A DNA stretch of 64,000 nt, taken from Alteripontixanthobacter maritimus (lineage in GTDB: Bacteria > Pseudomonadota > Alphaproteobacteria > Sphingomonadales > Sphingomonadaceae). Location: contig NZ_QBKA01000002.1 in the NCBI RefSeq assembly GCF_003340475.1, positions 2,427,501 to 2,491,500 of the forward strand, read 5' to 3'. This document shows, piece by piece, positions 1 to 64,000 of the stretch (position 1 is its first letter; every line of letters begins with the position of its first letter). The notes beneath the pieces were generated by a model. That model made no database searches and was not told where the DNA came from. It worked only from the letters and a program-made list of their open reading frames with translations. A program made the position numbers and the translations under genes.

Positions 1-273
1 GAGGCCGGCCACCAGCGGCTGCTCCGGCCCGACCACCACCAGCCCGATCACATGGTCTTCGCAAAAGGCCAGCACGGCGGAGTGGTCGGCAGCGTCCAGC
101 GTCACCAGCTGCGCATGGTCGGCAATACCGGGGTTGCCCGGCGCGGCGTAGAGCGTATCGTCGGATTTGCCGGGAGCGTGCGACAACAGGCTCGACGACA
201 GCAGACTGGATTGCGCCAGCTTCCACGCCAGCGCATGTTCGCGCCCGCCCGAACCGATCAGAAGGATATTCAT
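1..273 (-). CDS. purD: Phosphoribosylamine-glycine ligase, N-terminal part (partial)
   Basis: The minus strand from an ATG at 271-273 reads [20 protein letters not shown] and continues open to the window edge, so only about 91 N-terminal codons are present. The opening Rossmann-like strand with [12 protein letters not shown], the later YAAPGNPGI and the [12 protein letters not shown] segment are typical of the GARS N-terminal domain. The enzyme ligates glycine to phosphoribosylamine with ATP in purine synthesis in the cytosol. The start codon shares the tetramer CATG with the start of the divergent xseA, so no spacer separates them. purH lies 27 kb away in the same window, not in an operon with it. 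Confidence 0.93.
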
Positions 274-1780
274 GCCAGGCGCACCCTATTCCGAAGATGA
301 AAACGCCTCGCTGGTAGCGAAGGGGCGTAGCGGCGACAACGCGGAAGCGGTCAGCGTGTCGGAAATATCCACGCGGCTGAAACGCACGGTGGAGGACCAG
401 TTCGGCTTCGTCCGGTTGCGCGGCGAGCTGTCCGGCGTGAAACGCGCCGCTTCCGGCCATCTCTATTGCAGCCTCAAGGATGACAAGGCGGTGATCGACG
501 GGGTGATGTGGCGCGGCGCGGCGCAGCGGCTGGCCTTTGTGCCCGAAGATGGTCTGGAAGTGATCGCCAGCGGCAAGCTCACCACCTATCCCGGCCGCAG
601 CAAATACCAGATCGTGATGGAATCGGTGGAACTGGCGGGGGAAGGCGCGCTGCTGGCGCTGCTGGAGAAAACCCGCGCCCGGTTGGCGGCGGAGGGGTTG
701 TTCGACAAGGGTCGCAAGCAGCCTTTGCCGTTTCTGCCGCAGGTCATCGGCGTGGTGACATCGCCCACCGGCGCGGTGATCCGCGACATATTGCACCGGC
801 TGGCCGACCGCTTCCCCAGCCATGTGCTTGTCTGGCCGGTGCTGGTCCAGGGGCAGGGCGCAGCAGAGCAGGTAGCCCAGGCGGTACGCGGGTTCGACGC
901 CATCGCACCCGGCGGCGAAGTGCCTCGGCCCGACTTGGTGATTGTGGCGCGCGGCGGCGGTTCGATCGAGGATCTGTGGGGCTTCAACGAGGAAGCGGTG
1001 GTGCGCGCCATCGCCGATTGTTCGATCCCCGTCATCAGCGCGGTCGGACATGAAACCGACACCACGCTGGCAGATTTCGCCGCCGACCGGCGCGCGCCCA
1101 CGCCGACTGCGGCGGCAGAGATCGCGGTGCCGGTGCGGGCGGAACTCTCCGCAACCTTGGCCGATTATGCCGCCCGCCAGCAGCGAAGCGCGCTGCGCCC
1201 GGTTGCAATGGGCCGCGAGCGGCTGGAGCAGCGCATCCAGCGAATGCCGCGGATAGAGGCGGTGTTGCAGCCGCAATCCCAACGGCTCGATGATCTTGCC
1301 GGGCGGCTGCGGCAGGGCCTCAAGGACCGGGCCGGCAAGGCGCGCGAAGCATTGCAGGCGGACCGCGTGCGATTGTCGCGCGGTGCGCTGCGTTCGCGCG
1401 GCGAGCGGGCGGCATTGCGGCTGGCAGGCGCTGGCTTTCGCGCGGCACTGGTGCAAACGCCGCTGGCGGAACGCACCCGGCGGCTGGAAGCGACGGCGCG
1501 CCTGATGCTGTCGCTGCACCCCGAACGCCCGCTCGAACGCGGCTATGCGATCGTGCGCAGCGCAAACGGCAAGGCGCTCACCACACAGGCTATGGCAGCG
1601 AAGGAAGCGGCGCTGGTCCTGCAATTTCGCGACGGCAATTTGGCCGCCACACCGGAAGGCAAGCCACGCGCCCCCAAACCCAGCGTTCCCACATCTCGGT
1701 CCGCAAGGCCCCGCAAACGCCCGCCAAAAAGTGCCGCTGACACACAGGGACGACAAGATGATTTGTTCGGCGGCGGCTGA
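272..1780 (+). CDS. xseA: Exodeoxyribonuclease VII large subunit
   Basis: This 502-residue protein is the large subunit of exonuclease VII, which with XseB degrades single-stranded DNA. The N-terminal 20-115 region is an OB-fold ([20 protein letters not shown] onward), followed by the nuclease domain with [31 protein letters not shown] and SAVGHETD, then a long coiled-coil-like Arg/Gln/Leu-rich part and a basic Pro/Lys tail. The ATG at 272 ([13 protein letters not shown]) was chosen because it gives the usual short leader before the OB-fold; the reading frame is open 105 bases further upstream, but that would run into purD. A GTG at about 356 (VSEIST) is a less likely alternative. The next gene follows after 18 bases. 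Confidence 0.95.
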
Positions 1781-1798
1781 ACGCCTATATAGCCGCCT

Positions 1799-2002
1799 AT
1801 GTTGATGAATTCCGGTAAATCCGAAGCGAAACTGCAATACGGCCCCAACGGCTTCCGCGTGATGCGCAGCGGGGCGTTCGTCGCCTGCGCGGTCAGCGGG
1901 GCGGCCATTCCGCTGGAGGAATTGCGCTATTGGTGCGTGGAACGGCAGGAGGCCTATGCCACGCCCGAAAACGCCACCCGCCGCCTTCTGGGCGAGGCGT
2001 GA
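1799..2002 (+). CDS. DUF2093 family small protein
   Basis: This 67-residue protein matches the alphaproteobacterial DUF2093 pattern: YGPNGFRVMRSGAFVACAVSG, then IPLEELRYWCVERQEAYATP near the C-terminus. The function of the family is unknown; the central VACAVSG and the RYW-VERQEAY block suggest a small nucleic-acid- or metal-binding fold, but nothing here proves it. It sits 18 bases after xseA, and its TGA overlaps the ATG of the M23 peptidase (TGATG at 2000-2004), so the three genes are likely cotranscribed and the last two translationally coupled. Confidence 0.85.
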   Translation: MLMNSGKSEAKLQYGPNGFRVMRSGAFVACAVSGAAIPLEELRYWCVERQEAYATPENATRRLLGEA

Positions 2003-2973
2003 TGGCGGTGCGGGCGCATAACTTCCTTCCGAAAGCCGCGCTCGGTGCCGCAATCGGCCTGACCTTGGGCAGTTGTAATGGCGCAGGGATCGAAAGAGGC
2101 GCTGCGGCTGGCGAAAATACCAGCGTTGCGGTGAATACCACCGCGACCGAGACGGTGCAGCCGGTCAAGGTCGATCTGCCGCCCGCACCGGTTCCCGCAC
2201 CTGAGCCGGTAGGTCCAACGACATTCCTGTATGATGGCGCACTGACGCAGGGCGGCTGGATTCGCGGGCAGGTTCCGGCCGGCACCACGTCCGCGCGGCT
2301 GGGCGATCAGGCTCTGTCATTGTCGGACGACGGACGGTTTTTTGCGGCTTTCGACCGCGATGCCGGGACGGAGGCGGTGCTGACGGCGCAACTGTCCGAT
2401 GGCCGCATCATTTCCAGCTCCGTCGCCGTCAGTCCGCGTGACTGGAATATCGAGCGGGTAAATGTGGCGCGTCGGGCGGGCGGTGCCAGTGCATCCTTCA
2501 TGGAACGCCGCCGCCCGGAACTGGCGCAGATCGGCGCAGCGCGGCGGGTGAATGCCGATTCGGATGGCTGGCAACAGGATTTCGTGTGGCCGGTAAAAGG
2601 GCGTATCTCGGGACGCTTCGGTTCCCAGCGGATTTATCGCGGTGAGCCGGGAAGCTACCACTCCGGCCTCGACATCGCGACCGGCGAGAGCGGAACCCCG
2701 TTCGTGTCCCCAGCGGATGGTGTGGTCACACTTGCCACCACACGGCCGTTCAGCCTGGAAGGATATCTGCTGATCATAGACCATGGCATGGGGCTCAACA
2801 GTGCGTTCCTGCACGCGTCCAGGCTTGCCGTGAGCGAAGGCGACACAGTGCGCCAGGGGCAATATATCGGTAATATCGGTTCGACCGGGCGCGCGACCGG
2901 TCCGCATCTGCACTGGGGCATCAAGTGGCAGAACACCCGCCTCGATCCCCTCCTGTTCGTCGGTCCGACTTAG
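2002..2973 (+). CDS. M23 family metallopeptidase, lipoprotein
   Basis: This 323-residue protein is a LytM/peptidase M23 domain protein of the envelope. A signal peptide ends in a lipobox (LTLGSC, Cys about residue 24), followed by a Pro/Ala-rich linker. The catalytic domain occupies the C-terminal third: YHSGLDIA around residues 219-226 supplies the H-x3-D zinc ligands and HLHWG near residues 301-305 supplies the H-x-H pair. The family cleaves peptidoglycan cross-links or, when degenerate, activates amidases; here the zinc residues look intact. The start is the ATG overlapping the preceding stop; an upstream in-frame Met at 1930 would only add the DUF2093 region read in another frame. Confidence 0.92.
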   Translation: MAVRAHNFLPKAALGAAIGLTLGSCNGAGIERGAAAGENTSVAVNTTATETVQPVKVDLPPAPVPAPEPVGPTTFLYDGALTQGGWIRGQVPAGTTSARLGDQALSLSDDGRFFAAFDRDAGTEAVLTAQLSDGRIISSSVAVSPRDWNIERVNVARRAGGASASFMERRRPELAQIGAARRVNADSDGWQQDFVWPVKGRISGRFGSQRIYRGEPGSYHSGLDIATGESGTPFVSPADGVVTLATTRPFSLEGYLLIIDHGMGLNSAFLHASRLAVSEGDTVRQGQYIGNIGSTGRATGPHLHWGIKWQNTRLDPLLFVGPT

Positions 2974-2983
2974 CCACCTCGCC

Positions 2984-4054
2984 ATGCGGCGGGTCCGGAT
3001 GAGCGGGATGAAGCGCTGGTTGCTGGTGGGCATGATTGCCCTCGGCCTTGCGCCCGGGACATTCGTGCGTACCCCCAAACCGCCCAGCAACTTCACTGCC
3101 GGGATGGACATGATCGCGCTCGATCTGGAGCGCCGCCGGATCGGAGCCGTGGAAGTTTCCGGCATCTGGCAATTGCGCAGCGAAAACGACCATTTCGGCG
3201 GCTATTCCGCGCTGGTCGCACTGGACGATACGACCTTGCTGGCAGGCAGCGATCGGGGGCGCTTCCTGCGCCTGACCGCGCCGGGGCCGGAAGCCGGACG
3301 CACAGGCCGGATGCTGGCCATGGGATATTATGCGGGCGGCCCGCAGCAGGACAAGCACACCGTCGATCTGGAATCCCTGACGCGCGATCCGGCAAGCGGG
3401 ACGATTTGGGGCGGGTACGAGGATAGCAATACGCTGGAACGGCGTGACGCAGCGCTGGGCAGCCGAAAGGCGGTGCGACCTGAAGCGATGCGCGGATGGT
3501 CCGCCAATTCCGGCGCCGAATCGCTGGTCAGGCTGGCAGACGGGCGCTTCCTCGCCATTTCAGAAGGCGTGCCCGACGGTGAAACTGGCCATCCGGCACT
3601 GCTGTTTGCCGGCGATCCAGTGGCGACCGACGGGGCAGCAGCAGGGGCGCCGATAGAATTCACCTTCACTCCGCCAACCGGATATCGCCCGGTCGATGCC
3701 GAGCAGCTGCCCGATGGGCCAGTACTCGTGCTGGTAAGGCGGGTCGATTGGGGCCTGCCACCGCGCTTCGCCACCGCGCTGGTGCTGGCCGATCCGACAG
3801 AGATCGAGGCGGGGAAGGCATGGCGTGGGCAGGTTGTCGCGCGATTCGATCCGCCTTTGCCGACCGACAATTTCGAAGGGCTGGCCCTGTCGCCCGAACC
3901 GGCGCCCGGCGACCGTCCGATCCTCTGGATGATCTCGGACGACAATGGCGGCGAGTTCCAGCGCACGCTGCTCTACCGGATGGAGTGGCTGAGCATCGAA
4001 CCACCGGCGCGGCCGCGCATCAATCCGCGCCCGCCCGCCGCGCGAAAGCAATAG
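2984..4054 (+). CDS. Esterase-like activity of phytase family protein (phytase-like domain)
   Basis: This protein of up to 356 residues has an N-terminal hydrophobic segment (MKRWLLVGMIALGLAPG) and a beta-propeller-like body with the features of the phytase-like / esterase-like domain (PF13449 type): FGGYSALVALDD, TLLAGSDRGRFLRL, DLESLTRDPASGTIWGGYE, SLVRLADGRFLAISEG, DNFEGLALSPEP and ILWMISDDNGGEFQRTLLYR. The protein is probably exported or membrane-anchored. Three in-frame ATGs lie within 24 bases (2984, 2999, 3008); the signal-like sequence begins at the last, so 3008 could be the true start. It lies 10 bases after the M23 gene, likely in one transcript, which ends at the hairpin at 4080-4112. 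Substrate is unknown. Confidence 0.8.
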   Translation: MRRVRMSGMKRWLLVGMIALGLAPGTFVRTPKPPSNFTAGMDMIALDLERRRIGAVEVSGIWQLRSENDHFGGYSALVALDDTTLLAGSDRGRFLRLTAPGPEAGRTGRMLAMGYYAGGPQQDKHTVDLESLTRDPASGTIWGGYEDSNTLERRDAALGSRKAVRPEAMRGWSANSGAESLVRLADGRFLAISEGVPDGETGHPALLFAGDPVATDGAAAGAPIEFTFTPPTGYRPVDAEQLPDGPVLVLVRRVDWGLPPRFATALVLADPTEIEAGKAWRGQVVARFDPPLPTDNFEGLALSPEPAPGDRPILWMISDDNGGEFQRTLLYRMEWLSIEPPARPRINPRPPAARKQ

Positions 4055-4079
4055 CGCCCCAGATCTACGACGCGCACGA

Positions 4080-4112
4080 AAAAGCGCGCCAGGATCGCTC
4101 CCGCGCGCTTTT
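4080..4112. terminator. Bidirectional Rho-independent terminator
   Basis: AAAAGCGCGC (4080-4089) and GCGCGCTTTT (4103-4112) are perfect 10-base reverse complements with a 13-base loop. The A-tract, GC stem and T-tract work on both strands. It sits between the plus-strand phytase-like gene and the minus-strand rpmB, which converge, exactly where a shared terminator is expected. Confidence 0.7.
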
Positions 4113-4158
4113 CGATAAACAGACCGGCCAGACCCGCGATGGGCCGGGCGGAATAAGC

Positions 4159-4467
4159 TCAGGCGGCTTCTGCTGTCTTGGGCTCGGCTTTGGCAGCTTT
4201 CTTCAGATCGCGCTTCACCTTCTGCGCGTTCTTGGACAGCTTCTCGTCCTTGGTCTTGAGCAGCCAGTTATCCAGCCCGCCATTATGCTCGACGGAGCGC
4301 AGGCCATGCGTGGACACGCGGAACTTGAAGCCGCGCTCCAGCTTTTCGGACAGCAGCGTCACGTTCTGAAGGTTCGGCAGGAACACGCGCTTGGTGCGGT
4401 TCTTGGCGTGGCTTACATTGTTGCCGGTCAGGCGACCCTTGCCGGTCAGTTCGCAAATGCGCGACAT
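4159..4467 (-). CDS. rpmB: 50S ribosomal protein L28
   Basis: This 102-residue protein begins [20 protein letters not shown], the classic L28 N-terminus, and continues with [20 protein letters not shown], a [20 protein letters not shown] block and a Lys/Ala-rich C-terminal tail as in alphaproteobacterial L28. It is a large-subunit ribosomal protein. Two ATG codons are adjacent (4470 and 4467), preceded by a TTG; the second gives the conserved MSRI start. The gene is monocistronic by layout: a terminator lies downstream and a divergent lipoprotein gene upstream. Confidence 0.97.
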
Positions 4468-4630
4468 CATCAATCTCGTTCAAAAAATGGGTTACCGGCC
4501 AAACAGGTGCCGGGTGTCCGGGAAGCGGGGCGCTTAGCTGTGCTGCCGCGAATCGTCAACATGCAACAGGCGCGTTGCAAAGGCAGGCAGACAGCTATAG
4601 CACCAAGCCCGCACCCATAGGAGCGCAAAT

Positions 4631-4876
4631 ATGAAAAAGACTTTTGCTTTCGCCGTTCTCGGCACCGCCGCATTCATGCTGTCCGCCTGCGATGTGGATC
4701 AGACGGAAGAGGGCGACATGCCCGAAGTTGACGTAGAAGGCGGCAACCTGCCCGAATACGACGTTAGCGCACCCGATGTAGACGTCGATACGAACATGGA
4801 AATGCCGACGCTCGACGTCGACGTAGAACCCGCCGACGATGCCGAAGGCGAGCCGGTTACCGGCGAGACCGAGTAA
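4631..4876 (+). CDS. Small acidic lipoprotein, unknown function
   Basis: This 81-residue protein has a clear lipoprotein signal (MKKTFAFAVLGTAAFMLSAC, lipobox LSAC with Cys 20). The mature part of about 60 residues is almost entirely Asp/Glu/Val/Pro in repeating D-V-D-x units (VDVEGG, PDVDVDT, LDVDVEP), with no recognisable fold. It is probably an outer-membrane or periplasmic lipoprotein; possible cation binding is inference from the charge only. A strong AGGAG ribosome site lies about 9 bases before the ATG. It is not recognised as a named family. Confidence 0.8.
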   Translation: MKKTFAFAVLGTAAFMLSACDVDQTEEGDMPEVDVEGGNLPEYDVSAPDVDVDTNMEMPTLDVDVEPADDAEGEPVTGETE

Positions 4877-4914
4877 GCAGTCAGGCGAACCGGACGGCGA
4901 AGGCCGAACAGCCA

Positions 4915-5382
4915 TTGTCGTCCGGTTCCACGCCCTCATTTCCTGCACCGTTCATGCAACGGGCGCTGACCCTCGCGCAGGGTGCGGCGGAGCAGGGGGA
5001 GGTGCCGGTCGGGGCCGTGGTGGTCCACCGGAATACCATCGTCGGGGAGGGCGCGAACAGTCCGCGCGCGCGCCATGACCCGACTGCCCATGCCGAAATC
5101 ATTGCTATGCGAGCCGCTGCCGGAAGGCTCGGCCAGGAACGGCTGACCGATTGCGACCTGTGGGTAACACTGGAGCCATGCCCGATGTGTGCAGGCGCCA
5201 TTATGCACGCCCGCATCACCCGGCTTTATTTTGCCGCTCCCGATCCCAAGGGCGGGGCCGTGATCCACGGACCGCGTCTGTTCGATCGGCCCGAATGCCT
5301 TCACCGGCCCGAAATCTATAGTGGAATGCGGGAGGCGGAAGCGGCAGACCTGCTACGTACTTTCTTCAAGGCGCGGCGCTGA
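4915..5382 (+). CDS. tadA: tRNA(adenine34) deaminase
   Basis: TadA converts A34 to inosine in tRNA-Arg(ACG). The protein shows the zinc deaminase motifs HAEI (in TAHAEIIAMRAA) with the catalytic Glu, and PCPMCAGAIMHARI with the two Cys ligands, plus GEVPVGAVVV and the family C-terminus RPEIYSGMREAEAADLLRTF. Length is 155 residues from the TTG at 4915; an ATG at 4954 (MQRALTLAQ) would give 142. Homologues usually carry several residues before the first helix, so the TTG start is plausible, but the choice is open. Confidence 0.93.
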   Translation: MSSGSTPSFPAPFMQRALTLAQGAAEQGEVPVGAVVVHRNTIVGEGANSPRARHDPTAHAEIIAMRAAAGRLGQERLTDCDLWVTLEPCPMCAGAIMHARITRLYFAAPDPKGGAVIHGPRLFDRPECLHRPEIYSGMREAEAADLLRTFFKARR

Positions 5383-5400
5383 TCGCTGCACGGCTTTGCC

Positions 5401-6126
5401 TTACATACCGCGCCAGATTTTCACCTTGGCGCGATCCGCAGGACCCAGCCGCCGTGCGTCGCAGGGTTCCGGCCGGAAGCGCCTGGAATAGCAGAGCCGC
5501 AACTCCTGCAGCCAGCCGCGGCCGTTCAGCTTGATACCGATGGCGCGGGCCGGCCAGCCTTTGTTGGCGGATGCAAACGCGGTCCGGATATCGCCTGCGC
5601 TCAGGCCCTCCTGCCGCGACAATCGATCGAGTTCGGGGATGCGCAGGCTGTTCCACAAGATGCGCGTCACCTTGAAATAGGTCCGTGGGCGGCGCGTCAT
5701 GCAGGACCCGTGCTTGACCCATTGCCGCGCCTGCAGGCGCGCGCCGGGCATCATACACATATTGCGAGCCGCCTCGGCCGGCGAAACCCGGCTGCGGGTC
5801 GGGCACCATTGCGGCCACCCACCGCGACCTTGCGGCCACAGCCCGTGCACGATCAGTCCGAAGCGGCCATTTTTGCCCGAACACTGCGCGGCGTGGCGCG
5901 CCTGCCCCTCGCGCGATTTGCAGAACTCCGGCGACCAGCTCAATGCCAGCGTGTAGCCGGTGGTGGGCATAGTGCGGCGCGGACCGTCGACCCGTACCGT
6001 GGGGACAGAAACGCGCTGCGCCGCGCGGCACTGATGGGCCTGCGCGATCGCTGGCGCCGGGAAGGCCGCGATGACGGCGGTGACGGCAACCGGCAGAAAG
6101 GCGCGCGGGCGCGTCATGCAGGTCAT
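5401..6126 (-). CDS. Secreted ribonuclease T2 family protein
   Basis: This 241-residue protein has an N-terminal signal peptide (PRAFLPVAVTAVIAAFPAPAIAQ) and RNase T2 signatures: YTLALSWSPEFC, the CAS I site LIVHGLWPQ, and the CAS II site QWVKHGSC, with cysteines fitting the family disulfides. RNase T2 enzymes cleave single-stranded RNA through 2',3'-cyclic phosphates, in the periplasm or outside the cell. In CAS II the residues before Trp are Arg-Gln where the family commonly has His-Glu or His-Gln, so the active site may be altered (see findings). The ATG at 6124-6126 overlaps the nadC stop by four bases (ATGA); a second ATG at 6117 is an alternative. Confidence 0.88.
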   Translation of the reverse strand: MTCMTRPRAFLPVAVTAVIAAFPAPAIAQAHQCRAAQRVSVPTVRVDGPRRTMPTTGYTLALSWSPEFCKSREGQARHAAQCSGKNGRFGLIVHGLWPQGRGGWPQWCPTRSRVSPAEAARNMCMMPGARLQARQWVKHGSCMTRRPRTYFKVTRILWNSLRIPELDRLSRQEGLSAGDIRTAFASANKGWPARAIGIKLNGRGWLQELRLCYSRRFRPEPCDARRLGPADRAKVKIWRGM

Positions 6127-6986
6127 GCAGGCGTGAAGTCGAGCCCGATATCGGCGGCGGGCGCGCTCTGAGTCAACCGGCCCACGGATACGTAATCGAC
6201 GCCCGTCGCGGCCTTCGCGGCGATCGTGTCGAGGGTAATGCCGCCGGACGCCTCGGTCGGCACCCGGCCCGCCACCAGCGCTACGGCTTGGCGCAGGGTA
6301 TCGGGCTCCATATTGTCGAGCAGCAGCCGGGTCGCGCCAGCCTCCAGCGCGGGTTCGATCTGGTCCAGCCGGTCCACCTCGCAGATGATCGTGTCGACAC
6401 CCGCCGCGCGCGCCCGCCGTACCGCTTCGCCGACATCGCCCGCCACGAGCACGTGATTGTCCTTGATCATGGCGGCATCCCACAGGCCCATGCGATGATT
6501 GCTGCCGCCGCCCATACGCACCGCGTATTTCTCGAGCATGCGCAGGCCGGGAATGGTCTTGCGCGTGTCGAGCAGCGTGCAATCGGGGTTGGCCATCCGG
6601 TCGACATACATGCGCACCATGGTGGCGATGCCGGAAAGGTGCTGCACCGTGTTCAATGCGCTGCGTTCCGCCGTCAACATAGCGCGGGCATTGCCCGACA
6701 GACGCATCAGGTCGGTTCCGGCAGGCACCTGCGCGCCCTCCTCGGCCAATATGTCGATCTCCATGTCGGGATCGAGCGAGCGGAAGAATGCAGCGGCGAT
6801 CGGCAATCCGGCCACCGAAATCGGATCGCGGCTGTCCATCACACCTGCGAACATGGCGTCGGCGGGAATGACGCTTTGCGACGTAACATCCCGCCCCCCA
6901 CCGGAAAGCCCCTCACCCAGATCCTCCGCCAGCGTATCGCGCACAAAGCTGTCGAGGTCGAAACCGGGGAGAGTGAACGTGGTCAT
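6123..6986 (-). CDS. nadC: Nicotinate-nucleotide pyrophosphorylase (carboxylating)
   Basis: This 287-residue quinolinate phosphoribosyltransferase makes nicotinate mononucleotide from quinolinate and PRPP in NAD synthesis. Typical motifs are RTALNT-like AERSALNTVQHLSGIAT, the TRKTIPGLRMLEKYAV block, GGGSNHRMGL, KDNHV, ICEVDRLDQ and the C-terminal EASGGI and DYVSVGRLTQSAP. The gene overlaps the RNase T2 gene by four bases, so translation is probably coupled. A long, structured, gene-free stretch lies upstream. Confidence 0.96.
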   Translation of the reverse strand: MTTFTLPGFDLDSFVRDTLAEDLGEGLSGGGRDVTSQSVIPADAMFAGVMDSRDPISVAGLPIAAAFFRSLDPDMEIDILAEEGAQVPAGTDLMRLSGNARAMLTAERSALNTVQHLSGIATMVRMYVDRMANPDCTLLDTRKTIPGLRMLEKYAVRMGGGSNHRMGLWDAAMIKDNHVLVAGDVGEAVRRARAAGVDTIICEVDRLDQIEPALEAGATRLLLDNMEPDTLRQAVALVAGRVPTEASGGITLDTIAAKAATGVDYVSVGRLTQSAPAADIGLDFTPA

Positions 6987-7112
6987 GGTGCGTGTTCATG
7001 GAGAGTTTTTTGTTCAGCCTCAAGCGATGAGGTTTTTTGTTTTAGCCCTGCGGGCGGAACCCATACAGGTTCCTTGCTACCTCGCATAAGCTCGGGCGGC
7101 CGTTCGGCCTTG

Positions 7113-7133
7113 CGGTCCGCTGGTCGCGGACCG
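7113..7133. repeat. Perfect inverted repeat with 8-base arms
   Basis: CGGTCCGC (7113-7120) and GCGGACCG (7126-7133) are reverse complements around TGGTC. Without a T-run it is not a classic terminator; it may be part of an RNA structure or a protein-binding site. Confidence 0.6.
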
Positions 7134-7182
7134 AACTTGTACTGAGTTAGCGGCGTAGCACCCGGTCCCTGGTCACAGCAGT

Positions 7183-7214
7183 CATAGGCCCAAAGGGCCG
7201 CCCGCAGCGAAGCG
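7183..7214 (+). repeat. 32-bp direct repeat, copy 1
   Basis: Copy 1 starts CATAGGCCCAAAGGGCCG and ends CAGCGAAGCG. It matches copy 2 at 7281-7312 at 30 of 32 positions; only the two bases inside the GGCCC/GGGCC hairpin loop differ (AA versus CC), so the hairpin is kept. Spacing between copies is 98 bases. Confidence 0.8.
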
Positions 7215-7280
7215 AGGATAGCCTAAGGGAGCGGACGCGACCGCCGGCGCCTGAGGCCAGACCAACTATTCACGGCAATC

Positions 7281-7312
7281 CATAGGCCCACCGGGCCGCC
7301 CGCAGCGAAGCG
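7281..7312 (+). repeat. 32-bp direct repeat, copy 2
   Basis: Copy 2 starts CATAGGCCCACCGGGCCG and ends CAGCGAAGCG; see copy 1 at 7183-7214. The inner GGCCC-ACC-GGGCC inverted repeat is preserved in both copies. No further copy was noticed in the window. Confidence 0.8.
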
Positions 7313-7339
7313 GACGTAGTCCGTGAAAGCGAGGAAGCC

Positions 7340-7359
7340 GCACACCCGGATGGGTGTGC
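7340..7359. terminator. Hairpin just after the LytTR regulator gene
   Basis: GCACACCC (7340-7347), loop GGAT, GGGTGTGC (7352-7359), nine bases beyond the regulator's stop codon on its strand. The stem is perfect, but the T-rich side lies before rather than after it on the minus strand, so it is a candidate transcript end or 3' stabiliser rather than a canonical terminator. Confidence 0.4.
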
Positions 7360-7367
7360 ACGAAAAC

Positions 7368-8171
7368 CTAATGCACGAACCGGGCGACCACGTCGCGGTA
7401 GCTGCGGCTGACTTTTACCTCGGCACCGGATTCCAGCACCAGGAAGCATTCGCCGTTGGTGTGCGGCTTTACCTGCCGGACCTGGTTCAGATTGACGATG
7501 GTGGAGCGGTGGACGCGCTGGAATGTGCGTGGGTCCAGGCGGCGCTCCAGATCCTTCATCGTTTCGCGAAGGATCAGCGAATTGTCGCCGGTATAGATGC
7601 ACATGTAATCGCCAGCCGCCTCGATATGTTCGATCGAATCGGTTTCCACGCGAAAGATCTGGCCGCGATCCTTGATGTTGATGAGCTTTTCGAAACGGTC
7701 GCTGGTTTCCGACGTGCCGTCACCTTCGGCAAATTCTTCCGCTGCATCCGGCGCGACTTCCTGCAGCACGTGGATGAGCTTTTCCGCGTCTTCGGTGCTG
7801 CGCTTTTCAGCCAGCCGCACGCGCACACGCTCGATCGTGTCGGCCAGCTTGTCCTCGTCTACCGGCTTCATCAGGTAATTTACCGCATTGGCCTCGAACG
7901 CGCGGATGGCGTGTTCCTGGAAAGCGGTAACGAAAACGAACAGCGGAGGTTCGATTTCCATCACGCCTTTCACGACCGAAAACCCGTCGAAGCCGGGCAT
8001 CTGGATGTCGAGGAAAACCAGATCGGGTTTCTCGGTCTTGATCTTGCGGATCGCCTCGCGCCCGTTGGAGCAGGTGTCGATGATCTCGACATCCTCGAAG
8101 GGTTCCAGGCGCAGTTGCAGGCCCTGGATGGCAAGCTTCTCATCGTCGACGAGGATGGTGCGGATGGTCAT
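7368..8171 (-). CDS. LytTR-type response regulator
   Basis: This 267-residue protein has a receiver domain at residues 1-120 (acidic pair D9-D10, phospho-acceptor D55 in LVFLDIQMPG, FVTAFQEHAIRAF, then Lys in NYLMKPVD) and a LytTR DNA-binding domain from about residue 165 to the end (INIKDRGQIFRVETDSIEHIEAAGDYMCIY, FQRVHRSTIVNLNQV). A charged linker of about 45 residues separates them. It is a cytoplasmic transcription regulator. Its ATG overlaps the stop of the histidine kinase gene by four bases, so the pair forms one two-component system. Target genes cannot be read from the window. Confidence 0.94.
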   Translation of the reverse strand: MTIRTILVDDEKLAIQGLQLRLEPFEDVEIIDTCSNGREAIRKIKTEKPDLVFLDIQMPGFDGFSVVKGVMEIEPPLFVFVTAFQEHAIRAFEANAVNYLMKPVDEDKLADTIERVRVRLAEKRSTEDAEKLIHVLQEVAPDAAEEFAEGDGTSETSDRFEKLINIKDRGQIFRVETDSIEHIEAAGDYMCIYTGDNSLILRETMKDLERRLDPRTFQRVHRSTIVNLNQVRQVKPHTNGECFLVLESGAEVKVSRSYRDVVARFVH

Positions 8172-9517
8172 GATGAAGTTCCGATATCTGGCTTCTGACG
8201 CAGGTTGGTGTCGCCGGTGGGGGCGGCAGGTTTCGAGTATGATCTGGCAGGCAGGTTTGGACCCGGCGGATTGGCACCGGAAAAGGCGGGCAACAGACCG
8301 GGTGCATCGGTCCTGCTTTCGCTGATGCTGCTATTACCGTCGCTTGTACCGGTGTCCTCTGTGGGGGCAGGAGTGAAAGGTATCTCGATAATCACGGTAA
8401 ACCCTCCTTCGGCCGGGTTGCGTATTTCGAACAGGTGCCGGTCGCTATAGGCCTGCGCCAGGCGGTCCCGTATGTTGGTCAGGCCGACGCCGGTGGACTG
8501 GCGGCGGTCGAACCCGGTGACGGCATCGGGCAGGCGCTGGCCACTTCCAGGAGTGGGACGCATGCCCGGGCCGGTATCGGACACTTCGATGCGAAGCGTC
8601 TCCTGTTCGATAGAAGGGTCCCAGCCTGAACGCGCGCTTACCCGGGCGGTAACGGTGATCCGCGCGCCTTCCTCCTGCGGGGAAACCGCGTATTTGATCG
8701 CATTTTCCACCAGCGGTTGCAGCAGCATGGAGGGGAGGCAGGCCTTGGCTGCCTGGTCGCTGATTTCAAATCCGGTGCGCAACCGATCTTCGAACCGCAT
8801 CCGCTCGATATCGAGATACAGTTTCAGCGTGGCCACTTCCTGTGCCAGCGTAACGTTGGCGCCCGGTTCGGTAATCAGCGTGTGGCGCAGGAAACTGGAC
8901 AGCCGCGTCAGCATGGCGTTGGCGGGTGCGGTCTGTTTCAGCAGCACCAGCGTACTGATGGAATTCAGCGTGTTGAACAGGAAATGCGGGTTCAGCTGAT
9001 ACCGCAGCATGGCCAGTTGCGCGCCGGTCGCCCGTGCCTGCAACCGCTCCATCTGATCGGCGTGTTCTTCCACCTGGATGAAGAAATTAATGGCATAATA
9101 CAGCGCCGACCATGCGCCAAGCAGGATCAGGTCGATGAAGATATACCCCATCGCGCGCCGCACGATCGACGATGAACTGTCAGGGAAATACAGCGTGCTG
9201 ACCCAGCTATCGATGAACGCGAACAGCATCACCCCGATCGCCAGCGCCAGCGCGGTGACCGACCAGGTGACGATCGGCCTGCGATTGAGCAGATCCTGAT
9301 AGACAACCGAAAGCGCTGTGCTGATGGAAAAGCCGGTGATTGTGGCGATCATTACGATCAGTACGAAAGACAGGTCCTGATTGCCGGCCAGCGCCGACAT
9401 GACGCGCAGCAGGAAGGCCCCGCCCCAACCGGCGAATTGCAGGTTCCAGAACGCGCGGTTCTTGTTGGCGAAAAAGGGTGTGGGTTCGAAGGGCAGCACG
9501 GCCATGGCACCCGTCAT
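8168..9517 (-). CDS. LytS-type sensor histidine kinase (His_kinase family, membrane)
   Basis: The 449-residue protein has about four to five hydrophobic helices in residues 25-150, a short coiled segment, and the phospho-acceptor region LRYQLNPHFLFNTLNSIS with His178, diagnostic of the LytS/YehU His_kinase family. The C-terminal HATPase domain shows QPLVENAIKYAV, VSDTGPGM and a GVGLTNIRDRL box. A low-complexity tail rich in Pro/Gly/Ser follows. It partners with the downstream LytTR regulator (ATGA overlap). Start choice is ambiguous: ATG 9517 (MTGAMAV) and ATG 9505 (MAVLPFEP) are both plausible, and neither has a clear ribosome site. The sensed signal is unknown. Confidence 0.9.
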   Translation of the reverse strand: MTGAMAVLPFEPTPFFANKNRAFWNLQFAGWGGAFLLRVMSALAGNQDLSFVLIVMIATITGFSISTALSVVYQDLLNRRPIVTWSVTALALAIGVMLFAFIDSWVSTLYFPDSSSSIVRRAMGYIFIDLILLGAWSALYYAINFFIQVEEHADQMERLQARATGAQLAMLRYQLNPHFLFNTLNSISTLVLLKQTAPANAMLTRLSSFLRHTLITEPGANVTLAQEVATLKLYLDIERMRFEDRLRTGFEISDQAAKACLPSMLLQPLVENAIKYAVSPQEEGARITVTARVSARSGWDPSIEQETLRIEVSDTGPGMRPTPGSGQRLPDAVTGFDRRQSTGVGLTNIRDRLAQAYSDRHLFEIRNPAEGGFTVIIEIPFTPAPTEDTGTSDGNSSISESRTDAPGLLPAFSGANPPGPNLPARSYSKPAAPTGDTNLRQKPDIGTSS

Positions 9518-9606
9518 AGCCGATTTCAGGCGTCTGCGGCAGGCCCTTTTGCCATCCGGTGCACGATGCGGTATTTTGTACAACCTGCCCTATAGGAGAC
9601 TCTCGC

Positions 9607-10212
9607 ATGGACGTTGATCAGGATATTGCGCACGGCGCTGCCGAACGGGCGAAGTTCCGCGAGATGAAGGACGGAACGGCGCAGGACTGGGCTGTGATCG
9701 GCGGGCAGTATCGGGCCTTTGCGAAGGGCCTGCCGGACCGTGTGCTGACCCACCTCAAGATACTCGACGGCGATTTCGGCGGCTTTCCGGTTCACCGGCT
9801 GGAACATTCGCTGCAAACCGCCACCCGCGCACACCGTGACGGGCGGGGCGAGGATTACGTGGTGATGGCGTTGCTGCATGACATTGGCGACACGCTGGGA
9901 AGCTACAATCACCCCGACGTCGCCGCCGCAATCATCAAGCCCTTCGTCAGCGAGGAACTGCACTGGATCTGCCAGCATCATGGCGCGTTCCAGGGGTATT
10001 ATTTCTGGCATTATATCGGAATGGACAAGGATGCCCGCGACGAGTTTCGCGGTTCGCCCTATTTCGATGCCTGCGCGGAGTTCTGCGAGAAATACGATCA
10101 GGCCGCGTTCGATCCCGACTATGACAGCGAGCCGCTGGAGTTCTTCGAACCGATGGTGCGCCGGGTCATGGCAAAACCGCTACCTGCGGCCATGTCGGTA
10201 GCCGCGGAGTGA
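9607..10212 (+). CDS. HD-domain protein (COG4341/PhnZ-like)
   Basis: This 201-residue protein carries an HD-fold metal site: H67 in HRLEHSLQTA, the HD pair at 91-92 in LLHDIGD, H102 in NHPDVA, H124-H125 in ICQHHG, and an Asp in CEKYDQAAF. This layout (H, HD, H, H, D) fits the group that includes predicted HD phosphohydrolases and the mixed-valent diiron oxygenases such as PhnZ and myo-inositol oxygenase. The true reaction cannot be decided from sequence alone. A good AGGAGA site precedes the ATG at 9607; the open frame extends 48 bases upstream but lacks such a site. It is divergent from the histidine kinase and converges on an M48 gene five bases away. Confidence 0.82.
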   Translation: MDVDQDIAHGAAERAKFREMKDGTAQDWAVIGGQYRAFAKGLPDRVLTHLKILDGDFGGFPVHRLEHSLQTATRAHRDGRGEDYVVMALLHDIGDTLGSYNHPDVAAAIIKPFVSEELHWICQHHGAFQGYYFWHYIGMDKDARDEFRGSPYFDACAEFCEKYDQAAFDPDYDSEPLEFFEPMVRRVMAKPLPAAMSVAAE

Positions 10213-10216
10213 CACC

Positions 10217-11287
10217 TTAAAGTCTAGCGGCAGCTGCGCGAATCCGGGGTAATTGCAGGCGCCAGTCGAGCTTCGTTCCGTCCGGCTGTCCCGCCTGCGC
10301 GCTTTCAATGAGAGCCATTTCCCGGCCAATCGCTGCAGCCCGGTCCTGCCAGCTGTCATGCGTGCGCTTGCGGAACAGTCCGCCGCCATGATCAGGCCCC
10401 CAGCGGCGCATAAAGGCTTCGGCAGCGCGGGGCGGATAACCGGCATTCGCCAGCAGCCACGGGCTGAGCAAATCGGCCTCGCGCTCGGTCACCCGAATGG
10501 CCGCGCTCGTGCGTTCGGTGGCGTTGAGCCGCGCCCTATGGGCCAGGATATTGTGCGCCAGCTCATGCGCGATGGCGGCGGCAAACTCATGCGGTGCGTA
10601 GTCGAAACCGGCAAATTCCGTGCCGAAGATCACGCGCTCGCCATCGGCGCTGGCGCGGTCCGTTTTAGGATGGATTTCGAAGCGGGTCCGGCACACCGGA
10701 TCCCCGGTCAGCGTAGTGATGCTTGCGCCGGATGCGCCCGTATCGGTGGTCCAGGTGATGGCGACACTGCCATCTGCCATCAGCGACGCGTCGATCGCAT
10801 CATGCATCGCCGTCAGCCTGCGCCATAGCGGGGTTTGCGGTTCGGGCGGGGGCACGCCGTCGACCGCCAATATCGCGGCGTTTACCGGTATCGATGCACG
10901 CGCGGCGGCGGAACCGCCTGCCACTGCCTGCACGCCGATATCGCTGGCGGCATGGAACATACGCCTGGCAATATCGGGCCGGTCGTAGGCGGCGCGATCG
11001 TGCAGCAGTATCCCGATGGAAGTGATTGCACGGCTGCAAAATGGCGCATTGGCTTTCGCCAGTCGGTAGCCGAACGTTTGCAATGCTGCATTTTGCGACT
11101 GCATCTTCGCGATGGAGCGGCGGTAATTGCTTTCCTCTCGCGTGGGAGCGTCATTGCTGGCGCTGGTAATGACCAAGGGAGTTTGCCGCGTTCCCGTCAC
11201 CTCCTGCGCAATCGCCGGCGCGGTGGCGCCAATGGCCAGCATTGCAGCCATGACGGCAACAGGACGTCCGAGAGTTGTGGTCGTCAT
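10217..11287 (-). CDS. Exported M48-family zinc metallopeptidase-like protein
   Basis: The 356-residue protein starts with a signal peptide (RPVAVMAAMLAIGATAPAIAQ) and contains the zinc motif HELAH in AAAIAHELAHNIL, followed by READLLSPWLL, which fits the third Glu ligand of M48 peptidases. The N-terminal half (DRPDIARRMFHAASDIG, PAILAVDGVP region) looks like a PDZ-type or substrate domain but is not certain. It is probably periplasmic. The ATG at 11287 is preceded by AAGGTG; a GTG at 11302 is in frame but lies almost on the preceding stop. It follows the DsbA-like gene by 18 bases and is the first of three M48 proteins in the window. Confidence 0.85.
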   Translation of the reverse strand: MTTTTLGRPVAVMAAMLAIGATAPAIAQEVTGTRQTPLVITSASNDAPTREESNYRRSIAKMQSQNAALQTFGYRLAKANAPFCSRAITSIGILLHDRAAYDRPDIARRMFHAASDIGVQAVAGGSAAARASIPVNAAILAVDGVPPPEPQTPLWRRLTAMHDAIDASLMADGSVAITWTTDTGASGASITTLTGDPVCRTRFEIHPKTDRASADGERVIFGTEFAGFDYAPHEFAAAIAHELAHNILAHRARLNATERTSAAIRVTEREADLLSPWLLANAGYPPRAAEAFMRRWGPDHGGGLFRKRTHDSWQDRAAAIGREMALIESAQAGQPDGTKLDWRLQLPRIRAAAARL

Positions 11288-11305
11288 ACGCACCTTACGC
11301 ACGCG

Positions 11306-12016
11306 TCACGCGCCGGAAGGTTCAGGTGCGGGATTGGCAAGCGCTTCGGCCAGTCGGTCCTTGCCCACGGCCCCTTCCACGATGCGGTTTCCGGCCACCC
11401 AGCTGGGCGTGCCGGTGAAGCCCAGCCGTTCCGCCAAGGTCATGGTTTCAGCGATTTCGCGGGTGACCTCGTCCGATGCGGCGGTCACGCGTGCGCGGTC
11501 CATGTCGAGGCCGGCTTGCCGCGCTGCCGCATCGATGCTGCCGGGTGAAACGCGTCCGGCGGCAAACATCGCCTCGTGGAAGGCTGCGAACTTGTTCTGC
11601 TTGGCTGCGGCGAGAGCCATGCGCGCGGCCGCTTCACTGCCTTCGAACACCGGCCATTCCCGCACGACCACGCGCAAATCCGGGTTATCCGCAATCAGCG
11701 CCGCCACATCGGCGCGCGACTGGCGGCAATACCCGCATTGGTAATCGGTGAACTCGACCAGCGTGACGGAGCCTTCCGGATTGCCCAGCACCATGCCGGG
11801 GAACGGGGCGGACACCTTGCCCGCCACTTCGACCAGCCGCTTCTCCTTCTCGCGCGCTTCGTAAGCGGCGGCCATTTCGGGCAGCAATTCGGGGTTTTCG
11901 AGCAGATATGCGCGCGTATTCGCATCGGCCAGCCCCGACATTTGCCAGATGGCGGCACCGGCAAAACCGCCGGCAAGCGCCAGCAGGACGGTCAGTATAA
12001 TCGAGCGGAGGGACAT
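11306..12016 (-). CDS. DsbA-family thiol:disulfide oxidoreductase, membrane-anchored
   Basis: This 236-residue protein has an N-terminal membrane anchor or signal (IILTVLLALAGGFAGAAIW), a helical region with LLENPELLPEMAAAYEAREKEK, and a thioredoxin-fold domain with the active site CGYC (C94, C97) in VEFTDYQCGYCRQS and the cis-Pro loop GFTGTPSWVAG. It belongs to the DsbA/Com1/BdbD group acting on disulfides in the periplasm. It lies between two exported M48 peptidases, 26 bases after the M48-TPR gene, suggesting a shared envelope protein-quality role; that is inference from position. Confidence 0.92.
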   Translation of the reverse strand: MSLRSIILTVLLALAGGFAGAAIWQMSGLADANTRAYLLENPELLPEMAAAYEAREKEKRLVEVAGKVSAPFPGMVLGNPEGSVTLVEFTDYQCGYCRQSRADVAALIADNPDLRVVVREWPVFEGSEAAARMALAAAKQNKFAAFHEAMFAAGRVSPGSIDAAARQAGLDMDRARVTAASDEVTREIAETMTLAERLGFTGTPSWVAGNRIVEGAVGKDRLAEALANPAPEPSGA

Positions 12017-12042
12017 CGTCGCGGGCCGGTTCTCGCTAACGC

Positions 12043-13434
12043 TCAGCGCCGGCCGCGCCGGTTGTCGTCACGCTCCAGCTCGGCCGTCGCTTGTAGCCGG
12101 ATATCCTGCGCTCGCAGCCAGTCGGGCGTATATTCCGGCAGGCCTGCCTCTGCCGCCTGCGCACTGCGGAGCGCGCGGGCGTATTCCCCGCTCATCACCT
12201 GCTGTTCCGCGCTGGCGAGGCGCGCGCGCGGCATGTCGCCCCGCGCAGCATAGACCACGCCCAGCTGGTACCAGGCGAAAGGATTGCGGCGGTCGCGCGC
12301 CACCGCATTGCGCAGGACCTGCTCGGCTTCCGCGAAATTGTCCTTGTCCTCGGTCGCGATCAGCGCGTGGCCGAACATGGAGGCGATCAGGGGGTCGGAA
12401 TTGCTGAGTTCGGTCGAGCGGCGCAGCGGCTCCAGCGCCTGATCCGGCTTGCCCGATTCCAGCATCACCTGACCCTTCAGTTCCAGAAAATATGGGTCGT
12501 CGGGGTCGGTCGCCATCAGCGCTTCTGTTTCCACCAGCGCCTTGTCGATCATGGCGTTGTTGTGATGGGCATAGGCGCGGGCATAGCGGGCGGGTGTGGT
12601 CTGGACGGTTTCGGGGTAGCGCTGCAACACGCGGGCGGGCGTATGGATATAGCCGTAGAGCTTGGCCTTCACCCGTTCGAAGCGGGCCTGCAATTCAGGA
12701 TCGTCGGGCGCATCCCATGCCGGATCGGCGATGTAGGTTTCGCGCAGGGTCGAGATCCGGTCGCCGGAAAGCGGGTGGGTGCGGGTAAACGCAGCTTCGT
12801 CGTCCTGCGAGAAGCCATAGCGGAATTCCTGGTTCTGCAGCTTCTTGAAGAATTCGATCGAGCCGCGCCCGGAAATCCCGGCCTTGGAAAGATACTCGCT
12901 GCCCGCCGCGTCGGCACTGGATTCCTGTACCCTGCTGAAGGCGAGGAAGCGCCCTATCGCAGCGCGCTGGCCCGCCATCATCGCGGCCATACCCGCATCG
13001 GCGGCCCCGGCGGCAGCGGCAACCGCACCCAGCAGCATGGAAAGCACGGTAATCTTGGTCGCCTGGCCGACCCCCTCGCCGTAGCGGACGATATGCCCGC
13101 CGGTGATGTGGCCAAGTTCGTGCGCGATCACGCCCTGCACTTCGTTGGCGGTGTCCGCCTTGTCGATCAGCCCGCTATGGATATAGACCGCCTGCCCGCC
13201 CGCCACGAAGGCGTTGATCGATGGATCGTTTATGAGGACGATGTCAACATTACCGGGGGCCAGCCCGGCGGCCTCCACCAGCGGCGCGGCCATATCGTCC
13301 AACAGCTTTTCGGTTTCCGCATCGCGCAGCACGCTTTGTGCAGAAGCGGGCTGGGCAGCCATTGCCAAAAGCGCGGCGGCAGCCACCAGCTTTGCAGCAG
13401 CCGAACGGGCGAAATCGATGTGAGGTACGCGCAT
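12043..13434 (-). CDS. M48 family metalloprotease with TPR region (BepA-like)
   Basis: The 463-residue protein has a signal peptide ending in PASAQS (about residue 33), an M48 catalytic domain with HELGH (H105, E106, H109) and a third ligand in ESSADAAGSEYL, and a C-terminal TPR-like half (NPFAWYQLGVVYAARGDMPRA and similar). This is the BepA/YfgC architecture, a periplasmic protease and chaperone for outer-membrane protein assembly in enterobacteria. The start at 13434 (MRVPHIDFARS) fits the signal peptide; the frame stays open upstream into the esterase gene. Only ten bases separate it from the esterase stop. Confidence 0.93.
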   Translation of the reverse strand: MRVPHIDFARSAAAKLVAAAALLAMAAQPASAQSVLRDAETEKLLDDMAAPLVEAAGLAPGNVDIVLINDPSINAFVAGGQAVYIHSGLIDKADTANEVQGVIAHELGHITGGHIVRYGEGVGQATKITVLSMLLGAVAAAAGAADAGMAAMMAGQRAAIGRFLAFSRVQESSADAAGSEYLSKAGISGRGSIEFFKKLQNQEFRYGFSQDDEAAFTRTHPLSGDRISTLRETYIADPAWDAPDDPELQARFERVKAKLYGYIHTPARVLQRYPETVQTTPARYARAYAHHNNAMIDKALVETEALMATDPDDPYFLELKGQVMLESGKPDQALEPLRRSTELSNSDPLIASMFGHALIATEDKDNFAEAEQVLRNAVARDRRNPFAWYQLGVVYAARGDMPRARLASAEQQVMSGEYARALRSAQAAEAGLPEYTPDWLRAQDIRLQATAELERDDNRRGRR

Positions 13435-13444
13435 GGCGGTAATG

Positions 13445-14419
13445 CTAGCCGGTTTCGCCCTGAACCGCGACTGAAGGCGTGCCAGTTCGAGGGGCCGCAT
13501 CGAGCGCCCGTTCGCGTTCGCGCAGGAAGTCCAGCACGGCCTTGCGCACCGTCCCTTCGCCGTTGAACGGGCGCGACAGGGCCATCACGACGGCGGCATG
13601 GTTCATACCGGCCACGATAACCGGATCGGTCGCCGCGCCGGCATCCGTCAGCGCCTTCGCCAGGGCAACCGAATTGCGCGGGCGCACCACCGTATCCTCG
13701 TCACCCGTTAGCAGCAGCATGGGCGGGGCGTCGCCGCGCGCGAAGTTGACGGGCTGGGTCGCTTCGGGGCGCGGTGCGTCGCCGAAGGCCTGTTTGGACG
13801 TATCCTTGTCGAAGGGATAGAAATCGTACGGGCCGGACAGGCCGACCACGCCGTCGATCGTGTCTTCGGGCAGCCCTTCGCGCCCAAGCCATTGCCGGTC
13901 CAGCCCCAGCATGGCGGCGTTATAGGCGCCGGCGGAATGTCCCATCAGGTATATACGTCCGGGATCGCCGCCATAATCCGCGATATTGTCCGTGACCCAG
14001 CGGACGGTTGCCGCGCCGTCTTCCAGCATGGCGGGAAATTTGCCGTCCGGGCCGAGCCGGTACCCAGCATTGACCACAACGAACCCTTCGGGCGCGAGAT
14101 TGCGGGCGATGTAGGCGTATCCTTCCGGACTACCGGAACGCCATCCGCCGCCATGCAGCCAGACGATCACCGGCAGTTGCCGCGACGGTTCTGCGTCGGC
14201 GGGTGTGAACACCATCAGTCGCTGGCTTTCATGCGTCCCATATTTCACAGTTTCGGCAGCACTTGCATCGTCGGATGTCCAGAAGCTGTCGATCCGGTCC
14301 AGCGTTTCGATCGAATGGTTGCGGATCGACCACTGCCACGCGGCGAATGCCAGCACACCCAGCACGATCAGCGCGACCAGCGCCCACATCCAGCAACCCA
14401 TCTTTCGCTTCCCCGCCAT
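13445..14419 (-). CDS. Alpha/beta hydrolase (carboxylesterase type), membrane-anchored
   Basis: This 324-residue protein has an N-terminal transmembrane or signal segment (residues 10-30) and an esterase domain with the oxyanion motif HGGGW (89-93), nucleophile S162 in GHSAG, acid residue in TGDED (about D242) and catalytic His274 in GMNHAA. It resembles the BD-FAE/lipase-esterase family that hydrolyses short-chain esters. An AGGAG site lies about 6 bases before the ATG at 14419, and the upstream APP1-like gene's TGA overlaps that ATG (TGATG), so they are coupled. Natural substrate is unknown. Confidence 0.9.
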   Translation of the reverse strand: MAGKRKMGCWMWALVALIVLGVLAFAAWQWSIRNHSIETLDRIDSFWTSDDASAAETVKYGTHESQRLMVFTPADAEPSRQLPVIVWLHGGGWRSGSPEGYAYIARNLAPEGFVVVNAGYRLGPDGKFPAMLEDGAATVRWVTDNIADYGGDPGRIYLMGHSAGAYNAAMLGLDRQWLGREGLPEDTIDGVVGLSGPYDFYPFDKDTSKQAFGDAPRPEATQPVNFARGDAPPMLLLTGDEDTVVRPRNSVALAKALTDAGAATDPVIVAGMNHAAVVMALSRPFNGEGTVRKAVLDFLRERERALDAAPRTGTPSVAVQGETG

Positions 14420-15594
14420 CACGAACTCCTTGTGCTCAATGCGTCCGCCGCTTCACCGGATGCCGCCACCTGCTCCACCGTTTCGACGATATTCTCCGCT
14501 TCGCCATCGCCTGCAAGGCCGATATCTTCCAGAAAGGCGTGCCCCGTGGCGTAATCATCGCCAAGCCACAGATGGACGCCGGTATCCTCGATGGCGGCTT
14601 TGGCAGCCAGTTCTTCGGGCGTCATCGCCTCGCCGGCAGTGCGGATGAAGACCGCCGCGATCCGTTCGGGCGCGGCGGCAACTACTTTGGCATAAGCTGT
14701 CAGGTCGCCCTGCGTATCGTCGCCGATCAGCGCGAATTTGATGTCGGGATAGGTTTCAAGAATGTCCGCAATGGCGCCAGCCTTGTGCGCGCCGTGGCTG
14801 GAACTGCCGAACGTCGCACGGTTGAGGCCCCAGTCGCGCAGCATCAACGGGCCGAGCGGTAGCTTGTTGTGACGCTGGAACTGGACGAGATAGGAAAACA
14901 GGTTCCACGGGCTGGACGAAACATAGAAGAACGGCCGGTGGCTGGCAGCGACGCGAGCGCCGACCTCGTCTGCCTCGCGCAGCACCTCGCCCCCGCCCAG
15001 CACGTTGTAGAACGCATCGGAGCCGGGCACCGCGATCCGTTCCTCCGGTAGTTGGGCGAGCACACGGCGCCAGTTGCGCAGGAATTGGCGAAACCCGCCG
15101 GTAATGCCGGTTTCGATGATCGTATCGTCGATGTCGGACACGACTGCGATCGTGGTGTTGCTACCCGGGACCAGCATATGCGCATGCACGCATTGCGGAC
15201 CCTTGCGGTTTTCCCAGTGCAGGCTGGCAGTTTCCCACGCAGGATCCGCCGGCAGATCCCAACCCTCCTCCATATTGCTGCCATCCAGCTCGCCCAGGGC
15301 GATATCGAACCGGACGAAGCCTTCGCTATCGGTGACGGCATCATGGGTATGCGTAGTGCCCGCAGGAGATTTGATTTCCAGCCGCACCGGCAGATCGGGC
15401 TGCTCGCGGCTGGCGAACTGGGTTATCATGGTGCGCAGTGCCTGGATGCGGCCACCGGCCTGCCTGCCCCCATTGGCCGCGCCGAAAACCGGCTTACCGG
15501 ATCGCAATGCGCGCGCTGCCAGCACCAGCCGGTGGCGACTTCGATAACCGAAATAGGGTTGGATGCGGATGGGCGGGCCGTGAATGATGTCCAT
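14419..15594 (-). CDS. App1-family (DUF2183) phosphatase-like protein
   Basis: The 391-residue protein matches the APP1 phosphatidate-phosphatase catalytic domain: VVSDIDDTIIETG with the HAD-type D154-x-D156, the conserved block PFFYVSSSPWNLFSYLVQF, KLPLGPLMLRDWG, GAHKAGAIADILETYPDIKFALIGDD and a C-terminal FIRTAGEAMTPEELAA. Yeast APP1 dephosphorylates phosphatidate; bacterial homologues are little studied. No signal peptide is visible, so it is probably cytosolic. The ATG at 15594 was chosen (MDIIHGPP); a GTG three codons upstream is possible. It overlaps the esterase start, suggesting a lipid-related pair. Confidence 0.9.
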   Translation of the reverse strand: MDIIHGPPIRIQPYFGYRSRHRLVLAARALRSGKPVFGAANGGRQAGGRIQALRTMITQFASREQPDLPVRLEIKSPAGTTHTHDAVTDSEGFVRFDIALGELDGSNMEEGWDLPADPAWETASLHWENRKGPQCVHAHMLVPGSNTTIAVVSDIDDTIIETGITGGFRQFLRNWRRVLAQLPEERIAVPGSDAFYNVLGGGEVLREADEVGARVAASHRPFFYVSSSPWNLFSYLVQFQRHNKLPLGPLMLRDWGLNRATFGSSSHGAHKAGAIADILETYPDIKFALIGDDTQGDLTAYAKVVAAAPERIAAVFIRTAGEAMTPEELAAKAAIEDTGVHLWLGDDYATGHAFLEDIGLAGDGEAENIVETVEQVAASGEAADALSTRSS

Positions 15595-15671
15595 GGCCGC
15601 CACGGCTAGCGCGGCGGGGCGAGTCCGTATAGTCCCGCGCTTCGCGATACCTATGGCAGGCGCGGGTAGTT

Positions 15672-17465
15672 TCAGCCTGTCAATTTACGCGCGGCGCGTT
15701 CGACCAGCGCGGCATCGTCCTCGATTTCGCCCAGCATCACGATTTCGCCTTCGGGTGTGCGGCGGATCATGACCAGCGCGAATTCCTCGCCATCATGGGC
15801 AATGTCATCGAAGCTTTGGGGTGGGATCGCGCGCAGCTTCCGCGCCAGTTTCTCGCGCGGGCCGTCGGCCTTTTCACCTGCCGCATTGGCCTCGCGGCGC
15901 AGGCGGCGTTCCTCTGTAACCACCCCTTTCAGGCCGCCTTCCGCATTGGCGAGGAAGTGTGACAGATGCCCGCGTTCGATGCCGATGCGGTGGGCATGGG
16001 TCAGGACGGCCGCGTATTCGGTCAGCCGGGTCTTGTCGTAATCTGTGCCGAAGACCAGCTTGACCACCGGAGTCATCGGGGCGCGTTCCTGCACCGTCAG
16101 CCCGTTTTCGCTGACAAGCTCGTCATAGGCTTCCGGTTCGGCCTGCGCGGCAAGGCTGACATCGTAGGCACGGCCCACGGCATCATACAGCGCGTTGCGG
16201 CTGCGATCTTCGCAACTGCGCGCAGCCTGGGCGAGGTCGCGGGCAGCGGCAAGGCAATCGGCAAGGGGCAGCGGTGCGTCTGCGGTGTCCGTTTCGCCTT
16301 CCGCCTCTGCTGCAAAATCCGCTGCAGGCGGTGTGATCGCATCGACCGAATATTGCGGATCGAAATCCGGTTCCGGCTGGTCCCAGCTTTCGTCCAGCGG
16401 CGCTTCCAGTTCACTCAGATCGAGCGGCGGCAAAGCGGGCGTCTTGGTCTGCCGGCGGACTACATCGAGCATGCCGCGCGGGATGAAGGCGATGGCGTCA
16501 TCGTCCGTACCATCGCTGCCGTCTTCACCATATTCGTCGTCGTAATCGTCTTCCTCGATAGCAGCATCTGCGCCGCTGTCCGATGCGATGGATTCCAGAC
16601 TGCCGAAGGATGGTCGCGGCAAAGCGCTTTCGTCGTCCGGTTCCCCCCCGTCTGCCGTATCGTCTGCCGCATCATCCGCCACCGCATCGCTGGCTGCCGC
16701 GTCGTCCAGGGCCGTGTCCCTGGGAACGTCGGCCCAGTCTGTGACCGGGTCGGAGGAGCGCAGGACGGGGTCGGGTAAAACATCCTGCGCTTCCTCGTTT
16801 TGGTCGTCGTCGGCTTCCGGTTCGTCGGGAAGAGGGGCATCGCTTGTCAGCGGTGCATCTGCGGTTTCCAGCGCCTGGTCGATTTCCAGCAGCAGCGCGT
16901 CGCTCGTCAGCTGGTCGGCCATCTCCTTCCAGTTGATGACGCCATAGATGAAATCGATAGTGTCGTCGTCGCTGGAGAAGGGCAGCAGAATACCGCGATA
17001 AAGAATGGTCGCGCCGCGCTGGTTCACGAACTCCGCTTCGAAACCGATCGGGGCCTGATTGGCCAGGATCTGCATGTAATGATCCGTGATCCGGCTCAAC
17101 AGGCTGCGGCTGGGCACGTCGCTCAACGTTTCGATGCTGTCATCGGTGCCGCATTCGCGTGCCAGTTCCGCACCCAGATACGGGATGCCCGGGTCTTCTA
17201 CCCCGGCGGTAAAATCGAGGAGTACGCTATAGGGGCCGAAATCAGGCAGGTTTTCCGGTTCGAGATCTTCGATCGAGGGGAAGCTGCGGTCGGCCAGCAG
17301 GCCGGCCCAGTGATTATAGGCGCGGACCTGCATCCGGCGCTCGTCCTGCCCGATGGGGGACGGCGGCACCTCACGCTCGATCTCGTCCTCGGCGGACGGA
17401 TCATAGGCGTCAGCCGGCGAAAGGCCGGTGCTGTTGGTGTCGAAATGTCCACGCAAGCTGTCCAT
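15672..17465 (-). CDS. PAS_5-like domain protein with long acidic linker, unknown function
   Basis: This 597-residue protein has an N-terminal region (about 45-200) that looks like a PAS-type sensor of the kind seen in alphaproteobacterial PAS_5 proteins: YNHWAGLLADRSFPSIEDLEP, FGPYSVLLDFT, PYLGAELAREC and RGILLPFSSDDDTIDFIYGVINW. Residues about 205-330 are an Asp/Glu/Ala-rich disordered stretch (runs such as EEDDYDDEYGEDGSDGTDDD). The C-terminal third is helical and ends in a short domain with FALVMIRRTPEGEIVMLGE. No enzymatic output domain was found. The protein is probably cytoplasmic; role unknown. Confidence 0.7.
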   Translation of the reverse strand: MDSLRGHFDTNSTGLSPADAYDPSAEDEIEREVPPSPIGQDERRMQVRAYNHWAGLLADRSFPSIEDLEPENLPDFGPYSVLLDFTAGVEDPGIPYLGAELARECGTDDSIETLSDVPSRSLLSRITDHYMQILANQAPIGFEAEFVNQRGATILYRGILLPFSSDDDTIDFIYGVINWKEMADQLTSDALLLEIDQALETADAPLTSDAPLPDEPEADDDQNEEAQDVLPDPVLRSSDPVTDWADVPRDTALDDAAASDAVADDAADDTADGGEPDDESALPRPSFGSLESIASDSGADAAIEEDDYDDEYGEDGSDGTDDDAIAFIPRGMLDVVRRQTKTPALPPLDLSELEAPLDESWDQPEPDFDPQYSVDAITPPAADFAAEAEGETDTADAPLPLADCLAAARDLAQAARSCEDRSRNALYDAVGRAYDVSLAAQAEPEAYDELVSENGLTVQERAPMTPVVKLVFGTDYDKTRLTEYAAVLTHAHRIGIERGHLSHFLANAEGGLKGVVTEERRLRREANAAGEKADGPREKLARKLRAIPPQSFDDIAHDGEEFALVMIRRTPEGEIVMLGEIEDDAALVERAARKLTG

Positions 17466-17611
17466 GGCTGCGTTTGCCCCTTGATGGTTAATACAAGGGT
17501 GTTCTGGCGCGACATGGTAAACATCGCGTTAAGTTGCGCGAGATCGCGAATGACGGGTTAGACAGGCGACCGGGCAACTTGTCGGAAATCGGCGCGCCAT
17601 TTGCCAATGGC

Positions 17612-18148
17612 CTAGAATATATAGCGCATCTTGATGGTCTGGCGGGGCAGTCGCGGGCCGACTTCGATGGCGGCATCCCGGAACTTGGGCGGTCCCATAC
17701 GGGCCTCTGCATCGCGTGAAAAACCGAACCCTTCGCGCGGCAGCATCAACGCCTTGTCTGCCTTGCCGTTGCCATTTTCGTCATGCAGCAAAGCGATTGC
17801 GTATGTGCCGGCGGGGACACCTTCGAAACGCAGGCGAACCTCGCCCGACGCGGGCACCATCACCCGGAAAGCCAGCCGGTCCTTGCCGCATTTGGGGAAG
17901 CTGGATGCACTGCGCGTCATGCAGGCGAGCACCCTGCCCTTGCCCGAACGCAGGTTGGTCACCGAAACCTCGACATTCGAAGTAGCCCCTGTCGCAGATG
18001 CTGGCGGCGCAGGGTCCGAGGCTGCTGGAACCGCGCCTGCCACCGCCATCACGGTCAGGGCGGAAAGCGTCAGCCCGCGTTTGGCGACAGCCCGCGATCG
18101 GTCCCGCACAGCCTGTCCCAAAACCGGAAATACAAGCCGTAATTGCAT
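17612..18148 (-). CDS. DUF2141 domain protein, exported (first of two)
   Basis: The C-terminal 115 residues have the DUF2141 pattern: VEVSVTNLRSGKGRVLACMT, GVPAGTYAIALLHDENGNGKAD, then PREGFGFSRDA and PPKFRDAAIEVG. A signal peptide (VAKRGLTLSALTVMAVAGAVPAAS) precedes it, so the protein is periplasmic or outer-membrane associated; family function is unknown. From the ATG at 18148 the gene is 178 residues and overlaps the upstream hydroxylase gene by 79 bases; a GTG at 18109 would cut this to 40 bases and leave a more normal signal peptide. A second DUF2141 gene lies at 24009-24506. Confidence 0.82.
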   Translation of the reverse strand: MQLRLVFPVLGQAVRDRSRAVAKRGLTLSALTVMAVAGAVPAASDPAPPASATGATSNVEVSVTNLRSGKGRVLACMTRSASSFPKCGKDRLAFRVMVPASGEVRLRFEGVPAGTYAIALLHDENGNGKADKALMLPREGFGFSRDAEARMGPPKFRDAAIEVGPRLPRQTIKMRYIF

Positions 18149-18801
18149 GAATAGGCCTCGTGATGATGTTGGTGATGACTGGCCGTTATCAGCCATGCCC
18201 CGACGCGCGAATGCACCAGCCATTTCGGAAACATCTCCCATCCCATGTGATTGGTGACGCCCATCACCGTCATGATCGTAAGCACGGCTGTTAGCATGGA
18301 TACATGAATGGGAACTAAAAACACCAACAGCGGCACGACGAACGCCCCCGTCAGCGCCTCGAACGGATGGAAGCTCATCGCGGCCCAGGCCGTGGGCGGG
18401 CGGCTGGCATGGTGAACCGCGTGCATGACGCGGAATGGGCGCGGCCGGTGCATCCACCGGTGGGTCCAGTAGAACCATGTGTCGTGGACGAACAGATAGA
18501 TGAACAGCGAGACCGGCAGGTACCACAAGGGCATCGCGTCCCAGCCGGTGTAAACACGCGTCCAGCCGTGTTCCTTCCACCCCCACAGCGCAAAGCCTGC
18601 CGGAATGCCGTAAATCGCCGCCGACAAGAGCGACCAGCGCAATTCGCGCCGGATCTGGGGGCTAAGCCCGTCGTAAATGCCGGGGCGGACCTTGCGGCTG
18701 AGCCATGCAAACCCGCCGCTTATGGCAAGATAGCGCACAGCCACGATCGCCGTCATCACGGCGCTGGTCAGAACCAGGGACAGGAACAGGGTGCCGGTCA
18801 T
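18070..18801 (-). CDS. Sterol desaturase / fatty acid hydroxylase family membrane protein
   Basis: The 243-residue integral membrane protein has about four hydrophobic helices and the three histidine clusters of the di-iron FA-hydroxylase superfamily: HDTWFYWTHRWMH (106-118), HAVHH (about 128-132) and HHQHHH near residue 209. Members hydroxylate lipids, sterols or carotenoids; the family member cannot be pinned from sequence alone, though sphingomonads often carry carotenoid or hopanoid enzymes of this group. It overlaps the DUF2141 gene downstream. No carotenoid genes lie nearby. Confidence 0.88.
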   Translation of the reverse strand: MTGTLFLSLVLTSAVMTAIVAVRYLAISGGFAWLSRKVRPGIYDGLSPQIRRELRWSLLSAAIYGIPAGFALWGWKEHGWTRVYTGWDAMPLWYLPVSLFIYLFVHDTWFYWTHRWMHRPRPFRVMHAVHHASRPPTAWAAMSFHPFEALTGAFVVPLLVFLVPIHVSMLTAVLTIMTVMGVTNHMGWEMFPKWLVHSRVGAWLITASHHQHHHEAYSCNYGLYFRFWDRLCGTDRGLSPNAG

Positions 18802-18898
18802 GCCGCCATCCTATGCCGCAAGGGTTAACGCAGCGCGAGGCCTATCGGTTTGCACGAGCGCGCGACGTCCGCACCGGGGACCGCACTCCCGGGCGTAG

Positions 18899-19444
18899 TC
18901 AGGTTCCGGCGCCGGCGCCCCACGGCGCGCAATGTTCGTCCGCGCCAACGACCTGCCGCCGTAGCGATGTGCGGCACAGGCGTTCCACTTCCACCTTCCG
19001 GCGAGCAGCAGCCAGCGGGTGGGAGGGCGCAGGCCGCACGATTTCCGCATCGTAGCCATCCGCCACGATCACCCCGCAGCAATCGGGGCGATAATCCTCT
19101 CCCTCCAGCACGGCACGGTCGAGCTCGGGCGGCAGGCCCCAGTAAAAGCGGTCGCAATGATCGAGATAATCGGGCCATTTGCCATCGCCCAACAGATCGG
19201 CGCGGCTCACCTTAATCTCCACGATTACGATACGGCCCTTGGGATCGATCCCCATCAGATCGGCCCGCCGGTTGTTGCGCAGCGGCATTTCGGACAGGCA
19301 CCAGATATCGTTGCGCGCAAACAGGCGCTTGATACCCCGCGCCACGGCAACTGCATCGGCAATCATGTCGCGGGACAGATCCGTTGCCGGTTTGCGAATC
19401 TGCGGAGTATCCATCGAAGGGCGGGCGAGAGCGCGTGAATTCAT
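18899..19444 (-). CDS. mmcB: MmcB-family DNA repair protein
   Basis: The 181-residue protein matches MmcB (PF06319): SRDMIADAVAVARGIKRLFA, IWCLSEMPLRNNRRADLMG and GRIVIVEIKVSRADLLGDGKWPDY. The D62...E76-x-K78 triad is the PD-(D/E)XK nuclease signature. In Caulobacter, mmcB is an SOS gene needed for mitomycin C resistance. Here a GTTC-N7-GTTC LexA box lies 13 bases before the ATG at 19444, which also supports this start over an upstream in-frame Met at 19504 that would place the box inside the gene. Confidence 0.93.
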   Translation of the reverse strand: MNSRALARPSMDTPQIRKPATDLSRDMIADAVAVARGIKRLFARNDIWCLSEMPLRNNRRADLMGIDPKGRIVIVEIKVSRADLLGDGKWPDYLDHCDRFYWGLPPELDRAVLEGEDYRPDCCGVIVADGYDAEIVRPAPSHPLAAARRKVEVERLCRTSLRRQVVGADEHCAPWGAGAGT

Positions 19445-19456
19445 GCTGCCAATGTG

Positions 19457-19471
19457 GAACGAATAGCGAAC
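19457..19471 (-). promoter_or_regulatory. LexA (SOS) box of mmcB
   Basis: On the minus strand the 15 bases read GTTC-GCTATTC-GTTC, a perfect match to the alphaproteobacterial LexA direct-repeat operator GTTC-N7-GTTC. It sits 13 to 27 bases upstream of the mmcB start, where a repressor would block transcription. Confidence 0.85.
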
Positions 19472-19546
19472 ACGGTCAAGCGCCCATGGCTTCCGAGGCG
19501 ACACAAATGTCAGGCGGCGCGCTAGCCGGCGTTCCGGCGTGTCCGG

Positions 19547-19954
19547 TTACTTTGCCAAAGCCAGCAGGGCAGAACGGGAAGCGTGATATTCGCGCCACAG
19601 AACGAGCGCGGGTACCCGTGCATTTTGCCCTCGTTCCAGCACGCCTAGCAGCGCGGCTACGCCGGGCGTCAGGATCGCGGCGAGATCGGCGAGCCGCTGC
19701 GCAGCCTCGTCCAGGCGCCAACCGCCGGCTTCGTGGATTAGATCCGGGAAGGCGCGAGGCTGGTCCGAGGCGGGTTCCGGCGCGAGACCGGCCATGAAAG
19801 ATACCGCCCGCGCCGCATCCTCGACCGCCGCCCACTCGGCTGCAAACGCGCTTGCTTGGTTATCTGCGTGGTTGTCTGTCTGCTCATCGCCCGCACCTGC
19901 GGGTGCCGCAGAATGCGCAGCGGTGCCTTGGAAGGAGTTCGAAACAGCGTTCAT
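19547..19954 (-). CDS. Hypothetical protein, unknown function
   Basis: This 135-residue protein starts at the ATG at 19954 (MNAVSNSFQGTAAHS). The first 40 residues are low complexity; residues 45-135 look like a mostly alpha-helical domain (AAEWAAVEDAARAVSFMAG, WRLDEAAQRLADLAAILTPGV, VPALVLWREYHASRSALLAL). No signal, membrane segment or recognised motif is visible. It is upstream of and co-oriented with mmcB, but the LexA box between them suggests mmcB has its own promoter. The coding call rests on an open frame and plausible codon use only. Confidence 0.6.
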   Translation of the reverse strand: MNAVSNSFQGTAAHSAAPAGAGDEQTDNHADNQASAFAAEWAAVEDAARAVSFMAGLAPEPASDQPRAFPDLIHEAGGWRLDEAAQRLADLAAILTPGVAALLGVLERGQNARVPALVLWREYHASRSALLALAK

Positions 19955-20120
19955 GGATGCCACCCCTAACCGCATTTCGCTTGCCAATTCGCTAACGCGC
20001 GGGCGGGCAAGCCGTGGCCAAGCAGCCCCTGACGATCCCGGCCCACATTCCCCATGGCGCAGCGCATCGCCCTTTGCTAAAGGCCCCGCCTGCGCCGGGT
20101 CAACCTGGCAAAATGCACCG

Positions 20121-20197
<77 letters not shown>

Positions 20198-20227
20198 CAA
20201 TTTCAGTCCGGCGATCCGGCACCTTGG

Positions 20228-21760
20228 TCAGTTTACCTGCCGGTCGCGTCCGGCCCAGTAGGGTTCGCGCAGGGTGCGGCGCAGGATCTTGCCGGAGGGG
20301 TTCCGGGGTAATTCGGCGATGAAGTCCACGCTTTTGGGGCATTTGAACCCGGCGATCCGTTCGCGGGCGTAGGCGATCACATCGCCTGCTTGCAGATCGG
20401 TGCCGGGTTTGCGTACCACCACTGCCTTGACCGCTTCGCCCCAGGCATCGTCCGGCACGCCGATTACCGCGACGTCGGCGATGGCGGGATGCCCGTACAG
20501 CGCGCTTTCGACTTCGGCTGGATAGACATTCTCCCCGCCGGATACGATCATGTCCTTGATCCGGTCCTGGATGAAGAGATAGCCGTCTTCGTCGAGATAG
20601 CCCGCATCGCCGGTACGGAACCAGCCGCCGTCCAGCATGACGCGCGCCGTTTCTTCCTCGCGCTTCCAGTAACCGGCCATGATTGCAGGACCGCGAATGG
20701 CGATTTCGCCGGTTTCGTTCGCGCCAAGCGCTTCCAGATCTTCGCCCAAGATACGCAGTTCCATACCCGGCAGGGCCTGCCCGGCCGATCGCAGCGTATG
20801 TTCGCGGCCCGGCAAGTGATCCTCCGGTGACAGGGTGACCACCGTGCCAAAGGTTTCGGTCAACCCGTAAAGCTGGGCAAAGCCGCATTTCAGCCGCTCC
20901 ACCCCTTCCTTCAGCAAATCGAGCGGGATCGGGCTGGCGCCGTAGGTAAGCCCGCGGACCGAGCTGAAGTCTGCCCGGTCCGCCTCGGGATGGGCGAGCA
21001 TGATACGTAGCGCGGCGGGTACCAGGAAAATCCACTTCACCTGATGCCTGGCAATATCCGTCATCGTGAGCAGCGGATCGAATTCGGCATGGACGATGAC
21101 TTCCATGCCGGACAACAGCCCGTTCAGCGCCATGCCGATGCCGGCGATGTGGCCATAAGGCATCGCCAGGATGCCGGTGTCGCCCGCGTCCGGCGCATAC
21201 CAGTAGATGCCCTCCTTCTTCAGACGCTTGCGAGTGGCGGTGCCATTTGCATGGGTCAGCATGACGCCTTTGGGAGTACCGGTGGTGCCTGAGGTATATA
21301 GTTGGAGCAGCACGTCATCCGGCGAAACAGCGATACCAAGCGGGGTATCGGCCTGCGCATCGCGCCAGTCGTCGAAACCCGTTTCCATTTGCACGACCGG
21401 ACCATCAAACCCGTCCGCGACGTTTATGAAGGCGTCCTCCACAAACAGCATGGCGGCCTCGCAATCGCGGATGATGGTCATGATTTCGGCAGGGGCGAGC
21501 CGCCAGATTATCGGCACCAGCACGACATTGGCCCGCGCCGCGCCTGCGATCAGTTCGACAGTACGGTCGCTGTTCTTGCCGACATAGGCGATGCGGGCGC
21601 CGGGTTCGCAACCTGCAGCGACGAAAGCACGGGCGATGCGGTTGGCGCGGCGATCGAGCTCGGCGTAATCGCATGTCCGGTCCTGGAACCGGACTGCGAT
21701 TTGCGCCGGGCGTTCTGCTGCGTGACGAGCCAGTGCCTCGCCATAGGTTGTCGCTGTCAT
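20228..21760 (-). CDS. Acyl-CoA synthetase (AMP-dependent ligase)
   Basis: The 510-residue enzyme of the ANL superfamily activates a carboxylic acid with ATP and loads it on CoA. Motifs are the P-loop [14 protein letters not shown], the A5-like [11 protein letters not shown], the ATP-binding [16 protein letters not shown] followed by [16 protein letters not shown], and the C-terminal catalytic Lys in [13 protein letters not shown]. Length fits medium/long-chain fatty acyl or aryl acyl-CoA ligases; substrate is undetermined. The ATG at 21760 follows an AAAGG site. It is divergent from the lipid kinase gene with 187 bases between, and ends 30 bases after the tRNA-Arg. Confidence 0.92.
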
Positions 21761-21947
21761 TGCCGGCCTTTCCCTGCGGCCGATTTGTACGTCGGCCTTG
21801 GCGCTGGAGTAGCAAGGAAGCGCTGCATGCGCCAAGTGCGGGATGCACTCGCCGGGTAAATCGACATGGGGTGGGCCGGGGCACGCGTTATGGCGCGCTG
21901 CATTATCCATTGGCCATACCCGCGCCGAACCCGTTAAGGGAGTACCC

Positions 21948-23039
21948 ATGCCTGGTCCGATCAAGGAATTTTCCAGCCTGCCCGCCCGCGCCGAGTTGCG
22001 CGGCGACGATGCGGTATCGGGCAGCATAACCGGCGCGGGATCGGGCGGTGTGGTCGCGTTCCGCCAGTCATCCGTCCGGCGCGAAGGAGTGCCCCGGATC
22101 GGGGTGATCTACAATCCGCGCAGCCACGGTAACAAGGGCCGCGACCTCGCTTTGCATTCGCGTGGAGACAACGCGCCCGACATCGCCATCGCCACACCCG
22201 GCAAGCGACGCCAGATGCCTGCCCAGCTGGAGGAATTCGCGCGCAGCGGGATCGATTATCTCATCATCAATGGCGGCGATGGAACGGTGCGCGATGTGCT
22301 GACTTGCGGGCAGCCGTTCTTCGGTGACAATTGGCCCCGGATCGCGGTGCTGCCCAAGGGCAAGACCAATGCGCTGAATGTCGATCTGGGCGCGCCGAAG
22401 GACTGGACGCTGGATGCCGCGATCGATGCGCTGGACAGCGGCCGGGAAGTGCGCCGCCGCCCGCTCGCCATCGAACCGCTCGACCATAGTGCGGGCGTGC
22501 TGCAGGGCTTCATCCTTGGCGCGGGAGCATTTACGCGGGCCATTCGCGCTGGGCAGGGTGCGCACCGGATCGGGGCGTTCAACTCCATGGTGGTGGGTGT
22601 GACCACGGGCTGGGCGATGAGCCAGATCCTGCTGGGCGGTGCGCGCAACAAATATCGCCGCGGCGTAAAGATGGAACTGCTGCTGGGCGACCGGAAGACC
22701 CCGCTGCCGCATAGCGGCCTTGGCGAGGAAGACCGCCGCATGGTGCTGTTTGCCAGCACGTTGAAGAAGATGCCGTTCCGGCTGCAGCCATTTGGCAAAC
22801 GCAAGGGAGCCATCAGGCTGGCCGCGATGGACCGCCCGCTGCGGCGCTATACGCCTTTGTTGCCCGCAGTCGCGGCGGGCTTGGACGGGGACTATCTGGC
22901 CGGGCGCGGCTTCCACCGTGCCGAAACAGACCGGCTGGAGATGCACGTGGAAGGGCAGTTCATCCTTGACGGGGAGGCGTTCCCGCCGGGAAATTACAGT
23001 GTCACGCTCGGCCCTGAATTGTGTTTCGTCGTTCCATGA
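21948..23039 (+). CDS. Diacylglycerol kinase-family lipid kinase
   Basis: This 363-residue protein belongs to the DAGK catalytic family: IGVIYNPRSHGNKG (nucleotide-binding start), GGDGT at 109-113 in IINGGDGTVRDVL, VLPKGKTNALNVDLG in place of the commoner LPxGTxND, and a beta-rich C-terminal half. Such enzymes phosphorylate diacylglycerol, sphingoid bases or ceramide. About 45 extra N-terminal residues without clear motif precede the kinase core. A strong AAGGGAG ribosome site supports the ATG at 21948. The next gene follows after 13 bases, implying a shared transcript. Substrate is not evident; a ceramide or other lipid A-independent anionic lipid route is speculative. Confidence 0.87.
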   Translation: MPGPIKEFSSLPARAELRGDDAVSGSITGAGSGGVVAFRQSSVRREGVPRIGVIYNPRSHGNKGRDLALHSRGDNAPDIAIATPGKRRQMPAQLEEFARSGIDYLIINGGDGTVRDVLTCGQPFFGDNWPRIAVLPKGKTNALNVDLGAPKDWTLDAAIDALDSGREVRRRPLAIEPLDHSAGVLQGFILGAGAFTRAIRAGQGAHRIGAFNSMVVGVTTGWAMSQILLGGARNKYRRGVKMELLLGDRKTPLPHSGLGEEDRRMVLFASTLKKMPFRLQPFGKRKGAIRLAAMDRPLRRYTPLLPAVAAGLDGDYLAGRGFHRAETDRLEMHVEGQFILDGEAFPPGNYSVTLGPELCFVVP

Positions 23040-23052
23040 GCGCTGTATTGCC

Positions 23053-23976
23053 GTGAGCGAGACACTTGCCGACCGGATAACGCGTTCCGCCGACCGGGCG
23101 GTGCATCCGGCCATTACCCAGTTTGCCGAACGGCTTGCGCATGAGGCAGGTGCCGCGGCGGTGCTGTTCTACGGTTCGAACCTGCGGACCGGCTCGCTCG
23201 ACGGGGTGCTTGATTTCTATGTGCTGATGCCGGCGGATGCGGGTGAAAGCGTCCCAGCAAAAACTCGCGCCGATCGTATCTGGCCGCGAATCGGGTACCG
23301 CGAATGCAGCCATGACGCGCAGATATTGCGCGCAAAGACGGCGACCATGCCGATCGATACCTTTGCGCGGGCTGCAGCAGGAAGATCGCGCGATACCACT
23401 ATCTGGACGCGGTTCGTGCAGCCGAGCGCATTGGTATGGTCGCGCGACGAGGCCGCGCGCGATGCGGTACTGGCCGCCTTGGCAGACGCGGCGAAGACGG
23501 CGTCACGGCTGGCCGCCACGCTGGGACCCGCCAGCGGGACCGCCGATGCCTATTGGCGCGCTTTGTTCCAAGCGACGTACAAGGCGGAGTTTCGCGTGGA
23601 GAAGCGCGGGCGGGAAGATTCCATCCTGTCGGTAAACGCCGACCATTTCGATGGATTGCTACCACTTGCCTGGTCGGCCCAGGGCCTCGTGTTCGAACGG
23701 GCGGGCAATACCCTGCGCCCAAGGTTGAGCGAGAAAGAGCAGCGGCGCGCCATGCGCTGGTGGCGCAGGCGGCGACGCTTGGGCAAACCGCTCAACCTGA
23801 TGCGGCTGATGAAAGCGAGCACGACTTTCGACGGCGCGGCGCGCTATGCGGCGTGGAAGGTTGAGCGGCATACCGGCATTGCGATGGAGGTCACGCCGGC
23901 TCGCGAAAAGCGCCCGCTGCTGGCTGCGCCCGAAGTCCTTTACCGATTGTGGCGACACAGGCGCAAAAGGCACTGA
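23053..23976 (+). CDS. Nucleotidyltransferase-like protein, unknown function
   Basis: The 307-residue product begins at a GTG (VSETLADRITR) because no ATG is available in frame before the conserved part. Residues 34-60 (AAAVLFYGSNLRTGSLDGVLDFYVLMP) recall the GS-x-n-D pattern of the nucleotidyltransferase superfamily, in particular Tam41/Mmp37-type CDP-diacylglycerol synthases, with G41-S42 and D54; the second Asp of the usual pair appears as D-F-Y. Later blocks include TYKAEFRVEKRGREDSIL and a basic C-terminus. No membrane segment is seen. Its tight linkage to a lipid kinase suggests joint work on a phospholipid or sphingolipid head group. Confidence in coding is high, in function low. Confidence 0.7.
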   Translation: MSETLADRITRSADRAVHPAITQFAERLAHEAGAAAVLFYGSNLRTGSLDGVLDFYVLMPADAGESVPAKTRADRIWPRIGYRECSHDAQILRAKTATMPIDTFARAAAGRSRDTTIWTRFVQPSALVWSRDEAARDAVLAALADAAKTASRLAATLGPASGTADAYWRALFQATYKAEFRVEKRGREDSILSVNADHFDGLLPLAWSAQGLVFERAGNTLRPRLSEKEQRRAMRWWRRRRRLGKPLNLMRLMKASTTFDGAARYAAWKVERHTGIAMEVTPAREKRPLLAAPEVLYRLWRHRRKRH

Positions 23977-24008
23977 CGCCCATCAGCCCTGACTTGGCGC
24001 CGGCACGC

Positions 24009-24506
24009 TTACATGTAACGCATCCGGATGCGGATCGATTTCACGCCGGTACCGACGGAGAATGCGGTTTTCTTGTAACTTGGCTTGCCAAGATTGAGGA
24101 TATTCAAGCTGGGATTGTTGGACATCGCCCCGCCATCGGTGGTGAGGTCCGTCTTGCCATTGCCGTTCTTATCGTGCCGTACCGCCACGGCATATGTGCC
24201 GGGGCCGGACACCGGCAGGCAAAACGTCATCGAACCGTTTTTAGCCCGAGTTTCGATCCGGCTCAGCCATTTGCCCTTTTTCAGCCATTCCCCTTCGGTA
24301 CCGCGATAGATCTGCACCCGCATTGTGCCACTGGACTGGTCGATCCCGTCCACTGTCACCATAACGGCAGACGATGACCCGGCGTTACAGTCGGATAGAT
24401 TGTTGGAAATAGTACGTTTGTACTGGGCGTGAGCAGGCACAGCCATTCCGATACTGCCCGCGATAAGACCGGCGGCCGCCAGGCCCATAATAATATGCTT
24501 TGTCAT
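24009..24506 (-). CDS. DUF2141 domain protein, exported (second of two)
   Basis: This 165-residue protein has a signal peptide (MTKHIIMGLAAAGLIAGSIG... AHA) and a DUF2141 body: VMVTVDGIDQSSGTMRVQIY, VSGPGTYAVAVRHDKNGNGK, SNNPSLNILNLGKPSYKKTA and a C-terminal SIRIRMRYM. It shares the GTYA(V/I)A-x-HDxNGNGK core and the I-x-MRY end with the DUF2141 protein at 17612-18148, but is otherwise divergent. The ATG at 24506 follows a GGGA site; the open frame runs further but into non-coding sequence. Function unknown; probably periplasmic. Confidence 0.85.
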   Translation of the reverse strand: MTKHIIMGLAAAGLIAGSIGMAVPAHAQYKRTISNNLSDCNAGSSSAVMVTVDGIDQSSGTMRVQIYRGTEGEWLKKGKWLSRIETRAKNGSMTFCLPVSGPGTYAVAVRHDKNGNGKTDLTTDGGAMSNNPSLNILNLGKPSYKKTAFSVGTGVKSIRIRMRYM

Positions 24507-24828
24507 GATTATTCCCGTTCGACCGAAACCCGTGTCGGGCTGGTGATATGCGCTTGGTTTTAGGGAGAAGGCGCTGAATTGGCCCTGAATAGGCGGTGCA
24601 GGATGCGCGGCTGGCTGCCCGGCTTCCCCCCGCAAACATGGCTTTCAGGCAGGGTCTCGCGTTGGGCTGTCGCTCCGTATCGTAATTAACGATTCTTCGC
24701 ATGCGAATCGCCGGAAATGCTGGGTTTCCATGTGGAAAACAGGTAAGGGCGCGCTTGTCGGTCCTGCAACCTAGGCGTAACCGACGTCGCAACCGTATCC
24801 ACATTTTACCCAGGTTTCCCCCGGCACC
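24507..24828. promoter_or_regulatory. Gene-free divergent intergenic region (DUF2141 / rpe) with palindromes
   Basis: This 322-base spacer must hold the promoters of the two divergent genes. Two short symmetric elements stand out: TTCGCATGCGAA at 24696-24707 (perfect 12-bp palindrome, nested in GATTC...GAATC) and TTTCCA-TG-TGGAAA at 24725-24738. Either could be an operator; no regulator is assigned. No coding frame was accepted. Confidence 0.4.
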
Positions 24829-25491
24829 ATGCCCCAACCGTTGATCGCACCATCCATCCTTTCCGCCGATTTCGCACGGCTGGGGGAGGAAGTGCGCGCC
24901 ATAGATGCGGCAGGCGCGGACTGGATCCATATCGACGTGATGGATGGACATTACGTGCCCAACATCACCATCGGTCCTGCCGTGGTGAAGGCGCTGCGGC
25001 CGCATTCGGACAAGGTGTTCGACGTACACCTGATGATCAGTCCGGTGGACCAGTATCTGGAAGCGTTCGCCGATGCGGGGGCCGATTATATTACGGTCCA
25101 TCCCGAATCCGGGCCGCACGTCCATCGCACGGTGCAGGCGATCAAGGCGCTGGGAAAGAAGGCGGGCGTAGTGTTCAATCCCGCCACCCCGGTCGATACG
25201 CTGGACTATCTGATCGACCAGGTCGACCTCGTGCTGGTGATGAGCGTGAACCCGGGGTTCGGCGGTCAAAAATTCATCCATAACCAGCTCGCCAAGGTGC
25301 GCGATATCCGGGCGCGTATCGACGCCTCCGGCCGCGATATCCGGTTGCAGGTCGATGGCGGGGTGGATGCGGTGACCGCGCCGCTCTGCGTGGAGGCAGG
25401 GGCCGACGTGCTCGTGGCAGGTTCCGCCACATTCAAGGGCGGTCCCGACCATTATGCCGGCAATATCGCGGCGCTGAAGGGCGGCGTATAA
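24829..25491 (+). CDS. rpe: Ribulose-phosphate 3-epimerase
   Basis: The 220-residue TIM-barrel enzyme interconverts ribulose-5-phosphate and xylulose-5-phosphate in the pentose phosphate pathway. It starts [20 protein letters not shown] and contains the metal and catalytic blocks [43 protein letters not shown] and [11 protein letters not shown]. Its TAA stop overlaps the ATG of the heparinase-like gene (TAATG), so the two are coupled. The upstream start lacks a strong ribosome site. Confidence 0.97.
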
Positions 25492-27428
25492 TGGATCTCG
25501 GCGTGCAATCATCGCGCGCCGCAGCGCCCGATACTTCCGACGGCACCGGCAATGGTGCAGCGCCCGACCATTCCGAACAGGAGGCGCAGATGGCTATCCC
25601 GCTGGCGCCGGGTCGCGACGAACCGGCCGCCGAACATGGCGCCAAATATTCAGGGTCGGATGATACCGACCTGCAGCCTGAAACGAAGGGTAGCGAACTG
25701 CTGGAGCCCGGTCGTGCGCTGGTCGTATCCGACTTTACAACGCCCCGCCTCAATCCCGGCGAGAAACTGATCCGGCTGGCGTATCGGATGGGCATCCCTT
25801 CCGCCACCATCGTGGCTCCGTTCCGAAAGGCGCAGCGTACCCGCTTGCTGGCTAAGGTAAAGCCGCCGGAATTCGGTGATCGCAGCGCGGGCATGGCTTT
25901 GCGTGCAGGCCACTTCCTGATTTATGGCGTCAAGGCGCCGATTGCGCAGATGGATTACGCCACCGGCGCGCCGCTCACGCCCCCGTTTGAACGCGCAATC
26001 CATGGCTTCGGCTGGATGCGGGATCTGGCGGCATGCGGTACGGTGGAACAGGTTGCGAATGCCGCGGGGCGCGTGACGTCAGGATGGCTTGCAGCCAATC
26101 CCAAGCCTGCGCGCGGTCCGGCATGGAAGGTCGAACATACCGGACATCGCCTGCTCGCGTGGCTGGTCCACGCGCCGCTGGTGCTGGACAAGGCTGACGA
26201 CAAGGCGCGCACGCAGATCCTGCAGGCGATATCTGATACCGCGCGCTGGCTCGACCGGAATGTGACCAAGGCCGACGATCAGCTGGGTGCGGTAGCTGGC
26301 TGGGCGGCGATTACCGCCGCCGGGCTGTTGTTGCCCGACGGCAAGCCACGGCGTATCTTTGGTGAGGCCGGGCTGGTACGTGCGTTGGGCGAATTGGTGG
26401 CGGATGATGGCGGCGTGCTGTCACGCAGTCCGCTGGCGCAGATGGATGCCATCACCGTGCTGACCGACCTTGCCGCCTGCTACGAGGCTGCCGGACGCGA
26501 CGTACCCGAAGCGCTCGATACTATGCGCGCGCTGCTGGTGCCGCCGCTGCTGGCACTGGTGCATAGCGATGGCCGGCTGGGGAGCTGGCAGGGTGCGAAT
26601 TCCGTGCGCGCCCCACGTCTCGCCGCGCTGATTGCGGCCAGCGGGGTCCGTACCCGCCCGCTGAAGGATGTGCGGCAATGGGGGTATCAGCGGATCGCTG
26701 CCGGCAAAAGTGTGCTGCAACTGGACGCCGCGCCGCCGCCGCTGGCGCGCCACGCACGTTGGGGCTGCGCGTCTACGCTGGCGTTCGAACTGAGCAGCGG
26801 CGATCACCGGATCATCGTCAATTGCGGCGGGGCTGCGGTTGCCGGCGGACAGACGCCGGTACGGATCGAGCAGGGTCTGCGCGCCACGGCTGCGCATTCC
26901 ACGCTGGTTCTGGACGATGCGAATTCCACCGCCGTCCATATCAAGGGCAAGCTTGGCGCGGGCGTGACGGAGGTCGAGGTGGACCGCCGTACGCTGCGCC
27001 GCGAAAACGGCACCGCCACTCGGATCGAGGCCAGCCATGACGGCTATGGCGCGCGTTACGGCCTGACCCATCGCCGCATCCTGATCATGAAGGATGATGG
27101 CGACGAGCTGCGCGGCGAGGATGTGCTGGTGCCCTCGGGCAAGAATGGCAAGCGCGGCAAGATCGGTTTCGCCATCCGCTTCCACATCGGCCTTGGCATC
27201 GAAATCGGCCTGGCGGAGGACCGGTTGGGCGCAGGGCTCGCCTTGCCGGACGGCAGCTATTGGCAGTTCCGCGTCGGCAATTCGAATTTCAACGGCGAGG
27301 TTGCCGTGGAAGAAAGCCTGTGGGTGGATGGCCAGGGCCGCCCGCAACCAATCCAGCAGCTTGTCATCCAGGGTATGACGAGTCGCGGCGGCGGGCGCTT
27401 TTCCTGGCTGTTGAAGAAAACGGGATAA
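25491..27428 (+). CDS. Heparinase II/III family protein
   Basis: This 645-residue protein has a low-complexity N-terminus (residues 1-75), an alpha/alpha-toroid-like helical half ([55 protein letters not shown]) and a beta-rich C-terminal heparinase II/III domain ([46 protein letters not shown]). This is the uronide-lyase-like family found in many alphaproteobacteria between rpe and purH. No signal peptide is seen, so a cytoplasmic location is likely and a classical extracellular lyase role is doubtful. The gene is coupled to rpe by a one-base overlap and followed by purH after 11 bases. Confidence 0.88.
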
Positions 27429-27439
27429 GGTTCGCACAA

Positions 27440-29029
27440 ATGACTGACGTTACGATCAAGCGGGCCCTGCTGTCGGTGTCCGACAAGACCGGCGTTGCCG
27501 ATCTGGGCAAGATGTTGGCCGCGCGCGGCGTTGAACTCGTGTCTACTGGCGGCACTGCGAAGGCGCTGCGCGATGCGGGACTGGCAGTGCGCGATGTGTC
27601 GGACCTGACCGGCTTTCCCGAAATGATGGACGGACGGGTCAAGACGCTACACCCGATGGTCCATGGCGGGCTGCTGGCGGTGCGCGACAATCCCGAACAT
27701 GCGGCGGCGATGGACGAACACGGCATCGGCGCGATCGACCTGGTGGTGGTGAACCTCTACCCGTTCGTGCAGACCGTGGCGAAGGGCGCGGACCGCCCTG
27801 AAATCATCGAGAACATCGATATCGGCGGGCCGAGCATGGTCCGGTCTGCCGCCAAGAATCACGGTTTCGTCACGATCCTGACCGATCCCGCCGATTACGG
27901 CACGCTGGCAGACGAGCTGGACGGGCATGACGGCGCGACGTCCCAACCGTTCCGCGCACGCATGGCCGCCAAGGCGTTTGCTGCCACCGCCGCCTATGAC
28001 AGCGCGATCGCCAGCTGGTTCGGCTTTGCCGATCAAGGCGAGAAATTCCCGCCCCGCCGCACCATCGCGAGCAAGCTTGCAGGCAAACTTCGCTACGGTG
28101 AAAACCCGCATCAGGATGCGGCGCTGTACCTGCCGGAAGGGCCGCACACGTCCGGTCTGCCGCAGGCTGAGCAAATTCAGGGCAAGGCGCTCAGCTACAA
28201 CAATTACAACGATGCCAATGCCGCGCTGGAACTGGTGGCGGAGTTTGCCGGCGGCGCGCCAGCCTGCGTGATCGTGAAACACGCCAACCCGTGCGGCGTG
28301 GCGCAGGCCGACACGCTGATCGATGCGTGGCAGGGCGCGCTCGAATGCGACAGCGTATCGGCATTTGGCGGGATCGTGGCAGTGAATCGCCCGCTGGATG
28401 CGGAAACGGCCACGGCCATCACGAAAATCTTCACCGAAGTGGTGGTTGCGCCCGGTGCGGACGATGAAGCGCTCGAAATCTTTGCAAAAAAGAAAAACCT
28501 GCGCCTGCTCCTGGTGGACGGCTTCCCCGATCCGCGCCGCGTCGGCCAGACGCTGGCAATCATCGCGGGCGGCATCCTTACGCAGGACCGCGACAATGGC
28601 GCGGTCATTGCGGACGATCTGAAAGTGGTCACCAAGCGCGCACCGACGGATCAGGAGGTGCGCGACTGCCTGTTCGCATGGACCGTGGCGCGGCACACCA
28701 AATCGAATGCCATCGTCTACGCTAAAAACGGAATTACGGCGGGTATCGGCGCGGGCCAGATGAACCGACGTGACAGCAGCCGCATCGCCGCGATGAAGGC
28801 CGCCGAAGCTGCGCAGACGTTCGGTTGGGACCAGGCGCGAACCGTTGGCAGCGCAGTGGCATCCGATGCGTTCTTCCCCTTCGCGGATGGCTTGCTATCG
28901 GCCGCCGAGGCAGGAGCAACAGCCGTCATCCAGCCCGGCGGCTCGATCCGTGACGACGAGGTAATTGCCGCTGCCGACGAAGCGGGACTGGCGATGGTTT
29001 ATACCGGAATGCGCCACTTCCGGCATTGA
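27440..29029 (+). CDS. purH: Bifunctional AICAR transformylase / IMP cyclohydrolase
   Basis: The 529-residue enzyme catalyses the last two steps of IMP synthesis. The N-terminal IMP cyclohydrolase domain (1-200) shows [47 protein letters not shown] and [18 protein letters not shown]; the C-terminal transformylase shows [53 protein letters not shown] and [12 protein letters not shown]. It is the last gene of the rpe-heparinase-purH run. Its stop abuts the stop of the convergent META lipoprotein gene with no bases between. Confidence 0.97.
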
Positions 29030-29881
29030 TTACCGGTCGCGGGTCGGCGGTTCCGAAATACGCTGCAGCAGGATCGGCTCCGGCCCAGTAAGTTGCAGCT
29101 TATCTTTCGCCAGCAGGCGATAGCCGGTCACCATCTCGGCCGCAGCTAACAGGCTTGCCTCCGCCTCCATCAGCAGTGGTTCGCACCGCATCTGTGTGCT
29201 AGCAAAACTGCCTATGACAAGTCGCCCTGCCTTGGGTGAGGACCATTGCGCGCCGCCGCTGTTGCATCCCGCGCTGGCGCTGTACCAATTCGGTGCGAAG
29301 CTGACCGATGCGGGCTTTGGCCCTTTCCATGCGGCACCAGCAACAGATACGACGCGCCAATCCCCCTCCAAGTCCGGAACCGGACCGATGCGCCTTTTCA
29401 GTTCGGCCATGGTCCCATCGGTCGCCGTCAGCGTCAGTGTACCGTCGCCGCTAACCGCCCATGCGTTGGCCTGATCGACGAACCGCGCTAGGGTACGCTC
29501 CAGCTCAGGCGCTGCAGCGGTTGAGCATTTGGCGATCACCACCGCTTCGCGCCGCCAGGTTCGCAGCGTCCCGTCTGCCCCGGCTGCATAAAACGCCGGA
29601 TGCCCGCCACCACATCCGGCTTCGTGACTGAAAAACTCGTCGCTTTGAAAATGTACGATGCCGATATCCGCACTGTTGCCAGATGGATATGCCAGTTCGC
29701 CGATGCGCTGGACCATCCATTGTCCCCCGAGCATGGTTGCGGCTTCGGCATCTGCCGCCGGTGTCGCCGCTGCCGGTGCAGGCGTGGGTGCGCGATCAGT
29801 GGTGGGTGGCGGAACACAAGCGGCCACCGACAAAGCGGACGCGATACCCGCCGCCACTACCACCGCCTTCACATGCCACAT
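29030..29881 (-). CDS. META-domain (HslJ-like) lipoprotein
   Basis: This 283-residue protein has a lipoprotein signal (VVVAAGIASALSVAAC, Cys about 22) followed by a Pro/Ala/Thr linker. The body appears to hold two related META/HslJ-type domains: GGQWMVQRIGELAYP...GCGGGH and LEGDWRVVSVAGAAW...SAGCNSGGAQW followed by QMRCEPLLMEAEASLLAAA. The pattern W-x-V, x-GCN-G-x-x-W, and MRC is diagnostic for the C-terminal copy. It is a periplasmic or outer-membrane lipoprotein of unknown role; HslJ is linked to stress in E. coli. It converges on purH with zero spacing. Confidence 0.82.
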   Translation of the reverse strand: MWHVKAVVVAAGIASALSVAACVPPPTTDRAPTPAPAAATPAADAEAATMLGGQWMVQRIGELAYPSGNSADIGIVHFQSDEFFSHEAGCGGGHPAFYAAGADGTLRTWRREAVVIAKCSTAAAPELERTLARFVDQANAWAVSGDGTLTLTATDGTMAELKRRIGPVPDLEGDWRVVSVAGAAWKGPKPASVSFAPNWYSASAGCNSGGAQWSSPKAGRLVIGSFASTQMRCEPLLMEAEASLLAAAEMVTGYRLLAKDKLQLTGPEPILLQRISEPPTRDR

Positions 29882-30012
29882 CGCACCGCCCCTGTTTTCT
29901 GCAAGTTACGCAGTGTCCGCCCGATCACCTGAACGCAAGGCAACGCCGCAATTCAGCGATTGCTAACAGGTGCTGCTGTAACCATCTGGCTTATTCATTC
30001 GAAAGAGTCCTC

Positions 30013-30165
30013 ATGACCAGTTTTCTGAAATCCGAAGTTACCCGCCTTGTTGCAGCCGGCTTCACCATCGGCACCGCATTTTCCATCATCCAGATGGACT
30101 CTGCCGCACGGTCCGAAATCGCGCCTGCGATCCTGGGTGCGGTATTGGGTCTGGCTGGACTGTGA
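30013..30165 (+). CDS. Small membrane-associated protein, 50 residues
   Basis: The frame MTSFLKSEVTRLVAAGFTIG... ends at 30165. It contains a hydrophobic stretch (RLVAAGFTIGTAFSII) and a second one at the C-terminus (ILGAVLGLAGL), so it may be a two-segment membrane microprotein. An AAAGAG site precedes the ATG, and its stop overlaps the GTG start of msrA (GTGA), a strong sign of a real, coupled gene. No family was recognised. Confidence 0.65.
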   Translation: MTSFLKSEVTRLVAAGFTIGTAFSIIQMDSAARSEIAPAILGAVLGLAGL

Positions 30166-30839
30166 GGCGCATACTTCCCTTTTTCGCGGCTGCCGGGCTC
30201 GTTCTGTCAGCTTGCAACGGTCCCGCCATTGCCGCTGAAAACGTGGTCGCCGCACCTCTGGCCAAACGGGTCGCCAAGGAAGGCGCGGGTTTGAAAACTG
30301 CGATTTTCGCAGGCGGATGTTTCTGGGGTATCGAAGCGGTTTTCAGTCATACCAAGGGCGTCAAAAGCGCGATTGCCGGCTATCATGGCGGCAACAAGGC
30401 GACCGCCACCTACGCGCAAACCAACACCGGCGTCACTGGGCATGCGGAAGCGGTGAAGGTGGTCTACGATCCAAAGGTTGTGCGCTACGACCAGCTGCTG
30501 CGTATTTTCTTCTCCGTTGGGGCCGATCCAACCGTGCGCAACCGGCAGGGCCCTGATCGCGGCCCGCAATATCGCGCCGCGCTGGTTCCAGTCAGCAAGG
30601 AACAGCGCATCGTGGCGGCGTCTTATCTCAAACAGATGCAGGCCAGCGGCAAGTGGTCGCGCCCGATCGTGACCGAGATCGAACCGCACAAGACGTTCTA
30701 CAAGGCGGAAGCCTATCATCAGGACTTTGCCGCGAAGAACCCGGGCCACCCCTATATCCGGCGGTGGGATGCGCCCAAGGTGAACGCGCTGAAGCGGCTG
30801 TACCCTTCCAAATACCGCGCCACTTTCAAGCGAGGGTAA
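30162..30839 (+). CDS. msrA: Peptide methionine sulfoxide reductase MsrA, exported lipoprotein
   Basis: The 225-residue enzyme reduces methionine-S-sulfoxide. It has the MsrA active site GGCFWG (catalytic C53) and typical blocks GYHGG, GHAEAVKVVYDP, HDP-like GADPTVRNRQGPDRGPQYRAAL and AEAYHQDF. Unlike cytosolic MsrA it starts with a lipoprotein-type signal (LPFFAAAGLVLSAC, C18), so it should act in the periplasm. The GTG start overlaps the small upstream gene. An exported MsrB is encoded at 46238-46729. Confidence 0.95.
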   Translation: MRRILPFFAAAGLVLSACNGPAIAAENVVAAPLAKRVAKEGAGLKTAIFAGGCFWGIEAVFSHTKGVKSAIAGYHGGNKATATYAQTNTGVTGHAEAVKVVYDPKVVRYDQLLRIFFSVGADPTVRNRQGPDRGPQYRAALVPVSKEQRIVAASYLKQMQASGKWSRPIVTEIEPHKTFYKAEAYHQDFAAKNPGHPYIRRWDAPKVNALKRLYPSKYRATFKRG

Positions 30840-30885
30840 CAGCGCGCGGGTAGAAGCGGACGACGGCAGTCGCTATATCGCCGTC

Positions 30886-31353
30886 ATGGGCGAAGCTGCA
30901 AAACACCATCACCACGAACATTCCGGCGAAAAGCTGGTCGATGCCGCGCGCAATTCCCTGGTGGAATCGGGCGAACAATGGACTGGTATGCGCGAGGCAG
31001 TGTTCGCCGAACTCGCCCGGCACGAACGCCCTGCCAGCGCCTACGACATTGCCGACAATCTGGGTAAGGCACGCGGCAAGCGGGTGGCCGCCAACAGCAT
31101 TTACCGCATTCTCGACCTGTTCGTGGCCAACAACCTCGCCATGCGGGTCGAAAGCGCCAACGCCTACCTCGCCAACACACATCCCGGCTGCGCGCATGAT
31201 TGCATCTTCATGGTGTGCGACGAATGCGGAGAAGCCACCCATGTCGATGACGACGCGGTATCGCAGCGCATCAGAGGCGTTGCAGCGGAAAGCAATTTCA
31301 CGGCGCGGCGCCCGATTATCGAAATTCGCGGGCTATGCAGCGCCTGCCGGTAA
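30886..31353 (+). CDS. Fur-family transcriptional regulator (Zur-like)
   Basis: The 155-residue protein has a winged-helix N-terminal domain (TGMREAVFAELARHERPASAYDIADNL, KRVAANSIYRILDLFVANNLAMRVES) and a metal-binding C-terminal domain with HPGCAHDCIFMVCDECGE and a final CSAC, the structural zinc cysteines of Fur proteins. Residues 7-12 are a His-rich run (HHHHEH). Conservation of the C-x2-C pairs and the alphaproteobacterial pattern suggests Zur rather than Fur or Irr, but this is a guess. It lies 46 bases after msrA. Targets were not identified. Confidence 0.87.
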   Translation: MGEAAKHHHHEHSGEKLVDAARNSLVESGEQWTGMREAVFAELARHERPASAYDIADNLGKARGKRVAANSIYRILDLFVANNLAMRVESANAYLANTHPGCAHDCIFMVCDECGEATHVDDDAVSQRIRGVAAESNFTARRPIIEIRGLCSACR

Positions 31354-31371
31354 TCCCTTCGCTTTAAACGA

Positions 31372-31424
31372 AAGCCCGCCGCTGCTGCTTTGCGGTTATC
31401 CGGAGAAGCGGGCAGGGCGGGCTT
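31372..31424. terminator. Long-loop inverted repeat between convergent genes
   Basis: AAGCCCGCC (31372-31380) and GGCGGGCTT (31416-31424) are perfect 9-base complements around a 35-base loop; a smaller GCTTT/AAAGC repeat overlaps at 31361-31375. It lies between the Fur-family gene and the convergent SDR gene. It could terminate both, though T-tracts are weak. Confidence 0.4.
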
Positions 31425-31452
31425 CGGTCAAGTCGGTCTGAGCCGAACTGGT

Positions 31453-32205
31453 TTATAGCTTCGCGCCTCCCGACGCGTCGATCACCTGGCCGGTAACCCA
31501 GCCACTATCCGGACCGGCCAGAAATGCGGCCACTCCGGCGATATCGTCCGGCTGGCCGATCCGTTTCAGCGCCTGCATGTTGCGCGCATTCTCACCGCCT
31601 TCTTCGCTTTCCAGCCAAGCGGACATATCGGTCAGAATGGCGCCCGGTGCCACTGCGTTTACGCGGATGCCACGTGGGCCCCATTCGGCTGCAAGGTCGC
31701 GCACCAGCGTGTTCACCGCGCCTTTGGTCAGCGCATAAGCGGGTATTCCGGAAAAATGCGTCTGAGCCACGATGGAGCTGGTGAACACCACGCGGGCATC
31801 ATCCGCAAACCTGTCCGCCAGCCCCGTTGCCAGCAGGAATGGTGCGCGGACATTCACTGCCAATTGCCGGTCGATCACCGCCGCATCGGTATCGGCAAAG
31901 TCCACGAACTCGGCCACTCCGGCGTTATTCACCAGGATATCGAGCTTGGCCTCGCCCAGCAGCCTCTCGGTTTCGCGAGCCAGTTCTGCCGGTCCTGCGG
32001 GGTCGAGCAGATCACCTTGCAGCGAAACGGCGGAGCCACCCTCGTCCGCGATTTCTTTGACAAGAGCGTCGGCGGCGTCGGCGGACTGGCCATAATGCAC
32101 TAGCACATGCGCCCCGTCGGCAGCGAGACGGCGGGCAATAGCCGCGCCGATCCCGCGCGAGGCCCCGGTAACAAGGGCAGTTTGGTTGTGAAGTGATTTG
32201 CTCAT
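31453..32205 (-). CDS. SDR-family oxidoreductase
   Basis: The 250-residue classical short-chain dehydrogenase shows the NAD(P)-binding TGASRGIGAAIA, NNAGVAEF, the catalytic Ser (SSIVAQTHF), Tyr-x3-Lys in YALTKGA, and the RVNAVAPGAILTDMS motif. It probably reduces or oxidises an alcohol/ketone in the cytosol. An AAGGA site precedes the ATG at 32205. It is divergent from an ArsR-type regulator with two shared operators, so it is very likely that regulator's main target. Substrate unknown. Confidence 0.93.
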   Translation of the reverse strand: MSKSLHNQTALVTGASRGIGAAIARRLAADGAHVLVHYGQSADAADALVKEIADEGGSAVSLQGDLLDPAGPAELARETERLLGEAKLDILVNNAGVAEFVDFADTDAAVIDRQLAVNVRAPFLLATGLADRFADDARVVFTSSIVAQTHFSGIPAYALTKGAVNTLVRDLAAEWGPRGIRVNAVAPGAILTDMSAWLESEEGGENARNMQALKRIGQPDDIAGVAAFLAGPDSGWVTGQVIDASGGAKL

Positions 32206-32296
32206 GATATTCGTCCTTGATTGTGGGCTGGCAACAACCCTGCTCGGGGGCCGCGGCATTGCGACCATGTCGATGAAATAGGCGCATTGAGCATTA

Positions 32297-32313
32297 GTTC
32301 AATATATCCGAAC
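32297..32313. promoter_or_regulatory. Operator 1, GTTC-N9-GAAC
   Basis: GTTC-AATATATCC-GAAC is a symmetric site in the spacer between the divergent SDR and ArsR genes. An equal-format site lies 32 bases further (32329-32345), about three helical turns. Confidence 0.6.
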
Positions 32314-32328
32314 AATAGAAAAATTGAA

Positions 32329-32345
32329 GTTCGACATTCCGGAAC
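32329..32345. promoter_or_regulatory. Operator 2, GTTC-N9-GAAC
   Basis: AGTTC-GACATTCCG-GAACT, a 5-base-arm inverted repeat ending 12 bases before the GTG start of the ArsR-type gene. Same arms and spacer length as operator 1, so both are probably bound by that regulator. Confidence 0.65.
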
Positions 32346-32357
32346 TATATCGTTTGT

Positions 32358-32678
32358 GTGGCCCGCTTCATTCACCCTGACCTTGCAGATGTACCGCTTG
32401 CCGCGGCGCTGCACGCGCTGGCCGATCCATCACGCCTGAATATCGTGCGCCGTCTGGACGAAGATCGCCGTGATGGTGGCGCCGGGCTATCATGCAGCGA
32501 CGCAGCTTGCCCCGAACTTCCGCGGGCGACGATGTCGAACCATTACAACATCCTACGCGCAGCTGGACTGGTCGAGGCTCGCAAGGACGGCGTTCGGGTG
32601 CTGCATCGGTTGCGCCGCCAGGCGGTGGATGCTCGGTTCCCCGAGCTACTCAATGCCGTGCTCGCCGCTTCGGCCTGA
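32358..32678 (+). CDS. ArsR-family transcriptional regulator
   Basis: The 106-residue winged-helix protein starts at a GTG and shows [18 protein letters not shown], then the recognition helix [22 protein letters not shown] and [10 protein letters not shown]. Two cysteines (C46, C51) lie in [13 protein letters not shown], away from the usual CxC metal site, so thiol or redox sensing is as likely as metal. It is divergent from the SDR gene and likely represses it and itself through the twin GTTC-N9-GAAC sites. dxs follows after 46 bases in the same direction. Confidence 0.88.
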
Positions 32679-32724
32679 TTCTCGTTCATCGACACGCAGG
32701 CTGCCACTTGGTAAGCATGATGGG

Positions 32725-34656
32725 ATGACAGCTCCCAAGACCCCGCTCCTCGACACGGTGGATATGCCCGCCGACCTGCGCAAGCTCGACAAGTCGCAAT
32801 TGCGCCAGCTGGCCGATGAACTGCGGGACGAGATGATTTCCGCCGTCGGCAGTACCGGCGGGCATCTCGGTTCGGGCCTCGGCGTGGTGGAACTGACCAC
32901 GGCCATCCATTACGTGTTCAACACGCCTGACGATCGGTTGATCTGGGATGTCGGCCACCAGGCCTATCCGCACAAGATCTTGACCGGCAGGCGCGACCGT
33001 ATCCGCACCCTGCGTCAGGGTGGCGGACTGTCCGGCTTCACCAAGCGGACCGAGAGCGAATACGACCCGTTCGGCGCGGCGCATTCCAGCACGTCCATCT
33101 CGGCCGCGCTGGGCTTTGCAGTGGCCAACAAGCTCAACGACACGCCGGGCAAGGGCATTGCCGTCATCGGTGACGGCGCGATGAGCGCGGGCATGGCGTA
33201 TGAGGCGATGAACAATGCCGAGCAGGCAGGCAATCGGCTGGTGGTCATTCTGAACGACAACGACATGTCGATTGCTCCGCCGGTGGGCGGCCTGTCGGCC
33301 TATCTGGCGCGCATGGTGTCGAGCAGCGAATATCTCGGCCTGCGCAGCCTCGCGTCAAAACTGGTGAAGAAGATGTCGCGCCGGGTGCACAATTCGCTCG
33401 GTAAGGCGGAAGAATTCACGCGCGGTATGGTGACCGGTGGAACCTTGTTCGAGGAACTGGGCTTCTATTATGTCGGCCCGATCGACGGGCACAATCTCGA
33501 CCATTTGATCCCGGTGCTGGAAAACGTGCGCGATGCGGAAGATGGCCCGGTTCTGGTCCATGTCGTCACCAAGAAGGGCAAGGGTTACGCCCCTGCCGAA
33601 GACAGCGCCGACAAATATCACGGTGTGCCCAAATTCGACGTGGTCACGGGCGAGAAAGCGAAATCCGCCGCCGGCCCGCCCGCTTATCAGAACGTGTTCG
33701 GGGAAACGCTGGCCAAACTGGCCGATAATGATCCGCGTATCTGCGCGATTACCGCTGCCATGCCGAGCGGTACGGGCGTCGATAAATTTGCCGCCGCGCA
33801 TCCCACCCGCGCCTTCGATGTCGGCATTGCGGAACAGCACGGCGTGACCTTCGCCGCCGGGTTGGCAGCGCAGGGAATGCGGCCATTCGCAGCGATTTAC
33901 TCAACCTTCCTGCAGCGCGCCTATGATCAGGTGGTGCATGATGTCGCGATCCAGAACCTGCCGGTGCGCTTTGCCATCGACCGGGCTGGTCTGGTGGGCG
34001 CGGACGGCGCGACCCATGCGGGCAGTTTCGACATTACCTATCTGGCTTCGCTTCCCAATTTCGTTGTGATGGCCGCCGCGGACGAGGCGGAACTGGTTCA
34101 TATGACTTACACCGCCGCTGAACATGACAGCGGCCCTATCGCCCTGCGCTATCCGCGCGGCAATGGCGTGGGCGTGGACTTGCCCGAAACACCCATATTG
34201 CTGGAAATCGGCAAGGGACGCGTGGTGCGCGAAGGCAGCAAGGTCGCGCTGCTGTCGCTCGGCACGCGGCTGGCCGAAGCGCAAAAGGCCGCCGACCAGT
34301 TGGAAGCCAAAGGTTTGAGTACGACGGTGGCCGATCTGCGCTTTGCCAAGCCGCTTGATACCGATCTGATTGCACGGCTGATGCGTGACCATGAGGTGGT
34401 GGTCACGGTGGAGGAAGCCGCCATTGGCGGGCTGGGCGCGCATGTGCTCACTTATGCCAGTGACGAGGGGTTGACCGATGCGGGCCTGAAAATCCGCACG
34501 CTCCGCTTGCCAGACCGGTTCCAGGATCAGGACGCACCGGACAAGCAATATGACGAAGCCGGCCTGAACGCGCCGCAAATCGTCGAGACTGTGCTGAAGG
34601 CGCTACGCCACAACACCGCCGGGGACGATCAGCGCGTGGAAGAGGCACGCGCCTGA
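32725..34656 (+). CDS. dxs: 1-deoxy-D-xylulose-5-phosphate synthase
   Basis: The 643-residue thiamine-diphosphate enzyme condenses pyruvate and glyceraldehyde-3-phosphate, the first step of the MEP isoprenoid route. Motifs are [32 protein letters not shown] (TPP site), [14 protein letters not shown], and in the second half [35 protein letters not shown] and LRYPRGNG. Length is standard. The ATG at 32725 ([12 protein letters not shown]) fits homologues; the frame is open upstream across the ArsR gene. It likely supports carotenoid and quinone supply. Confidence 0.97.
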
Positions 34657-34720
34657 GAGAAACGCGGAAAGGGCAATTTGCTGGGCCGTACAGGTAGCGG
34701 AAGCGGCTAAGCGTCCGAGC

Positions 34721-35224
34721 CTATTGTTCGGCAATTCCCAGTAGCTCAACCTTGAACATCAGCGTTGCTCCGCCGGGAATGCGCGGGTTGCCCGTCACTC
34801 CGTAAGCAAGACTGGCAGGGGACGCGATTTCAATCGTGTCGCCCACAGCCATTTTCGGAATGGCGAGCTGCCAGGCGGAGATCAGACGGCCGAGCGGGAA
34901 TTCCACCGGCTCCCCGCGGTCGTAGGAACTGTCGAACGTTTCCCCATCCACAAACGTGCCTGCGTAGTGAACCTTGACCGTATCGGCCACGGTCGGGCGG
35001 GGGCCAATGCCATCGCCCGCGACCCTGCGCCACATCAGACCGCCATCGATGTAACCCCAGCCATCTTCGGCCGACAGTGTCGCGATAGCCGCCTGCTGGC
35101 GGTTATGCCACGCGGCGTCCTGCGCATGGTTAGTCGCGTCCGCCGAACGATCCTGTGCGGTTACACCCGATGCACTCGCTAACATGGCAGCTGCGGCAAA
35201 CAGGGTGACGCTACGCCTGCTCAC
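34721..35224 (-). CDS. FKBP-type peptidyl-prolyl cis-trans isomerase, exported
   Basis: This 167-residue protein has a signal peptide (SVTLFAAAAMLASASGVTAQ) and a C-terminal FKBP domain: VKVHYAGTFVDGETFDSSYDRGEPVEFPLG, ISAWQLAIPKMAVGD, and IPGGATLMFKVELLGI. The fold catalyses prolyl bond isomerisation in the periplasm. Several active-site aromatic residues appear (Y, F, W), consistent with activity. Its ATG overlaps the stop of the upstream amidohydrolase-like gene by four bases, placing it last in the POT-amidohydrolase operon. Confidence 0.93.
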   Translation of the reverse strand: MSRRSVTLFAAAAMLASASGVTAQDRSADATNHAQDAAWHNRQQAAIATLSAEDGWGYIDGGLMWRRVAGDGIGPRPTVADTVKVHYAGTFVDGETFDSSYDRGEPVEFPLGRLISAWQLAIPKMAVGDTIEIASPASLAYGVTGNPRIPGGATLMFKVELLGIAEQ

Positions 35225-36612
35225 CAGTCATACGCCTTGGGCAGATCGCTTTCGTCGAGATCGCGGTAGCGTTCTCGCAGGCGGGTCTGGTGGTTGCTGA
35301 CCGGTTGCAGCACGCCGTCGATATAAACGGCGGTCGGCGCACTCGACAGCTCGAGCGGATCGCCATCCCATATGACGATATCGCCCGCAGCGCCGGTGGC
35401 GAGCACCCCGAACTGACCGCCATAGCCGGCGATCTCTGCCGGGACCGAGGTGATGGTGGCTAGCGCCTGGCCCCAGCTCAATCCAGATGCGCCGGGAATC
35501 TTGCCAAGCGCCACCAGATTGCCGGCATATTGCGGCGAATTGCGCGGCTGTTCGATACCGTTGCCGAGCCTGCCGATAGCGACCTTTACTCCGGCAGCGA
35601 CCATGCGGCCAACATTGCTTTGCGTGGCGGCCAGCTGTTCGAAACTGGACGGCAGATCGTCGAGCGGATCGGCTATCACCGGCACGCCGGCAGCAGCGAT
35701 TTCGCTTGCGACCAGCCAGCCTTCGCTGACACCGGCAAGCACCAGGTCGAGCGCGGGGAATTCGTTCCGCAGTGCCAACACCGCGCGAATGTCGGCCGCG
35801 CGTTCGACCACGACATAGAGCGGCTGCGTGCCATCCAGCACCGGCACCAGTGCAGCAGCGTCGAAGCGTGTTAGCAATACGTCGCTGCCGCGATCAGTTT
35901 CGTTCCGGGCCATGCGGTTGTCCGGCCCCAGATCGTCGCCCTGCCGGGGTGCGCCGCGCGCTGCCCGGCCGCCGGGAATCATTTCCCCGCTGCCGACATC
36001 GCGCGCCTCACGCAGGGCGTTGCGAAGCAGTGCGTGGGCGCTTGTCCGGCTGCCACCCGCCAGACGCGCGCCATATTCGCCCAGTGCGACCATCTGGAAC
36101 GCGCGCGGGCGGACCACCATGTCAGGGTCTGCGCCAAGGTCCACGATTGCGCCCTGTCCGCCGAAGATCGAGCTGGCGGGTGCCGACACGATGCTTGCCC
36201 TTGTGACGCCGCCCGCGCGGCTGACCGCGACATGCTGCGACGAGGGGTTGAGAGCGGGTGCAATGTCAAGCGCGGCGCTGAAGGGCGAATTTCCGGCCGT
36301 GAGATCGTTGCTTTCGCTCACTGCGCCCACGTCCCACAAGCCGAGCGTGGTGGCGGCGGCGAAGATGCCGGGCGTGACCCATTTGCCGGTGCCGTCGACA
36401 GTCTGCATTCCGGCAGGAACGGTTACGCCGCGCCCAGCCGCGACGACCTTGCCGCTGCGCACGACGACCGTTGCGCCTTCCATCGGCTCGCTGCCGTCGC
36501 CGGTGGCCACTGTGGCGTTGGTGATCGCGATGTCCTGCGCGCAAAGCCCCGCTGGTGTCGCGAGCGCGACCACAGCAGTCGCAGTAGCAAGGATGTGCGA
36601 GAAGCGGCTCAT
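35221..36612 (-). CDS. Exported amidohydrolase-family protein, metal ligands missing
   Basis: The 463-residue protein has a signal peptide (TATAVVALATPAGLCAQ) and the two-part amidohydrolase layout, with the N-terminal beta-sandwich (DIAITNATVATGDGSEPMEGATVVV), a barrel region and the C-terminal AAGDIVIWDGDPLELSSAPTAVYIDG. At the place of the usual HxH after the TPGI turn it reads TPGIFAAATTLGL, and no later His-rich strands or HSDD motif appear, unlike the neighbour at 36609-37994. It is therefore probably a non-catalytic partner. Overlaps at both ends (ATGA) tie it to the intact amidohydrolase and the FKBP gene. Confidence 0.85.
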   Translation of the reverse strand: MSRFSHILATATAVVALATPAGLCAQDIAITNATVATGDGSEPMEGATVVVRSGKVVAAGRGVTVPAGMQTVDGTGKWVTPGIFAAATTLGLWDVGAVSESNDLTAGNSPFSAALDIAPALNPSSQHVAVSRAGGVTRASIVSAPASSIFGGQGAIVDLGADPDMVVRPRAFQMVALGEYGARLAGGSRTSAHALLRNALREARDVGSGEMIPGGRAARGAPRQGDDLGPDNRMARNETDRGSDVLLTRFDAAALVPVLDGTQPLYVVVERAADIRAVLALRNEFPALDLVLAGVSEGWLVASEIAAAGVPVIADPLDDLPSSFEQLAATQSNVGRMVAAGVKVAIGRLGNGIEQPRNSPQYAGNLVALGKIPGASGLSWGQALATITSVPAEIAGYGGQFGVLATGAAGDIVIWDGDPLELSSAPTAVYIDGVLQPVSNHQTRLRERYRDLDESDLPKAYDW

Positions 36613-37994
36613 TTCACGTCCCCTTCACCGGGTTGGCCAAGCTCGAAATCGCTCACCGGTCGGCGTTTCGGATCCATCGCATCATATAGCAGCGCGCCAT
36701 CGACCCAGACCTTTTCCGGCCGCGAATAGACCGACAGCGGGTTGCCGTTCCACAGCACCACATCGGCCATCTTGCCCGCTTCCAGACTGCCGGTCATTGC
36801 TTCGACGCCCATCGCCTTGGCTGCGTTCAGTGTGATCCAGCGGATGACTTCGGCATCGGCAATCTCGATCCCCATGCGGCGACCGGCGTGCTGCGCCTTG
36901 GCAGCCTCCTGATTCAGGCGTTGGATACCGTTTTCATCGTCGGAGTGAATGACCACGCAGGCGCCCTGTTTCTGCAGCAGCGCCGCGTTTTCAGGGATCG
37001 CGTCATAGGCTTCCATCTTGAAACCGTACCAGTCCGCCCAGATCGCGCTGCACACGTCGTTTTCGCGCAGCAAATCGCCAATCTTGTAGCTTTCGATGGC
37101 GTGGTGGAAGGCGGTCACCTTGTAACCCATCTCTTTCGCCATATCCATGACGAGTGCCATTTCGTCGGCGCGGTAGCAGTGATTGTGGACCAGGATATCG
37201 CCGTCGAGCACGCCGGCCAGTGTCTCTTTGGCCAGGTCGCGCTTGTCACGGTCGCCATCGGCGTAGACCTTAGCATCCAACCACGTCTGGCGATTGATGG
37301 CGAAGTTGCCCATCCGGGTGGACGGCGCGCGCCCACGGCCGCCATAAACGCGCTTGGGGTTTTCACCGCAGGCCATCTTGAAGCCATAGGGTGCGCCGGG
37401 GAATTTCATGCCCTGCACCGTGCGGCTGGGCACGTTTTTCAAAGTGGAGGACCGTCCGCCCATCAGGTTCGCGCTGCCGGGAAGGACTTGCAGGCTGGTG
37501 ATCCCGCCATTGGCCATCGCGCGGCTGAAACCGGGGTCCTGCGGCCAGACGGAGTGTTCCGCCCAGACTTCGGGCGTGGTCGGGCTGGTGGCTTCGTTGC
37601 CGTCGGAATGCGCGTCCACGCTGGGGCTGGGATAATCGCCCAGATGGGAATGCACGTCGATAATACCCGGCGTCACATATTTGCCGGTCCCATCGATGCG
37701 GGTGTAGCCATCGGTGCCGAGCGATGCGTCGCCGATGCCCACGATCTTGCCGCCGGAAAACAGCACCGTGCCGTTGTCGATCCGCCCGCCGGCCCCGTCG
37801 AACACGGTCGCGCCGACCAGAGCGGTGGGCGCGCCGGGATAGGGTTCGTAGGTCGAGGCGAAGGGAACGCGGTCATTATCGCCTAGCGGCGCACCGCGAG
37901 CGGAGGCAACATCGCCCCTATTATTGTCGCCGGAGGTGGAACAGGCCGCGAGCATAGCCGCGCCTGCAAGTGTTGCCATGGCGCGGATATGCAT
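36609..37994 (-). CDS. Exported amidohydrolase, imidazolonepropionase-like, lipoprotein
   Basis: This 461-residue protein has a lipobox (GAAMLAACST) and the full binuclear metal amidohydrolase set: GIIDVHSHLGD (HxH), ILVHNHCYRADE, KVTAFHHAIESYKIG and VVIHSDDENG. Related enzymes hydrolyse Xaa-Pro dipeptides, imidazolonepropionate or similar amides. The ATG at 37994 was chosen because GAGGAA lies 9 bases before it; an upstream ATG at 38009 is weaker. It follows the POT transporter by 47 bases and overlaps the degenerate paralogue by four bases. Confidence 0.9.
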   Translation of the reverse strand: MHIRAMATLAGAAMLAACSTSGDNNRGDVASARGAPLGDNDRVPFASTYEPYPGAPTALVGATVFDGAGGRIDNGTVLFSGGKIVGIGDASLGTDGYTRIDGTGKYVTPGIIDVHSHLGDYPSPSVDAHSDGNEATSPTTPEVWAEHSVWPQDPGFSRAMANGGITSLQVLPGSANLMGGRSSTLKNVPSRTVQGMKFPGAPYGFKMACGENPKRVYGGRGRAPSTRMGNFAINRQTWLDAKVYADGDRDKRDLAKETLAGVLDGDILVHNHCYRADEMALVMDMAKEMGYKVTAFHHAIESYKIGDLLRENDVCSAIWADWYGFKMEAYDAIPENAALLQKQGACVVIHSDDENGIQRLNQEAAKAQHAGRRMGIEIADAEVIRWITLNAAKAMGVEAMTGSLEAGKMADVVLWNGNPLSVYSRPEKVWVDGALLYDAMDPKRRPVSDFELGQPGEGDVK

Positions 37995-38041
37995 CGCGAT
38001 ATTCCTCATTCCAATTCAGTACCTGTCAGTCGCTTATACAA

Positions 38042-39886
38042 TTAGCCCTTTGGGCGCGTCGCGGGATGAATGCCCGCTTCCTGCTGTTCCAGACCGGCCT
38101 GCGACAGCCCTTCCAGATCATCACCCACATTATCGTCGGCCAGCGTATCGAGATGCATCAACTTTTTAATCAGCGGACTAATCACCATCGCCGCCACACC
38201 GATACCCATCGCATACCAGCCAACTGTTCCATACACATCGAGGACAAGCTGCTTGCCTGCAGCCTCGCTGACATTTTCTGCACCAGTCGCAGCCGCAATA
38301 AGACCAGCGGCGAAGTTACCAGTGGCTGACGCGAAGAACCAAGTACCCATAATCAGCGAAGCCATATGAGTAGGTGCCAACCGGTTCATCGCCGATAGAC
38401 CCACCGGGCTAAGGCACAATTCACCAGTTGTGTGCAGCAGGTAGATCAGGAAGATGAAAATCACAGGGGTCGGAATATTGACCCCAACGGACTCGGCACC
38501 CCATTTAAGGACCAGGAAGCCGAGGCCCACCTGCACCAAAGCCAAGCCGAACTTCATTGGCGTAGACGGCTCGGCCCCCTTTCGCGCCAATCCCTGCCAC
38601 AGCATTGCGAATATCGGTGCCAGCAGAACGATGTAAATCGCGTTGATTGACTGGAACATGGATGCGTTCACACCCTGCGTATCCACGTGGCGGTCGGTAA
38701 ACAGATTGAGGCTGGAGCCCGCCTGTTCGAACAACGCCCAGAACACAACCGACACAATGATCAGGAACATTGCCGAAACAATACGGTCGCGGTCGTGGGC
38801 AACTTTGCCGATCATCTGCGTAACCAAGACGGTCAGAACCGTTCCCCCGCCGATGACGGCCGGCCATTTCGCACCTTCGTTACCGATTACGAGGAAGAAC
38901 ATCGAAAGTACGAGCAGCGCCGCACCGGCCATGAATACCATGAAAGCCGGCCGCGGGGCATTGGCATAGCTACCGTAGGGAAGCTGGAATGTGGCAATAG
39001 CCAGAACATAACAGACCAATGCTGCCCCGAATGTCCCAAGGAATACGCCAACTTCGTCCTGAAACTGAATAGCAATCCAGCAGAACGCGACCATTGCGAG
39101 GCCGACGCCGTAAATGCCCCATTCCCTGCCGCCTGCGATGCGTTCCGGATGCTGGCTTTCGCCGCGCCCCAGCAGCAACGGTTTGCCGACGACAAAGAAA
39201 ATCAGTCCAATCAACATGCCTGCCCCGGCAAGGCCAAAGCCCCAGCTCCAACCCCATTCGGGGCTCTGGCCAAGATAACCGCAGATGATAGCGGCGGTCG
39301 CGGCGCCAACATTAATTCCCATGTAAAAAATGGTATAAGCCGGGTCGCGGCGGATATCGGTACGCGAGTAGAGCTGCCCGACGATGACTGAAATGTTCGC
39401 CTTCAGGAACCCGGAGCCGACGATGATAAGCGCCAACGCTGCCCAGAAAACGTTGATAGTCGGATCAGCCTGTCCGCCATCACCTTCAAACGCCATGAAG
39501 AAGTGCCCGAAGGTCAACAGGACCGCACCAAAAAGCACAGCCTTGCGTTGACCCAGATAGCGGTCGGCCAGATATCCGCCAATGACGGGAGTGATATAAA
39601 CGAGCGCGGTATAGGCCCCGTAAATTATCGAGGCGTCGGAATCCGAAAAGGCCCAGTGCTGAACCAGATAGAAAATCAACAGCGCCCGCATACCGTAATA
39701 GGAAAAGCGTTCCCACATTTCGGCCATGAAAAGGAGGAAAAGCCCCTTGGGGTGCCCAACGACTTCAGCCGTCGGCCGCGTTACCAGAAACAGACCACCC
39801 AGCAGGAATCCTGCCAGCGCGACTACAGCCACCCAGAAGGCGATAGCCTCATATGCGGAATCGAAGGTAAAGATCAGCTCATACAT
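38042..39886 (-). CDS. POT/PTR-family oligopeptide:proton symporter
   Basis: The 614-residue inner-membrane protein has about 12 to 14 helices and the POT signatures: LFMAEMWERFSYYGMRALL (the ExxERFxYY motif), IGGYLADRYLGQRKA and FYMGINVGAATAAIICGYLG, and a later PTR2 block (ALFEQAGSSLNLF). It imports di- and tripeptides with protons. Start is set at the ATG at 39886 (MYELIFTF). GC content of sampled lines is about 55-58%, visibly below neighbouring genes (about 65%), which may reflect membrane codons or transfer. It leads a minus-strand operon with the amidohydrolases and FKBP. Confidence 0.93.
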   Translation of the reverse strand: MYELIFTFDSAYEAIAFWVAVVALAGFLLGGLFLVTRPTAEVVGHPKGLFLLFMAEMWERFSYYGMRALLIFYLVQHWAFSDSDASIIYGAYTALVYITPVIGGYLADRYLGQRKAVLFGAVLLTFGHFFMAFEGDGGQADPTINVFWAALALIIVGSGFLKANISVIVGQLYSRTDIRRDPAYTIFYMGINVGAATAAIICGYLGQSPEWGWSWGFGLAGAGMLIGLIFFVVGKPLLLGRGESQHPERIAGGREWGIYGVGLAMVAFCWIAIQFQDEVGVFLGTFGAALVCYVLAIATFQLPYGSYANAPRPAFMVFMAGAALLVLSMFFLVIGNEGAKWPAVIGGGTVLTVLVTQMIGKVAHDRDRIVSAMFLIIVSVVFWALFEQAGSSLNLFTDRHVDTQGVNASMFQSINAIYIVLLAPIFAMLWQGLARKGAEPSTPMKFGLALVQVGLGFLVLKWGAESVGVNIPTPVIFIFLIYLLHTTGELCLSPVGLSAMNRLAPTHMASLIMGTWFFASATGNFAAGLIAAATGAENVSEAAGKQLVLDVYGTVGWYAMGIGVAAMVISPLIKKLMHLDTLADDNVGDDLEGLSQAGLEQQEAGIHPATRPKG

Positions 39887-39984
39887 GGGCCCGGCGCCCT
39901 CCCTGCACATATTATTATGGGCCGGCCCCTCCGCCGACAGTCAAGCGCCGCACCCTAGCGGCGAATTCGGTTCTGTGAAGTGGA

Positions 39985-40000
39985 AGTTTCAAGCGAAACT
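39985..40000. promoter_or_regulatory. Inverted repeat upstream of the POT gene
   Basis: AGTTTC-AAGC-GAAACT, a perfect 6-base-arm repeat in the 255-base spacer between the POT gene and the divergent GntR-type gene, about 100 bases before the POT start. It could be an operator; no matching site was found elsewhere. Confidence 0.35.
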
Positions 40001-40141
40001 GTCATTTCGCTGTTCTGAACAGGATTACGGACCGGAAACGTCATGATCCGCCGCGCTGCCTTGCGCCTGGATGTATAGTACCACAACCTTGACCTGCCCG
40101 GGTGTATTATGGCAGTGATGCACCTCCTTCCGGAGACCCGA

Positions 40142-40489
40142 ATGTCCGAACCTGCCCGTCCTGTATATTTGAAGCTGCGCGACATGATTGCCGCGGCGAT
40201 CATGGATGGGCGGTATGCCGAAGGGGCCATGTTGCCATCGGTACGCGCTTTCGCGGCGGAGCAGGGGGCCAATCCACTCACCGTGGCCAAGGCGTATCAA
40301 CAATTCCAGTCCGACGGGCTGGTCGCTGTGCAGCGCGGGGTTGGCATGTATGTAACCAAGGGCGCCGCCGACAAGTTGCGCACTGCCGAACGGCAGGCCT
40401 TTCTCAGTGGGGAGTGGCCGGAAATAAAAGCCCGGATGCAACGTCTACGGATCGATCCGGCCGCTCTTTTGACGCAGGAATCTGCCTGA
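40142..40489 (+). CDS. GntR-family regulator, YtrA type
   Basis: The 115-residue protein has a GntR winged helix at residues 5-75 (PVYLKLRDMIAAAIMDGRYAEG, LPSVRAFAAEQGANPLTVAKAYQQFQSDGLVAVQRGVGMYV) followed by a short helical tail of about 40 residues, the YtrA subfamily form. The ATG at 40142 is preceded by GGAG; an in-frame ATG 33 bases upstream lacks one. It is divergent from the POT operon and 128 bases before ihfB. YtrA regulators often control adjacent transport genes, so the POT operon is a reasonable target. Confidence 0.88.
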   Translation: MSEPARPVYLKLRDMIAAAIMDGRYAEGAMLPSVRAFAAEQGANPLTVAKAYQQFQSDGLVAVQRGVGMYVTKGAADKLRTAERQAFLSGEWPEIKARMQRLRIDPAALLTQESA

Positions 40490-40526
40490 TTAACGCGCCC
40501 AGACAGCCCAGATGTTTCCCGGGGGA

Positions 40527-40547
40527 CTTGACTTGGATTAAGTCAAG
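40527..40547. promoter_or_regulatory. 21-bp inverted repeat upstream of ihfB
   Basis: CTTGACTT-GGATT-AAGTCAAG, with perfect 8-base arms, 71 to 91 bases before the ihfB start and just after the GntR-type gene. The left arm contains TTGACT, a possible -35 element. No T-run follows, so an operator is more likely than a terminator. Confidence 0.5.
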
Positions 40548-40617
40548 TGGTGAGAAACTACGTAATCTTTGAAACGAAACCGTCCTTTGCACGAACCGGA
40601 TTACCGGAAGGATTTTC

Positions 40618-40899
40618 ATGATACGTTCCGAATTACTGGAAGCTTTGCAGAAGGACAATCCCGACCTGAAGCCCGACGAGGTGGAGCAGGTGCTGGACGT
40701 TTTCTTCAGTGAAATCGCAAACCGCCTTGCGGAAGGCGGCCGGGTCGAACTTCGCGGTTTCGGTGCCTTTTCCACGCGCGAACGCAAGGCGCGTAAAGGC
40801 CGTAACCCGCGCACCGGGGAGGCAGTGGACGTACCGGCGAAGCGGGTGCCGTATTTCAAACCGGGCAAGGACATGCGCGAGCGTCTCAACGCCGGCTGA
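40618..40899 (+). CDS. ihfB: Integration host factor beta subunit
   Basis: This 93-residue HU/IHF-fold protein begins MIRSELLEALQKDNPDL and contains DVFFSEIANRLAEGGRVELRGFGAFSTRERKARKGRNPRTGEAVDVPAKRVPYFKPGK in overlapping conserved parts; the ERKARxGRNPRTG arm and the beta-type N-terminus (RSELLEAL) identify IhfB. With IhfA it bends DNA at replication, recombination and promoter sites. A GGAAGGA ribosome site lies just upstream. A hairpin follows at 40918-40931. Confidence 0.95.
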   Translation: MIRSELLEALQKDNPDLKPDEVEQVLDVFFSEIANRLAEGGRVELRGFGAFSTRERKARKGRNPRTGEAVDVPAKRVPYFKPGKDMRERLNAG

Positions 40900-40917
40900 T
40901 CTGCAATAGGGGAATTG

Positions 40918-40931
40918 CCGGAGCGTTCCGG
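40918..40931. terminator. Short hairpin after ihfB
   Basis: CCGGA-GCGT-TCCGG with a following TTCTC, about 18 bases after the ihfB stop. A weak intrinsic terminator is possible. Confidence 0.35.
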
Positions 40932-41101
40932 TTCTCCCCCTGCACTTGCTATCCTCATTTCCTTATTCGCATTTGTCTGGCTAAGGCGTTCAGCCTTGGC
41001 CCGATTGCGCCGCCCGCCGACGCGCGGTAGGGGCAAATCGTCAAGCCGTTTCGGCCCTGTTGAAGCGCAGGGCCGTTTTTGAGACACAAAGGCTTGCGCG
41101 C

Positions 41102-41186
41102 GCGGGTGTGGCGGAATGGTAGACGCAAGGGACTTAAAATCCCTCGACCTTTGGTCATGTGGGTTCGAGTCCCACCACCCGCACCA
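41102..41186 (+). tRNA. tRNA-Leu (TAA)
   Basis: Acceptor GCGGGTG pairs with CACCCGC; anticodon stem AGGGA/TCCCT encloses CTTAAAA, giving anticodon TAA; a long variable arm (CGACCTTTGGTCATG) marks a class II tRNA; T-arm GTGGGTTCGAGTCCCAC; discriminator A at 41183 and encoded CCA at 41184-41186. Confidence 0.96.
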
Positions 41187-41216
41187 TCCTTTCAGCGCGC
41201 ATTCCTTCCGGCGCAA

Positions 41217-41230
41217 CCTCCGGCCGGAGG
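41217..41230. repeat. Perfect 14-bp palindrome after tRNA-Leu
   Basis: CCTCCGGCCGGAGG at 41217-41230, 30 bases beyond the tRNA. A second hairpin, GCCGGG-CCATTT-CCCGGC, lies at 41320-41337 before the PilZ gene. Either may end the tRNA transcript; neither has a T-run. Confidence 0.4.
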
Positions 41231-41391
41231 CCCCCATGCCGCGATATGCCGCAACATGCTGCGATGTTTGCGGTGCGTGTTCGCGAAATGTCTCTGAAAT
41301 TCGGTAGTTACCCCTAACCGCCGGGCCATTTCCCGGCAAACCGATGTGATTATGCCTCGGATCCATTGTTCTCCACCGGAGAGAGGGTCCG

Positions 41392-42177
41392 ATGAATCAC
41401 AACGCTATTTCGCCGCCGCAGCCGCGACCGCAAGTCTCGTCCGCATCGCCCGCTCCTTCGAGCCCGGCATCCAATAACGCCGCCGGTCACGACCGCTACG
41501 ATGCCGATATGCCCAGCGACATCGATGGTCGGCAGGATGAACGGGTCACGCTGCTGATCCGTCCAGCCAAGCTGATTACCGGCAGGGGGGAGTTCCTGGC
41601 GGTCATCAGAGACGTGTCGAGCTCCGGACTGTGCCTGCGCTTTTTCCATCCTGGCCCTTCGGACCATCGCTGCGAACTGGAATTGAGAAGCGGCCAGCGG
41701 CATCGTCTGGACCGGGTCTGGGGCCGGGAGATGGAAGCTGGGTTCCGCTTCCACGAACCCACCGATCTGCGCCTGATCGTTTCTGAAAAAGGTCCCTATG
41801 GCAGCCGCCATTTGCGCTTTTCCCTGGACCTTGCGGTCCAGTTGCGCGTCCGCGGCGCGTCTGGCCGCGCGCAAATGCTTAACCTGTCGCAACAAGGTGC
41901 TCTGGTGCGTTGCGATCAGCCTCTGGCCACAGAACAGCGCCTGATTCTGACCGCAGACGGCCTGCCCGAAATCGAGGCGCGCGTTCGCTGGTGCAGGGGC
42001 GACCTTTATGGCCTCGTGCTCGACACCACCATCTCGATGCGCGAACTGGCCTGTTTCGTGGCGACGTTGCAGGGGGCAGGTAACCACGCGGCCTACCGGC
42101 ACGAAGCGATGTCTGGAATGGCTATGCATCGGGCCGCGGTAAACCTGCCATCGCACGGAGACCCGCACCCGCGTTAA
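41392..42177 (+). CDS. PilZ-domain protein (tandem PilZ-like domains)
   Basis: The 261-residue protein has a disordered Ser/Pro/Ala N-terminus, then a first PilZ domain with the c-di-GMP motif elements DERVTLLIRPAKL and VIRDVSSSGLCLRF (R-x3-R-like and D-x-S-x-x-G), and a second, weaker one (RFSLDLAVQLRVRG, MLNLSQQGALVRCDQPL, ARVRWCRGDLYGLVLD). It probably binds cyclic di-GMP and acts in the cytosol. A GAGAGG site lies before the ATG. It is followed 74 bases on by the UGM-like flavoprotein, so it may regulate glycan export, which is inference from position. Confidence 0.85.
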   Translation: MNHNAISPPQPRPQVSSASPAPSSPASNNAAGHDRYDADMPSDIDGRQDERVTLLIRPAKLITGRGEFLAVIRDVSSSGLCLRFFHPGPSDHRCELELRSGQRHRLDRVWGREMEAGFRFHEPTDLRLIVSEKGPYGSRHLRFSLDLAVQLRVRGASGRAQMLNLSQQGALVRCDQPLATEQRLILTADGLPEIEARVRWCRGDLYGLVLDTTISMRELACFVATLQGAGNHAAYRHEAMSGMAMHRAAVNLPSHGDPHPR

Positions 42178-42251
42178 CTTTAGCCTAACCAATTTCCTTC
42201 ACTCCCAAGTGAGCCAAGAATTTTGGCAAATGATCATGGGGGCCTGTATCG

Positions 42252-43883
42252 ATGACCGCACATAATGCCGGAACCGGCTCACACCAGCTGGATGTCGACG
42301 TGGCGATCGTAGGCGCGGGACCTGCCGGACTGACAGCTGGTTATCTGCTGACGAAGCAGGGTAAATCAGTCGCGATCATCGAGAAGGACGCCACTTACGT
42401 TGGCGGCATCAGCCGCACGGTGGAACATGACGGATACCGCTTCGACATCGGCGGACACCGGTTTTTCTCCAAAAGCCAGCAGGTCGTCGATCTGTGGAAC
42501 GAGATATTACCCGACGATTTCATCCAGCGCCCGCGGATGAGCCGCATCTATTACGAAGGCAAATTCTACAGCTATCCCTTGCGCGCGTTCGAAGCGCTGG
42601 GGAATCTGGGCATCTGGCGCAGCACTGCCTGCATGGCGAGCTATCTGCGCTACAAACTGTTTCCAGTGAAGAACGTGGAAAGCTTCGAGGACTGGACCAT
42701 CAACCAGTTCGGCAAGAAATTGTATTCGATCTTTTTCAAGACCTACACCGAAAAAGTGTGGGGTATGCCATGCGACGAAATGAGCGCGGACTGGGCGGCC
42801 CAGCGGATCAAGGGGTTGAGCCTGTGGAGCGCGGTTATCGACGGGCTGAAACGCTCGCTCGGCCTCAACAAGAGGCCAAATGACGGGCAGGAACACAAGA
42901 CGCTGCTGGAAACCTTTCGCTACCCGCGCCTAGGCCCGGGCATGATGTGGGATGCGGCGCGCGACAAGATCGTGGCCGCTGGCGGCACCGTGCATATGGG
43001 TCACGGCCTCAAGCAGATGTCGCAAGGGTCGGACGATAGCTGGCGGGTCACGGCGGACGGGCCCGATGGCGAACTGGCGATCCGTGCGAAGCATGTCATC
43101 AGCAGCGCGCCAATGCGCGAACTCGCCGCACGCCTCCACCCCCTGCCCGACACCGCGTGGAACGGCGGACAGCTGAAATACCGTGACTTCCTGACCGTGG
43201 CGTTGATGATCCGATCGGAAGACCTGTTTCCCGACAACTGGATCTATATCCACGACGATTCGGTGAAAGTCGGCCGGGTACAGAACTTCCGCAGCTGGTC
43301 GCCCGAGATGGTGCCCGATCCCGATGTCGCCTGCGTGGGCCTGGAATATTTCTGCTTCGAGAATGACGGCCTCTGGTCGATGGATGACGATGCGCTTGTC
43401 GAATTGGCCGCGAAGGAAATGCAGGCGCTGGGCCTGGCCGATCCGGCCGATGTGGTCGGCGGCGCGGTGGTGCGGCAGGAAAAGGCGTATCCGGTCTATG
43501 ACGGCGACTACGCGTCCCATGTCGAGGCTCTGCGGCAGGAACTGGAAGAAACGCATCCAACGCTGCACTTGGTCGGACGCAACGGGATGCACCGTTACAA
43601 CAATCAGGATCACGCCATGATGACGGCGATGCTGACGGTGGAGAACATTCTCGCCGGAAGCCGCGTCTACGACACATGGTGCGTTAACGAAGACGCTGAA
43701 TATCACGAGGCGGGTGACGAGGGCGCACAAGCTGCGCTGCCGGCGCGCGAAACAGGCGGGGCGGATAATGCGCCAGCTTCAAGACCATTGTCGGACGATC
43801 AGGTCGCGGCGCTCACATCGTTGCGCGGTGTGCCGGAACGGATTGCCGCCGATGGTAAATCGAAAGATAACCGCGCGGCGTGA
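42252..43883 (+). CDS. FAD-dependent oxidoreductase, UDP-galactopyranose mutase / amine oxidase-like
   Basis: The 543-residue flavoprotein has an N-terminal FAD site (VAIVGAGPAGLTAGYLL, G21-x-G-x2-G) and the family block GGISRTVEHDGYRFDIGGHRFFSK, YPLRAFEAL, FFKTYTEKVWGMPCDEMSADWAAQRIKGLSL and, near the end, GRNGMHRYNNQDHAMMTAM. This is the group related to UDP-galactopyranose mutase and protoporphyrinogen oxidase found next to glycosyltransferases. The C-terminal 60 residues are low complexity. It is likely cytosolic and starts a run with GtrA and a polytopic glycosyl enzyme. Confidence 0.85.
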   Translation: MTAHNAGTGSHQLDVDVAIVGAGPAGLTAGYLLTKQGKSVAIIEKDATYVGGISRTVEHDGYRFDIGGHRFFSKSQQVVDLWNEILPDDFIQRPRMSRIYYEGKFYSYPLRAFEALGNLGIWRSTACMASYLRYKLFPVKNVESFEDWTINQFGKKLYSIFFKTYTEKVWGMPCDEMSADWAAQRIKGLSLWSAVIDGLKRSLGLNKRPNDGQEHKTLLETFRYPRLGPGMMWDAARDKIVAAGGTVHMGHGLKQMSQGSDDSWRVTADGPDGELAIRAKHVISSAPMRELAARLHPLPDTAWNGGQLKYRDFLTVALMIRSEDLFPDNWIYIHDDSVKVGRVQNFRSWSPEMVPDPDVACVGLEYFCFENDGLWSMDDDALVELAAKEMQALGLADPADVVGGAVVRQEKAYPVYDGDYASHVEALRQELEETHPTLHLVGRNGMHRYNNQDHAMMTAMLTVENILAGSRVYDTWCVNEDAEYHEAGDEGAQAALPARETGGADNAPASRPLSDDQVAALTSLRGVPERIAADGKSKDNRAA

Positions 43884-44005
43884 AATTGTAAAAATCTTTA
43901 CCTTAATAAAGGCATAGGGAAGCAATTGACCGACTGCGGGCTGCTGTGTGCCGCGCAGAATATCGACGGGTTCGTCGCAAGGGCAAAGGGGGGAGGCGCA
44001 TTGGT

Positions 44006-44434
44006 ATGAACTGGCTGCTGGCCCTGCTCCGCAATTTGCGTCTGCTGCCCTATCTGCTGGCCAGCATTGGTGCGCTGGCGCTGGATATCGCGTGCTTCCT
44101 GTCATTGATGCAGATCGGGCTCGATCCCGCGCCCGCATCGGCTGCCGGTTACAGTTTCGGCATCCTGGCCCACTGGCTGCTGTCCAGCCGCACGGTTTTT
44201 ACCGACAACGTCGCGGATGGCGGGTTTGAACGCTGGCGGCAAAAGGCGCTGTTCGTCGTTTCCGCCTTCATCGGTTTGCTGCTTACGACGCTGATTGTGG
44301 GGAGCGCCGACAATGCGGGGTTCGATCCGCGGCTGGCCAAACTGATTGCAGTGTTCGTCAGTTTCACCGCAACCTGGTTATTGCGCGCCCTCGTGGTGTT
44401 CCGCGCGCCTGCGCTGGACCGGAGGGCGGGCTGA
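44006..44434 (+). CDS. GtrA-like membrane protein
   Basis: The 142-residue protein has four predicted helices and the GtrA pattern: LLPYLLASIGALALDIACFLSL, AAGYSFGILAHWLLSSRTVF, RWRQKALFVVSAFIGLLLTTLIV and AKLIAVFVSFTATWLLRALVVF. GtrA proteins flip or present polyprenyl-linked sugars. GGGAGG upstream supports the ATG at 44006. Its TGA overlaps the ATG of the next gene (TGATG), so the pair is coupled. Confidence 0.9.
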   Translation: MNWLLALLRNLRLLPYLLASIGALALDIACFLSLMQIGLDPAPASAAGYSFGILAHWLLSSRTVFTDNVADGGFERWRQKALFVVSAFIGLLLTTLIVGSADNAGFDPRLAKLIAVFVSFTATWLLRALVVFRAPALDRRAG

Positions 44435-46218
44435 TGTCGTTTATCGAACGCCGTCGCAATCTGGTCTCTGTCGATCTGCTGCTGATCGTGGGCCTTGCCT
44501 GGCTGATGATCTGCGCTGTCCTGCTGGTCACCAATATTGGTCCCATTTCCGCGGCACGTTTCCCCGATCCGGACGATACGCTGCGGCTGGTGCAGGTGCG
44601 CGATTTGCTGGCCGGACAAAGCTGGTTCGACCTTCAGCAGTACCGTATCGATGCCGCTGCCGGCGGCGTGGCGATGCACTGGTCGCGCCTCGTGGACATC
44701 CCCCTGATGCTGGTTATCGCCGCGCTGACCCCGATTATCGGACAATCGGCAGCGGAGATGACTGCGCTGGTTACCGTGCCGCTGGTGACCTTCGGTATTG
44801 CCCTGCTGCTTGCAGGCCGGATTGCGTGGCGCCTGATCGGGGAGGAGGCGGCCGGGTTCGCGTGCCTCGCCATGGCACTGTCCATTCCCGTCATTTCGCA
44901 ATTGCGGCCCATGCGGATCGACCACCACGGGTGGCAGATCGTGTTCGCGTTATTGGCAGTCAACGGGCTGGTGGCGCGCAACCCTGCGCTGGGCGGCCGC
45001 CTCGTCGGTGCGGCACTGGCGTTCTGGATGGCGATATCGATCGAGGGTCTGCCGCTGGCCGCTGTAATCTGTGCATTGGCGGCATTCCGCTGGCTGCGCG
45101 ACCGGAAGGACCGGGTGCTGTTCGTCAATCTGGTAGTCAGTCTGGCCGCGGTGTCGGTTGTGCTGCTGCTGTTGACACGTGGCATGGCCGGCCTGGTTAA
45201 TTACTGCGACGCTATCGGCCCAGCGCATGTGGGCATTTTCATGATTGGTGCGGCCGGCGCGGCGTTTCTTTCGTGGATGGAACCCATATCGCGCGTGGCG
45301 CTGATGACAGGTTTTGCCGCTATTGGTGCCGCTGCGTTTACTGTTGTGTGGCAAGTCGTCCCGCAATGCGCAGGCGGCGGCTTTGCCGGGATGGATCCGG
45401 TTGTGGCCGGGTTCTGGTTCGATGGTGTGCTGGAAGGCATGCCTATCTGGCACCAGACGCCCGCGCTGGCGCTGCAGACGATTGTGCCGCCGCTGTTGGG
45501 CATTGCAGCCGCGATCAAGCTTGCGCGGCAGAATGGCGGATGGCTCGCCCGCTGGTGGCTCGATTATGCGATACTTCTGGTGGCAGGTCTGCTCGTGGCA
45601 GTGTTCGTAACCCGCGCCGGGGCGGTGGCGGGCGCGCTCGCTGCAATACCGCTTGGCTGGCAGATCGCCGTCTGGGTGCGCGCTGCGCGCCATGTTCGCA
45701 AACCCGGCAAACGGGCGTTGGCGCTGATCGCCATCTGCCTTGCGCTATTGCCCACCATGCCGCTGACATTGCTGACCGTGGCCATCCCTGCCAGCGCGAG
45801 TTCGCGGCTTGGCACCGTGCCGGTCCAACGCGTGGCCAGCTGCGATATTCCGCGGGCCGGCAAATTCCTGCGTGCATTGCCGCAGGGCGAGATACTCAGC
45901 CCGTTCGATATCGGGCCGCGCCTGCTGTATGAAACGCAGCATGAGGTGGTCGCCACCGCACATCATCGCGGCCAGCCGGGGATGCGCGCCGCAATCGATA
46001 TCTTCGCCGGGACACCTGCCGATGCGCGCGATCGGCTCGCGGCACGCGGCACCGACTATATCGCCATATGTCCTGATCTGATCGAGCCTGCGCGCTATGT
46101 CGAAATGGCACCGAACGGCCTGATGGCGCAGCTTGTATCGGGCGACACACCCGATTGGCTGGAGCCGCTGGCGACCGCGCGCAACAACGGCATGGCGATC
46201 TACCGCATTCGGCCATAA
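44434..46218 (+). CDS. Polytopic membrane protein, GT-C-like glycosyltransferase
   Basis: This 594-residue protein has about 12 transmembrane helices and a soluble C-terminal domain. Near the start it has FPDPDDTLRLVQVRDLLAG and MHWSRLVDIPLM, a DxDD... loop and WSR...DxP pattern as in GT-C enzymes that use polyprenyl-phosphate sugars or oligosaccharides; MRIDHHGWQIV is a second conserved-looking block. The C-terminal part contains the ACR-like LAARGTDYIAICPDLI. It likely glycosylates an envelope polymer, with the upstream GtrA supplying sugars. The exact family is not certain. Confidence 0.72.
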   Translation: MSFIERRRNLVSVDLLLIVGLAWLMICAVLLVTNIGPISAARFPDPDDTLRLVQVRDLLAGQSWFDLQQYRIDAAAGGVAMHWSRLVDIPLMLVIAALTPIIGQSAAEMTALVTVPLVTFGIALLLAGRIAWRLIGEEAAGFACLAMALSIPVISQLRPMRIDHHGWQIVFALLAVNGLVARNPALGGRLVGAALAFWMAISIEGLPLAAVICALAAFRWLRDRKDRVLFVNLVVSLAAVSVVLLLLTRGMAGLVNYCDAIGPAHVGIFMIGAAGAAFLSWMEPISRVALMTGFAAIGAAAFTVVWQVVPQCAGGGFAGMDPVVAGFWFDGVLEGMPIWHQTPALALQTIVPPLLGIAAAIKLARQNGGWLARWWLDYAILLVAGLLVAVFVTRAGAVAGALAAIPLGWQIAVWVRAARHVRKPGKRALALIAICLALLPTMPLTLLTVAIPASASSRLGTVPVQRVASCDIPRAGKFLRALPQGEILSPFDIGPRLLYETQHEVVATAHHRGQPGMRAAIDIFAGTPADARDRLAARGTDYIAICPDLIEPARYVEMAPNGLMAQLVSGDTPDWLEPLATARNNGMAIYRIRP

Positions 46219-46237
46219 TTGAGAACCGAGCCCGAGC

Positions 46238-46729
46238 TCAGGCGGGGCGGAAATCCATTGCCGCACCGTTCATGCAATAGCGTTTGCCGGTCGGCTTGGG
46301 CCCGTCGTCGAACACATGGCCCAGATGCCCGCCGCAATCGGCGCACAGAACCTCGGTACGGGGATAGCCGACCTTGTAATCCGTTTTCGTGGCGATGGCG
46401 CCGGGCAGCGGTTTCCAGAAACTGGGCCAGCCAGTGCCGGAATCGAATTTTGTGGACGAGGCATACAGCCGGTTGTCGCAGCCGGCGCAGATGAAGATGC
46501 CCTTGCGTTTTTCCTTGTCGAGCGGGCTGGAATAGGGCCGCTCCGTCCCGGCCTTTCGCAGGATACGAAACTCGGCCGCAGTCAGCTTTTTGCGCCACTG
46601 CGCTTCTGTCAACGAAACCTTCCAGCTGCGCGCTTCGGCGGGCGAGCCGCATGATGCCAGCATGGGCATCGCCACACCGATACCGGCCCAGCGTAGGATA
46701 TTGCGGCGCGAGGATTGGATGTTGTTCAT
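46238..46729 (-). CDS. msrB: Peptide methionine-(R)-S-oxide reductase MsrB, exported (Tat-type lipoprotein)
   Basis: The 163-residue enzyme reduces methionine-R-sulfoxide. It has two zinc CxxC pairs (CAGC, CADC), GTGWPSFWKPL, GHLGHVFDDG and the catalytic Cys in RYCMNGAAMDF. The N-terminus (SSRRNILRWAGIGVAMPMLASC) combines a twin-arginine motif (R8-R9) with a lipobox (LASC, C27), so it should act in the periplasm after folding. The ATG at 46729 is used; an upstream in-frame Met at 46747 is not needed. It complements the exported MsrA 16 kb away. Confidence 0.95.
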   Translation of the reverse strand: MNNIQSSRRNILRWAGIGVAMPMLASCGSPAEARSWKVSLTEAQWRKKLTAAEFRILRKAGTERPYSSPLDKEKRKGIFICAGCDNRLYASSTKFDSGTGWPSFWKPLPGAIATKTDYKVGYPRTEVLCADCGGHLGHVFDDGPKPTGKRYCMNGAAMDFRPA

Positions 46730-46785
46730 GCGTCTGTATTCGCGCAAACCGGTCTAACGGTTACTGAACAGCATTGCGTGCAGCG

Positions 46786-48129
46786 TCAAAAGCGCGAAAT
46801 GGTGGTTTCCAGCTTGCGGAAACCATGGACGAAGTTCGCCTGCACACGTTCCACATCACCGGTTACTTTCACGCGCATTCGGCGGGAATGCATTTCCTCC
46901 AGCAGGATGCGAAGCTGCAATTCGGCCAGCCGCGCCCCAACGCAGCGATGGATGCCATAGCCGAAGGCGAGATGGCGGCGTGCGTTGTCGCGCGTGATGT
47001 CCAGCTTGTCCGGATTGTCGAACACCTGCTCGTCGCGATTGGCGGAAAGGTACCACAGCACCACCTTGTCGCCGGCCTTCACCTGATTGCCGAACAATTC
47101 GTGATCCTGCGTGGCGGTGCGTCGCATGTGGGCCAGCGGGGTCTGCATCCGGATGCATTCCTGCACCGCATTGGGGATGAGGTCGGGCTGCGTCTCGAAC
47201 AGCTCGCGCTGATCGGGAAATTTGTCGAAGCCATGCACGATGCCGGACATGGTGTTGCGGGTGGTGTCGTTGCCGCCCACGATCAGCAGGATCAGATTGC
47301 CCATGAATTCTTGCGGGCTCATGCTGTTCATGGCGGGCGAATGGATCATCATGGAAATCAGGTCGGGCTGCGGCTCCTCACCGCTCTTGCGGGCCCATAG
47401 CTGCTGGAAATAGCCTGCCATTTCATACAGCATTGCGCGCCTGCGTTCATCAAGATCGCGCACGCTGGCAAGTTCGGTATCGCCCGCCCAGTCCGACCAG
47501 AAGGTCAGCAGGTCGCGGTCTTCCCATGGAAAATCGAACAGCAAGGCCAGCATTCCGGTAGTGAGTTCGATGGAAACCTTTTCCACCCAGTCGAACTGTT
47601 CCCCTTCGGGCAGCGAATCGAGCAGGTCGCCGGTGCGCTTGCGGATATCGCCATCCATCCGCTTCATTTCCTTCGGCGTGAATGCAGGCGCAACGGTGCG
47701 CCGCTGGCCGGTATGTTCGGGCCGGTCCATCGCGATGAACATCGGCAGTTCGAACCGGTCGCCCTCGATCTCCTCCAGCCGGTCGAGGATGGTGATGCCG
47801 CCATGTTCCCAGCTCGAGGAAAAGACATCGGGCAACGCCTCGATATGCTGGATCGCTTCGTGCTGGACCACCGCCCAGTAGGGGCCGAAGGGGCTTTCCT
47901 CGATGTAATGCATCGGGCCTTTGGCGCGCATCTCGGCAAAAATCGGCTGCCAGCGGTCTTCGGCATAGATGTCGCTGCGGCTGACATCGAACGGGTCGGG
48001 ATGTTTCGGCTGCTGTTCGGGATGGTCTTCGCGATGACCGCGCAGCGCTGCATAGGCGCTGGGTGATCGGGTCCAGCCGGTTCCCCCCGCTGGCAAGATG
48101 GGTCCGAGATCTGCTGCTTGGGTCGCCAT
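46786..48129 (-). CDS. Cytochrome P450, CYP153-like alkane hydroxylase
   Basis: The 447-residue P450 has all signatures: I-helix LIVGGNDTTRNTMSG, K-helix ECIRMQTPLAHMRRTA, and haem loop FGYGIHRCVGARLAE with Cys396 as ligand. The stretches AESPFGPYWAV-like EESPFGPYWAVV, FIAMDRPEH, SIELTTGMLALLFDFPWEDR, FWSDWA and LILLIVGG are strongly CYP153-like as I remember that family, which omega-hydroxylates medium-chain alkanes. It needs a ferredoxin and reductase; a reductase lies 3.6 kb away but no ferredoxin was found. No substrate evidence beyond family. Confidence 0.85.
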   Translation of the reverse strand: MATQAADLGPILPAGGTGWTRSPSAYAALRGHREDHPEQQPKHPDPFDVSRSDIYAEDRWQPIFAEMRAKGPMHYIEESPFGPYWAVVQHEAIQHIEALPDVFSSSWEHGGITILDRLEEIEGDRFELPMFIAMDRPEHTGQRRTVAPAFTPKEMKRMDGDIRKRTGDLLDSLPEGEQFDWVEKVSIELTTGMLALLFDFPWEDRDLLTFWSDWAGDTELASVRDLDERRRAMLYEMAGYFQQLWARKSGEEPQPDLISMMIHSPAMNSMSPQEFMGNLILLIVGGNDTTRNTMSGIVHGFDKFPDQRELFETQPDLIPNAVQECIRMQTPLAHMRRTATQDHELFGNQVKAGDKVVLWYLSANRDEQVFDNPDKLDITRDNARRHLAFGYGIHRCVGARLAELQLRILLEEMHSRRMRVKVTGDVERVQANFVHGFRKLETTISRF

Positions 48130-48213
48130 ATCCGTTCTCCGTTCGCGCTATCCTGAACCTGCTTACACCAATGTCAATAGTGGGTCGCAAATGAAAACCG
48201 ATTACGCGCCGGT

Positions 48214-49509
48214 TCAACCCATCTGATCGAGCGGTATTTTCGGGCCGAGGCCGAAGAACCTCCGCCTGGTGCGCCGCTCCTTCGGGGTGGAGCCGGATTG
48301 CAGCACCTTCTTGCGGAACAGCGTGGCGCCCGCCTTCACGAAGATCGCGACCCACATGATTTGCCACACCAGCGCCAGCAAATGCGGCCAGAGTGCCGCT
48401 TCCTGCGCGCCGCGTGCCACCATGGCGTACGGACTGGAAAGCGGGAACAACACGGCAAACAGCTCGATGGCAGACCCGGTTTTCGTCATGGCGAAGGTCG
48501 CCAGGAAAAACACGCATAGCTGCAGGATCGTGGCCGGCATCGATATCGTCTGCACGTCGCGCACCGTCGGTGCCATGGATCCGACTGCCAGGAAGACCGA
48601 CCCGATGAGCAGGTAAGCCATGGCGAAATAAACGAGGAACAGCACCGCGAACAGCGGCCAGCCAACCGCCGGGGCGGGGATTGCCGGAAGCGCGTCTGCC
48701 CCGAAAAACAGCAGCGCACCGGCCACCGTACCCCACACCGCAATTCCGACGAAACTGATGGCCAGCATGGCGAACAGCTTACCCAGGAACACCGCATCCA
48801 TCGGGATCGAGGCAGCGAGGATCTCGATGATCTTGTTGCCCTTCTCCTCGACGAGATTGGACAGCACCATCCCGGCAAGCAGCATGGTCAACATGAACAA
48901 CAGCGTAAGCGCACCGGTACCGGTGGCGACATTGGCGCTGCGGGTATTGGCACTGCTATTGGCAGTCGCCGTCATGGTAACCGGTGGAAACTCGCCGGCA
49001 GTTCCGGCGGCGTTGGCAGCGATCAGCGCCACGTCGCCTTCCCACCGGTCCAATCGTTCCTGCGTGCCGACCAGTTCGGGCGCGGCCAGGCTGCCGGTGA
49101 GCACGGCCGCGATATTGCGATCCTTGTCGGCGAGCAGCGCCTGCGTATTGTCCGCCTCGGCCGGATCGATGCTGAGAATGTCCGGCATGCCGATCAGCTC
49201 GTCCAGCTCCTTATGCGCAGCGGCGAAGGCGGCGGTATCTTCGCCCGCCATGGCGACCGCCAGTTTGGGGCTGTCGGCACTGCTGGCCGCGCTCGCTCCC
49301 AGCAAACCTGCCCCGGCACTGATGGCGAGGAAGAACAGCGGCCCGATCAGGAAGAAGAAAAACGCCTTGGAAAACAGGATGGCGGTGAAATCGCGCCGGG
49401 CGATCACGAACGCTGCCTGCCAGATGGACAGGCGATCCTTAGCGTGGGTTCCAGCCCCGGCTGTTGCGAAGTTAGCTGTTGCGGGGCCAGTTGTTACAGA
49501 ACCGGTCAT
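48214..49509 (-). CDS. ABC-2 type exporter permease (NatB-like)
   Basis: The 431-residue membrane protein has an N-terminal helix (RDFTAILFSKAFFFFLIGPLFF), a large extracytoplasmic loop of about 150 residues, and five further helices, the ABC-2 permease layout. A motif VEEKGNKIIEILAASIPMDAVF is typical of NatB/YhaP permeases. It forms a unit with the ATPase upstream (ATGA overlap). Likely exports ions, a lipid or a toxic compound; substrate unknown. Confidence 0.88.
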   Translation of the reverse strand: MTGSVTTGPATANFATAGAGTHAKDRLSIWQAAFVIARRDFTAILFSKAFFFFLIGPLFFLAISAGAGLLGASAASSADSPKLAVAMAGEDTAAFAAAHKELDELIGMPDILSIDPAEADNTQALLADKDRNIAAVLTGSLAAPELVGTQERLDRWEGDVALIAANAAGTAGEFPPVTMTATANSSANTRSANVATGTGALTLLFMLTMLLAGMVLSNLVEEKGNKIIEILAASIPMDAVFLGKLFAMLAISFVGIAVWGTVAGALLFFGADALPAIPAPAVGWPLFAVLFLVYFAMAYLLIGSVFLAVGSMAPTVRDVQTISMPATILQLCVFFLATFAMTKTGSAIELFAVLFPLSSPYAMVARGAQEAALWPHLLALVWQIMWVAIFVKAGATLFRKKVLQSGSTPKERRTRRRFFGLGPKIPLDQMG

Positions 49510-50522
49510 CGGGCGGCCTCCAGTGTATTGGGTTCATCCAGCGCGGCGGCCGCCGCTTCGCCTGCGATATGCACGAAGGCATCATGCAGTCCGGCGCGTT
49601 CGATGCTGAGGGACTGAATGCCGGCCTCCCCCTCGATCAAGGCGCGCAGCAGCGGTTCGATACCGGTTTCCGGGAGCGAGAATGTCCATAAATAGCCCGT
49701 AGTCGTCCCGCCGCTTTCGCGCTTTTGATCGTGTTTTGCGTCGGCTGGCAGAGCACCGCGCCAAGATCCATCCTGCGCACGGGTTTCCAGCCTGACCTGC
49801 GCCGGAATACGGTCGCGCGCTTCGTCCACCGATCCGGCATAGGGTACGCGCCCGCCTGCAATAATCGCCACCCCTTCGCACAGGCGTTCGGCATGGGCGA
49901 TCACATGGGTGGAGAAGATCACCGTGGTGCCCCGCGCCGCCAGATCGCGGATCATCACTTCCAGCTTGCCCTGGTTGATCGCGTCGAGGCCGGAGAACGG
50001 TTCGTCCAGCACCACCAGCCGGGGCCGGTGGACCAATGTGCCGAGCAGTTGCACGGTCTGCGCCATGCCCTTGGACAATTGGCGGATCTGCTTGTCGACC
50101 GCCTCGCCCAGCCCGTATTCCTCCATCATGGCGCGCCCGCGCCGGCGCCCTTCCGCCTGCGGAAGGCCTCGTAGCGAACCCATGAAACCGATCGCTTCAT
50201 AAGCCTTCATCGAAGGATAGAGCCCGCGCTCTTCAGGGAGATAGCCGATCATCCGCGCCACATCGTGCGGGCGTTCATGGCCGAAGATACGGCGCACGCC
50301 CGCATCGGGTTCAATAATGCCCAGCAGCATCCGGATGGTGGTGGTCTTGCCCGCGCCGTTGGGGCCGAGGATGCCGTAAATGGCCCCTTCGGGAACGGCA
50401 AGGTCCACCCCGCCGACGGCGGTTATGCCGTTGAACTGCTTGACCAGGCCGGTCGCTTCGATCGCCAGCGGGCCGGATACGCGCACGGCTTGCGGATCGG
50501 TAGACTTTGCGGTTGCATTCAT
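49506..50522 (-). CDS. ABC transporter ATP-binding protein (NatA-like)
   Basis: This 338-residue cytosolic ATPase has Walker A GPNGAGKTT, the signature LSKGM in IRQLSKGMAQTVQLLG, Walker B RLVVLDEPFSGLD and the H-loop IIFSTH-like VIFSTHVIAH. The C-terminal 100 residues form the extra domain found in NatA/DrrA-type exporters. It starts MNATAKSTDPQAVR at 50522 and overlaps the permease by four bases. It is the partner of the ABC-2 permease. Confidence 0.93.
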   Translation of the reverse strand: MNATAKSTDPQAVRVSGPLAIEATGLVKQFNGITAVGGVDLAVPEGAIYGILGPNGAGKTTTIRMLLGIIEPDAGVRRIFGHERPHDVARMIGYLPEERGLYPSMKAYEAIGFMGSLRGLPQAEGRRRGRAMMEEYGLGEAVDKQIRQLSKGMAQTVQLLGTLVHRPRLVVLDEPFSGLDAINQGKLEVMIRDLAARGTTVIFSTHVIAHAERLCEGVAIIAGGRVPYAGSVDEARDRIPAQVRLETRAQDGSWRGALPADAKHDQKRESGGTTTGYLWTFSLPETGIEPLLRALIEGEAGIQSLSIERAGLHDAFVHIAGEAAAAALDEPNTLEAAR

Positions 50523-50608
50523 GGTCTGGGGGCAAGCTTTCAGGGCGCGAGGTTGACGGTTTCGCTGCCGGTGTTACCCGCGGGCCATGAACGGGAGCAA
50601 CCCGAAAC

Positions 50609-51688
50609 GTGGTTAAGGACCCTGCGCTCGACGGATTGCAGGCGCGGTTGCGCGAAAAGGCGGCTGAGGTGGGCTTCGCCGCGATCGGTTTCGCGCCGCC
50701 AGGCGACGACCCCTTGCGCGCCGCGCGGTTGGCACAGTGGCTGGAGGACGGCCATCACGGCACGATGGACTGGATGGCGCAGCGCAGCGAAATCCGCAGC
50801 GGCGCGCAGGCCATGTGGGCCGACGCCCGCAGCGCCATCGCACTCGGCATGAGCTACGCCCCGGCAACCGACCCTATGAAATTGGGGGAGGCGACGGATC
50901 GCGCGCGCATTTCCGTCTATGCGCAGGGCGGCGATTACCACGACACCGTGAAAAAGGCGCTGAAGGTGCTGGCGCGCTGGCTGGTCGGCGAAGCGGATGC
51001 GGCGGGACTGGGGCCGGTGGAACTCAAAGTGTTTACCGACACCGCTCCGGTGATGGAGAAGCCGCTAGGGGAAGCATCGGGGATCGGCTGGCAGGGGAAG
51101 CACACCAATCTGGTCAGCCGTAGCGAGGGGAGCTGGCTGTTCCTCGGCGCGATGTACACCACATTGCCTTTCGCGCCGGACGACCCTCACGTGGACCGCT
51201 GCGGCGCCTGCACCGCCTGCCAGACGGCCTGCCCGACGGACGCTTTTCCAGCGCCCTACCGGCTGGATGCGCGGCGCTGCATTTCCTACCTCACCATCGA
51301 ACATAAAGGTCCGATTCCCGACGAATTCAGGGAAGCGATGGGCAACCGCATCTATGGTTGCGACGATTGCCTGGCGGTGTGCCCGTGGAACAAGTTCGCT
51401 GAAAGCGCGGCAGCCAACCGCGCGTTCCTGCCGCGTGCGGAACTCGCCGCGCCGAAGCTGGCGGATTTGCTGATGCTGGACGATGCCGGGTTCCGGCGGC
51501 TGTTCGCAGGCTCCCCGATCAAGCGCATCGGGCGTAACCGCTTCGTACGCAATTGTCTTATCGCTGCAGGCAATAGCGGCGATGCCATGCTGCTGGGGCA
51601 GGCGGAACTGCTACGCGGCGACGATGATCCGGTAGTGGCGGAAGCCGCCGGTTGGGCTGCGGCCAGATTGCGCAAGGCGGCAGTCTAG
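50609..51688 (+). CDS. queG: Epoxyqueuosine reductase
   Basis: The 359-residue enzyme makes queuosine from epoxyqueuosine in tRNA with a cobalamin and two [4Fe-4S] clusters. The ferredoxin motifs are [16 protein letters not shown] and [13 protein letters not shown]; further family blocks are [23 protein letters not shown]-like [28 protein letters not shown] and GSWLFLG. It starts at a GTG ([13 protein letters not shown]). Its stop and that of the convergent ferredoxin reductase gene share the palindrome CTAG. Confidence 0.95.
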
Positions 51689-52920
51689 AGCAGATCCTTC
51701 AGTGGAACCTCGATATCGGCTAACTGCGCGGCATCGGGCCCGGCACGGGCCTTCACCAGTTTCGATCCGGCAACGTAATCTTTCACCGAATTGACGCAAT
51801 CGATGGCAATCACCCGCCCTTCGGACAAATAGATTACCGAGAACGATTTGGTTGCCGGATCGCCGCGCAAGACCGTCTCGTCATAGTCCAGCGACAGCCC
51901 CGCCGTTTGCAACTTCAGATCGTACTGATTGGACCAGAACCACGGCAGGGCGTCGTAATCTTCCGGTACCTTGCAGATCGATTTCGCTGCCGTGGTGGCC
52001 ATGTCATTGGCGTTCTGCACCGATTCCAGCCGGATCACCCGACCATCGGCATAGGGATTGGCGTGGGCGGCACAGTCACCGATGGCGTAGATATCGTCGA
52101 GCGAAGTGCGGCATAGCGTATCCACGTCCACCCCATTCGCGCCCGCCGCGCCGGCCGCGATCAGCGGACCGACTGCCGGAACCACGCCGATACCGACCAC
52201 CACCATATCGCACGGTAAAATCTCGCCCCCGTCCAGCCGCACACCGGTAACGCGGTCGTTTTCGCCTTCCAGACCCTCGATCTCGGTTTCGAGGCGAATA
52301 TCGACGCCATGGGCGCGATGTTGTTCGAGGTAGAAGGCGGATAGCTGCGGCCCGGCCACCCGTGAAAGCAGCCTCGGCTTTGCTTCGATCAGGGTTACTT
52401 CGCAGTCACGCTCGCGCAGGATCGCAGCCGCCTCCAGCCCGATATAGCCGCCGCCGATCACCATTACGCGCCGCGCACCGCGCGCAAGGTCCGCAATGAT
52501 ACGGTCCACATCGGCGCGGGTGCGGATCGAATGGACGCCGTCCAAGTCGGACCCCGGACAGGACAGCCGCCGCGCATCTGCGCCCGCGGCCCATACCAGC
52601 TTGCGATAGGTCATCGTGCTGTCGTCGGACAGCGTCACGCTATGAGCGGCCTCGTTCACTTCCACCACGGCCACGCCCATGCGGAAGGCAATGTTGCGAT
52701 CGTCCCAGAATTGTTGCGGACGGATCGCTATCCGGTCGAACGGTTTCGTGCCGGCGAGATAATCCTTGGACAGCGGCGGGCGTTCATAAGGCCGCTCCCG
52801 TTCCCGCCCCAGCAACGTGATCGATCCTTCGAAGCCGTTCTGGCGTAACGCGATGGCGGTCTGTGCGCCGCCATGGCCGCCGCCCACAATGAGGACATCG
52901 GTGCTGTGGGTGCTATCCAT
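51685..52920 (-). CDS. FAD-dependent ferredoxin reductase (putidaredoxin reductase type)
   Basis: The 411-residue flavoprotein has an N-terminal FAD site ([18 protein letters not shown]), [12 protein letters not shown], a central NAD site ([17 protein letters not shown]), [12 protein letters not shown] and a C-terminal dimer domain with [14 protein letters not shown]. This is the reductase class that feeds electrons via a [2Fe-2S] ferredoxin to P450s. The CYP153-like P450 at 46786-48129 is a candidate partner but the two are separated by other genes. The stop codon overlaps queG's. Confidence 0.92.
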
Positions 52921-52977
52921 GCGGCAGCGGAATGGGCATCCGGCGGGCTCGCGTCAAGTTTGGCCCGTCTCGCCTCA

Positions 52978-55900
52978 TCAGCGCAGCAGCAGGTTGCGAG
53001 CCTGGCTGGCGATCTGGGCGAGCATGGCAGGCGCGACCTGCGGATGCCGCTGCGCCCGGCCGATCATCGAACGGAACTGGCGGATTGCGTCAGAATTCGC
53101 GTCCAGCCATGCCGTCACTGCCTTGCGCGGATCGGCCTTGCCATCCTTGCGGCGGGCCAGCCGGGCAAGGAAATCGAGCCGCATCTGCTGAAAGTCGCGG
53201 GCGAGTCCGGCTACCAGCATCCGTTCCCAGATGTCGGACGGGTTCATCAGCGTGGCGGTTCCCTGCGCCCAATCGAGACCGAGAGCGCCACCCAGTTCGG
53301 TAAACGCGCCGGTCAGCTTGCGCGGCGCGATGCCGGTATCGACCGCCAGGCGTGCCAGCCCGATACTTCCATCCATTTCGAACAAATGGACCGCATCGGT
53401 GGCCAGATCCTTAGGCGCACCGGCCTGCGTGAAAGTGCGGCACAGGGTTTCCGCTTGCTGCCGCGATTCGGCGGCAAGCAGGCTGCCGGTTTCGCGCGAA
53501 AGTTCGCTGACGCCTTTCTGCAATTGCGCGACCGTTTCCGCCGGCCCGAGCCGGTCCACACCAATGCGTAGCAGGTCCGCCATCTGGCCGCGCATCGCGA
53601 CAGCCACCCTGTCGAACAGCAACAGCCGCGCATCTTCGTTCATATCGCTCTGTTCCAGGCGTTCCCACAGGTCCGGAAAGTCGAACAGCTCTTCGGCGGT
53701 GACGAAAGCGGTGGCGACCTGCGCCAGCGTGACGCCCTCTTCTTCCTGCAACTCGAACGGGTGAACGAGGCCCAGCCGGTTGACCACGCGGTTGGCGATT
53801 TCGGTGGCGATGATCTCGCGTCGTAGCCGGTGCCCAAGAATCTGCGCGCGATAGGTCTTGCGCATGGGTTCGGGGAAATAGCCCAACAGCACAGGTTCCA
53901 TTGCCGGATCGTCCGGCAAGGCGCTGTTTTCGATCGCGTCCTGCAGGGAGAGCTTGGCCGAGGATAGCAGCACCGCCAGTTCCGGCCGGGTCAGGCCGGT
54001 ACCATCGGCCGCGCGCCGCGAAAGCTGTTCGCCATCCGCCAGACCTTCGGTCCGCCGGTCGAGATCGCCCATCTCCTCCAGCGTTTCGATAAGGCGCATC
54101 TGCGCAGCCGTTGCCTTGGCCCCGCCAATTTCCGCAATGGACAGCGCCAGCGCCTGCAGCCGGTTATCTTCAAGCACGATCTGCGCCACTTCGTCCGTCA
54201 TTTGGACGAGCAAGGCGTTGCGTTTCTTTTCCGACAGTTTGCCGTCACGCCGGGCGGCGGCCAGCGCGATCTTGATATTCACTTCGTTATCCGAACAGTC
54301 CACGCCGGCCGAATTGTCGATGAAGTCGGTGTTGATGCGCCCGCCCGCCAGCGCGAATTCGATGCGGCCTGCCTGCGTCACGCCAAGGTTTGCGCCTTCG
54401 CCGATAACCTTCGCGCCCACTTCCTCGCCGTCGATGCGGATCGTGTCATTGGCAGGATCGCCCACGACGGCGTTATTCTCGGTGCTGTTCTTGATGTAAG
54501 TGCCGATGCCGCCGAACCACAGCAGGTCGACCTCGGCCTTGAGGATTGCGGAGATCAGCGCATCGGGTTCGATCTCGTCCGCCTCGATACCGAGCAGCGC
54601 GCGGGTCTGGTCCGACAGTTCGATGCGTTTCGCACTTCGGGGAAATACACCGCCGCCTTTCGAAATCAGCTTGGAATCGTAATCTTCCCAGCTCGACCGG
54701 GCGAGGCCGAACAGGCGCTTGCGCTCGGTCCAGCTTTTCGCGGCATCCGGATCGGGATCGATGAAGATGTGTCGATGATCGAAGGCGGCGACCAGCCGGA
54801 TGGTCTTCGACAGCAGCATTCCGTTGCCGAACACGTCGCCCGACATATCACCGCAGCCGGCCACGGTAATCTCGTCCGATTGCACGTCCACGCCCATCTC
54901 GCGGAAATGGCGCTGGACCGAAACCCATGCGCCGCGCGCGGTGATGCCCATCGCCTTGTGATCGTACCCGTTCGACCCGCCGCTGGCGAAGGCATCGTCG
55001 AGCCAGAAATCGCGGCTTTCCGCAATGGCGTTGGCAACGTCGGAGAAGCGCGCAGTGCCCTTGTCCGCCGCCACCACGAAATAGGGATCGTTGCCGTCGG
55101 TAATGACGACCCGGTCGGGATGCACGACCTTGCCGTCGACGATATTGTCCGTCACCGACAGCAGCGTGCGGATGAACACCTTGTAACTTGCCTGCCCTTC
55201 GGCAGCCCAACCTTCGCGGTCGATCGCGGGGGAGGGAAGCTGCTTGGGATAGAACCCGCCTTTCGCACCGGTCGGCACGATCACCGCGTTCTTCACGCGC
55301 TGCGCTTTCATCAGACCCAGCACTTCGGTGCGGAAGTCATCGCGTCGGTCGGACCAGCGAAGCCCGCCGCGCGCGACTGCGCCGGCGCGCAAATGAATAC
55401 CCTCGACGCGCCGCGAATAGACGAAGATCTCGCGCCATGGCACAGGCTTTGGCAAATTGGGTATGAGCGAGGAATCGATCTTGAACGCCAGCGCCTCGTC
55501 CGCCGCGGGGGCAAACGCGTTGGTCCGCAGCACCGCTTCGAACACGGCCTGATACAGGCGCAGCAATCGATCGTCGTTGATGGCGTGGACGTTTGCCAAC
55601 CCTGCACGGATTGCCTCGCGCGCAGCCTTCGCAACCGGTTCGCGCTTACCGGAAAAATCGGGATCGTGGACCGCGTCGAACAGTGCAATCAACGCGCGTG
55701 TGACGTCGGGTGCGCGGTCCAGCGCATCGACGACGGTATAGATGGTGAAGCCCATGCCGGTCTGCCGCAGATAGCGATAGGTCGCCCGAAGCCAGCCGGC
55801 CTGCTGCGCCGACAGGCCGGTGGTGATGACCAGCCGGTTGAACGGATCGTCCTCGGCATGTTCGTTGAGAACGGCGGCAATCGCCTCCTCGATCGCATCG

Positions 55901-57759
55901 CCGCGTTGCAGCATTGCGTCGGTCGTCGCGGCGGCGTCGGGGGTTTCGGGGGATGTGGGCAGGGACAGCAGGAAATCGTTGATCGTGCCAAGTTCGCCAT
56001 CGTTCAGCGGGGTGGGTCTTTCGGTCAGCACGGTGAAACCGAAATTTTCCAGCGCCGGAACCGCATCGGTCAGCGCGAGCGCACCGCGATGCTGGATGAC
56101 CTTGAGGCGCAGACGGCCCGGTGCGTCAGATGCAAATCGATACAATCGGGCATCGCGCAGCGGGGCGGCATGGCTGGATTTGAGATCGAGGGCAGACAGG
56201 CGCCGTAAGCGTCCGATATCGCGCGCTGCCTCCGCCGCGCCATACGTACCGCGATAAGTGGCGGGGAAGATTCCCGCGAAACGCTGGGCGATGGCCGCCG
56301 CCCGCCCCGGCTCCATGTCGTGCGCCAGCTCGCCTTCCACGGCCTCGCTCCAGCCGCGCAGCATATCCTGCAAGCGCTTGTCGAGCGCTGCCTCGTCGAT
56401 CGTGTAATCGCCGCCGCGCAAGTCGAGGACGAAGCGCATCATGGCAAGGTTGCCGCCTTCGACCTGCACGCTCCAGTCGAGGATATCGGCGTTCGCCCCG
56501 CGCTGCAGCAGGCTCTGGATTTGCAGGCGGACGGCAGTGGACAGCGAATCGCGGGGAAGCCAGGCGAAAGCGAACAGGTGGCGGGCCAGCGGTGCCTCGA
56601 CCAGCGCAAGGCGCGGGCGCGGCCGGTCCACCAGGCTCATCATGGTTGTGGTCACCCGGATGATATCTTCATCTTCGAACCCGACCAGCAGATCGTGCGG
56701 CAGGGTGGTCAGCGCATGGATCAACGCCTTGCCGGCATGGCCGGTGGGGGAGAATTGCAATTCGTCCATCATCAGTACCAGCTGCGCGCGCAGGCGCGGG
56801 ACGGAGGCGGGCGGCGCGCTCAATCCGGCGCTGGTCCAGACACCGGCATGGATGGACAGCGCGACGAGATCGCCGTTTTCGCGCACCGGCACGATGAACA
56901 GGTCTAGCGGGACGCGGCGGTGGACGTTCGACAGGCGGTTCGCCTTCACCACCAGCGGGGCGCGTTCGGACCCCTCGTCACGGCTTTCGAACCATGCGAA
57001 CGCGCGGTCGTAACTTTCATCGGCCAGAATGCTCTTGGCGCTGCGGCGGCAGATACCCAGCACCTTGGAATGGCTGCCATCGCGGTGGCGGGTGATATGG
57101 CCGAGCTGCGTAAGCATCCCCTTATTGAGCCAGTCGAGCAGTGCCGCGCCCTCCTCGTCCACGACGCGTTCGATATCGGCTTCCATCGCCGCGCGCATCT
57201 TGGACCAGTCGCTCACCGCGGCGCGTACATCGCCCAGCACGGTGCGCAGCGCGCGTTCCAGTGCGCGGCGCTGCTTGGCATCCACCCGGTCGGTTTCGAT
57301 ATAGATCATGGACTCCGCGACCACCGCCTTGTCGCTAGGCGACAGCGACCCGCCCAGTGCCTCGATCCGGCCACCGGCGTTCCGCCTTACGGGCACCACC
57401 GGGTGAACCAGCCGGTCGATGGTGACTCCTTCCGCCGTGATCAGCGACGCGACGGAATCGACCAGGAACGGCATATCCTCGTTCACCACCGCGATCCGCA
57501 TGAAGCGTTTATCCGCCGTGGCGCTGGTCATCTCGACCACCGGTTCGCCCGCTTCGCGCGTTTCGCTGGCGGTAAAGAGGAATGCTGCAGCCTCGTCCAT
57601 CTGCTCGCGCGAGAAGGGCTCTTCGCCGGGCAGGATGGAGGCGCACATGGTGTCCGAAAGGTTTGCAACCAGTGCCGCGTCCGATCGTGACAGTTTGCCG
57701 TCAGCCCCGGAAACCTTCGTCGCGGATTTTGTGCTGGCGGATTTCTTGCGGGCGGCCAT
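52978..57759 (-). CDS. NAD-specific glutamate dehydrogenase, large class
   Basis: The 1593-residue enzyme is of the 180 kDa class, converting glutamate to 2-oxoglutarate and ammonium with NAD. The N-terminal half carries ACT-like regulatory domains (MRIAVVNEDMPFLVDSVAS); the catalytic core includes RVEGIHLRAGAVARGGLRWSDR, DFRTEVLGLMKAQ, IVPTGAKGGF, VAGCGDMSGDVFGNGML and VIGEGANLGVTQAGRI. An N-terminal Lys/Ser/Thr tract precedes it. GAGGAG lies 8 bases before the ATG at 57759. Upstream is an inverted repeat at 57833-57848 that may be an operator. Confidence 0.95.
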   Translation of the reverse strand: MAARKKSASTKSATKVSGADGKLSRSDAALVANLSDTMCASILPGEEPFSREQMDEAAAFLFTASETREAGEPVVEMTSATADKRFMRIAVVNEDMPFLVDSVASLITAEGVTIDRLVHPVVPVRRNAGGRIEALGGSLSPSDKAVVAESMIYIETDRVDAKQRRALERALRTVLGDVRAAVSDWSKMRAAMEADIERVVDEEGAALLDWLNKGMLTQLGHITRHRDGSHSKVLGICRRSAKSILADESYDRAFAWFESRDEGSERAPLVVKANRLSNVHRRVPLDLFIVPVRENGDLVALSIHAGVWTSAGLSAPPASVPRLRAQLVLMMDELQFSPTGHAGKALIHALTTLPHDLLVGFEDEDIIRVTTTMMSLVDRPRPRLALVEAPLARHLFAFAWLPRDSLSTAVRLQIQSLLQRGANADILDWSVQVEGGNLAMMRFVLDLRGGDYTIDEAALDKRLQDMLRGWSEAVEGELAHDMEPGRAAAIAQRFAGIFPATYRGTYGAAEAARDIGRLRRLSALDLKSSHAAPLRDARLYRFASDAPGRLRLKVIQHRGALALTDAVPALENFGFTVLTERPTPLNDGELGTINDFLLSLPTSPETPDAAATTDAMLQRGDAIEEAIAAVLNEHAEDDPFNRLVITTGLSAQQAGWLRATYRYLRQTGMGFTIYTVVDALDRAPDVTRALIALFDAVHDPDFSGKREPVAKAAREAIRAGLANVHAINDDRLLRLYQAVFEAVLRTNAFAPAADEALAFKIDSSLIPNLPKPVPWREIFVYSRRVEGIHLRAGAVARGGLRWSDRRDDFRTEVLGLMKAQRVKNAVIVPTGAKGGFYPKQLPSPAIDREGWAAEGQASYKVFIRTLLSVTDNIVDGKVVHPDRVVITDGNDPYFVVAADKGTARFSDVANAIAESRDFWLDDAFASGGSNGYDHKAMGITARGAWVSVQRHFREMGVDVQSDEITVAGCGDMSGDVFGNGMLLSKTIRLVAAFDHRHIFIDPDPDAAKSWTERKRLFGLARSSWEDYDSKLISKGGGVFPRSAKRIELSDQTRALLGIEADEIEPDALISAILKAEVDLLWFGGIGTYIKNSTENNAVVGDPANDTIRIDGEEVGAKVIGEGANLGVTQAGRIEFALAGGRINTDFIDNSAGVDCSDNEVNIKIALAAARRDGKLSEKKRNALLVQMTDEVAQIVLEDNRLQALALSIAEIGGAKATAAQMRLIETLEEMGDLDRRTEGLADGEQLSRRAADGTGLTRPELAVLLSSAKLSLQDAIENSALPDDPAMEPVLLGYFPEPMRKTYRAQILGHRLRREIIATEIANRVVNRLGLVHPFELQEEEGVTLAQVATAFVTAEELFDFPDLWERLEQSDMNEDARLLLFDRVAVAMRGQMADLLRIGVDRLGPAETVAQLQKGVSELSRETGSLLAAESRQQAETLCRTFTQAGAPKDLATDAVHLFEMDGSIGLARLAVDTGIAPRKLTGAFTELGGALGLDWAQGTATLMNPSDIWERMLVAGLARDFQQMRLDFLARLARRKDGKADPRKAVTAWLDANSDAIRQFRSMIGRAQRHPQVAPAMLAQIASQARNLLLR

Positions 57760-57832
57760 CGATGTGCTCCTCGGGCGGCGCAAGGATATTGCCGCCTCGC
57801 GCAGCGATGTAACAGTCTAATTTGGCTGCGTC

Positions 57833-57848
57833 ATGACCCTGCGGTCAT
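57833..57848. promoter_or_regulatory. Inverted repeat upstream of the glutamate dehydrogenase gene
   Basis: ATGACC-CTGC-GGTCAT, perfect 6-base arms, 74 to 89 bases before the dehydrogenase start, next to an AT-rich stretch. It may be an operator or a stem of a 5' leader. Confidence 0.35.
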
Positions 57849-58026
57849 ACCGTAGCGTAATTTATTTATGTGCGTCTGCCCGAATGCCGCCGCATCGCTC
57901 TATAACGTTAAAGCAAGCTGTTGCGGTGCCGGTCCCTTCCGCCCCTCGCCGCTTGCAGGCCGGCCCTGAAGGGCCTGGTCTTCTACCCAGCCGGTTATAC
58001 CCGTACCGGCCGCCGCGCCCGCTCGC

Positions 58027-59049
58027 TCAGTCGCCGGGGATGTCCGCCCCAAGGATATCCATGACCCGGCCGAGCGAGCGGGCGCGGATTGCGGGATCGT
58101 AAGTCGATCCGGCGCAGATGATCTCGTTCGCACCTGTTCGTTTCACAAATGCCTCGATGGCGGTGCGTACGGTTTGCGGACTGCCTATCGCGCTGGCCTG
58201 CGACAGATGCGCCAGCATCGCTTGGGCAGGTGCAGGCAGGCTGTCGGCGTAATTGCGAACCGGCGGCGGCAATTTGCCCGGGCTGCCACTGCGCAGCCGG
58301 ACAAAGGCCTGTTGCTGCGAACTGGCGTGGTAGTACGCTTCTTCGTCGGTCTCGGCGCAGAGTACCGTCATCGCGGCCATCACATGGGGCTGCGACAGCG
58401 CGGCGGAAGGCTGGAAGTCGCGGCGATAGATCGCCAGCGCGGCATCCAGATGGTCGGGCGCGAAATGGCTTGCGAACGCATAAGGCAGCCCCAGCTTCGC
58501 CGCCAACTGCGCGCCGAACAGGCTGCTGCCCAGCATCCACATTTCCACATTCGCGCCCATGCCGGGCGTGGCGGTTACCGGCAGGTCGATGTCGCCGGTC
58601 AGAAGCGCACGCAGCTCCACCACATCCTGCGGGAATTGTTCGGCTGCGGCGTGCAGGTTCTTGCGTAGCGCCCGCTGGAACCGCTGGTCCGCGCCCGGCG
58701 CGCGACCCAACCCGAGATCGATCCGTCCGGGGAACAGCGCATCCAGCGTCCCGAACTGTTCCGCAATCAGAAATGGGCTGTGATTGGGCAGCATGATCCC
58801 GCCCGATCCGACGCGGATGGTGGACGTCGCATGGCCGACATGGGCGATGACGACCGCGGCGGCTGCGCCTGCAACCCCCTCCATCGCATGGTGTTCCGAC
58901 ACCCAGTACCGCGCATAGCCGGCATCTTCTGCGGCTTTTGCCAGGTCCGCCGCAGCTTCGTAAGCTTCGCCCAGCGAGCTATCTTCGCGTACCGGTACGA
59001 GATCGAGAACGGATAGCGCGGGTATCGATGTGGTCGCGGGTGCAGTCAC
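58027..59049 (-). CDS. LLM-class flavin-dependent oxidoreductase
   Basis: This 340-residue luciferase-like monooxygenase has [18 protein letters not shown], a [15 protein letters not shown] block, [28 protein letters not shown] and the C-terminal [26 protein letters not shown], as in the YhbW group that uses FMN with an unknown substrate. It is likely cytosolic. Its start overlaps the TPR gene stop by four bases, so they are coupled. Confidence 0.92.
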
Positions 59050-59912
59050 GGGTTCGGGGCCGGTTGGGCGATCTGCGCGAGATAGCCTTTTGCGACTTCC
59101 GCTTCCGCCCCATCCGGCGCCGTGTCCAGTACAGATTGCCAGCTCTTGCGCGCGGCATCCTCGCGCCCCTGCAAGATTGCGATGACGCCTGCCTCCAAAC
59201 CGATGGCCGGGTCGAGCGGATCGAGCGTGACGGCCTGTTCGATATGCATTTGCGCTGCCGCCAGATCGTCCAACCTGCGGGCGAGAGTGGCGGAATAGAG
59301 AAACGGTGCCGCATCGCCAGCCTTGGCCTCGCGGGCGAAAGCCAAGGCGCTTGCGGCTTCGTCCAGCCGCCCCAGCGCCACCAGCGCGCGGGCGCTGTCG
59401 AGAGCGATGTCACCGGCCAGCGGCAGCCCGAAGGCATAAGGCCCGAAATCTGCCAGCGCGGTGGCGGCATCGCCATTGGCGAGCGCGGCGTTGCCTGCCA
59501 GCAGCCCCAGCATCGCGCGGTAATTGGCATCGGTATCCACCACGCTCTCTCGCGCGGTCAGGAATGCGTCGCGCGCTCCGGTAAACTGTCCAAGCTCGCT
59601 GCGCGCAAGGCCGAGGCAATGAGCGGCGATAATACGGCGCTCGCCAGTCGCGCCGAGCAAATTACGCTCCGCACGGTCGCGCGCCACAGCGGGGTTGCTG
59701 CGGATCAGTTGCAGACAATCCTGCAAAGCAGCGGGCAATTGCGCCGTGGTTTCGTCCGCATCGCCGGTATCGAGAGTAGGCATGGGTGTCGGCGTGGGGC
59801 GGTCGGGCCGGTTGGCGAGTTCTTCGGGCAGCGCGCTTATCACGCTTTCACGCGGTGCGGGGCCGACCTGCATCAGCATGGGCAGGACAAGTCCGGCAAA
59901 GGTAGCAGTCAT
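59046..59912 (-). CDS. TPR-repeat protein
   Basis: The 288-residue protein has a possible N-terminal signal or anchor ([15 protein letters not shown]), a Pro/Thr linker, and tetratricopeptide-like helices ([86 protein letters not shown]). It likely serves as a protein-binding scaffold, perhaps in the periplasm. It lies between an alpha/beta hydrolase and the LLM oxidoreductase, and its partners are unknown. Confidence 0.8.
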
Positions 59913-59942
59913 GGTTCGTTTCGTCCCGGTGGGGCGCGCGCG

Positions 59943-60698
59943 TCAAAGCGCGGAATAAATGCCTAGCAGCGCCTCGATATCGGTATCGCGCGACAGGCGG
60001 TGGTCGCCGTCCTTGACGAGCGTCACCTGTACATCGTCCGAACGAAGCGCGGCTGCGAGTTGCAAGCTGATGTCCCACGGCACATCGGCATCGCGTTGCC
60101 CGTGGAGCAGGCGCATCGGCACATCGACCGGAATCTCGCCGCCGAGCTGCAACGATTGCTGCGCGTCCTGCCAGAACTTCGCATATGTCGGCGTGGGTTC
60201 AGGGCCGTAGGGATTGTCCTCGAAGACTGTCTCGCCCGCTGCGAGTTTGGCCTTCTGACCGTCATCGAAGCCCCATTGCGAGAAATCCGGCGCAGCTGCG
60301 ATGCCGACCATCGCGTGGAGCGAAGCCCCGAGCTTGCGCGCCACAAGCAGCATCAGCCAACCGCCCATCGACGAACCGACCAGCACGACAGGGCTATTTG
60401 CCCTGGCTGCAATAAGCGCCAGCACCTCGTCCCGCCATTGTGTCAGCGTGCCGTTTGCAAACTCCCCGTCGCTCGATCCGCAACCCGAATAATCGAGCAG
60501 CAGGCAGCCACGTTTGTTCGCTCTCGCCCACTCCATCGTGGCGGTCGCCTTGCCGCCGTCCATGTCCGACATATAGCCGGGCAGGAACACGATTGTCGGC
60601 GCGCCGGGCGGGGCGGGATGATAGCGGAAGGCAATATTCCGCCGCGCTGTGTCGATGCGTTCGGGAAGCGCAAAATACTCGATCGGAATGTGGGTCAT
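59943..60698 (-). CDS. Alpha/beta hydrolase
   Basis: The 251-residue protein has IVFLPGYMSDMDGGKATA, the nucleophile elbow GSSMGGWLM, DYSGCGSSDGEF and HGQRDADVPWD with the acid, and a late His in DGDHRLSRDTD. It resembles the ABHD10-like serine hydrolases that act on acyl chains. No signal peptide, so probably cytosolic. It is 30 bases before the TPR gene and 15 bases after the M48 gene stop. Confidence 0.9.
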   Translation of the reverse strand: MTHIPIEYFALPERIDTARRNIAFRYHPAPPGAPTIVFLPGYMSDMDGGKATATMEWARANKRGCLLLDYSGCGSSDGEFANGTLTQWRDEVLALIAARANSPVVLVGSSMGGWLMLLVARKLGASLHAMVGIAAAPDFSQWGFDDGQKAKLAAGETVFEDNPYGPEPTPTYAKFWQDAQQSLQLGGEIPVDVPMRLLHGQRDADVPWDISLQLAAALRSDDVQVTLVKDGDHRLSRDTDIEALLGIYSAL

Positions 60699-60713
60699 CG
60701 GTCGGTCGCTTCC

Positions 60714-61823
60714 CTAGAAGAAATCGAACTCCTCCACATCGGGATCGTTCTTGCAAGCGGACAGGATGGCGGCATATTCACGCTTCGTCAGGATGTCGCG
60801 ATAGCTGGCCTGCGGATCCTTGCTGGCGCGGTAGGCATCGGCGCGTTCCTTGGCAGCGGGGTGCGTGGCGAGCCATCCGGTGATGGCCGGCGCATTCGTG
60901 TCTTCATATTCTTCCGCCACCCGATCGAAAAACGCTGCCGCGCCATCGGGTGAAACGCGCACTTCGCGCAGTCTTTCGCGTGCAAATTCGTCCGCTTCCG
61001 TTTCCGCCTCGCGCGAATAATCCAGCGAGGCGATGCCCAGCGCGCTTTCGCTGTAACCGCCGCCCAGACCCGCCGACAGGATCGACAGGCCGAACTGGCG
61101 CAGCACCGCGGTCATCACATGGCGTTCGCGCACATGACCCACCTCATGCGCCAGCACGCCTGTCACTTCATCCTGCCTTTCCGCCTCCTGCAACAGCCCG
61201 TCGAACAGCAGCACCTGCCCGCCGGGTAGGGCCACCGCGTTGACCATATCGAAATTGGCAATGCCGAGCTTGATGCGCGCGCCGTCTTCCTCGCTACCCG
61301 GGTCCATTGTGCGCACCAGCTTGGCCAGCGCCGCATCGCTTTCAGGTGTGCTGCACAGCCGCCCGCCGAAATCGCCGATCATCGCCTCGCCCATATTGCG
61401 TTCCCACCGTTCGGGTACCATTGGGCCGAGCCAGTTTGGCGCGGTCATGAACAGCGCGACAGCAGTAACGCTGACTGCGGCAAATCCGGCCGTCATTTTC
61501 AGCAGCCCGTGCCGGTCGATCCACGCGCCGTAATCGGATTTTGTCGGCAGCAACGCTGCGATCGCGGGCGGAGGGTCGGCAGGCAGGATCAGCCGGAATT
61601 CTTCAATCTCGCCGCGGCCGTAGATTATGCCGTCGGCGCGTTTGTCGAGATATTGCAGCTCGCTTGCAGGGACGGTGATATCCTCCACCCGATCGCCCGG
61701 TTCGGCATCCGCCCGCAGCAACAGATTGCCGTCCAAAGCGGCGGCCACCCCTTCATGCTTGACGGCAGTAAGCCCGTCGAACCAGCTTGCGCGCACGGCG
61801 CTCGCCGCTTCGGACGCAGCCAT
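60714..61823 (-). CDS. M48-family metallopeptidase, membrane-anchored
   Basis: The 369-residue protein starts MAASEAASAVRASWFDGL (ATG 61823; a longer in-frame start would overlap the DUF898 gene). An N-terminal soluble domain is followed by one membrane helix (TAGFAAVSVTAVALFM) and an M48 domain with HEVGH in GVLAHEVGHVRERHV and the third ligand in ETEADEFARERL. It is coupled in position to the YjgN/DUF898 gene upstream (19 bases), a pairing seen in other proteobacteria. It is the third M48 protein in the window. Confidence 0.9.
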   Translation of the reverse strand: MAASEAASAVRASWFDGLTAVKHEGVAAALDGNLLLRADAEPGDRVEDITVPASELQYLDKRADGIIYGRGEIEEFRLILPADPPPAIAALLPTKSDYGAWIDRHGLLKMTAGFAAVSVTAVALFMTAPNWLGPMVPERWERNMGEAMIGDFGGRLCSTPESDAALAKLVRTMDPGSEEDGARIKLGIANFDMVNAVALPGGQVLLFDGLLQEAERQDEVTGVLAHEVGHVRERHVMTAVLRQFGLSILSAGLGGGYSESALGIASLDYSREAETEADEFARERLREVRVSPDGAAAFFDRVAEEYEDTNAPAITGWLATHPAAKERADAYRASKDPQASYRDILTKREYAAILSACKNDPDVEEFDFF

Positions 61824-61842
61824 TCCGCCGTCATCCCGCACC

Positions 61843-62928
61843 CTAGATTGCGCCCATATCGAAGCTGTCGAGCAGCCCCTCGCCATGGCCAGCCGTTCTT
61901 GTGGTAGACTGGGTCAGCTCGTCCAACACGATTTCGCCGCTTGCATCCATGTGGATCATAAAGAATTTCCAGTGACGATACGTCAGGAAGATCGCTCCTA
62001 TGCCGAGCGTAAACACCACTAGAAGGATGTCGCCGATCAACAGCTTGAACCAGTCCATCGTCGATGCGTTGAAATGGAATTGCAGCTTGTGCCAGCGGGT
62101 CGATCCCACGACTTCCCGGAAGTATTTGGCGTAGAACGCCATCGCGATCAGGCCCAGCGCGAGGTAGGCGAAGATAACGCCTAGGAAAATTCCGAAAAAG
62201 GTTCCGCCAAGGCCGCCATCCTGTCCGCCAACCCCGAAACCCGCCAGCGCGCCCGTAGCGCCAAACAGGATCGCGAGAATGACGAATACGAACGGCGCGA
62301 GGTAGAACAGTAGATACCGCGCGAAGATATTGCCGTATTCGGCGTTGGCTTCGAATTTGTGCGGCCCGAAGCTCATTGTGTTCCAGCGCTCGTTCCACAG
62401 GCTGGTCATGGACCACGGCACAGCCAGACCAAGCGGAATGTAGCCGGCAACTGTCTTCCACATGTAGGAAAATCCGTAGCCGAAGCCGGCATCATCGCTA
62501 CCGCCGCGAATACCGCGCCAGCGTGTGCGGGACAGGCGGTAACGAAGACCGCGAAACACCGCCACGCCGACAAGGTAGAACACAGCCACCAGGACGGCGA
62601 TCTGCAACAGGACCGCGGCAGCTTCGTAGCCCCGCATCGCCAGAGCCTGGGTAGCGAAGGATGACAGGAAGAACGGCAGGCCGATCAGCCCCAGCACCAG
62701 CAAGGCACCGATGAACAGTTCCATCCCGGTCCCCGCCCATTCCAGCGGTTCATCCACGAACCGGCTGCGCGACCATAAATACCGCCGGGTGCGCGCCGTT
62801 GCCCAAAAACGGTAGATGCCCAGTGTGACGATCGTCAGCAGCAAATTGGTAAAGGCAATCGGGGCATATTCTTGCCACGCCCCCTCGAAGCCGAATGCAC
62901 TTTCGGCGTCCTGCCGCTGTTCGTCCAT
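61843..62928 (-). CDS. YjgN family (DUF898) membrane protein
   Basis: This 361-residue protein has about six to eight transmembrane helices and the DUF898 pattern: FGFEGAWQEYAPIAFTNLLLTIVTLGIYRFWA with TRRYLWSRSRF, near the start, and a later repeat KYFREVVGSTRWHKLQFHF and GDILLVVFTLGIGAIFLTYRHWKFF. Function is unknown. It lies in one transcript with the M48 peptidase, which may process or be regulated by it; this is inference from context. Confidence 0.9.
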   Translation of the reverse strand: MDEQRQDAESAFGFEGAWQEYAPIAFTNLLLTIVTLGIYRFWATARTRRYLWSRSRFVDEPLEWAGTGMELFIGALLVLGLIGLPFFLSSFATQALAMRGYEAAAVLLQIAVLVAVFYLVGVAVFRGLRYRLSRTRWRGIRGGSDDAGFGYGFSYMWKTVAGYIPLGLAVPWSMTSLWNERWNTMSFGPHKFEANAEYGNIFARYLLFYLAPFVFVILAILFGATGALAGFGVGGQDGGLGGTFFGIFLGVIFAYLALGLIAMAFYAKYFREVVGSTRWHKLQFHFNASTMDWFKLLIGDILLVVFTLGIGAIFLTYRHWKFFMIHMDASGEIVLDELTQSTTRTAGHGEGLLDSFDMGAI

Positions 62929-63023
62929 AACCCCACCTCCCCTTTAATTAGTAAGGGGATGCCCACTATCATTCGGGTTATCAAGGACAAGTCGGGCGAA
63001 GCGCCGGATTGGGCCGCTAACGG

Positions 63024-63215
63024 TCAGCTGCGCAGGAATATCTCTTCGATGGGAAGATTGAACAGATCGGCGATCCTGAATGCCAGGGGAAGGGAGGGAT
63101 CGTATTTGCCGGTTTCGATGGCGTTTACGCTTTGGCGCGATACTTCCAATCGGTCGGCCAGCGCCTGCTGGCTCCAATCGCGTTCAGCCCGCAGGACCTT
63201 GAGGCGATTTTTCAT
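63024..63215 (-). CDS. Small XRE-family HTH regulator (YozG type)
   Basis: The 63-residue protein is almost all a Cro/CI helix-turn-helix: KNRLKVLRAERDWSQQALAD and LEVSRQSVNAIETGKYDPSLPLAFRIADLF, ending LPIEEIFLR. Such short regulators usually repress their own operon and pair with a small membrane protein. Here its start overlaps the membrane protein gene's stop by four bases (ATGA). The operator-like repeat at 63894-63913 is the probable binding site. Confidence 0.92.
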   Translation of the reverse strand: MKNRLKVLRAERDWSQQALADRLEVSRQSVNAIETGKYDPSLPLAFRIADLFNLPIEEIFLRS

Positions 63216-63841
63216 GCCTCACCCGCCATATCGTCACCAGCGCTATCATCGCTGCGTGCCCGCAGGCTCATCCAGCATTGTGCAATCCCCATGCCGCCCG
63301 CCCATATCGGAAAGGCGAGCCAGCCAGGTGCGTGCGGAGCGACGTCGAACGTTTTCAGAAAGCCCCAGAATGACGCCAGCCCCAGCAATACCGCAAGCCC
63401 GGCAAGCGAAGCGTTGACCGCGCGGTACCGTAGGTATTCGTCTGTTTCCTCCAGTAGATAGCGCGCCATCGCCCAGATCATGCCGCAAATGGGGATCACG
63501 GGTAGCATGGCGATGGCGAACAATGCACTCGCGCTCAGTTCGAACTTGTTGTGCAAGGTAACGGCTATGCCAAGCCCGAGCATGTAGCCCAATGCGGCGA
63601 GCAGGAAGCGCTGATTGTAGCGACGGACCGCCGCGCTGGACGTGCCGGTTTTGCGGTGCAGCGCCGACGCGGACCGATATAGCGGCCACAGAAGGGCGAT
63701 CGGCAGGAAATACAGCAGAGTTGCGGCCGGGCCTTCGACAGCGTTTGTCAGTTGTAGCGCGACGATAACCCCGTACGCCGCGAACATCATCCCGGCCCAG
63801 AAACCGGGAGATCTTTCCAAAGTGCTTTTCCGTTTTTCCAT
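63212..63841 (-). CDS. Membrane protein paired with XRE regulator, unknown function
   Basis: The 209-residue protein has about five to six hydrophobic helices (GFWAGMMFAAYGVIVALQL, LLYFLPIALLWPL, FLLAALGYMLGLGIAVTL, ALFAIAMLPVIPICGMIWAMA, AGLAVLLGLASFWGFL) and a charged C-terminal tail (ARSDDSAGDDMAGEA). A GGAG site precedes the ATG at 63841. No family was recognised, though the pairing with a small XRE protein recalls the DUF2975/YozG arrangement. It heads the two-gene operon. Confidence 0.78.
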   Translation of the reverse strand: MEKRKSTLERSPGFWAGMMFAAYGVIVALQLTNAVEGPAATLLYFLPIALLWPLYRSASALHRKTGTSSAAVRRYNQRFLLAALGYMLGLGIAVTLHNKFELSASALFAIAMLPVIPICGMIWAMARYLLEETDEYLRYRAVNASLAGLAVLLGLASFWGFLKTFDVAPHAPGWLAFPIWAGGMGIAQCWMSLRARSDDSAGDDMAGEA

Positions 63842-63893
63842 GTGACAAGCTCCATTGAATTTATGTCAAGGAAACTAGACAAAGAAAAGTTGC

Positions 63894-63913
63894 TTGTCAA
63901 GTGAGATTGACAA
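63894..63913 (-). promoter_or_regulatory. Operator-like inverted repeat over the promoter of the membrane-protein/XRE operon
   Basis: TTGTCAA-GTGAGA-TTGACAA. On the minus strand the proximal arm gives a consensus TTGACA -35 at 63895-63900, with a TAGTTT -10 17 bases on at 63872-63877. A related TGTC-N10-GACA pair lies at 63864-63881, and a further TGACAA half-site at 63843-63848 near the start codon. Confidence 0.6.
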
Positions 63914-63979
63914 AATGTTTGCGAGCCTTGACGCGAAACGGCGATTGTTCTGCTGCGAACGATGTTTATTGTCCGCCAA

Positions 63980-64000
63980 ATGAACCAACATCCCCAGCCC
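63980..64000 (+). CDS. Possible start of a plus-strand gene running off the window
   Basis: ATG AAC CAA CAT CCC CAG CCC is open to the window edge and lies divergent from the membrane-protein/XRE operon. There is no clear ribosome site. Seven codons cannot establish a gene. Confidence 0.2.

Follow-up and report, generated by a model that had tools for sequence, protein, structure and literature searches.

Two ArsR-family regulators, RexT of Nostoc sp. PCC 7120 and CyeR of Corynebacterium glutamicum, are presented in the accessible text of the RexT report as redox regulators of the thiol-switch type rather than metal sensors (PMC8960804). RexT is a sensor of H2O2 with structures in the PDB (7TXM, 7TXN, and 7TXO), and residues C41, R61, T68, and N77 are given as those of its peroxide activation. 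It recognizes the palindrome ATTCG-N15-CGAAT, and As(III), Cd, and Zn reportedly left its DNA binding unaffected (PMC8960804). The same report states that, within a cluster of 7085 sequences, RexT alone has been investigated both biochemically and structurally, and cites the work on CyeR, which depends on one cysteine and controls an old yellow enzyme (PMC8960804). PyeR of Pseudomonas aeruginosa is described, in the available part of its report, as an ArsR-family autorepressor of the pyeRM-xenB operon, which is upregulated by HOCl and also regulated by MexT (PMC7950407). No open-access paper on an ArsR of this kind linked to a short-chain dehydrogenase/reductase (SDR) was found among titles and the beginnings of abstracts, a scope that leaves most subscription journals outside; PMC3543383, considered as such a paper, is unrelated to judge by the accessible part of its text.

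The window analysed here, a 64,000-nt stretch of the Alteripontixanthobacter maritimus genome, contains a gene for a 106-aa RexT/CyeR-like repressor of the ArsR type (32358-32678, plus strand, GTG start at 32358; HTH_20, 5.7e-8), whose two cysteines are C46 and C51. It is divergent to a gene for a 250-aa SDR (31453-32205, minus strand, ATG at 32205; adh_short_C2, 2.7e-54), and the two start codons are separated by a gap of 152 bp. The SDR is a classical short-chain dehydrogenase/reductase by its motifs, TGASRGIG at 13, NNAG at 93, and YALTK at 157. The gene arrangement sets the locus apart from all three described systems: the partner of RexT is thioredoxin, whereas here a divergent SDR lies upstream and a dxs-like gene downstream; CyeR pairs with an old yellow enzyme, the kind of partner seen at 10 of the 64 loci compared below, and the window partner is an SDR; PyeR belongs to a single operon with MexT control, in contrast to the divergent pair of the window. 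By its description PyeR is nevertheless to be set beside the window regulator, since both are ArsR-family proteins with a reductase as neighbour (the xenobiotic reductase XenB in the PyeR operon, the SDR here).

Farther out, a Fur-family gene with a His-rich N-terminus adjoins the SDR gene (30886-31353; Zur-like by NCBIfam, below cut-off), and a Fur-type gene was also seen by eye upstream of arsR at locus L002. The dxs-like gene follows arsR closely, from 32678 onward. Dxs-like motifs also lie 3′ of arsR in L037, L038, and L039, and none were seen after arsR in L002 or L036; their presence in the three former loci indicates that Fur-SDR-arsR-dxs may be an old local gene order.

The regulator was compared with its relatives in a set of 64 distinct arsR loci, the window included and repeats removed. 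Searches covered 249 genomes of the family, 396 of the order, and 385 of the class, overlapping samples that each hold the window's own genome. Matches to the arsR group were found in 18 of the 249, at least 32 of the 396, and at least 21 of the 385 genomes; the profile searches scored no more than 12 or 13 candidates in any one genome, so that a genome lacking a match need not lack the gene. A scan of genome contigs with the regulator protein added one distant relative, L019, which was left out of the set together with the matches in G453 and G251 (no locus sequence). L020-L022, L032, L033, and L035 were dropped as repeats of L006, L010, L008, L002, L007, and L001, respectively; L072-L075 repeat earlier places, L076-L090 entered by their coordinates only, and L069 is not in the tree.

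The closest solved sequence to the regulator is 7txm, the oxidized form of RexT (phmmer, 2.8e-18, residues 5-104). Both proteins combine an ArsR fold with the absence of metal motifs, as far as the RexT report is accessible; R26 and R61 of RexT are kept as R26 and R67, Lys50 of RexT is aligned with Arg56, and C46 occupies the place of RexT C40/C41, an equivalence uncertain by one residue. The window protein resembles CyeR, which is described as depending on one cysteine at the RexT C41 place, in that a second cysteine stands further on, seven residues away in CyeR and five here. Across the alignment, residue 46 is Cys in 61 of 64 sequences (the exceptions being L044, L045, and L069), Arg26 is invariant, and Arg67 is kept in 63; C51 lacks such conservation of position (7/64 with Cys). 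L044 and L045, both SDR-linked, have a Cys two residues before place 46 and another further on. The vicinal pair C40-C41 of RexT is represented by C46-S47 in the window, and no sequence has Cys at residue 47 (0/64). The places of RexT T68 and N77 are occupied by A74 and H83; residue 83 is Asn in 52 sequences and His in three (L001, L002, and L037), and the two places read A/H in the window protein and L037 and G/H in L002. Because these two places differ and the vicinal cysteine pair is absent, the peroxide chemistry of RexT is not simply transferable to a protein of this sequence. With a Cys at the C40/C41 place and no metal motif, the regulator fits the broad RexT/CyeR-like description by sequence, and it probably functions in the manner of that group, though it is not a RexT proper. 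A single-sequence structure model (mean pLDDT 46.7) was too poor for use.

A metal- or arsenite-sensing ArsR would find some backing in NCBIfam, in which a metalloregulator subfamily model ranked first at 48.7 of the 55 bits required, all five listed models falling below cut-off. This reading is highly improbable. The first-pass annotation had placed the two cysteines, which it numbered correctly, outside the standard metal motif, and inspection agrees: neither CXCXXC in helix 3 nor DXHX10HXXE in helix 5 is present, and metal sensing was rejected on that ground. It is also disfavoured by the reported indifference of RexT, the nearest solved relative, to the three metals named above, and by the window neighbours, among which no metal transport gene was seen by eye.

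The SDR-arsR gap contains two palindromes of the form GTTC-N9-GAAC, neither with a strand: site 1, the conserved operator candidate (GTTCAATATATCCGAAC, 32297-32313, with flanks TA...AA, 32295-32315), and site 2, the extra candidate (GTTCGACATTCCGGAAC, 32329-32345, with flanks AA...TA, 32327-32347). Relative to the arsR start, site 1 begins at -61 and site 2 at -29; from the beginning of site 1, the SDR start is 92 bp away. The first-pass annotation had described twin sites of this pattern 32 bp apart, offset by about three helical turns, with the second just before the GTG of the regulator; both 17-mers are indeed present, the start-to-start distance of 32 bp amounts to ~3.05 turns at 10.5 bp/turn, and 12 nt lie between the end of site 2 and 32358. 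RexT binds in the gap between its own and its target gene, as its report describes, the same kind of gap that holds the candidate sites, although its palindrome, ATTCG-N15-CGAAT, differs from GTTC-N9-GAAC.

The bare core is too common to serve as evidence and was rejected as such. The window holds three copies, compared with 0.66 expected (3 of 100 shuffles reach three), and the whole genome holds 84, compared with 42 for the reversed control, three of the 84 lying in a stretch apparently duplicated in the assembly, with the second copy counted for two of the three. The third core of the window, at 41742-41758, is absent from the top matrix matches and was taken as chance. Matches at both ends of contig C2 of the window's own genome (G000) recur at an offset of 2559159 (two core places and one extended-palindrome place), which suggests an untrimmed overlap of ~99 kb at the contig ends. 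Of 397 family genomes, 6 carry two cores separated by 8-28 bp, the window's own included, and the reversed control gave 17 matches in 15 of the 397. With five other genomes, or ~1 in 80, carrying such twins (L092-L096), and with the control at this level, a twin core in some genome is not by itself improbable. Sites 1 and 2 stand out by their place and by their fuller match to TAGTTC-N9-GAACTA, to about which the palindrome is extended in relatives. With at most one mismatch, the 2.68-Mb genome matches this pattern at sites 1 and 2 and nowhere else; with at most two mismatches there are 26 places, compared with 84 for the control. A scoring matrix built from the N9 loci of 39 relatives, the window left out, ranked site 1 first in the 64-kb window (33.4 bits) and site 2 second (23.7 bits), while the next non-overlapping place scored only 7.2 bits.

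Conservation upstream of related arsR genes argues for an operator. In 48 of the 64 loci, the 150 nt upstream of arsR contain an exact GTTC-N9/10-GAAC; over 200 first-order Markov resamplings of these regions, the number averaged 0.185 and never exceeded 2. By spacing, 40 loci have an N9 site, 11 an N10 site (three of them as a GTAC variant), and 13 neither; the 16 upstream regions in which the exact pattern was not found include the three GTAC loci with N10. Start codons of the relatives were picked by script, as the nearest ATG before the HP motif, and the distances carry that uncertainty: the N9 site begins at -43 to -63, site 2 of the window standing apart at -29. The N9-site consensus is aTAGTTCAa.A.T.ccGAACtATt. 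The exact 23-mer ATAGTTCN9GAACTAT, which sites 1 and 2 each miss, was found in 11 of 396 genomes, once in each, and every match has, no more than 100 nt away, an arsR of this group that a separate protein-profile search identified; some of these 11 loci had served to define the extension, so that the informative part is the lack of matches elsewhere. The reversed 23-mer matched once in each of 7 of the 396 genomes. L012-L015 form a subgroup without the lysine before the recognition helix and without GTTC sites, two of which (L013 and L014) show by eye a TTTCA...TTGAAA-like repeat near the place of the GTTC site.

GTTC half-sites also occur in the boxes of other regulators. The LexA box of alphaproteobacteria is GTTC-N7-GTTC. 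That the palindromes serve a different protein, for example as an SOS-type box, is nonetheless the least probable of the alternatives weighed here: the repeat is inverted, not direct, and all 11 exact extended-palindrome matches in the 396 genomes stand beside this type of arsR, two points on which an SOS-type box was rejected. A search of the 17-bp pattern upstream of orthologues, which the first-pass annotation had proposed, thus recovered the N9 palindrome at 40 of 64 loci and sustains its operator reading as far as sequence can. In all likelihood both GTTC-N9-GAAC sites are operators, a judgement drawn from sequence, and the candidate operators and the regulator taken together can be held with high confidence.

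The divergent partner is an SDR in 39 of the 64 loci, 36 of them among the 40 with an N9 site; three SDR-linked relatives (L057, L059, and L061) have no site. The other partners are old yellow enzymes (10), ABM (2), MFS (3), an aldo-keto reductase, a zinc-type quinone-oxidoreductase-like protein, and a methyltransferase (one each), and seven loci have another partner or none. Besides that of the window, 20 partners were run against Pfam, including four SDRs and eight of the ten old yellow enzymes; the remaining SDRs were assigned by their BLAST similarity to the SDR of the window (E up to 1e-5), and the rest by sight. L004, linked to an old yellow enzyme, keeps an N9 operator, and the tree puts it among the SDR-linked N9 loci (support 95/89), a placement suggesting that the partner enzyme can be exchanged without a change of operator or regulator type. 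Operator spacing follows residue 61 of the recognition helix: all 40 loci with Asn, Gln, or Ser at this place have N9, and the 11 N10 loci have His (10) or Tyr (one), although these counts are not independent, because the N10 loci amount essentially to one split on the tree (the group holding them has support 91/76 and is drawn open).

Site 2 lies within a predicted arsR promoter (32324-32351, plus strand), recognized by eye from a -35 element TTGAAG (32324-32329) and a -10 element TATATC (32346-32351). The palindrome fills the 16-bp spacer, ending at 32345 where the -10-like hexamer begins at 32346, and the GTG follows 6 nt beyond TATATC. Among the 40 N9 loci, 23 have a TA.A[TC] that begins at -12 from the arsR start, one has it beginning at -13, and in 16 it was not found; a Shine-Dalgarno-like string was seen in just two. 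The placement of the -10-like element and the rarity of Shine-Dalgarno-like strings point to leaderless arsR transcripts, as predicted from sequence. The counterpart in L036, read by eye, is TTGGAA-17-TATATC with no site in the spacer. A stricter consensus scan found no promoter in the SDR-arsR gap of the window.

The two sites differ in their distribution. Of the 63 other loci, 39 have an N9 site that corresponds to site 1. Site 2, by contrast, has no counterpart in any of these 39, among them the five closest relatives, and in none of their 150-nt upstream regions did a second place score above -2.1 bits. In the nearest genus, a close arsR (E up to 1e-15) is present in 5 of 71 genomes and a close SDR (E up to 1e-75) in four, all among those five; the five relatives have site 1 only. 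G076 keeps site 1 upstream of its arsR, and no close SDR was found in this genome, nor was one seen by eye between its Fur-type gene and arsR. G458 and G501 of the same genus carry a more distant SDR-linked member (L047 and L049) with a single site. Since the close relatives have site 1 only, site 1 is probably ancestral and site 2 probably a gain of the lineage of the window. Elsewhere in the set of 64, a doubled operator within 150 nt is seen in L067 alone, an MFS-linked relative with two N10 sites 97 and 49 bp upstream of arsR. The twin-operator claim of the first-pass annotation is therefore divided: site 1 is conserved, but the twin arrangement is not, and the twin as a conserved device was rejected.

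This distribution, together with a score ~10 bits below that of site 1 and the twin cores in other family genomes, could mean that site 1 works alone and that site 2 is a fortuitous match. Such a coincidence is rather improbable, given that no place in 2.68 Mb other than sites 1 and 2 comes within one mismatch of the consensus of the relatives, and that site 2 lies 32 bp from site 1 on the same helix face, abutting the -10-like hexamer. Site 2 is likely to be functional.

The favoured mechanism, to which a probability of roughly 0.68 is given as a whole, is a doubled operator with thiol-triggered release, in which the SDR reduces the inducer. The 106-aa protein would act as a dimeric RexT/CyeR-like repressor recognizing about TAGTTC-N9-GAACTA. 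On site 1 it would block the divergent SDR promoter, an arrangement its relatives share; on the second operator, which would have arisen in this lineage in the spacer of arsR's own promoter, it would also block the leaderless arsR transcript directly. A thiol-reactive compound, either an oxidant or an electrophile (for example, a quinone or a reactive carbonyl), would modify C46, with C51 perhaps as the resolving thiol, whereupon the dimer would leave both sites and the SDR would reduce the inducing compound or a product of it. By analogy, an electrophile or oxidant is a plausible inducer, and a reasonable one because RexT and CyeR are redox sensors and the partners of the relatives are mostly reductases. 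The first-pass annotation, which had suggested a reactive compound handled by the SDR, is thus plausibly right about the class of inducer. The thiol step, taken separately, is somewhat favoured.

The strongest of the competing explanations, though itself unlikely, retains the same repressor and operators and assigns induction to a non-covalent ligand, for example the substrate of the SDR, with C46 in a structural role. The replacement of RexT T68 and N77 by A74 and H83 would fit it, as would L044 and L045, which lack C46 yet keep operator and SDR. These two sequences, however, have the other cysteines noted above, the Cys at place 46 is otherwise nearly universal, and RexT, and reportedly CyeR, are thiol switches in the accessible text of PMC8960804.

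The proposed mechanism, thiol-triggered release included, is ordinary in outline; the doubling of the operator and the changes of the sensor residues are the interesting part. One tentative broader interpretation is that this small branch gave up peroxide sensing and came to respond to a different thiol-reactive inducer, one that the SDR handles, that the window regulator rewired its own control through a second operator in a leaderless promoter, and that spacing across the group is set by residue 61 of the recognition helix (N9 with Asn, Gln, or Ser; N10 with His, once Tyr). The sub-branch gains a defined candidate operator, a partner gene, and a conserved Cys position, which make its sensing chemistry and its DNA code directly testable, and the presence of one operator in relatives and two in the genome of the window provides a natural experiment.
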